In this document: piece by piece, positions 1 to 23,415 of the stretch
Position numbering within the stretch: position 1 is the stretch's first letter
How the letters are laid out: each line of letters begins with the position of its first letter
The notes under the pieces: model-generated
Databases searched by the model: none
Told to the model about the DNA's origin: nothing
The model's input: only the letters and a program-made list of their open reading frames with translations
Translations under genes and position numbers: made by a program
IMG/VR virus record: IMGVR_UViG_3300009182_000328
Coordinates: 1-23,415 of that record
Direction: 5' to 3' (one strand)
DNA length: 23,415 nt
Source of the DNA: a virus

Positions 1-2
1 CA

Positions 3-338
3 GCACAAACAATCTATGAACGATATATTCAGTTACAAGGTTGCAAGTATGTTGATGAGATTTTACTTTATGATACTGAATCTGACTTGTTGAATCTAAT
101 TCAGTCACAAACAATGCATATCCGTTTTCTAAGTGAAGAATACCTCAATCGGGACTTTACTGGCAAACAATACTGTATGCAAAATAACATTGAGTTGCAC
201 TATCATAAACGGCAACACAATTTTAGTTCATCCGAATTACGTAATAGAATATTCACTCTGGAGAAACAGAGGCAAGAAGAAATTACAGTAATGAACCCTC
301 CTCCTCACTCACTTGAATTGCTTAAAAAACATGAATAA
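3..338 (+). CDS. Cytidylyltransferase, TagD-like (C-terminal part, 5' end outside window)
   Basis: The gene enters from the left edge; 111 codons are visible and its start is not in the window. The visible part reads like the C-terminal two thirds of a glycerol-3-phosphate cytidylyltransferase-type enzyme, which joins CTP and a phosphorylated polyol or sugar to give a CDP-activated precursor. Diagnostic stretches are CKYVDEILLYD (helix/strand before the active site), a DFTGKQYC segment, and HKRQHNFSSSELRNRI, matching the family's C-terminal (S)SSxLRxRI motif that contacts the nucleotide phosphates. The N-terminal HxGH motif would lie upstream. It overlaps the next gene (ATGAATAA) and heads a run of glycan-type genes, so it probably supplies an activated precursor to them. 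Family assignment is firm; the substrate is inferred. Confidence 0.8.
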   Translation, partial: AQTIYERYIQLQGCKYVDEILLYDTESDLLNLIQSQTMHIRFLSEEYLNRDFTGKQYCMQNNIELHYHKRQHNFSSSELRNRIFTLEKQRQEEITVMNPPPHSLELLKKHE

Positions 339-1155
339 TGAAGTCACTATCGTAACCTTCTTCTTTGATATGGGTCGTGGTGAATGGACACCAGATAAAG
401 GTTTCCCTCACTACCTACATCGCACCGTAGACACTTACTTTGAACGCTTTAGTTATATGGCGCAATTGGATAATGAAATAGTTGTCTATACTCATCCTGA
501 TTTTGTTGACCGAATTGCAGCTTTGCGTAAAGGTAAAGAAGAAAAGACAAAAATTATTCCTTTCGACTATCTTGCACAATTCCATGATGAAAAAGAAAAG
601 ATTTACAATATTCAAAAAAATCCCGAATTTCAAGCGAAGATTAATCCTTCACAGAGAATTAATCCAGAATATTGGAATCCAAATTATGTTCATTTGATGT
701 ATATGAAATCCTTTTTTGTTAAAATGGCATTAGACGCTAACCTGGTTACTAATGATTATGTGGCTATGATTGATTTTGGTTATTGCAGAACACAAGATAA
801 GATTCCACCAAGTAAAAAATGGACTTATAACTTTGGAGAAGATAAATTTCAGTTATTTGGTTACAGACCTTATCCAAAAGAACAACCAATTGAACAAGTA
901 ATCTATAACAACATAGTTTACATTTTGGGTGCCAAACAGGTTGCACATAGAAACCTTTGGCCAGAAGTGAATCGTTTGATTGTAGAAAGTATGGAAGAAC
1001 TACAAGCAAACGACTTAGTTGATGATGACCAAACATTATGGTTGATGGCCTCATTGAAAAAACCAGAAATGTTTAATCTTAATATTATTCCCGACCATCA
1101 ACTAGGTCACGATTCGTTTGTTTTGTTTAACAATTATAATGGTACAGTAAAATGA
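331..1155 (+). CDS. HtrL/YibB (WlaTC-like) family protein, putative glycosyltransferase
   Basis: A 274-residue protein. I chose the ATG at 331, overlapping the upstream stop, rather than the TTG at 313. The N-terminus VTIVTFFFDMGRGEW, a Tyr/Phe-rich segment with VVYTHPDF, and the central FFVKMALDANLVTNDYVAMIDFGYCR match the HtrL/YibB/WlaTC family, found in bacterial LPS and capsule loci and in marine T4-like phages. The DFGYCR element is the best landmark. The family is usually regarded as glycosyltransferase-like, but its biochemical activity is not settled. It sits between a cytidylyltransferase and two GT9-like genes, all translationally coupled, which supports a role in sugar transfer to a virion or host glycan. 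No signal peptide or membrane segment is visible. Confidence 0.75.
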   Translation: MNNEVTIVTFFFDMGRGEWTPDKGFPHYLHRTVDTYFERFSYMAQLDNEIVVYTHPDFVDRIAALRKGKEEKTKIIPFDYLAQFHDEKEKIYNIQKNPEFQAKINPSQRINPEYWNPNYVHLMYMKSFFVKMALDANLVTNDYVAMIDFGYCRTQDKIPPSKKWTYNFGEDKFQLFGYRPYPKEQPIEQVIYNNIVYILGAKQVAHRNLWPEVNRLIVESMEELQANDLVDDDQTLWLMASLKKPEMFNLNIIPDHQLGHDSFVLFNNYNGTVK

Positions 1156-1898
1156 AATTATATCTTTATGGAACAGCCAACCTTGGCGACTTTTTAAATG
1201 CTATGCCTGTGTTATCAGGTCTTAGTAAAAAACTTGGTAAGTATGATTTAATCATTAGAGCTCCAATGCGTAAATTTAATGGCATCAAAGACTTCTTAAT
1301 GTACCAAGATTTATTCACTAGTGTTGATTTTGATAATAATGCAGGCGTTAGAGGTCCAGACTTTATTCATTTGAGTTCTTGGCCAATGCGTGAAGATAAG
1401 AATAATCCTGACCGACCAATTGAAACTTGTCGTTATGAGAATTGGATCATTGACGGATACGGAATTGATTTTCAAGTTGATGATGATTTCATTGTAAAGG
1501 CACCAGAATTTGATATCGAGATTAAAGATAACTATTATGTTGGCGACCGTTGGGCAGTAGGCGATTTTGACGACCGTAGAGAAACCCATATTCTATCACA
1601 CCTAAAAGATTGTGAGTTTATTGACTTCAATCGACCAATGTTAGAAAATGCTTATATCATTAAGAATCTAAAGAAACCATTTATCACAAACTTTACTGGC
1701 GTTGGTATGTTAGCTGACCTCTGTAATGTTCCGTTATATTGTGTGTGGAAGGCAGAAGATTGGAAACCTGAGTTCCGTGTCGGCGATAATGTATCTTGGG
1801 ATGATGGTAAAGATATTAATAAAGTATTTGAGAAACACTTCTACCTCAATCGTCAAGCTAAACTGGTACACGCAAAAGATTTGGAATCTCTACTATGA
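1152..1898 (+). CDS. Compact GT9-like (heptosyltransferase-type) glycosyltransferase
   Basis: A 248-residue protein overlapping its neighbours by ATGA on both sides. The N-terminus LYGTANLGDFLNAMPVLSGL matches the GT9 pattern of a beta strand followed by a GDxxxxxP(A/V)L helix start. Near the C-terminus, FITNFTGVGMLADLCNVPLYCVW resembles the GT9 donor-site segment (D/N)xGxxHLAxxxxxP. ADP-heptose:LPS heptosyltransferases are about 320-350 residues, so this is a trimmed GT-B version, and the usual catalytic Asp/His of the donor-site motif are not clearly conserved (NFTGVG). The donor and acceptor cannot be told. Its gene neighbour at 1895 shares the same architecture, suggesting an old duplication or a pair working on one glycan. 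Confidence 0.55.
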   Translation: MKLYLYGTANLGDFLNAMPVLSGLSKKLGKYDLIIRAPMRKFNGIKDFLMYQDLFTSVDFDNNAGVRGPDFIHLSSWPMREDKNNPDRPIETCRYENWIIDGYGIDFQVDDDFIVKAPEFDIEIKDNYYVGDRWAVGDFDDRRETHILSHLKDCEFIDFNRPMLENAYIIKNLKKPFITNFTGVGMLADLCNVPLYCVWKAEDWKPEFRVGDNVSWDDGKDINKVFEKHFYLNRQAKLVHAKDLESLL

Positions 1899-2602
1899 TT
1901 ATTAATATTGAACCAGGAACTTTTGGTACTGTGCGTAACGGTGACTTGATTGGTGTTGCCAATGTTTTAGAACACATAAGAAAAACAAACAACGACCCAA
2001 GTATTCAATTTCATTTAAAGCCAGGAAATATCAGTTCTGATGTGCATTGTCAAACCTTCTATGAAATAATGTTGAAGATGACAAATTATTTTTCTAAAGA
2101 AGAAGGCACAGAAACTTTGCCGTGGAGTAGAGTTAATGTTTGGGATTTTAGAGATATCTCTGGCGATTTGGTAAAGATACCTAACAATGCACCAATGGAG
2201 AAAAAGATTGCAATCTTCCCTTTATTTGATGCGCCATACAATACATATCGCAACTGGCCACAACCTTTACTTGTAGATATTCTCAACAAATATGACAAGG
2301 AAGAATACAAAGATTACGAAAAGATTATCTGTGCAAAAGAAGTTCCATCTGGCATAGGCCTTGGTGGGTATCAATTCTCACAAGATTTTAAGCAAAATAT
2401 CTATCACATTATGACGGCTGAGATATTTGTGGGTGGTGACACAGGTACAACCCACTTTGCTTTTTCACTGGATCGTGGTCCAAAAGTTCTACAATATCAC
2501 AATTCAGGCAGAGGCCTAGTACATACACTACCTTTTTACTTACTCAAAGGCAAGGGAGAGAACAACGGATACTGGTTGAATTACGAAAATACTACATTTT
2601 AA
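1895..2602 (+). CDS. GT9-like glycosyltransferase, second of a pair
   Basis: A 235-residue protein starting in an ATGA overlap. The N-terminal segment NGDLIGVANVLEHI is the GT9-type GD-helix start. The clearest motif is EIFVGGDTGTTHFAFSL near residue 180, which is close to the VGxDSGxxHLAxAL donor-binding signature of GT9 enzymes, with Asp and His retained. That makes it the better-conserved member of the pair. It is shorter than cellular GT9 enzymes. It ends the glycan cassette: the stop is followed seven bases later by a late-promoter box that begins a new transcription unit. A role in modifying a virion protein or surface glycan is inference from neighbours. Confidence 0.6.
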   Translation: MIINIEPGTFGTVRNGDLIGVANVLEHIRKTNNDPSIQFHLKPGNISSDVHCQTFYEIMLKMTNYFSKEEGTETLPWSRVNVWDFRDISGDLVKIPNNAPMEKKIAIFPLFDAPYNTYRNWPQPLLVDILNKYDKEEYKDYEKIICAKEVPSGIGLGGYQFSQDFKQNIYHIMTAEIFVGGDTGTTHFAFSLDRGPKVLQYHNSGRGLVHTLPFYLLKGKGENNGYWLNYENTTF

Positions 2603-2608
2603 AAGTTA

Positions 2609-2616
2609 TATAAATA
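2609..2616 (+). promoter_or_regulatory. T4-type late promoter (TATAAATA)
   Basis: A perfect TATAAATA box in the only sizeable gap of this region, 43 bases before the ATG at 2660. In T4 this octamer is the sole core element of late promoters, recognised by the gp55 sigma factor with gp33 and the gp45 clamp. Its position in front of a run of about ten coupled genes of virion type fits a late operon. Confidence 0.8.
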
Positions 2617-2659
2617 ACTGAATGGCAATCAAAGTGTATTGCAAGTCTAAAGGGTTAAC

Positions 2660-3106
2660 ATGAAAACTTTTATATCTTTTCTAAAAGAAGAAGCTTCGCC
2701 AGATGCCGGTAAGCTAAAACACATACATCACGCAGAAGATAGACCACTAATGCACGGCGCCGAAGGATTCGAACATGCATTTGGTGCTTTAACACAGGCC
2801 CACGAACACATGAAGGCTAAAGCAAAAAGTAGTAATTTGACCATGAAATATGATGGTTCTCCTTCTATTGTATTTGGTCATCACCCAAAAACTGGTAAAT
2901 TCTTTGTTGCAAGTAAGTCTGCATTTAACAAGACACCAAAGATTAATCACACTGAAGCAGACATTGACAGAAACCATGGTCATGCTCCAGGACTTGCAGC
3001 AAAACTTAAAGCTGCATTGAGACACTTACCTAAGGTTACACCAAAAACTGGTGTTTATCAAGGTGATATGATGCACTCTTCTGAGGACCTACAACACCAT
3101 GACTAA
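2660..3106 (+). CDS. Ligase-like KxDG nucleotidyltransferase, N-terminal half (split gene)
   Basis: A 148-residue product. Residues 61-73 read TMKYDGSPSIVFG, matching motif I (KxDG) of the covalent nucleotidyltransferase superfamily of DNA/RNA ligases and capping enzymes; Lys63 would carry the nucleotide. GVYQGDMM near residues 131-138 resembles motif III. Motifs IV and V are absent here but present in the next reading frame, so this is the first half of an approximately 398-residue protein. The N-terminus MKTFISFLKEE has Glu10 in register with the T4 internal-protein capsid-targeting peptide. An AAAGGG ribosome site precedes the ATG. The reading frame ends at TAA 3104-3106 just where homology would continue. 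Related genes in marine T4-like phages are annotated as hypothetical; what it ligates or modifies is unknown. Confidence 0.65.
   Translation: MKTFISFLKEEASPDAGKLKHIHHAEDRPLMHGAEGFEHAFGALTQAHEHMKAKAKSSNLTMKYDGSPSIVFGHHPKTGKFFVASKSAFNKTPKINHTEADIDRNHGHAPGLAAKLKAALRHLPKVTPKTGVYQGDMMHSSEDLQHHD
3083..3087 (+). promoter_or_regulatory. Internal ribosome-binding site GAGGA for the second half
   Basis: GAGGA lies eleven bases before the ATG at 3099, inside the end of the upstream frame. It would let ribosomes start the second frame on their own, which bears on whether the split is a real two-gene arrangement or a frameshift. Confidence 0.45.
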
Positions 3107-3854
3107 AAAAGTATCATTTACACCAAATACAATCACTTATACAGCCAAAGGTTCTGAAGCTAAAAAGATTGGTGCGTCTAAAGTTGGCGTTGTAGTACAC
3201 ACAAAGTATCACGGTAATGACATTAGTGATATGACTGCACACCATGCAGTTGATCACGAAAATTTCAAACATCATCCAGATGTTCATCATCATGGTGCAG
3301 AACATGATACAGCTAAAATTAGCTATCCACAATCCGCACAAGATGAGTTCCATAAACACATGCAAGCAGCTAAAGCAATACATGACACACATGGCGCAAA
3401 GATGTATCCTGCAACCGAAAAGCATCGTGGTGAAAGTACTCACCTAACAACATACATAAACAAAACTGTTGATACTGGTGAAGTTCCTAGTGTAGAAGGT
3501 TTGAAAAAGCATATTGCAAACCAACATGCCAAAATGGCAGATAAAGTCAAAACAGAAAAAGCAAAAGCAGCTAAAACTGCTGAAGGCCAAGCTCACATAG
3601 ACCATATCGAGAAAAACAAAGAACATTATCAAAATCTATTGACAATGCACCATCATTTGGCTCAGGCTAAAAACATCCTAGTTAAGCATTTAGAAACACA
3701 TGAAGGTCATTATGAACACCACATCAATGGTAAAAAATCTAAGCCTGAAGGTTTTGTTGTAAATCACACTCCAGAATCTGGCCATACTGAGCCAACAAAG
3801 CTAGTAAATAGAGCAGAGTTTGCAAAACAAAATAGGCTAAAAGTAAGAAAATGA
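3099..3854 (+). CDS. Ligase-like nucleotidyltransferase, C-terminal half (split gene)
   Basis: A 251-residue, His- and Lys-rich product beginning 8 bases before the upstream stop. KVSFTPNTITY directly continues the fold broken off in the previous frame. PEGFVV at residues 216-221 matches ligase motif IV (EGxVhK), and TKLVNRAEF at about 233-241 has the Lys expected in motif V, so the active site would need both halves. The middle (residues 40-210) is helical, with many His residues. The frame can start at its own ATG with a GAGGA site, or be reached by skipping the single T after GAC at 3101-3103, which would read D-K-K-V-S without a break. It overlaps the kinase-fusion gene by ATGA. Confidence 0.65.
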   Translation: MTKKVSFTPNTITYTAKGSEAKKIGASKVGVVVHTKYHGNDISDMTAHHAVDHENFKHHPDVHHHGAEHDTAKISYPQSAQDEFHKHMQAAKAIHDTHGAKMYPATEKHRGESTHLTTYINKTVDTGEVPSVEGLKKHIANQHAKMADKVKTEKAKAAKTAEGQAHIDHIEKNKEHYQNLLTMHHHLAQAKNILVKHLETHEGHYEHHINGKKSKPEGFVVNHTPESGHTEPTKLVNRAEFAKQNRLKVRK

Positions 3855-5632
3855 AATCGTTTCTAGAAGTTTTAAAAGAAGAAGAATCTGGTGATGTTCA
3901 CCATGTTATGACTTTTGGTCGAATGAATCCTCCAACCACAGGCCATTTGAAAGTCATTGAGAAAGTAAAAGAAATTGCAAAGAAACATGGTGCAGACCAT
4001 ACTGTAGTTGTTTCACATTCACAAGATGCAAAAAAGAATCCTTTGTCAGCTGAACAAAAATTAAAGCACTTGAAGAGGTATTCACCAGATACACATTTTG
4101 AAGCTTCTTCTAAAGAGAAACCAACATTTCTGCAACATGCAGCTGCATTAAACAAAAAAGGTGTAACACATCTACATTTGGTTGTTGGTTCTGATCGTGT
4201 CAAAGAGATGCACGATAAGTTACACCAATATAATGGAACTCATCCTGGTGCATTGTACAACTTCAAAAAGATAACTGTTCACTCTGCTGGTCATCGTGAT
4301 CCTGATGCAGAAGGAACTGAAGGTATGTCTGGTACCAAGATGCGTGAACATGCCAAGAATAATGATTTGTCATCCTTCAGAAAAGGTGTTCCATCTCATG
4401 TTCCGGAACACCATGCAAGAGAATTAATGCGTGATGTTCGTAAAGGAATGGGATTGCATGAAAGTTACACATATGGTCGCAATAAGGCTATCTTTGTGAC
4501 TGGTGGTCCAGGTTCAGGCAAAGATGTTGTCATTCGTGAATGTATTGCTGGTCAAAATATTACAGAACACAACTTCTCACAAGTTATTGATATTCTAAAT
4601 GACAAACATAAGCTTGCAATGAAGTCTATGAACCCTCGTTATGAATCTATCCGCGCACGTAGTCCATTAATCATCAATGGACCTGCTGATGATTTGGAAA
4701 AAATTGCACATATTAAAGAAGAATTGGAAGAACTTGGATATAAGACAATGATGATCTTTGTTGACACCTCAAATAAGGTCAGTAAGGACAGAAATGAACA
4801 TCTAACCAAAATGATTGAAGAATCCACTCGTTACACTAAGTGGCAAAAATCACAATCAAATGCTCCATACTTCAATCAAATATTTGATGAATTTGTTCTA
4901 TTTGAAAATAACCTTTCTTTAGAGTTGGAAGAAGAAAATATTACAGAAACTTACTTAAAAACAAATGAATTTTTAGGCGGTGTAATTTATTCCAATACAA
5001 ATACTAATAGATTCATAAATATATACGAATCAAATAAAGGCGCAAAAGGAATTCAAAAAGCAAACTTGAAAGACAAAGGATTGTTAAAAGATAACAATAG
5101 TCCTGTTATGCAAGCACAGAGAAAAATGGGTCAACAAGATGATGTTCGTGACGGCGATGTAAAGTCAAATGGAACATATACATTTAGAACTTATGCAGAA
5201 GCTAAGTTCAACATGGATAACGATAAAGAAAAAGTTTTAAAACGTGGTAATACATCTTTGCGTGAACCTAAACTAGGCAGAATTGATGCTGTTGGTGGTA
5301 CGTTTGATACTCGTACATCAGGTCAAGGCCTAACAGGTGGTGCAGGACTGGGCAATCAAACTTATAGTGAAGATTCTATAGGTCAAGAATTTAGTAACGC
5401 TCAAACAGCAAGTGGACCTAAACCTAGAGGTGTAAGTCCTAATCCTTTGGGTGAGAAGAAAAAATTAAAAGGTTTTAAAGAGTCACTTCAATCTGGTGAA
5501 ACGGGATATGAAACTGGCGTAAGTGGAACTTTAAGTGGTGCAGCAAACAAAGAACCTATGGAAACGCCATCAGATAAGTATATTCAATCGGGTATAACAA
5601 TCAAAAATAAGAAAAAAACAGGAGCAAAATAA
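3851..5632 (+). CDS. HIGH-type nucleotidyltransferase fused to P-loop kinase, with long modular tail
   Basis: A 593-residue multidomain protein. Residues 17-170 are a cytidylyltransferase/NMN-adenylyltransferase-like domain: FGRMNPPTTGH (22-32) is the HxGH-type active site with its usual lead-in, VVGSD (111-115) lies in the nucleotide pocket, and MSGTKMRE (159-166) is the ISSTxxR-like phosphate motif. Residues 210-350 are a P-loop kinase-like domain with Walker A GGPGSGKD (218-225). The pairing recalls NadR (NMNAT plus ribosylnicotinamide kinase), but the substrates are not shown. Residues 365-593 form a low-complexity tail rich in Gly, Ser and Lys; the DNA near 4940-5060 is especially AT-rich and may be an insertion. 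The N-terminus MKSFLEVLKEE again has Glu10 of a T4-like capsid-targeting peptide. It is coupled by ATGA to the split ligase-like gene and by TAATG to the next. Confidence 0.75.
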   Translation: MKSFLEVLKEEESGDVHHVMTFGRMNPPTTGHLKVIEKVKEIAKKHGADHTVVVSHSQDAKKNPLSAEQKLKHLKRYSPDTHFEASSKEKPTFLQHAAALNKKGVTHLHLVVGSDRVKEMHDKLHQYNGTHPGALYNFKKITVHSAGHRDPDAEGTEGMSGTKMREHAKNNDLSSFRKGVPSHVPEHHARELMRDVRKGMGLHESYTYGRNKAIFVTGGPGSGKDVVIRECIAGQNITEHNFSQVIDILNDKHKLAMKSMNPRYESIRARSPLIINGPADDLEKIAHIKEELEELGYKTMMIFVDTSNKVSKDRNEHLTKMIEESTRYTKWQKSQSNAPYFNQIFDEFVLFENNLSLELEEENITETYLKTNEFLGGVIYSNTNTNRFINIYESNKGAKGIQKANLKDKGLLKDNNSPVMQAQRKMGQQDDVRDGDVKSNGTYTFRTYAEAKFNMDNDKEKVLKRGNTSLREPKLGRIDAVGGTFDTRTSGQGLTGGAGLGNQTYSEDSIGQEFSNAQTASGPKPRGVSPNPLGEKKKLKGFKESLQSGETGYETGVSGTLSGAANKEPMETPSDKYIQSGITIKNKKKTGAK

Positions 5633-7398
5633 TGTTTACTAAAAATGTAATTTCACAAGACATGATCGATGCAGTTAATAGCATCATTATGCAAGAAGAA
5701 AAAAAAGAAATGCTTTTAGAGCCAGGAAAGAAAATGGAACTAGAAACTGGTTTCCATATGGCTGCCCATGCTGCTAAGAAAGCAAATCAAACACATTTTG
5801 AATTTCAAGGTAAAAAGTATCCTGTAACTGCAAAGAGTACAGCAGAAGCTATTGAAGAAAAAAATAAGTTTGATCCTTTAAAACATGTTAAAAATCCTAC
5901 TCCAGGTGAGAAGGCAGCGGCCAAAGACGTAAAACGTGGCAGTTATGCTGACCGTGCAGCTATGTTGAGATCAGCACAAGCAGATGGTAGACTGAAAGAA
6001 GAAATCGAAGAATTGGATGAATTAAGTAAAAAGACTTTAACTTCTTATAGAATTAAGAGTATTGGTAGAGATGCTGATTTTGAAAAAAAAGGATACCAAG
6101 CAGCAGGAAAAGGACCAGGAAATGAAAAATCGGATAGACTTTTTAATAAATCTGATTTAGTAACAACCGCTCGTGATAGTGCTAAAAGAAAATTGATGAA
6201 TTCGGAAGCTATTGAAGAAGAAAAAGACGACGATAGCATGTATACAACAAAAGCACAAGCAAAGAAAATTGCTGACAAAGAAGCTGCTAAAGAAGTACAC
6301 AAGCACGAAAAAAATCTACACAAAGGTTCAAAAGAAACTAAGTTTGATGAAGAACGTCATATGTCTGACGATGAAATGGCCAAGCGTGAGAAGATTGTCA
6401 AGTCTATGAAAAAAGGTATGGCTGGTTTCAAAGAAAGATATGGCAATCGTGCTAAGAATGTAATGTATGCTACTGCTACAAAACAAGCAATGAAAGAAGA
6501 GGTTCAAGAAGCCGCAGGCGGAGTGACCGTTAAAAAAGAATATGATGATAAAGATGAGTCGGAACATGGTGTTTATCATGGAAAGAAAAAAATTGGTTAT
6601 GTAGTCCATGACAAAAAAACTGATACTCATACCGCCTATCATGGACACAAATATGGTAAAGATGATTATGAAAATTCTGACGATTTTCAGAGTCATGAAA
6701 AGGCAGTCAATCAAATCAAATCATCCGCTGGGTTGAAAGAAGAAGTCAATGTGTTAGAAGAAGGTAAAATGGACAAAATGCCATTATCTCAATTGTGGCA
6801 TAAACATGCTGAACACTCTTATCATTCTGACCAAGGTTATGGACTCGGTTCTGGAAGTATGCACCACAATTCACATGCTGCAACAGCAATTGAAAATCAT
6901 GTACGTAAACATCACGGAAATAAAGTTGCAGATGATATGTTAGATCATTCCGACCACTATGTTGCTCATGCAGAATATGCAGGTCCAAAAGACGCAGAAT
7001 ATCACGAAAAAGAAGCTGAAAAGTTGAGAAAGAAACACGGCATCAAAGGTGATTTACATGGATTTCATGAAGGTGTTCAACTTCAAGAACTAGGTGGAAT
7101 GTCCACTTCTGGTGCTTCTGGTGACATTTCAGAAGATCCGGTAGTTGACACTCTTGCTGGTCGTAAAAGTATTAATGCTTTACCAAAATCACGAGCAAAA
7201 GAAATAAAAATTTCAAATGGCCATGAGAGTGCAAAAATGGGAACATTAAAAGCTGAAGCAAAAACACCAGGTGACAATTCTGTTCCATTTGTTACAGATG
7301 AAAAATCACCAATGAGTATTGCAAAGAAATTAGCTCAGAAGTCGTTTAAAAAAATTAAAAACGAAACAATGATGGGCAAATTAGGAACATCAGAATAA
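5632..7398 (+). CDS. Long Lys/His/Glu-rich modular protein with (L/I)xE sites, putative internal capsid protein
   Basis: A 588-residue, highly charged protein with no recognisable enzyme. It is built from short modules common in marine T4-like phage proteins: EELDELSKKTLTSYRIKS (about 126-143), a segment ending GNRAKNVMYATATKQAMKEE (271-290), a His-rich YHGKKKIGYVVHD region (315-327) and a His/Tyr-rich region (385-480). Modules are separated by sites matching the gp21 prohead-protease preference (L/I)xE: LLE30, IEE77, LKE123, LDE130, IEE196, LKE370, LEE377 and LQE486, plus MKE289. This looks like a precursor cut into peptides inside the prohead, as T4 does with gp22 and the internal proteins; that is inference. 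A GGAG site and TAATG overlap set the start. Confidence 0.55.
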   Translation: MFTKNVISQDMIDAVNSIIMQEEKKEMLLEPGKKMELETGFHMAAHAAKKANQTHFEFQGKKYPVTAKSTAEAIEEKNKFDPLKHVKNPTPGEKAAAKDVKRGSYADRAAMLRSAQADGRLKEEIEELDELSKKTLTSYRIKSIGRDADFEKKGYQAAGKGPGNEKSDRLFNKSDLVTTARDSAKRKLMNSEAIEEEKDDDSMYTTKAQAKKIADKEAAKEVHKHEKNLHKGSKETKFDEERHMSDDEMAKREKIVKSMKKGMAGFKERYGNRAKNVMYATATKQAMKEEVQEAAGGVTVKKEYDDKDESEHGVYHGKKKIGYVVHDKKTDTHTAYHGHKYGKDDYENSDDFQSHEKAVNQIKSSAGLKEEVNVLEEGKMDKMPLSQLWHKHAEHSYHSDQGYGLGSGSMHHNSHAATAIENHVRKHHGNKVADDMLDHSDHYVAHAEYAGPKDAEYHEKEAEKLRKKHGIKGDLHGFHEGVQLQELGGMSTSGASGDISEDPVVDTLAGRKSINALPKSRAKEIKISNGHESAKMGTLKAEAKTPGDNSVPFVTDEKSPMSIAKKLAQKSFKKIKNETMMGKLGTSE

Positions 7399-7401
7399 AA
7401 A

Positions 7402-8118
7402 ATGAAAAATAAATCTGATTTGGTCAAAGAAATCATTAAGAAGTCTGATCTCAAACGTGGGTTTGGGTCAGACCCAAATGATCCTTGGTCGGCAAAAGCT
7501 AACATTGAAGAAAACATAACTTCAAGACGTTCTGATATCTTAAAACAGTTTTATAAAGCTATGGGTTACAATCCAAATTATGTTAGCAAAAACCAAAAGG
7601 TTGCTCAATCTAAAACTGGTAAATTCATCAAATGGAAAAGAGACCATGGAATTTTTGAAGAAGATGATATTCAAGAATCAAATGAAATATGTGAGCAATG
7701 TTTAAGTGATCCATGTATCTGTGATGATAGTCATGGATTTGTGGATGAAAGTGTTGGCGACCCACAAGCAGCAACACAATCACCTGCGGACGGAGCAAAT
7801 GGAGGTGAAGAATTGGCACCACCAAAAAGAACTGTTGGTAAAATTGTTAAAAGTGTTGTAAAGAAAAAGATGCAAGAAAATTTGTATGATTGGGAAAAAG
7901 ATGACAAATCTACACAACCATATGGAAAGAAACCATCAATAACAAAAATTGATGGAGAGAAAAACATTGGTGATGACAAACCAGATGCTAGATTAATACT
8001 TAAAGGTGGTAAAACATTGACCGGTCAAGGTCGTGATACTGTCGAAATTGATCCAATGATGAAAAATCGTGGCAAGGTGCCAGATTATAAAAATATGAGT
8101 AATGTCAATCAGAAATAA
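7402..8118 (+). CDS. Conserved phage protein with Cys-rich knuckle and DTVEIDPMM tail
   Basis: A 238-residue protein of unknown function. It lies in the same frame as the preceding gene, separated only by TAA AAA, and lacks a good ribosome site, so it may be the end of one ancestral polyprotein. Features: an N-terminal basic segment with GFGSDPNDPWSAKANI (20-35), a helical region with YNPNYVSKNQKVAQSKTGKF (56-75), a possible metal knuckle C97xxC100 and C105xC107, a flexible Gly/Ala stretch (118-140), and a C-terminal segment NLYDWEKDDKS...GRDTVEIDPMM that I recognise from other T4-like marine phages. IQE92 and MQE159 are possible prohead-protease sites. The next promoter follows at once. Confidence 0.55.
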   Translation: MKNKSDLVKEIIKKSDLKRGFGSDPNDPWSAKANIEENITSRRSDILKQFYKAMGYNPNYVSKNQKVAQSKTGKFIKWKRDHGIFEEDDIQESNEICEQCLSDPCICDDSHGFVDESVGDPQAATQSPADGANGGEELAPPKRTVGKIVKSVVKKKMQENLYDWEKDDKSTQPYGKKPSITKIDGEKNIGDDKPDARLILKGGKTLTGQGRDTVEIDPMMKNRGKVPDYKNMSNVNQK

Positions 8119-8125
8119 TAAGAAC

Positions 8126-8133
8126 AATAAATA
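8126..8133 (+). promoter_or_regulatory. Probable T4-type late promoter (AATAAATA)
   Basis: AATAAATA differs from the T4 late box only in its first base and lies in a 47-base gap, 32 bases before the start codon of a strongly initiated gene. Placement supports it more than sequence alone does. Confidence 0.55.
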
Positions 8134-8153
8134 GATAGAATACCTTTCTACCC

Positions 8154-8160
8154 AAGGAGA
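8154..8160 (+). promoter_or_regulatory. Strong Shine-Dalgarno (AAGGAGA)
   Basis: This near-perfect ribosome site sits about six bases before the ATG at 8166. It is one of the strongest in the window, suggesting high-level synthesis of the protein that follows. Confidence 0.75.
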
Positions 8161-8165
8161 AAAAA

Positions 8166-8795
8166 ATGGCATACGAATCATGGAATAATACTGATAGCGC
8201 AGGTCTTGGATTTGGACATCCAGAATGGCCTGCGACTCGTCAAACAAGAACAGTGGCACAACTAACTACAGCTAATTCAACTGCAGCAGGTGCAACAACA
8301 ATTAAATTTACATACACCGCAAATGTTGCAAACATTGGTGTTGCTGTTGGTCAATATGTAAACTATTTACCTTCACCAACATCTGATCCATCAGCAAACC
8401 TTTCATCAAATGGTTCTGTTGGTATGTTCTACTCTAACAATAAAGTCAGTTCCATTTCAGGCAATTTGGTAACTTTCACTGCAGCAACAACAGGTATTAT
8501 TCCAACATCATCAACTATCACATTTGATACTGCTATTTCTTATCCAGCAGGAAAAACAGTTGAAACAACTTACAATTCAGATGTGGTTCTTGTAACAGCA
8601 ACAAGACTAACTGCTGCAAATAATAAAATTGGTGGAAATCCAAGCATGGGTTGGGTTCACGTTAGAAAAAAGGTTAACGGGTTAACTGGTGAAGTTCGTT
8701 ACATCAGAGAAACATTAATTGCTTTAGCTAATCCAACATCTTCAAACACTGCCGGTGGTAATACCTCATGGGGTAGAGCGTTCGCTAATACCTAA
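8166..8795 (+). CDS. Putative abundant virion structural protein
   Basis: A 209-residue protein rich in Thr, Ser, Ala, Asn and Gly with alternating short hydrophobic segments (TIKFTYTANV, NLVTFTAAT, DVVLVTATRL), typical of beta-sheet virion proteins. It begins MAYESWNN and ends SWGRAFANT without any membrane, signal or catalytic motif. Its composition is unlike the Lys/His/Glu-rich neighbours. It has its own late promoter and a very strong ribosome site, so it is probably made in quantity; a capsid decoration, tail or fibre-associated protein would fit. I do not recognise the family, so the role is inferred from composition and expression signals only. Confidence 0.5.
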   Translation: MAYESWNNTDSAGLGFGHPEWPATRQTRTVAQLTTANSTAAGATTIKFTYTANVANIGVAVGQYVNYLPSPTSDPSANLSSNGSVGMFYSNNKVSSISGNLVTFTAATTGIIPTSSTITFDTAISYPAGKTVETTYNSDVVLVTATRLTAANNKIGGNPSMGWVHVRKKVNGLTGEVRYIRETLIALANPTSSNTAGGNTSWGRAFANT

Positions 8796-8810
8796 TAGTT
8801 TATTTTTATA

Positions 8811-9200
8811 ATGGGGTTTGATGATTTAAATGAAGATAACTTTGTGATGTATGCAGTTAAATGTTATACATCACCTAGTTGTTTAATGTCGGAGTTCGAA
8901 GGTGATCTTAAAAGAACGAAATATTTAAAAAGATTGTTTCGTAGATATAAGATCACCAAGAACGTTAAAGAGAGATTGATACTTAATCATATCATAATGC
9001 TCAATAACGTGTTTGGACCAGAAGCTACGTCAAGAATTTTGTTTTTTAGAATCGATGAAAAAGATTACGATTCACTAAAAACATTTTTACTTTATTTAAA
9101 TATATTACCTGAAGTTGTTAAGGGCATTAAGGGCAAAAACATAATAACAGATGTTATTCCAGTAGATATGAAGATTGCTGAAATACTAAGAAAAATATGA
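8811..9200 (+). CDS. Conserved small T4-like phage protein (unknown function)
   Basis: A 129-residue protein. NVKERLILNHIIMLNNVFGPEATSRILFF in the middle is strongly conserved, as I remember it, in marine T4-like myoviruses, where the family carries only a DUF name (possibly DUF7207). It is helical and mixed-charge, with a basic patch KRTKYLKRLFRRYK, and could bind nucleic acid or a partner protein. No good Shine-Dalgarno precedes the ATG at 8811, so expression is likely weaker than that of the gene before it. The stop overlaps the next start (ATGA). Confidence 0.6.
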   Translation: MGFDDLNEDNFVMYAVKCYTSPSCLMSEFEGDLKRTKYLKRLFRRYKITKNVKERLILNHIIMLNNVFGPEATSRILFFRIDEKDYDSLKTFLLYLNILPEVVKGIKGKNIITDVIPVDMKIAEILRKI

Positions 9201-9838
9201 AAACTTTTAAACAATTCACAGAGGCATGTTGGCCAGGTTACAGAAGAGTACCTGGTAAAAAAGCATACTCTAAAGGATCATGTGTAAAAGAAGATCATAT
9301 AGAAGAATTGGAAAATGGTCTCAAACATTTAGATGACCATGACTATGAATCAATCAATAAGTTAATGATGAAGATTTCTAAAAATCATGGCATGACAGGT
9401 AAAGAGTTGCATGATGATTTTAAATCCAAACATGGAAAAACTCCAGACGATTGGATTAATGAAGATTTAAGAAAATGGTTTAAACAAGACTGGGTTCGCA
9501 TGGACACAAAAGGTAACGTTAAAGGTCAATGCGCTAGAGAACCAGGTGAAGGTAAACCAAAATGTCTACCTAGAGCAAAAGCAAATGCAATAGGTCAAGA
9601 AGGCAGAGCAAAAGCTGCACAAAGAAAACGCCGTGAAGATCCAAATCCAGAACGCCATGGTTCACCAATAAATGTCAAGACAGAAAGTGCAGCTGCAGCT
9701 ATTGCGGCCGCTACAGCTATAGCAAAGAAAAAATCAGGTAATTATGATTCAGAAGGTTTTAGAAAAACACCATATAAAAATCCAAATCATCCTTCGAGAA
9801 AAAGCAATGCTGAAAGAGAAAGAGAACAGAACAAATGA
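9197..9838 (+). CDS. Modular basic phage protein with MKTF leader
   Basis: A 213-residue basic protein in three modules. Residues 1-10, MKTFKQFTEA, resemble the capsid-targeting leader of T4 internal proteins, but with Glu at position 9. Residues 11-32, CWPGYRRVPGKKAYSKGSCV, form a two-Cys knob. Residues 88-160 hold a recognisable module with LRKWFKQDWVRMDTKGNVKG and a CAREPGEGKPKCLP stretch followed by RKRREDPNPERHG, widely scattered among phage proteins; the paired Cys112/Cys123 suggest metal binding or a disulfide. An Ala-rich helix (165-176) and a basic tail follow. Function unknown. ATGA overlaps on both sides show co-translation with the neighbouring MKT-leader genes. Confidence 0.55.
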   Translation: MKTFKQFTEACWPGYRRVPGKKAYSKGSCVKEDHIEELENGLKHLDDHDYESINKLMMKISKNHGMTGKELHDDFKSKHGKTPDDWINEDLRKWFKQDWVRMDTKGNVKGQCAREPGEGKPKCLPRAKANAIGQEGRAKAAQRKRREDPNPERHGSPINVKTESAAAAIAAATAIAKKKSGNYDSEGFRKTPYKNPNHPSRKSNAEREREQNK

Positions 9839-10614
9839 AAACATTAAATCAATTCAGAACTGAAGTTCAAAGTTTAGAAGAAAAGAATGTGCCAACAAGT
9901 CCTGAAAAATGGGCTCGTGCTAAGGCTGCAGCTAAATCTAAATTTGCTGTTTATCCTTCTGCATATGCAAACGGCTGGGCTTCTAAGAAGTATAAAGCAA
10001 TGGGTGGTGGTTGGAAAAGCACTAACGAAGAAAAAGATCCAGAATATTCTGACCCATATATGGCAGTCAATCAACTAAAAACAATCATGCATAATGCAGA
10101 AGAAATGATTGAGTTGATTGGTGATAATACTGATTTGCCTGAATGGGTTGAATCAAAGATTACATTGGCTGAAGACTATGTGATGACTGTTGCCAACTAT
10201 ATGCGTAGTGAACTTAAAGAAGAACATAACCCTGATGTAATGTTTGATGTTTTAGAAGAATTAGTCATGGAAATTGCAGAAGTAAACAATATTGATCCTG
10301 AAGTGATTTGGGAAGACCTAGATGACGTTTCAGATGAAGAGTTGTTTGAGACTGCTGCATGGAGACGCAAAGAAGGTAAAGACCCTAAGGGTGGTCTAAA
10401 TCGTAAAGGTATCGCATCTTATCGCAGAGAGAATCCAGGTTCACATTTGTCTATGGCAGTAACAACAAAGCCATCAAAACTAAAACCAGGTTCTAAGGCA
10501 GCAAATCGCCGTAAATCATTCTGTGCTAGAATGGGCGGCATGCCAGGTCCAATGAAAAAACCAAATGGTGAACCATCACGTAAAGCACTAGCATTGAGAA
10601 AGTGGAACTGCTAA
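9835..10614 (+). CDS. Modular phage protein (DUF5872-like and DUF6321-like modules) with MKT leader
   Basis: A 259-residue protein of stacked modules. The leader MKTLNQFRTE has Glu10 in register with T4 internal proteins, followed by SLEEKN. Residues 18-61 (NVPTSPEKWARAKAAAKSKF, then YPSAYANGWASKKYK and GGGW) match what I know as DUF5872. Residues 71-125 are a helical module with DLPEWVESKITLAEDYV, common in marine phages. LKE129 ends it. An acidic linker (131-172) leads to residues 175-259, AWRRKEGKDPKGGLNRKG through KSFCARMGGMPG to the terminal LRKWNC, matching DUF6321. No function is known for these modules. DUF numbers are from memory and need checking; the module boundaries are visible. 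Confidence 0.6.
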   Translation: MKTLNQFRTEVQSLEEKNVPTSPEKWARAKAAAKSKFAVYPSAYANGWASKKYKAMGGGWKSTNEEKDPEYSDPYMAVNQLKTIMHNAEEMIELIGDNTDLPEWVESKITLAEDYVMTVANYMRSELKEEHNPDVMFDVLEELVMEIAEVNNIDPEVIWEDLDDVSDEELFETAAWRRKEGKDPKGGLNRKGIASYRRENPGSHLSMAVTTKPSKLKPGSKAANRRKSFCARMGGMPGPMKKPNGEPSRKALALRKWNC

Positions 10615-10976
10615 TGAAAACATTTAAAGATTTTGTAAAAGAAGATGCAAGTCCAATCACACACCATGTTGTACATATTAAAACTGGTGATATTGTAGGT
10701 AAATATACTAACTTAAAATCTGCTCAACGTGCAGCCGATAAAAAAGACTCATCTTATGGTGCAGTAGCGCATCGTGTAGTTTCATTGCCTATTAAAGAAG
10801 ATGGTATGGGTGCTGGTGCAGTATCCGCAGGATTACCAAACACAACTGGTGGTGGTCAAGTTGATGGCATGGGACAACCTCCAGGAAGCAAGTCTGGCGA
10901 ACCAGGTGTACATCTTCCTAGAAAGAAAAATAGTCCAGTGATGGGTTACACAAGCAGAAAACCACCTAAGATGTAA
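10614..10976 (+). CDS. Small modular phage protein with MKTF leader
   Basis: A 120-residue protein started at the ATG in a TAATG overlap, not the GTG at 10602. The leader MKTFKDFVKED has Glu10 in the T4 internal-protein register, followed by ASPI much as in the gene at 2660 (EEASPD). Residues 17-58 (HHVVHIKTGDIVGKYTNLKS, ending YGAVAHRVV) form a small alpha/beta module recurrent in phage proteins. The rest is a Gly/Pro-rich flexible tail ending RKPPKM. It is the last of the MKT-leader genes before the lysis cassette. Function unknown; packaging in the capsid is inferred from the leader. Confidence 0.5.
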   Translation: MKTFKDFVKEDASPITHHVVHIKTGDIVGKYTNLKSAQRAADKKDSSYGAVAHRVVSLPIKEDGMGAGAVSAGLPNTTGGGQVDGMGQPPGSKSGEPGVHLPRKKNSPVMGYTSRKPPKM

Positions 10977-10984
10977 GGTTGATT

Positions 10985-11386
10985 ATGTGGATATTACAAT
11001 GGTTACCTGATTGGTTTTTTTATATTGCTTTTTTTGGTGGACTAGCAGTATTTGCTGCGAGTTATTTTTTGCCATTGTATAAATCAATTGCACAATTAGT
11101 TTCTGTCATTGCAATAGTAGTATCTGCATATATGTGTGGCGGAATTGCAGACAACAAAGATTGGCAAGATAAAGCAAAAGAACTAGAAAATAAAGTTGCA
11201 TTAGCAGAAGCTAAATCTGCGACAGAGACAGTTAAGATAGTTAACAAAGTTGTTAAACAAAAAGAATTAATTACACAAAAAGGTGATGATATCATTCATT
11301 ACATAGACAAGGAAGTTGTCAAGTATGATAACACATGTGTATTACCAAAAGAATTTATAGAAGCAATTAATAAGGCTACAGAATGA
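10985..11386 (+). CDS. Putative inner-membrane spanin (Rz-like)
   Basis: A 133-residue protein starting at ATG 10985; a TTG at 10979 is in frame but less likely. Two hydrophobic segments (about residues 10-28 and 35-54) are followed by a charged coiled coil (57-110) and a short tail with CVLPKEFIEAINKA. A membrane anchor plus periplasmic coiled coil, immediately followed by a lipoprotein gene and an endolysin, is the layout of the i-spanin/o-spanin pair that fuses inner and outer membranes at lysis. Two anchors instead of the usual one is unusual and would put the N-terminus outside if the coiled coil is periplasmic. A holin role is a less likely alternative. Confidence 0.6.
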   Translation: MWILQWLPDWFFYIAFFGGLAVFAASYFLPLYKSIAQLVSVIAIVVSAYMCGGIADNKDWQDKAKELENKVALAEAKSATETVKIVNKVVKQKELITQKGDDIIHYIDKEVVKYDNTCVLPKEFIEAINKATE

Positions 11387-11643
11387 TTAAATATGCATTA
11401 GTTTTATTGTTGTTAACTGGTTGCTCAACAGTAGTTCCTGTCAAATCTAAATTTCCAGAAGCACCAGAAATTTTGTTGGAAAAATGTTCAACTTTAAAAA
11501 AAGTAAACGATGATGATAAATTGAGTGATTTATCTAAAGTCATTGTTACCAATTATACCAACTATCATATTTGTTCTACAAAGAATGATGGATGGATTGA
11601 ATGGTACAACACACAAAAGAAAATATATGAGGGGGTTAAATGA
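11383..11643 (+). CDS. Putative outer-membrane spanin lipoprotein (Rz1-like)
   Basis: An 86-residue protein with a short signal peptide, MIKYALVLLLLTGC, whose LLTGC is a lipobox with lipidated Cys14. The mature 73 residues contain two further Cys (35 and about 63) and are periplasmic. It overlaps the i-spanin-like gene and the endolysin gene by ATGA, giving one translationally coupled lysis unit. In spanin pairs the o-spanin is held in the outer membrane and binds the coiled coil of the inner partner. Sequence identity with named Rz1 proteins is not expected; the call rests on lipobox, size and position. Confidence 0.65.
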   Translation: MIKYALVLLLLTGCSTVVPVKSKFPEAPEILLEKCSTLKKVNDDDKLSDLSKVIVTNYTNYHICSTKNDGWIEWYNTQKKIYEGVK

Positions 11644-12251
11644 TTACATTAGAACAATTAAAATCCGCAATTGGTAACAATCCATATGCAGAACAATGGT
11701 TAGAAGCACTGAATAAACTTTTACCAGATTATGAGATTACTACACCACAACGTATTGCTGCATTTATGGCAGAATGTGCCCATGAGTCTGCTAACTTTAC
11801 CGCAATTCAAGAGAACTTAAATTACAGAGCAGAGTCATTACGCAAAACTTGGCCATCACACTTTGAAACAGATGCCATCGCTGCACAATATGCACACAAC
11901 CAAGAAGCAATTGCAAATCGTGCATATGCTGGTCGTATGGGTAACGGTGATGAAGCATCTGGTGATGGTTGGAAATTCTGTGGTCGTGGCCTAATTCAAT
12001 TGACAGGAAAAGAAAACTATCAATTCTTTGCAGACTCTGTTGGAATTAGCATAGACGATGTTCCTGCGTACTTGGCAACATTTGAAGGTGCAGTACAGTC
12101 TGCATGTTACTTTTGGGAATCCAGTAATTTAAACGCACTTGCTGATGGTGGTGCAATCGATCACATCTCAAGAATTATTAATGGTGGTAATCTTGGTCTA
12201 AAAGAACGCCATGAAAATTATGTTAAATTTTTAAATGTGTTTAGTGGATAA
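11640..12251 (+). CDS. Endolysin, glycoside hydrolase family 19
   Basis: A 203-residue single-domain enzyme that cuts peptidoglycan (GH19 chitinase/lysozyme fold). AAFMAECAHESANF (residues 40-53) carries the catalytic Glu49 in the HES motif; QENLNYRAE (57-65) supplies the likely second acid. The signature of phage GH19 lysins follows: YAGRMGNGDEASGDGWKFCG (96-115) and RGLIQLTGKENY. ISRIINGGNLGLKERHENY near the C-terminus is the usual closing helix. No signal peptide is present, so it needs a holin to reach the cell wall; a holin gene follows directly (TAATG overlap). Confidence 0.92.
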   Translation: MITLEQLKSAIGNNPYAEQWLEALNKLLPDYEITTPQRIAAFMAECAHESANFTAIQENLNYRAESLRKTWPSHFETDAIAAQYAHNQEAIANRAYAGRMGNGDEASGDGWKFCGRGLIQLTGKENYQFFADSVGISIDDVPAYLATFEGAVQSACYFWESSNLNALADGGAIDHISRIINGGNLGLKERHENYVKFLNVFSG

Positions 12252-12694
12252 TGCCAGAACAAACAACACCTTCAAACAATGAAGATTGGATGCAAAAGAA
12301 ATGGCGTCCAGCTATGGGTTGGATGTACATGGTTATATGTACACTTGACATGGGTGTTTTTCCTATTCTTTGGAGTATATTACAAGTATTAACACATCAA
12401 CCAGTTACACAATGGCAACCACTAACACTCCAGGGTGCGGGTTTGTTTCATTTAGCAATGGGTGCGGTTCTTGGTATTGCTGCATGGGGTAGAACACAAG
12501 AGAAAGTTGCCGGTGCGGCAAGTAATTCGCCACCACCAATTATACCAAATGCTCCCTTGACAACACCTTCAACACCAGTATACACTGGCGGTGTTCCGTC
12601 TGCAAGTAATGGACCAGTAACACCAAATCCTATAAATAATTCAACATTAACTAAATCTGCGGGCCCAAGTTTTGGACCTCCGCCTGCTCTGTGA
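12251..12694 (+). CDS. Putative holin
   Basis: A 147-residue membrane protein. The N-terminus carries WRPAMGWMYMVICTLDMGVFPILWSILQ (residues 18-45, first membrane segment) and LTLQGAGLFHLAMGAVLGIAAWGRTQEK (58-85, second segment), resembling the 3-TM holin family seen in gene-transfer agents and marine phages. Residues 88-147 are a Pro/Ser/Thr/Asn-rich tail, presumably cytoplasmic. Position straight after the endolysin supports the call. The coding DNA of the tail contains a perfect late-promoter box (12631-12638) serving the genes downstream. Confidence 0.7.
   Translation: MPEQTTPSNNEDWMQKKWRPAMGWMYMVICTLDMGVFPILWSILQVLTHQPVTQWQPLTLQGAGLFHLAMGAVLGIAAWGRTQEKVAGAASNSPPPIIPNAPLTTPSTPVYTGGVPSASNGPVTPNPINNSTLTKSAGPSFGPPPAL
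12631..12638 (+). promoter_or_regulatory. T4-type late promoter (TATAAATA) inside the holin gene
   Basis: A perfect TATAAATA within the low-complexity tail of the holin gene (codons for Pro-Ile-Asn-Asn), 65 bases before the ATG of the small secreted protein. Being inside a coding region weakens the case, but distance and neighbour fit. Confidence 0.5.
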
Positions 12695-12703
12695 GGAACT
12701 AAA

Positions 12704-12883
12704 ATGAAAAAAGCACTATTAGTATTGATTACTCTTTCTTTTATGTCTATCGCTCATGCAGAGAGTAAAAAAGTTTGCCATGATTTTGTAGAAAATAATA
12801 AAAAAGTTCAACGTTGTAAAGTCATTAAGACACACAAAAAAGTTGACGGTACAAAAATACCAAGTAAAAAGGTATCAAAATAA
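12704..12883 (+). CDS. Small secreted basic protein (signal peptide)
   Basis: A 59-residue gene with a clear GAGGA ribosome site (12692-12697 region) seven bases before the ATG. The first 19 residues are a classic signal peptide ending AHA, for cleavage before Glu20. The mature 40-residue peptide is Lys-rich and has two Cys (25 and 38) that could form a disulfide in the periplasm. It sits within the lysis cassette, between the holin and the XhlA-like gene, and may tune lysis or act on the host envelope, for example in superinfection exclusion. No family recognised. Confidence 0.65.
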   Translation: MKKALLVLITLSFMSIAHAESKKVCHDFVENNKKVQRCKVIKTHKKVDGTKIPSKKVSK

Positions 12884-12884
12884 A

Positions 12885-13190
12885 ATGGCAACTGAATTAG
12901 AAAGAATTAGTATAGTTGAAGTTAAAGTTGAGAATCTTAATGAAAAGATGGATGATCTCAAAGAAAATGTCAAAGACATGCATGATTGTCTTGACAGAAC
13001 AAGAGATGAGATTACAGATCAACTAAAAACAATGCAAAAATCTTCATCTACTGCATCACAAGAAATAACTCAAAAAATTATAGCATTGGAAAAAATGAGA
13101 GACAAGTGGACTTGGATAATTGCCGGTGGTGTTGCAAGTGTAGGAATACTTACAGGCCACGGAGAAAAATTCCTAAAGTTTATCCTATAA
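12885..13190 (+). CDS. XhlA-like coiled-coil membrane protein (possible second holin or holin regulator)
   Basis: A 101-residue protein beginning at ATG 12885, just after the previous stop; an upstream in-frame start at 12843 would overlap the secreted-protein gene and is rejected. Residues 4-70 form an amphipathic coiled coil (LERISIVEVKVENLNEKMDD), then KWTWIIAGGVASVGIL (74-89) is a single membrane segment with a short basic tail. This is the plan of XhlA-type haemolysin/holin accessory proteins (PF10779). It ends the lysis cassette. A role as antiholin or in membrane anchoring cannot be separated from sequence. Confidence 0.6.
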   Translation: MATELERISIVEVKVENLNEKMDDLKENVKDMHDCLDRTRDEITDQLKTMQKSSSTASQEITQKIIALEKMRDKWTWIIAGGVASVGILTGHGEKFLKFIL

Positions 13191-13197
13191 TTGTCGC

Positions 13198-13226
13198 TTG
13201 ACAAGTTGTGAAAGTTATGTTACAAT
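13198..13226 (+). promoter_or_regulatory. Consensus sigma70-type promoter for the primase operon
   Basis: TTGACA (13198-13203) and TACAAT (13221-13226) are separated by exactly 17 bases in a gap between genes; transcription should begin near 13233. It precedes primase and about a dozen nucleotide-metabolism genes, as expected for an early promoter read by host RNA polymerase. Confidence 0.8.
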
Positions 13227-13236
13227 TACACAACTT
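13203..13236 (+). repeat. Inverted repeat straddling the primase promoter start
   Basis: AAGTTGTG (13203-13210) pairs perfectly with CACAACTT (13229-13236) around an 18-base loop holding the -10 box. The left arm would be transcribed only in read-through RNA. Confidence 0.6.
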
Positions 13237-13256
13237 ATAACTCATTGGTTTTTGTT

Positions 13257-14258
13257 ATGTCTATTTTCATTGATAGAAAATTCTTGCTCCAACTTTCGCC
13301 AAAATTGCGTCTTTTCTCTAAGAAGAAAGATGACTTATACAATTTTCGGTGTCCTCTTTGCGGAGACTCGCAAAAAAATAAAACAAAATGCCGTGGTTAT
13401 GTTTACCGCAAAAAGAATGACTACTTCTATATGTGTCATAACTGTGGTGCATCCACCTCGTTCTTTAACTTCTTAAAGCAAGTTGATCCATCTCTAGTTG
13501 AAGAATACCAACTAGAACGATATAAGAATTCTGCAAATACAAACTCACCTGAACCCACATTCTCGGAATTAAAAGTAAAACCTGTTTTCAAAAAGAAAGT
13601 TGATTTACCATCAATTGATTCTTTACCAGATGGTCACTTTGCAAAAGATTATGTAATTGGTCGTAAGATTCCTGAATCATTTTATTCATCATTATATTAT
13701 GCAGAAGATTACAAAGCATTTGTTGATTCTTTTGGTGTTGAAAAAGATATTATGCAAGGTGACAAACGTCTTGTTATTCCTTTCTATGATAAAGAAGGAA
13801 ACATAACCGGTTTTCAAGGCCGAGCACTTGGTGAATCAAAGATACGTTATATCACAATTAAATTGGCTGATGATGTTCCGCGTATCTATGGTCTTGATCG
13901 TGTTGATGAAACAAAAAAAATCTTTGTGTTTGAAGGTCCAATCGATTCTATGTTTATTGAGAATTCGGTTGCAGTTGCCAGTTCGGCACTTGAATCGGCA
14001 GTTGAATATCTAGATAAATCCAAGATTGTTTTAGTATTTGATAATGAACCACGAAACAAAGAAATTATGAAATTGATGGAACATGCAATCGATAATCATT
14101 TCAATGTTGTTGTGTGGCCAGAAATGATTAAGGAAAAAGATGTTAATGATATGATTCTAGAAGGATTTGACAACGAAGAATTATATGATATAATGAACAA
14201 ACACACTTATGTTAACCTCCGTGCTAAAATGGAATTTGTGAATTGGAAAAAAGTATGA
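13257..14258 (+). CDS. 61: DNA primase, T4 gp61-like
   Basis: A 333-residue primase that makes RNA primers for lagging-strand synthesis with the gp41-type helicase. I use ATG 13257; the upstream TTG at 13245 is in frame but less likely. The N-terminal zinc-binding domain has FRCPLCGDSQKN (Cys32, Cys35) and CHNCGAST (Cys60, Cys63), as in T4 gp61 (FRCPVCGDS, CxNC). The Toprim-like catalytic core has KRLVIPFYDKEGNITGFQGR, KIFVFEGPIDSMFIEN and LVFDNEPRNKEI, with the EGPID Glu and DNEP Asp as metal ligands. There is no classical ribosome site, and initiation may be weak. It is first in an operon from the promoter at 13198. Confidence 0.9.
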   Translation: MSIFIDRKFLLQLSPKLRLFSKKKDDLYNFRCPLCGDSQKNKTKCRGYVYRKKNDYFYMCHNCGASTSFFNFLKQVDPSLVEEYQLERYKNSANTNSPEPTFSELKVKPVFKKKVDLPSIDSLPDGHFAKDYVIGRKIPESFYSSLYYAEDYKAFVDSFGVEKDIMQGDKRLVIPFYDKEGNITGFQGRALGESKIRYITIKLADDVPRIYGLDRVDETKKIFVFEGPIDSMFIENSVAVASSALESAVEYLDKSKIVLVFDNEPRNKEIMKLMEHAIDNHFNVVVWPEMIKEKDVNDMILEGFDNEELYDIMNKHTYVNLRAKMEFVNWKKV

Positions 14259-14905
14259 ACATAAAATTGATTAGTTATAGCCAAGGTGCTGATAGTAAAA
14301 ACTTATTGGACCAGGTTGCTTATGCAGCCCGTGTTTCTAACCCAGCGAACCAAAACAACTCGGAGACTTCTGAAAAATTGGTACGTTACTTGATTAAGAA
14401 CCAACATTGGTCACCATTGGAAATGGTCTCCGTGTGCTTGGAGATTAATACAACAAGAGATATTGCACGACAAATTCTACGTCACCGTTCATTCTCTTTC
14501 CAAGAGTTTAGCCAACGTTATGCAGATGCATCACAACTTGGTTTTGAAACACGGGAAGCACGTTTGCAAGATACAAAGAATCGACAGAACAGTATTGATA
14601 TTACTGATGAAGTATTGAAAAGTCAGTGGATTGACCGACAAGAAGTATTGTTGGAACAAATCAAAAAACAGTATAGTTGGGCACTTGAAAATGGAATTGC
14701 AAAAGAACAAGCTCGTGCGGTTTTACCAGAAGGTATTACAAAATCTCGTATGTACATGAACGGAACCTTGCGTTCTTGGGTTCACTATATACAACTCCGG
14801 TCAGCAAACGGAACACAGAAAGAACACCAAGAGATTGCTATTGCATGTGCAAAAGCAATTGAACCAATTTTCCCAATGATTATGGAGTATACAAATGTAT
14901 TGTGA
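14255..14905 (+). CDS. thyX: Flavin-dependent thymidylate synthase ThyX
   Basis: A 216-residue enzyme that converts dUMP to dTMP using methylene-tetrahydrofolate and reduced flavin. The ThyX signature RHRx7S appears as RHRSFSFQEFSQRY at residues 76-89 (Arg76, His77, Arg78, Ser86). Other family segments are HWSPLEMVSVCLEI (51-64), binding folate/flavin, and QARAVLPEGITKSRMYMNGT with LRSWVHYIQLR, containing the dUMP-binding Arg. The start is the ATG overlapping the primase stop; a TTG at 14243 is rejected. Together with RNR and the MazG-like gene it supplies dNTPs for phage replication. Confidence 0.95.
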   Translation: MNIKLISYSQGADSKNLLDQVAYAARVSNPANQNNSETSEKLVRYLIKNQHWSPLEMVSVCLEINTTRDIARQILRHRSFSFQEFSQRYADASQLGFETREARLQDTKNRQNSIDITDEVLKSQWIDRQEVLLEQIKKQYSWALENGIAKEQARAVLPEGITKSRMYMNGTLRSWVHYIQLRSANGTQKEHQEIAIACAKAIEPIFPMIMEYTNVL

Positions 14906-15230
14906 TGTAGTAGAATTTATTGAAGCTTGTGACCAAGAACGTAATCTAGTTAATATAGATTTATATCACGATTTGATTCGTGAAGAATTCTTTGAATTCA
15001 TGGATGCAACATCAGAGGTTGAAGAATTGGACGCTTGCATGGATATGATTTGGGTTATTCTTGGTTATTGTTATATGAAAAATTGGGATGTTTTTGGTGC
15101 ATGGGAAGAAGTTGCACGTTCGAACAAAGCAAAAATTAATCCGTTGACCGGTAAAGTAACCAAAAGAGCGGATGGTAAAGTCTTGAAACCTGAAGGATGG
15201 ACGCCACCACAACTAGAACTATTTGTATAA
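14895..15230 (+). CDS. mazG: MazG-like / PRA-PH-type NTP pyrophosphohydrolase
   Basis: A 111-residue all-alpha NTP-pyrophosphatase-type protein. The metal site motif is visible: REEFFEF (residues 29-35, EExxE) and LDACMDMIWVILGY (45-58, with Asp46/Asp50). The tail SNKAKINPLTGKVTKRADGK and the WTPP segment is the typical substrate-lid end of phage MazG/PRA-PH proteins. Cyanophage MazG-type enzymes hydrolyse dNTPs (dGTP, dCTP) rather than ppGpp in tests I am aware of; the substrate here is not determined. It overlaps thyX by 11 bases. Confidence 0.8.
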   Translation: MYCDVVEFIEACDQERNLVNIDLYHDLIREEFFEFMDATSEVEELDACMDMIWVILGYCYMKNWDVFGAWEEVARSNKAKINPLTGKVTKRADGKVLKPEGWTPPQLELFV

Positions 15231-15244
15231 TAAGAAAGAATAAT

Positions 15245-17056
15245 ATGGAATATATGGGAATAAAAATAGATTTAGAGCGAGATAAACTTTTTGATGAATT
15301 AGGAATTAAAAGACTTAAAGAGTCTTACATGAAAGATGAAGAAACCTCACCACAACAACGATTCGCATTTGTCTCAAGTGCATTTGGAACAGATCAAGCC
15401 CACGCTCAACGACTGTACGACTATTCCTCAAAACACTGGCTTTCTTATTCGACACCGATCTTATCTTATGGACGGTCTAAGAAAGGGTTGCCGATCTCTT
15501 GTTTCCTCAATTTTATTGATGATACAGCCCAAGGCCTTGTTGACAATCTCTCCGAAACCAATTGGCTATCTATGTTTGGCGGCGGCGTTGGTATTGGGTT
15601 CGGTATTAGGTCTGCTGACGATAAGTCTACTGGTGTTATGCCACATCTTAAAATCTATGATGCTTCTTCTTTGGCGTATCGTCAAGGCCGCACTCGCCGC
15701 GGTTCTTATGCTGCTTATCTTGATATTAGCCATCCCGATATTACTGCTTTCTTAGAAATGCGTAAGCCAACAGGTGACCAAAATATGCGTTGCCTAAATT
15801 TGCATCATGGTGTTAACATTACTGATGACTTTATGCAAATTATTGAGAAGTGTATGCTAGATCCAAATGCAGATGATTCTTGGAATCTAGTTGATTCTTT
15901 CAGTAAAGAAATTCGTGAAACTGTATCTGCTAAAAATCTATGGCAACAAATTCTCGAATTGAGAATGCAGACTGGCGAACCATATTTGCATTTTATTGAT
16001 ACAAGTAATAATATGTTACCTAAACACCTAAAAGACAAAGGTTTGAAAGTACAACAATCAAATTTGTGTTCTGAAATTATATTACCAACCGATAAAGATC
16101 GTACTGCTGTATGTTGTTTGTCTAGTTTGAATTTGGAGACTTATGATGATTGGAAAAATGAACCAATGTTTCTTCGGGACGTTGCTGAGATGCTTGATAA
16201 CGTTCTACAGTACTTCATTGATAATGCTCCTGATAGCATTTCACGAGCACGATATTCTGCTTCTTTGGAACGCTCTATTGGTATTGGTGCCCTCGGTTTT
16301 CATGCATATTTACAAAAGAACGGAATTGCATTCGAAGGTGTAATGGCAAAAGTTGCTAACAATAAGATTTTTAAACATATTAGAAATGGGTTAGATGATG
16401 CAAACATTCAACTTGGAAAAGAAAGAGGTGAAGCGCCTGATGCGAAAGGTACTGGCTTCCGTTTTAGTCATCTTATGGCTATTGCTCCCAATGCTTCTTC
16501 TTCCATCATTTTGGGTAATACTTCTCCATCTGTGGAACCTTATCGGGCTAATGCTTATCGCCAAGATACTTTATCTGGATCTTTTTTGAATAAGAATAAG
16601 TGGTTGGATAAAGTAATTATGGATTACCTTTCACCCAATGGTTCTCCATTGACACCAAAAGGTGAAAGTGAATATGCTGATATTTGGTCTAGCATTATCG
16701 CAAATGATGGTTCTGTTCAACATTTGACATGGATGGATGAGAACACTAAAGCAGTATTTAAAACATCGATGGAAATTGACCAACGTTGGGTTATCGATCT
16801 TGCTGCTGATAGACAATTGTATATCGATCAAGCACAATCATTGAATCTGTTTTTCCGTCCTGATGCACACATTAAATACATTCACGCTATTCATTTTATG
16901 GCATGGAAAAAAGGTTTGAAAACTCTTTACTACTGCCGTTCTGAAAAGATTGGTAAAGCGGATAAAGTGTCTAAGAAGATTGAACGTCAGGTTATTAAAG
17001 AACTAGATATGACACAAATTGCACAGGGCAATGATTGTATTGCATGTGAAGGTTAA
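15245..17056 (+). CDS. nrdA: Ribonucleotide reductase class I, large subunit
   Basis: A 603-residue catalytic subunit that reduces ribonucleoside diphosphates to deoxy forms. Active-site residues are present: Cys86 (PISC, redox Cys), Asn273-Cys275-Glu277 in SNLCSEI (radical Cys and acid/base), Cys290 in AVCCLSSLNL, the radical-relay pair Tyr562-Tyr563 in LKTLYYCRS, and the C-terminal re-reducing pair Cys598/Cys601 (CIACEG). The first active-site Cys is at 86 instead of 225 in E. coli, so the N-terminal ATP-cone that gives dATP feedback inhibition is missing. Specificity-site and loop segments (GRTRRGSYAAYLDISHPD) are intact. Start ATG 15245; ATG 15254 is an alternative. NrdB and a thioredoxin lie downstream in the same operon. 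Confidence 0.95.
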   Translation: MEYMGIKIDLERDKLFDELGIKRLKESYMKDEETSPQQRFAFVSSAFGTDQAHAQRLYDYSSKHWLSYSTPILSYGRSKKGLPISCFLNFIDDTAQGLVDNLSETNWLSMFGGGVGIGFGIRSADDKSTGVMPHLKIYDASSLAYRQGRTRRGSYAAYLDISHPDITAFLEMRKPTGDQNMRCLNLHHGVNITDDFMQIIEKCMLDPNADDSWNLVDSFSKEIRETVSAKNLWQQILELRMQTGEPYLHFIDTSNNMLPKHLKDKGLKVQQSNLCSEIILPTDKDRTAVCCLSSLNLETYDDWKNEPMFLRDVAEMLDNVLQYFIDNAPDSISRARYSASLERSIGIGALGFHAYLQKNGIAFEGVMAKVANNKIFKHIRNGLDDANIQLGKERGEAPDAKGTGFRFSHLMAIAPNASSSIILGNTSPSVEPYRANAYRQDTLSGSFLNKNKWLDKVIMDYLSPNGSPLTPKGESEYADIWSSIIANDGSVQHLTWMDENTKAVFKTSMEIDQRWVIDLAADRQLYIDQAQSLNLFFRPDAHIKYIHAIHFMAWKKGLKTLYYCRSEKIGKADKVSKKIERQVIKELDMTQIAQGNDCIACEG

Positions 17057-17058
17057 TC

Positions 17059-17298
17059 GTGATAGACTATATTGTTACGTTTTTTGCTGTTTTCTTTACT
17101 GATATATTTTATACTTACTATTTGAAAGCAGTACAAGAAGAACAAATAGTTAAGGCTAGTGTGTGGGCAGCAATTGTATTTGTGGTTGCTTGTATCGCAG
17201 TTATAAATTATACTACCAACTATTGGTTACTATTACCTGCTGCAGCTGGTGCATTTTTTGGAACATATGTTGGAATGATTTTAAGAAAGAAAAAATAA
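17059..17298 (+). CDS. Small membrane protein, three hydrophobic segments
   Basis: A 79-residue protein with a GTG start two bases after the nrdA stop. It is mostly hydrophobic: segments at about 4-22, 30-50 and 55-75, with Asp/Tyr in the first helix (FFTDIFYTYYLKA) and a basic RKKK tail. The N-terminal segment resembles conserved small membrane proteins of cyanophages, but I cannot name a family. It lies between the RNR subunits without an obvious link to nucleotide metabolism. Confidence 0.6.
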   Translation: MIDYIVTFFAVFFTDIFYTYYLKAVQEEQIVKASVWAAIVFVVACIAVINYTTNYWLLLPAAAGAFFGTYVGMILRKKK

Positions 17299-17302
17299 TT
17301 AA

Positions 17303-17947
17303 ATGAAAACTATAGCATTATTTCAAGATGACAGAAACAAAGATGCGATATCATGTGGTGATGGTATAATTCAAGCACTATCTCCACACTTCAACATCAA
17401 AATCTTTAAAAAAGAAGAATGCACAGCACAAACATTCAAAGATGTTGATATGTTGGTATTTCCTGGTGGTGTTGGTGATGCAGATGATTACTTTCATATG
17501 TTTCCTAGAAAGAATGCAAATGCAGTAGCCGATTTTGTTGAGAATGGTGGAGCATATCTTGGCATATGTGTTGGTGCTTATTGGGCTGGTCCAAGTTATT
17601 TTGATATATTAAAAGGTGCTGAACCTGTTCAATACATTAAAAGACCAACCGCTGATATCACAAGAAGTTTTAATATTGCAGCTCAATGCGTCTGGGAAGG
17701 TGAAGAAGAAAGAATATTCTTTCGTGACGGATGTACCTTTGTTGGTGATTTGAGTCACTCAGAAATAGTAAGCACCTATTTCAATAAAGAACCAATGTGT
17801 GTTGTTCAGGGTAAGATTGGTGTAATGGGTGCATGTCTAGATTCTTTAGAATGGTGGTATGATAACAAAACAATAAAGAAATACTGGCACGAAGGAAGAC
17901 ACCACGAGTTGTTATTGGATTTTGTTAATAAATTAATGAAAAACTAA
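17303..17947 (+). CDS. BPL_N / class I glutamine amidotransferase-like protein
   Basis: A 214-residue protein with the class I amidotransferase-like flavodoxin fold. MLVFPGGVGDADDY (residues 50-63) is the oxyanion strand-loop, and GGAYLGICVGAYWAG (82-96) is the nucleophile elbow with Cys90. GRHHELLLDFVN near the C-terminus offers the catalytic His. This pattern matches the BPL_N family (N-terminal domain of eukaryotic biotin-protein ligase), which also occurs alone in bacteria and T4-like phages. No synthetase domain is attached. The target is unknown; the operon position among RNR genes suggests a small-molecule or peptide-bond hydrolase working early in infection. Confidence 0.7.
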   Translation: MKTIALFQDDRNKDAISCGDGIIQALSPHFNIKIFKKEECTAQTFKDVDMLVFPGGVGDADDYFHMFPRKNANAVADFVENGGAYLGICVGAYWAGPSYFDILKGAEPVQYIKRPTADITRSFNIAAQCVWEGEEERIFFRDGCTFVGDLSHSEIVSTYFNKEPMCVVQGKIGVMGACLDSLEWWYDNKTIKKYWHEGRHHELLLDFVNKLMKN

Positions 17948-17971
17948 TACAATTAAAATTTAAGGATAAAA

Positions 17972-18583
17972 ATGATTAGAGAAATTTTAGAAACACTAAA
18001 AGTACAAAGATGGGATGACCATCGTTATTATCACCACAGTCGCATCAATCAATTCTTACATTTGATTAGTGCATCATCATTCTTAATTGCATATGTGTAT
18101 TTGTTTGTTGATCCAGTTATAAGTGCATACATTGCATGGCTTGTATCGATGACAACAAGACAAGCAGGCCACTTCTTTTTTGAACCAAAAGAATATGATA
18201 CATACAATCAAGCTACACAAGATTACAAAGAAGAGATCAAAGTTGGTTATAATCTAAAACGTAAACGTGTGTTGATTGCTTGTTGGTTAGCTGTTCCTCT
18301 GTTAGCATTTTTCGATGCTGAAACTATGAACTTATTAGTACCAGCACAAGACACAGAAACATTTTTTAATCGTGTTGGTATGGGCTGGTTGTGGTTAGGT
18401 GTTGCTGCTGTTGCATTTAGAATGGTGCAATTAGCAATTAAAGATAAAGTTAAAACCGCTATTGTTTGGTGCATTAAGATATTGACTGATCCGTTCCACG
18501 ATGTTATAATTTATCGAAAGAGTCCTTTGTATCTAATGCAAGGACAATTAATTGATCCAGATTTAAAACAAGATTACGAATAA
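17972..18583 (+). CDS. Mpo1/DUF962-like multi-pass membrane protein
   Basis: A 203-residue membrane protein with a good AAGGA site. The N-terminal part YYHHSRINQFLHLISASSFL (residues 19-38), followed by AYIAWLVSMTTRQAGHFFFE (52-71), follows the layout of the Mpo1/DUF962 family: HxxRxNxxLH, a membrane helix, then QxxGHxxFE. In yeast Mpo1 these His residues hold Fe(II) for alpha-oxidation of 2-hydroxy fatty acids. Two or three more membrane segments lie around 90-110 and 130-150. The amphipathic C-terminal region with DPFHDVIIYRKSPLYL is not part of the known family as I remember it. Motif spacing is close but the match is from memory; function in a phage is unknown. Confidence 0.5.
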   Translation: MIREILETLKVQRWDDHRYYHHSRINQFLHLISASSFLIAYVYLFVDPVISAYIAWLVSMTTRQAGHFFFEPKEYDTYNQATQDYKEEIKVGYNLKRKRVLIACWLAVPLLAFFDAETMNLLVPAQDTETFFNRVGMGWLWLGVAAVAFRMVQLAIKDKVKTAIVWCIKILTDPFHDVIIYRKSPLYLMQGQLIDPDLKQDYE

Positions 18584-18593
18584 AGGAATAAAA

Positions 18594-18836
18594 ATGAAAA
18601 AGATTTTAAGGTTTACTGCCTCATGGTGTCAACCATGCAAAGGTTTGGCTATGAATTTAATGTCTGCCGATTTGGACATACCAATTGAAGTTATTGATAT
18701 TGATGCATACAGTGAGGTTGCTGTAGAATATGGAATTCGTTCTGTACCTACTTTGGTTATGTTAGATGAAAACATTGAAGTAAAAAGATCATCCGGTGTT
18801 ATGACCGTACAACAATTAAAGGATTGGGCAGCATGA
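18594..18836 (+). CDS. Thioredoxin-like / glutaredoxin-like protein
   Basis: An 80-residue redox protein with the active site Trp11-Cys12-Gln-Pro-Cys15 and the cis-proline Pro52 in SVPTLVML. At 80 residues it is shorter than E. coli thioredoxin (about 108), near the size of T4 NrdC and NrdH-type proteins. It lies just before nrdB with an ATGA overlap and after nrdA in the operon, so it is the obvious electron donor for re-reducing the NrdA Cys598/Cys601 pair. An AAAGGAA site precedes the ATG. Confidence 0.88.
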   Translation: MKKILRFTASWCQPCKGLAMNLMSADLDIPIEVIDIDAYSEVAVEYGIRSVPTLVMLDENIEVKRSSGVMTVQQLKDWAA

Positions 18837-19819
18837 TTAAAAAAACTAAACAGGATGTAACTTCAGAAAGAAGTTATTTCAAACCGTTTAATTATGCTTG
18901 GGCTTATGATGCTTGGTTGAAACACGAACAGTCACATTGGCTTCACACAGAAGTTCCAATGGCTGAAGATGTTAAAGATTGGAAAAAGAAATTAACTGAA
19001 GGTGAGAAACAATTCCTAACTCACATCTTTAGATTCTTTACTCAAGGTGATATTGATGTTGCAGGAGGTTATGTTAAAAACTATCTGCCATACTTTCCAC
19101 AACCTGAAGTAAGAATGATGTTGTTGGGTTTTGCTGCTCGTGAAGCACTACACGTTGCTGCTTACTCCCACTTGATTGAAACACTTGGATTGCCAGACAC
19201 AACATACAATGAATTTCTTGAATATGCAGAGATGAAAGAGAAACATGATTATGTCATGGATATCTCTGCACAGAACACCACGAAAGAAAATACAGCAGCA
19301 CACATTGCAGTATTCTCTGCATTCACCGAAGGTATGCAATTGTTTAGTTCTTTCATTATGTTGTTGAACTATCCTCGTCACGGCAAGATGAAAGGTATGG
19401 GTCAAATCATCACCTGGTCTATTGTTGATGAAACACAACATGCCGAGAATATGATCAAATTGTTCAGAACATATATAAACGAAAATCCAGAAATTTGGAA
19501 TGATGAACTTAAAGCCCGTATCTACACCATTGCAGAAAAGATGGTTGAACTAGAAGATAAGTTTATTGATTTGGCTTTTGGTGTAAACGAAGGTGAAAAT
19601 CTAACAAAAGAAGATGTAAAGAAATATATTCGATACATTGCTGACCGTAGATTGATTTCACTCAGTTTAAAAGGCATCTTTAAAGTTAAGAAGAACCCGT
19701 TGCCGTGGGTTGAAGAAATGATCAATGCTCCTACGCATACTAATTTCTTTGAAAATCGTGCAACTGATTATGCAAAAGGTGCTTTGTCTGGTGATTGGTC
19801 TGATGTATGGGCTAATTAA
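18833..19819 (+). CDS. nrdB: Ribonucleotide reductase class I, small subunit
   Basis: A 328-residue radical-generating subunit starting in the ATGA overlap. All expected ligands of the di-metal site can be placed: Asp73 (QGDID), Glu104 and His107 (REALH), Glu166 (TEGMQLF), Glu200 and His203 (DETQH). Spacing equals that of E. coli NrdB for 84-115-118 and 204-238-241. The radical Tyr is present as Tyr111 (ALHVAAY, four after His107), so this is a tyrosyl-radical enzyme. The C-terminus AKGALSGDWSDVWAN should dock on NrdA. The protein is about 50 residues shorter than E. coli NrdB. Confidence 0.95.
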   Translation: MIKKTKQDVTSERSYFKPFNYAWAYDAWLKHEQSHWLHTEVPMAEDVKDWKKKLTEGEKQFLTHIFRFFTQGDIDVAGGYVKNYLPYFPQPEVRMMLLGFAAREALHVAAYSHLIETLGLPDTTYNEFLEYAEMKEKHDYVMDISAQNTTKENTAAHIAVFSAFTEGMQLFSSFIMLLNYPRHGKMKGMGQIITWSIVDETQHAENMIKLFRTYINENPEIWNDELKARIYTIAEKMVELEDKFIDLAFGVNEGENLTKEDVKKYIRYIADRRLISLSLKGIFKVKKNPLPWVEEMINAPTHTNFFENRATDYAKGALSGDWSDVWAN

Positions 19820-19846
19820 TAATAACAATAAAAGGGAATAATAAAA

Positions 19847-20035
19847 ATGAAAAATAAAAACGTTTCCGCAGAATGCTTAAATTGTGAATCAACTTTTGAA
19901 GTTGCATATGTTGAAGAATTAGTATCAGAAGAAATGCCAGAGTTTTGCCCATTCTGTGGTGAACCCATCGATGAATTATCCGAAGAATATATAGAGGATA
20001 ATGAACTCGATGAAGATGGTTTGGAATGGGACTAA
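19847..20035 (+). CDS. Small zinc-ribbon protein
   Basis: A 62-residue acidic protein with CLNC (Cys10, Cys13) and CPFC (Cys34, Cys37), a four-Cys zinc ribbon, and an acidic tail (DELSEEYIEDNELDEDGLEWD). AAAGGG precedes the start. Such small ribbons are frequent in T4-like marine phages next to nrdB; they may act as DNA mimics or adaptors, but no role is proven. Its end overlaps the next gene by 10 bases. Confidence 0.7.
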   Translation: MKNKNVSAECLNCESTFEVAYVEELVSEEMPEFCPFCGEPIDELSEEYIEDNELDEDGLEWD

Positions 20036-20457
20036 ATTGGAAATATAAAGATATTGACTTTACAGAAGAAATGATTGGTGATAGTTATGGATTCGTTTAT
20101 CTAATAACTAACTTAGAGAACAACAGAAAATATATTGGTAAGAAACTTTTCTGGTTCTCTAAGACCAAACAGATCAAAGGCAAAAAGAAAAAGTACAAAG
20201 TTCCAAGTGATTGGCAAACTTATTACGGTAGTAATGATGAATTGAAAAAAGACATCGAATTACTAGGAGTTGAGAAGTTTGACAGGAAAATTATTCATTT
20301 GTGCAAAACAAAAGGTGAATGTAATTACTTAGAAGCAAAAGAGCAATTTATAAATTGTGTAATGGAAAGTGACGATTACTATAATGGTTGGATTATGGTA
20401 AAAGTAAGCAAATCGCATATTAAGGATTACAATGCTAGATTATCTGAAACAGTTTGA
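20026..20457 (+). CDS. GIY-YIG endonuclease-like protein
   Basis: A 143-residue protein with the GIY-YIG nuclease core: YGFVYLITN (residues 21-29, first strand), RKYIGKK (34-40, second strand), then SDWQTYYGSNDELKKDI and YLEAKEQF (101-108) with the catalytic Glu near 103-106. No DNA-binding modules follow, so it resembles the short Seg-like nucleases often free-standing in T4-like genomes. It lies between genes with no sign of disrupting either, which suggests a stable resident. Homing, repair or host-DNA degradation are all possible. Confidence 0.7.
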   Translation: MGLNWKYKDIDFTEEMIGDSYGFVYLITNLENNRKYIGKKLFWFSKTKQIKGKKKKYKVPSDWQTYYGSNDELKKDIELLGVEKFDRKIIHLCKTKGECNYLEAKEQFINCVMESDDYYNGWIMVKVSKSHIKDYNARLSETV

Positions 20458-20779
20458 AAAAGAAGATTATGATTTTTTTATCTTTACACCAACACAAAAA
20501 GAAGAACAGATTCATATAGAAGTTGGTAAGTATGATGAATATGGTGAAGATATTGAAGGATCAGAAGTTGGTAAATTTCATCACATAATTACATTCAAAA
20601 TTGATGAAGAAGAAGAAAAAATTAAAAATTTAGATCAAGTCGATGCAATACTTGGTTCTCCATTAGAATATATGTCAATGATTATTCCAATGGATTTTTA
20701 TGGCGTCATTTGCAAAAAAACAACAAAATCAACAGACTTTGTTAAAAAAATATTTGACAATCTCAAAGAACAATGTTAG
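20432..20779 (+). CDS. Acidic phage protein of unknown function
   Basis: A 115-residue, strongly acidic protein (FKIDEEEEKIKNLDQVDAIL) with mixed alpha/beta pattern and no catalytic motif. An AAGGA site (20422-20426) precedes the ATG at 20432, which lies 26 bases inside the nuclease gene. The next operon's promoter starts within its last codons. I do not recognise a family; an acidic inhibitor or adaptor would be guesswork. Confidence 0.55.
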   Translation: MLDYLKQFEKEDYDFFIFTPTQKEEQIHIEVGKYDEYGEDIEGSEVGKFHHIITFKIDEEEEKIKNLDQVDAILGSPLEYMSMIIPMDFYGVICKKTTKSTDFVKKIFDNLKEQC

Positions 20780-20782
20780 AAT
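20754..20782 (+). promoter_or_regulatory. Consensus sigma70-type promoter for RNase H
   Basis: TTGACA (20754-20759), a 17-base spacer and TAGAAT (20777-20782), with expected start near 20789, 19 bases before the ATG at 20808. The -35 box lies in the end of the upstream gene. Confidence 0.75.
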
Positions 20783-20799
20783 GAATTTTTAAAACATTG
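20771..20799 (+). repeat. Inverted repeat straddling the RNase H promoter start
   Basis: CAATGTT (20771-20777) is the reverse complement of AACATTG (20793-20799). The left arm touches the -10 box, and the right arm ends at the GGA that could serve as ribosome site. Confidence 0.45.
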
Positions 20800-20807
20800 G
20801 ATTTATA

Positions 20808-21659
20808 ATGATTCTTATTGACTTGAACCAAGTTCTTCTTGCAGGCCTGATGGCACAAATCTCAAACCAAAAAGGCATAAAACTGGAAGAAGATTTGATT
20901 CGCCACATGGTACTCAACATTCTACGTAACCACATCAAAACATTCCGTGATGAGTATGGTGAAGTTGTACTGTGTTGTGATAATCGAAAATACTGGCGTA
21001 AAGAATTCTTTCCTTATTATAAAGCAGGCCGAAAGAAAACTCGTGAAAAATCTGCTTTGGATTGGCACCTAATTTTTGATATGTTGTCTAAGTTCAAAGA
21101 GGAATTGAAGTTAAATTTTCCATATAAAGTTATTGATGTTGAAGGCGCCGAAGCTGATGATATTATTGGCACACTTGTACCTCGTCATTCCGCCCACGAA
21201 AAGATTTTGATTTTATCTTCTGATGGTGATTTTCTTCAGCTGCAACGCTGGGGAAATAATATCAAACAATATAATCCCGTATTGAAGAAATACCTTAAAT
21301 CTGAAAACCCAGCAATCGAACTTAAAGAAAAGATTATTCGTGGCGACAAAGGTGATGGTATCCCAAACATCTTTTCTCCTTCTGATTGTTTTGTTCTGGA
21401 CAAAAGACAAAAACCCATTACTAAGGCTGTGTTAGACAAGTTTCTAAATGTAAACTATGGTGAATGGGAAGATGAATCAGCACGTATTGGATTCTCTCGT
21501 AATCAAACCTTGATTGACTTAATGTGCATACCTGGAGATATCAAAGATAAAATTATAAATACCTATGAAGAAACAAAACCCGCATCTAAACAAAAGATGT
21601 TTAACTATTTTATTCAATATAAATTGAAGAATTTAATGGACGTAATTGAGGATTTTTAA
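20808..21659 (+). CDS. rnh: RNase H / 5'-3' exonuclease, T4 Rnh-like
   Basis: A 283-residue FEN-1-family nuclease that removes RNA primers from Okazaki fragments. Metal-binding acidic residues sit in the family positions: MILIDLNQVLLAG (Asp5), VVLCCDNRKYWRKEFFPYYK (first helical arch start), VEGAEADDIIGTL (Glu and Asp pair) and LILSSDGDFLQLQ (Asp pair). KGDGIPN is the helix-hairpin-helix DNA-binding loop as in T4 Rnh. Length is close to T4 Rnh (305). It works with primase gp61, polymerase and gp32, none of which except primase is in the window. It has its own early promoter. Confidence 0.9.
   Translation: MILIDLNQVLLAGLMAQISNQKGIKLEEDLIRHMVLNILRNHIKTFRDEYGEVVLCCDNRKYWRKEFFPYYKAGRKKTREKSALDWHLIFDMLSKFKEELKLNFPYKVIDVEGAEADDIIGTLVPRHSAHEKILILSSDGDFLQLQRWGNNIKQYNPVLKKYLKSENPAIELKEKIIRGDKGDGIPNIFSPSDCFVLDKRQKPITKAVLDKFLNVNYGEWEDESARIGFSRNQTLIDLMCIPGDIKDKIINTYEETKPASKQKMFNYFIQYKLKNLMDVIEDF
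21554..21561 (+). promoter_or_regulatory. TATAAATA box inside rnh, possible late promoter
   Basis: A perfect late box lies about 97 bases before the ATG at 21659, inside the end of rnh. It could give late expression of the following conserved gene, but in AT-rich DNA the octamer may be chance. Confidence 0.35.
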
Positions 21660-22081
21660 TGAAAAATATATATGAGATTTTTGACGAATTTGAATTGGCC
21701 AAAAATAAAAAAGAAAGAATGGAAGTAATTGGTAAGAATCTATCAAAAGTACTTACTGAAGTTTTGCAACTAGGCTTTCATCCGCAAGCACAATGGTATT
21801 TCTCAGAAGTGCCAAGTTCTTATGTTATCAAATCTGTTCCAGCAGGAATGAGTTATGCACAGTTGAGTACAGAATTGCGTAAAATGTATATGTTTCAAAA
21901 AGGCAATCCTACTGCCGATAAATTGACAGACAAAAAGCGCGAGCAATTGTTAGTTGAATTTTTACAGAATTTAGAACCAAGAGAGGCTGAAGTTGTTATT
22001 GGCATTTTCAATAAAGATTTTGGCGTTCGTGGTCTAGATTATAAATTTGTTAAAGAAGCTTTCCCGAATCTATTACCATAA
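21659..22081 (+). CDS. Conserved T4-like phage protein (DUF6433-like), unknown function
   Basis: A 140-residue helical protein. HPQAQWYFSEVPSSY (residues 41-55), the LSTELRKMYMFQKGNP segment and PREAEVVIGIFNKDF, ending VKEAFPNLL, correspond to a family conserved downstream of rnh in marine T4-like phages, which I know as DUF6433. The shared TAATG with rnh means coupled translation, so a replication-related role is plausible. No catalytic residues stand out. Confidence 0.6.
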   Translation: MKNIYEIFDEFELAKNKKERMEVIGKNLSKVLTEVLQLGFHPQAQWYFSEVPSSYVIKSVPAGMSYAQLSTELRKMYMFQKGNPTADKLTDKKREQLLVEFLQNLEPREAEVVIGIFNKDFGVRGLDYKFVKEAFPNLLP

Positions 22082-22095
22082 AAAGGAGTTTGTAA

Positions 22096-22278
22096 GTGTC
22101 GAAGTTTGTAGAGAAGTTCCGTAAGAACAAAAATTATGAAGATGATTTTGCATTTGAAAGAAATCAATACGGAAAACAAAAAAAGAGAGAGAAGCAAAAA
22201 AGTTTCTCTAGACAAAATGAATTACAAGACACTTATGAAATGGATTGGACACCAGCCAATAAAAAACAACGATATTGA
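22096..22278 (+). CDS. Small basic protein, GTG start
   Basis: A 60-residue, strongly basic and hydrophilic protein. A strong AAAGGAG site (22082-22088) seven bases before the GTG decides the start. The sequence is rich in Lys, Arg, Gln and Asn (RNQYGKQKKREKQKSFSR) with a Trp/Pro end (DWTPANKKQRY); it is probably disordered and may bind nucleic acid. Not recognised. Its stop lies at the foot of a hairpin just upstream of the next promoter. Confidence 0.6.
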   Translation: MSKFVEKFRKNKNYEDDFAFERNQYGKQKKREKQKSFSRQNELQDTYEMDWTPANKKQRY

Positions 22279-22300
22279 GTGTTGTTTTTATGCAACACTC
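22277..22300 (+). other. Stem-loop upstream of the 22304 promoter
   Basis: GAGTGTTG (22277-22284) pairs with CAACACTC (22293-22300) around an 8-base T-rich loop. No U-tract follows, so it is not a standard intrinsic terminator; it may stabilise or process the upstream mRNA end. Confidence 0.5.
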
Positions 22301-22303
22301 TAG

Positions 22304-22332
22304 TTGACAAACTGTAAAACTCCGTGTATAAT
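22304..22332 (+). promoter_or_regulatory. Perfect-consensus sigma70-type promoter
   Basis: TTGACA (22304-22309), 17-base spacer and TATAAT (22327-22332), identical to the bacterial consensus in both boxes. The start should fall near 22339, just before the AAGGAG site of the gene at 22353. Confidence 0.88.
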
Positions 22333-22366
22333 ACATGTTGTAAGGAGAATATATGTTTATACACGG
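22322..22366 (+). repeat. 10-bp inverted repeat enclosing -10 edge, ribosome site and start codon
   Basis: CCGTGTATAA (22322-22331) and TTATACACGG (22357-22366) are perfect reverse complements. The 25-base loop holds AAGGAG (22342-22347 region) and ATG 22353. The left arm includes most of the -10 box and is not in RNA started from this promoter. Confidence 0.7.
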
Positions 22367-22706
22367 CAGTACACCTAAATCAAAAAAACGTAAAGTTCCT
22401 AAAGCACAAAAGGAACAATATGATGCATGGCTAAAAGAAATCAATGGTTTAAAGACCAATTTTAGCCGCACTAAGAAAGTCAGCTCAGTGAAAGTTGAAG
22501 TGGTTAATCGTGACACTTATGTCCGACAAACCAAACAAATTAAATCATTGAATCCTGATCTTACGAATTCTCCTATTCCCACAAAAGATAAACCAAAAGT
22601 TTATACCGGCACAATGATGAAGGGTATTGCAACTATGCACAAATCAAACGCTGTTCCTGTTTTTACAGATGAACAGGCCAAAGATATTTCTAACATGAGG
22701 CGCTAA
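22353..22706 (+). CDS. Basic phage protein of unknown function, early expressed
   Basis: A 117-residue basic protein with a strong AAGGAG site and a perfect-consensus promoter, so it should be made early and abundantly. The N-terminus MFIHGSTPKSKKRKVPKAQK is Lys-rich; the middle contains VKVEVVNRDTYVRQTK and the C-terminal half GTMMKGIATMHKSNAVPVFT, which I think is conserved in cyanophage-type genomes as a hypothetical protein. No domain is recognised; nucleic-acid binding is a guess from charge. Codons 2-5 lie in the right arm of the inverted repeat. Confidence 0.65.
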   Translation: MFIHGSTPKSKKRKVPKAQKEQYDAWLKEINGLKTNFSRTKKVSSVKVEVVNRDTYVRQTKQIKSLNPDLTNSPIPTKDKPKVYTGTMMKGIATMHKSNAVPVFTDEQAKDISNMRR

Positions 22707-22709
22707 TAA

Positions 22710-22877
22710 ATGCAAAATTCTGAACAGACTAAACCGGTTGATACATATGAGTGGAAACCAATCAATGAAAATGTGAAATTACTTAATGATGCTATTTTTG
22801 GTTGGGTAGCAATGACAAATTTTGAGAAGGATTTAGAAAATTATGCAGAACGAAAACAATCAAACTTGGACCGCTGA
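22710..22877 (+). CDS. Small hypothetical protein
   Basis: A 55-residue frame from ATG 22710, three bases after the previous stop, to TGA 22875-22877. It starts MQNSEQTKPVDTYEWKPI and has a helical acidic centre (NVKLLNDAIFGWVAMTNFEK). The ribosome site is poor, but position and coupling support it. It overlaps the AbrB-like gene by 35 bases in another frame, which is a long overlap for this genome. Family unknown. Confidence 0.45.
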   Translation: MQNSEQTKPVDTYEWKPINENVKLLNDAIFGWVAMTNFEKDLENYAERKQSNLDR

Positions 22878-23022
22878 CATTGAAGATGCTGGAGACGGAT
22901 CCGGCGACGGAATTCTCACTTTACCACCTGAATTATGTGAACTCAAGGGATGGAAAGAAGGAACCGTACTAAAAATGACAGCAAAAGACGGCGTATTATT
23001 CTTGGAAGAAGTTTTGTCGTAA
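22843..23022 (+). CDS. AbrB/MazE-like small protein
   Basis: A 59-residue protein, not part of any longer frame. GDGILTLPPELCELKGWKEG (residues 21-40), followed by VLKMTAKDGVLFLEEV, is the swapped-hairpin AbrB/SpoVT pattern (strand, LP.E.., GW.EG, strand), the fold of transition-state regulators and MazE antitoxins. The N-terminal part is acidic (ADIEDAGDGSGDG) instead of basic, so DNA binding is doubtful. AAGGA lies about 12 bases upstream of the start. There is no toxin gene beside it. Its stop codon lies in the first of three direct repeats. Confidence 0.6.
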   Translation: MQNENNQTWTADIEDAGDGSGDGILTLPPELCELKGWKEGTVLKMTAKDGVLFLEEVLS

Positions 23023-23038
23023 AATCACTATGTTACGC

Positions 23039-23067
23039 TTGACAAAACATCAAAAATGTCGTATAAT
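23039..23067 (+). promoter_or_regulatory. Perfect-consensus sigma70-type promoter for the metallopeptidase-like gene
   Basis: TTGACA (23039-23044), 17-base spacer and TATAAT (23062-23067); expected start near 23074, with a leader of about 38 bases before ATG 23112 that has no Shine-Dalgarno. Confidence 0.85.
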
Positions 23068-23088
23068 CACTACGTAAATCACATTTTT
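23052..23088 (+). repeat. Inverted repeat straddling the 23039 promoter start
   Basis: AAAAATGT (23052-23059) pairs with ACATTTTT (23081-23088) around a 21-base loop containing the -10 box and the expected start. The left arm lies in the promoter spacer. Confidence 0.5.
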
Positions 23089-23111
23089 GTCGCAAAATCA
23101 CTATACAAATC

Positions 23112-23415
23112 ATGGAAACAATTCAATCTAAGTCAATTCTAGCCAAACTGATGGCTACCGAGAATCTCCACATTGAACAACGTAGAGTCGGAACAGCATC
23201 TTTTGATGTTGAACAACGAATTTTGACAATTCCTATTCTGGATGAGAAACTTTCATCAAACGAATACGATCTTTTTCTCGGCCACGAAGTAGGACATGCA
23301 CTTTACACGCCTGCTGAAGGTATGCGTAAGGCATATGATATGAAATTGTCAATGTCCGTGATGAATGTGCTTGAGGATTCTCGTATTGAGCGTAAAATCA
23401 AGACAAAATATCCAG
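23112..23415 (+). CDS. HExxH metallopeptidase-like / CobT-like protein (N-terminal part, runs off window)
   Basis: 101 residues are visible before the window ends. HEVGH at residues 58-62 is a zincin HExxH motif and LEDSRIER (87-94) gives the usual third-ligand Glu region downstream. In T4-like cyanophages this gene is found close to a CobS-like AAA+ ATPase and its C-terminal part carries a VWA-like domain, suggesting a chelatase- or MoxR-type pair; that part is not visible here. Neither the partner gene nor the C-terminus can be confirmed. It starts the next early transcription unit, without a ribosome site. Confidence 0.7.
   Translation, partial: METIQSKSILAKLMATENLHIEQRRVGTASFDVEQRILTIPILDEKLSSNEYDLFLGHEVGHALYTPAEGMRKAYDMKLSMSVMNVLEDSRIERKIKTKYP

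Follow-up and report, generated by a model that had tools for sequence, protein, structure and literature searches.

The internal proteins of phage T4 (IPI, IPII and IPIII) are products of late genes, with hypervariable bodies behind a ten-residue N-terminal leader that has hydrophobic residues at positions 4 and 7, Leu or Ile at position 8, and Glu at position 10. Mutants of IPIII showed that residues 4 and 7 of this capsid-targeting sequence (CTS) matter for targeting and residues 8 and 10 for processing, and the cleavage motif of the gp21 protease places the cut after L/I-X-E (PMC9026906). In cyanophages, a cytidylyltransferase (NMNAT-like) family, T4-GC 190, has been found in purified virions, namely those of S-SM1 (PMC3037559), S-CREM2 (PMC10665884), S-SCSM1 (PMC9602691), and S-SZBM1 (PMC9146016). 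The T4-GC 190 publications give no targeting mechanism and leave contamination open; the S-CREM2 authors named it as an alternative, noting that CsCl preparations may carry contaminants (PMC10665884).

The window analysed here is a 23,415-base fragment of an IMG/VR virus, a T4-like phage, and is without head-assembly genes. Its features are collected in Table 1, and genes are referred to by their first nucleotide. Five genes were reported in the initial annotation to share a leader, and every one of the five leaders lies at a genuine ORF start; for 10614 the listed ORF starts at a GTG (10602), and the ATG at 10614 was taken as the sensible start. Residues 4 and 7 are hydrophobic in all five leaders, and four have Glu at position 10, as had been claimed, the exception being 9197 with Glu9. 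A strict gp21 site (L/I-X-E) at residues 8–10 is present only in 2660 and 3851 (LKE in both), and is absent at these residues from 9197 (FTE) and 9835 (RTE). The ITE site of T4 IPI likewise lies well past residue 10, as does the nearest such triplet of 9835. The five bodies are indeed unrelated to one another, with no significant similarity among them (best E 0.13), and none is similar to the bodies of T4 IPI, IPII, or IPIII (best E 0.07). The window differs from the T4 internal proteins in that its bodies include larger proteins and enzymes, its leaders are clustered in a block that lies in related phages between helicase gp41 and primase gp61, and L/I-X-E is missing from two of the five leaders. 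The locus had been described as one coupled block; the leader genes are clustered, but the block is interrupted by the leaderless genes 3099, 5632, 7402, 8166, and 8811.

Table 1. Features of the leader-bearing block, in window coordinates.
Feature	Position	Strand	Characteristics
T4-type late promoter element TATAAATA	2609..2616	+	51 nt upstream of 2660
Leader MKTFISFLKE	2660..2689	+	Hydrophobic residues 4 and 7; L8-K-E10 gp21-type site
N-terminal part of DUF6267, ligase-like nucleotidyltransferase	2660..3106	+	KYDGSPS motif; model positions 2-123
C-terminal part of DUF6267, leaderless overlapping ORF	3099..3854	+	PEGFVV, TKLVNR; model positions 132-371
Leader MKSFLEVLKE	3851..3880	+	M1, K2, F4, and E10 invariant (16 homologs)
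Cytidylyltransferase-like and P-loop kinase enzyme	3851..5632	+	GRMNPPTTGH, MSGTKMR; GGPGSGKD; disordered C-terminal third
Probable virion protein, leaderless	8166..8795	+	Block slot of cyanophage T4-GC 537 'head protein'
DUF7207 protein, conserved block marker, leaderless	8811..9200	+	E 1.1e-37
Leader MKTFKQFTE(A)	9197..9223	+	No L/I-X-E site
Basic Cys-containing modular protein	9197..9838	+	Net charge ~+15; phrog_727, phrog_10346, phrog_23735
Leader MKTLNQFRTE	9835..9864	+	Nearest L/I-X-E is LEE at 14-16
Modular protein	9835..10614	+	Weak DUF5872-like segment; C-terminal DUF6321 module
Leader MKTFKDFVKE	10614..10643	+	V-K-E at 8-10
gp61.1-slot protein	10614..10976	+	Leader and small domain; Gly/Pro-rich tail (PNTTGGGQVDGMGQPPGSKSGEPGV) that contains basic residues

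A strict pattern drawn from the five window leaders, MK[ST][FLYM]..[FLYVIM].{1,2}E, matched 5 of the 38 called genes of the window. When the residues after Met1 were permuted within each 16-residue N-terminus, the mean number of matches was 0.010 and the highest count in 200 shuffles was 1, and a chance origin of the leaders was rejected on this basis. Because the pattern was fitted to these five leaders, independent support must come from other genomes. In a 160.7-kb relative (G001) it matched 4 of 218 genes and in another (G002) 2 of 218, all within the same block; the matches in T4 (3 of 266 genes) were ipII, ipIII, and gp61.1. The leader was also seen in further distant phages, namely P-SSM2, S-CREM2, and S-SCSM1; the DUF6267 homologs of HTVC008M and S-PM2 are without it.

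The distribution of constraint within the leader was examined in the DUF6267 N-termini, of which 80 loci gave 49 distinct complete sequences. Residue 4 was Phe, residue 7 Phe or Tyr, residue 8 Leu (Ile in one case), and residue 10 Glu in all 49, whereas residues 2, 3, 5, 6, and 9 were variable, and from residue 11 onward both sequence and length varied. Leu8 was encoded by all six leucine codons and residue 7 by four codons, so that selection acts on the protein. The fixed positions coincide with those of the T4 IPIII CTS, which is the strongest single argument for capsid targeting. Judged from the leader sequences, 2660 and 3851 could plausibly be cut after Glu10; the VKE of 10614 would make a weaker case.

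The 2660 gene had been called ligase-like. Its motifs and predicted fold agree with this, but the gene is in fact two ORFs (2660 and 3099), which match DUF6267 (PF19782) with 164.6 and 160.5 bits against a Pfam cut-off of 27. The KYDG motif is invariant across DUF6267 homologs. The DUF6267 structure model had a mean pLDDT of 81, the leader and residues 148–153 being of low confidence, as expected for disorder. Foldseek alone found no significant match to this model, and a sequence search against solved structures gave no hits. When the Foldseek candidates were re-aligned with VIA-align, RNA and DNA ligases accounted for almost all of the 50 best rows, with Z values up to 8.5, a level that can be fortuitous. 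The coherence of this list, together with the KxDG motif, makes it likely that DUF6267 is a ligase-type nucleotidyltransferase. It shares KxDG, EGFVV, and KLV motifs with the RNA/DNA ligase superfamily, but has only ~10% identity to these enzymes, a long helical insertion, and, in the window's clade, a split gene. The split is shared by the window and the relatives closest to it; other relatives have one intact gene encoding 390–406 aa. A programmed frameshift is a less likely explanation than gene fission, given that the overlap in one relative (L186) is different (ATGA) and that the ATG of the second ORF is kept. Across 37 intact DUF6267 proteins from viral contigs, the strict motif [LI]-x-E-[AGS] is confined to two places, residue 10 and the disordered interdomain linker. 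The linker motif, at residues 146–153 in one group of relatives, marks the place of the split in the window's clade. Since only the first half bears a leader, the second half would have to enter the head bound to the first.

The nucleotidyltransferase-kinase assignment of 3851 is supported by its motifs. The protein matches CTP_transf_like (PF01467) with 36.4 bits against a cut-off of 21, and GRMNPPT-GH and the P-loop motif are both invariant among its homologs. Its structure model (mean pLDDT 61) is usable to about residue 355 only, and a sequence search with it against solved structures gave no hits. It belongs to the same family as the T4-GC 190 proteins, those of P-SSM2, S-SCSM1, and S-CREM2 bearing the leader as it does, but differs from them in having a P-loop kinase domain as well as a long, disordered tail.

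When relatives were searched for the leader on unrelated domains, as had been suggested at the outset, constant leaders with swapped bodies were found at equivalent loci. Thus, the leader precedes DUF6321 alone in one contig (L028, 9884-10186) and a helical domain in others (L009 at 13372, L042). It also occurs on an added protein at the block (L026, 5971), and on a homolog (L039, 2667) of a protein that is leaderless in L007. In the 10614 slot, relatives keep the leader and the Gly/Pro-rich tail, and the middle domain is swapped or lost, being absent (L017, L018), helical (L009), of the window type, or double (L007).

All five leader genes were originally placed behind late promoters. This is so for 2660, which is preceded by a conserved TATAAATA, but none of the remaining leader genes has such an element of its own, and the only other candidate element, a one-off AATAAATA at 8126, stands before the leaderless 8166. 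Of 45 relatives, 29 have TATAAATA in the 120 nt that precede DUF6267, usually between −45 and −54, compared with a background of 2.1% of 120-nt intervals. The gp21 family (PF03420) is encoded in G001 (E 5e-31) and G002 (E 3e-32), as well as in HTVC008M, Melnitz, and P-SSM2, and the gp21 and gp22 N-termini of G001 and G002 contain L/I-X-E (YITEG; KLSEA, AILEG).

Published proteomics data place products of the corresponding block in virions. In S-SCSM1, seven annotated virion proteins are encoded between mazG and primase, and genes in the slot of 8166 were detected in virions of both S-SCSM1 and S-SZBM1. With a relaxed pattern, 4 of 224 S-CREM2 genes matched (SAM hydrolase, APH-like kinase, cytidylyltransferase, and gp13); all four products are virion proteins (p = 0.0023), and none of the 174 genes undetected in virions matched, which was not known beforehand. 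Because position 3 of the pattern had been loosened after the S-CREM2 virion N-termini were viewed, this enrichment is support rather than proof. One of two leader matches was detected in S-SCSM1 virions and neither of two in S-SZBM1, which as a prospective test of the link gave no added support; the leader proteins S-SCSM1_30 and S-SZBM1_191 (~105 aa) are absent from the published virion lists. For the three phages pooled, p was 0.005, and without S-CREM2 it was 0.48. The enrichment thus rests on S-CREM2, and S-SCSM1 and S-SZBM1 add no independent enrichment. The idea that the leader marks virion proteins in general was rejected, most of them lacking it; as many virion proteins of this very block are leaderless, it is not the sole way in.

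The 10614 protein resembles T4 gp61.1 in its leader (MKTFKEFIKE in T4) and in its corresponding slot. T4 gp61.1, encoded directly upstream of primase gene 61, has a short Gly-rich segment and a Lys-rich tail; the window protein differs in having an inserted domain and in being separated from primase by a lysis cassette. In a phmmer comparison (E 7e-07), T4 gp61.1 aligns with a segment of the T4 capsid protein gp23 that spans the gp23 cleavage site and the mature arm. When the proteins of a phage were ranked against its own gp23 arm, the pre-primase slot protein came first in T4, KVP40, Aeh1, S-SCSM1, S-CREM2, and S-SZBM1 (z 6 to 16). The window's own gp23 lies outside the fragment, and its arm comparison was made in relatives, where the similarity, strong in T4, is weak: z was 3–4 in G001 and G002, and the resemblance was also weak in Melnitz and P-SSM2. 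The slot proteins of HTVC008M and S-PM2 do not resemble their own gp23 arms, and in RB49 and 44RR the gene immediately upstream of primase is not of the gp61.1 type. The pairing of slot protein with own gp23 outperformed 20,000 of 20,000 permutations, a result to which clade structure contributes and in which the own gp23 was not always the best. In T4, KVP40, Aeh1, and three cyanophages, the product of the pre-primase gene appears to mimic the N-terminus of that phage's mature gp23 and, as a rule, has a basic tail. S-SCSM1_97 and S-CREM2 gp160 are slot proteins that were detected in virions. A literature search by the name gp61.1 found no description of the resemblance to gp23. The leader also suggests a specific hypothesis for T4 gp61.1, namely that it is targeted to the head and imitates the arm of the capsid protein.

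The leaders are probably T4-type capsid-targeting sequences that load modular cargo. The proposal of the initial annotation that they constitute a shared sorting signal, here for the head, on unrelated bodies is well supported by the constraint at CTS positions, the swapping of bodies, the presence of gp21 in relatives, the conserved promoter, and the virion-detected homologs. Late in infection, the prohead core would bind the tagged proteins via hydrophobic residues 4 and 7, and these would be enclosed while the shell assembles; gp21 would then trim the leader during maturation where L/I-X-E is present, and the bodies would remain in the head with the packaged DNA. The leader would act as a portable module beneath which the lineage carries and exchanges bodies, and the cargo would comprise the split DUF6267, the cytidylyltransferase-kinase, basic Cys-containing modular proteins, and the gp61.1-type protein. 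Core binding, cleavage in this phage, and delivery to the host are steps that we infer. Injection of the cargo is a reasonable extension, and the delivered enzymes may, as a guess, act on nucleic-acid ends or in nucleotide metabolism as infection begins.

Delivery, though not sorting, would be contested if the prohead-targeted proteins were assembly or DNA-condensing factors that are never delivered, as the small size and basic character of several bodies and the likeness of the gp61.1-slot protein to the capsid protein's own N-terminus might suggest. This seems possible but doubtful, as enzymes whose nucleotidyltransferase and kinase motifs appear intact would be odd for assembly, and T4 IPI and Alt are injected. 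A further alternative is that the leader serves as a helix for sorting to, or docking on, something other than the prohead core, such as the membrane, the replisome, or another assembly intermediate, the detection of some carriers in virions being incidental. We consider this improbable: in T4 the pattern marks proven internal proteins, and the fixed positions are CTS positions, among them the protease positions 8 and 10, for which a docking helix would have no use. The location of the block between helicase and primase genes in related phages nonetheless fits such a helix, as do the many leaderless virion proteins and the two leader proteins missing from virions. Finally, the leaders might be functionless relics of one gene, spread through duplication and through recombination at a common 5′ end. 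Leader starts overlap the preceding gene in a conserved manner, an arrangement that would promote exchange of 5′ ends, but this reading is very unlikely, since a neutral relic would decay evenly, whereas residues 4, 7, 8, and 10 are fixed (with multiple codons at 7 and 8), those between them vary, and the leader is present in phages as distant as T4, P-SSM2, S-CREM2, and S-SCSM1.

Returning to the capsid-targeting reading, a broader and tentative possibility is that T4-like phages share a cargo-loading system made up of the leader, a gp23-arm mimic that tethers DNA or cargo, enzyme delivery, and a two-piece DUF6267. The gp61.1-type protein could occupy the arm site on the inner shell and there tether DNA or cargo, and the ligase-like and nucleotidyltransferase-kinase enzymes could be loaded by the leader and delivered with the genome. 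The gp21-type linker sites of some relatives and the fission of the gene at the same place in the window's clade might then be two routes to one two-piece enzyme.

Cyanophage virions have repeatedly yielded nucleotidyltransferases, kinases, and SAM hydrolase, for which the authors considered contamination possible and the route of entry was unexplained. A leader that follows the capsid-targeting pattern of T4 would provide a concrete mechanism for the entry of enzymes into virions, and offers a prediction, from sequence alone, of further injected proteins in marine T4-like phages. The cytidylyltransferase of S-SZBM1 starts with MRFRQFIIEA, a variant of the leader that is one residue shorter.

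When each phage's proteome was ranked against the N-terminal arm of its own mature major capsid protein (gp23), the best match in six proteomes (T4, KVP40, Aeh1, S-SCSM1, S-CREM2 and S-SZBM1) was the product of the gene preceding primase. Sequence comparison places the gp23-arm-like segment of these proteins ahead of a basic stretch in most cases. The window has a counterpart of this slot. In T4, primase gene 61 immediately follows 61.1, whereas in the window a probable lysis cassette lies between the gp61.1-type gene and primase.

Gene coordinates in the window and in related phages
Feature	Coordinates	Strand	Remarks
T4 pre-primase gene	18966-19130	-	gp23-arm-like
KVP40 pre-primase gene	13248-13724		gp23-arm-like
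Aeh1 pre-primase gene	8427-8894	-	gp23-arm-like
S-SCSM1_97			pre-primase protein, gp23-arm-like
S-CREM2 gp160			pre-primase protein, gp23-arm-like
S-SZBM1_134			pre-primase protein, gp23-arm-like
Window, counterpart of pre-primase slot	10614-10976
Window, putative lysis cassette	10979-12883		membrane protein, lipoprotein, endolysin-like protein
Window, DUF6267 ORFs	2660-3106, 3099-3854
Window, leaderless proteins	5632-7398, 7402-8118
Window, Cys-module proteins	9197-9838, 9835-10614
S-SCSM1_30	44215-44535		leader; flanked by terminase genes
S-SZBM1_191	122311-122628	-	leader; flanked by terminase genes

The window's gene for DUF6267, a ligase-like family, is split into two ORFs with the overlap ATGACTAA; that of the related contig L186 is also split, with the overlap ATGA. 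The two-ORF form is kept across the window's clade, and other relatives have a single ORF. Predicted sites for the prohead protease gp21 (e.g., FLTE↓A, YIIE↓A) occur in the interdomain linker (residues 146-153) of DUF6267 proteins from L193, L195, L198, L202, L207, L208, L220, L223, L233 and L243, and coincide with the split point of the window gene.

S-SCSM1_30 and S-SZBM1_191 are alike (105-106 aa); neither was detected in the published virion lists of these cyanophages. Leader-like motifs end two virion-detected proteins, S-SCSM1_93 (RTFKEFLEYIE) and S-CREM2 gp12 (KTFRDFLN), and are perhaps a C-terminal version of the leader signal.

Amid the window's leader genes lie two leaderless proteins with many charged residues, their position kept in relatives. 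The Cys-containing modules (CWPGY..., GKPKCLP..., DUF6321) recur, reshuffled, in cyanophage and pelagiphage proteins, some of them annotated as structural.
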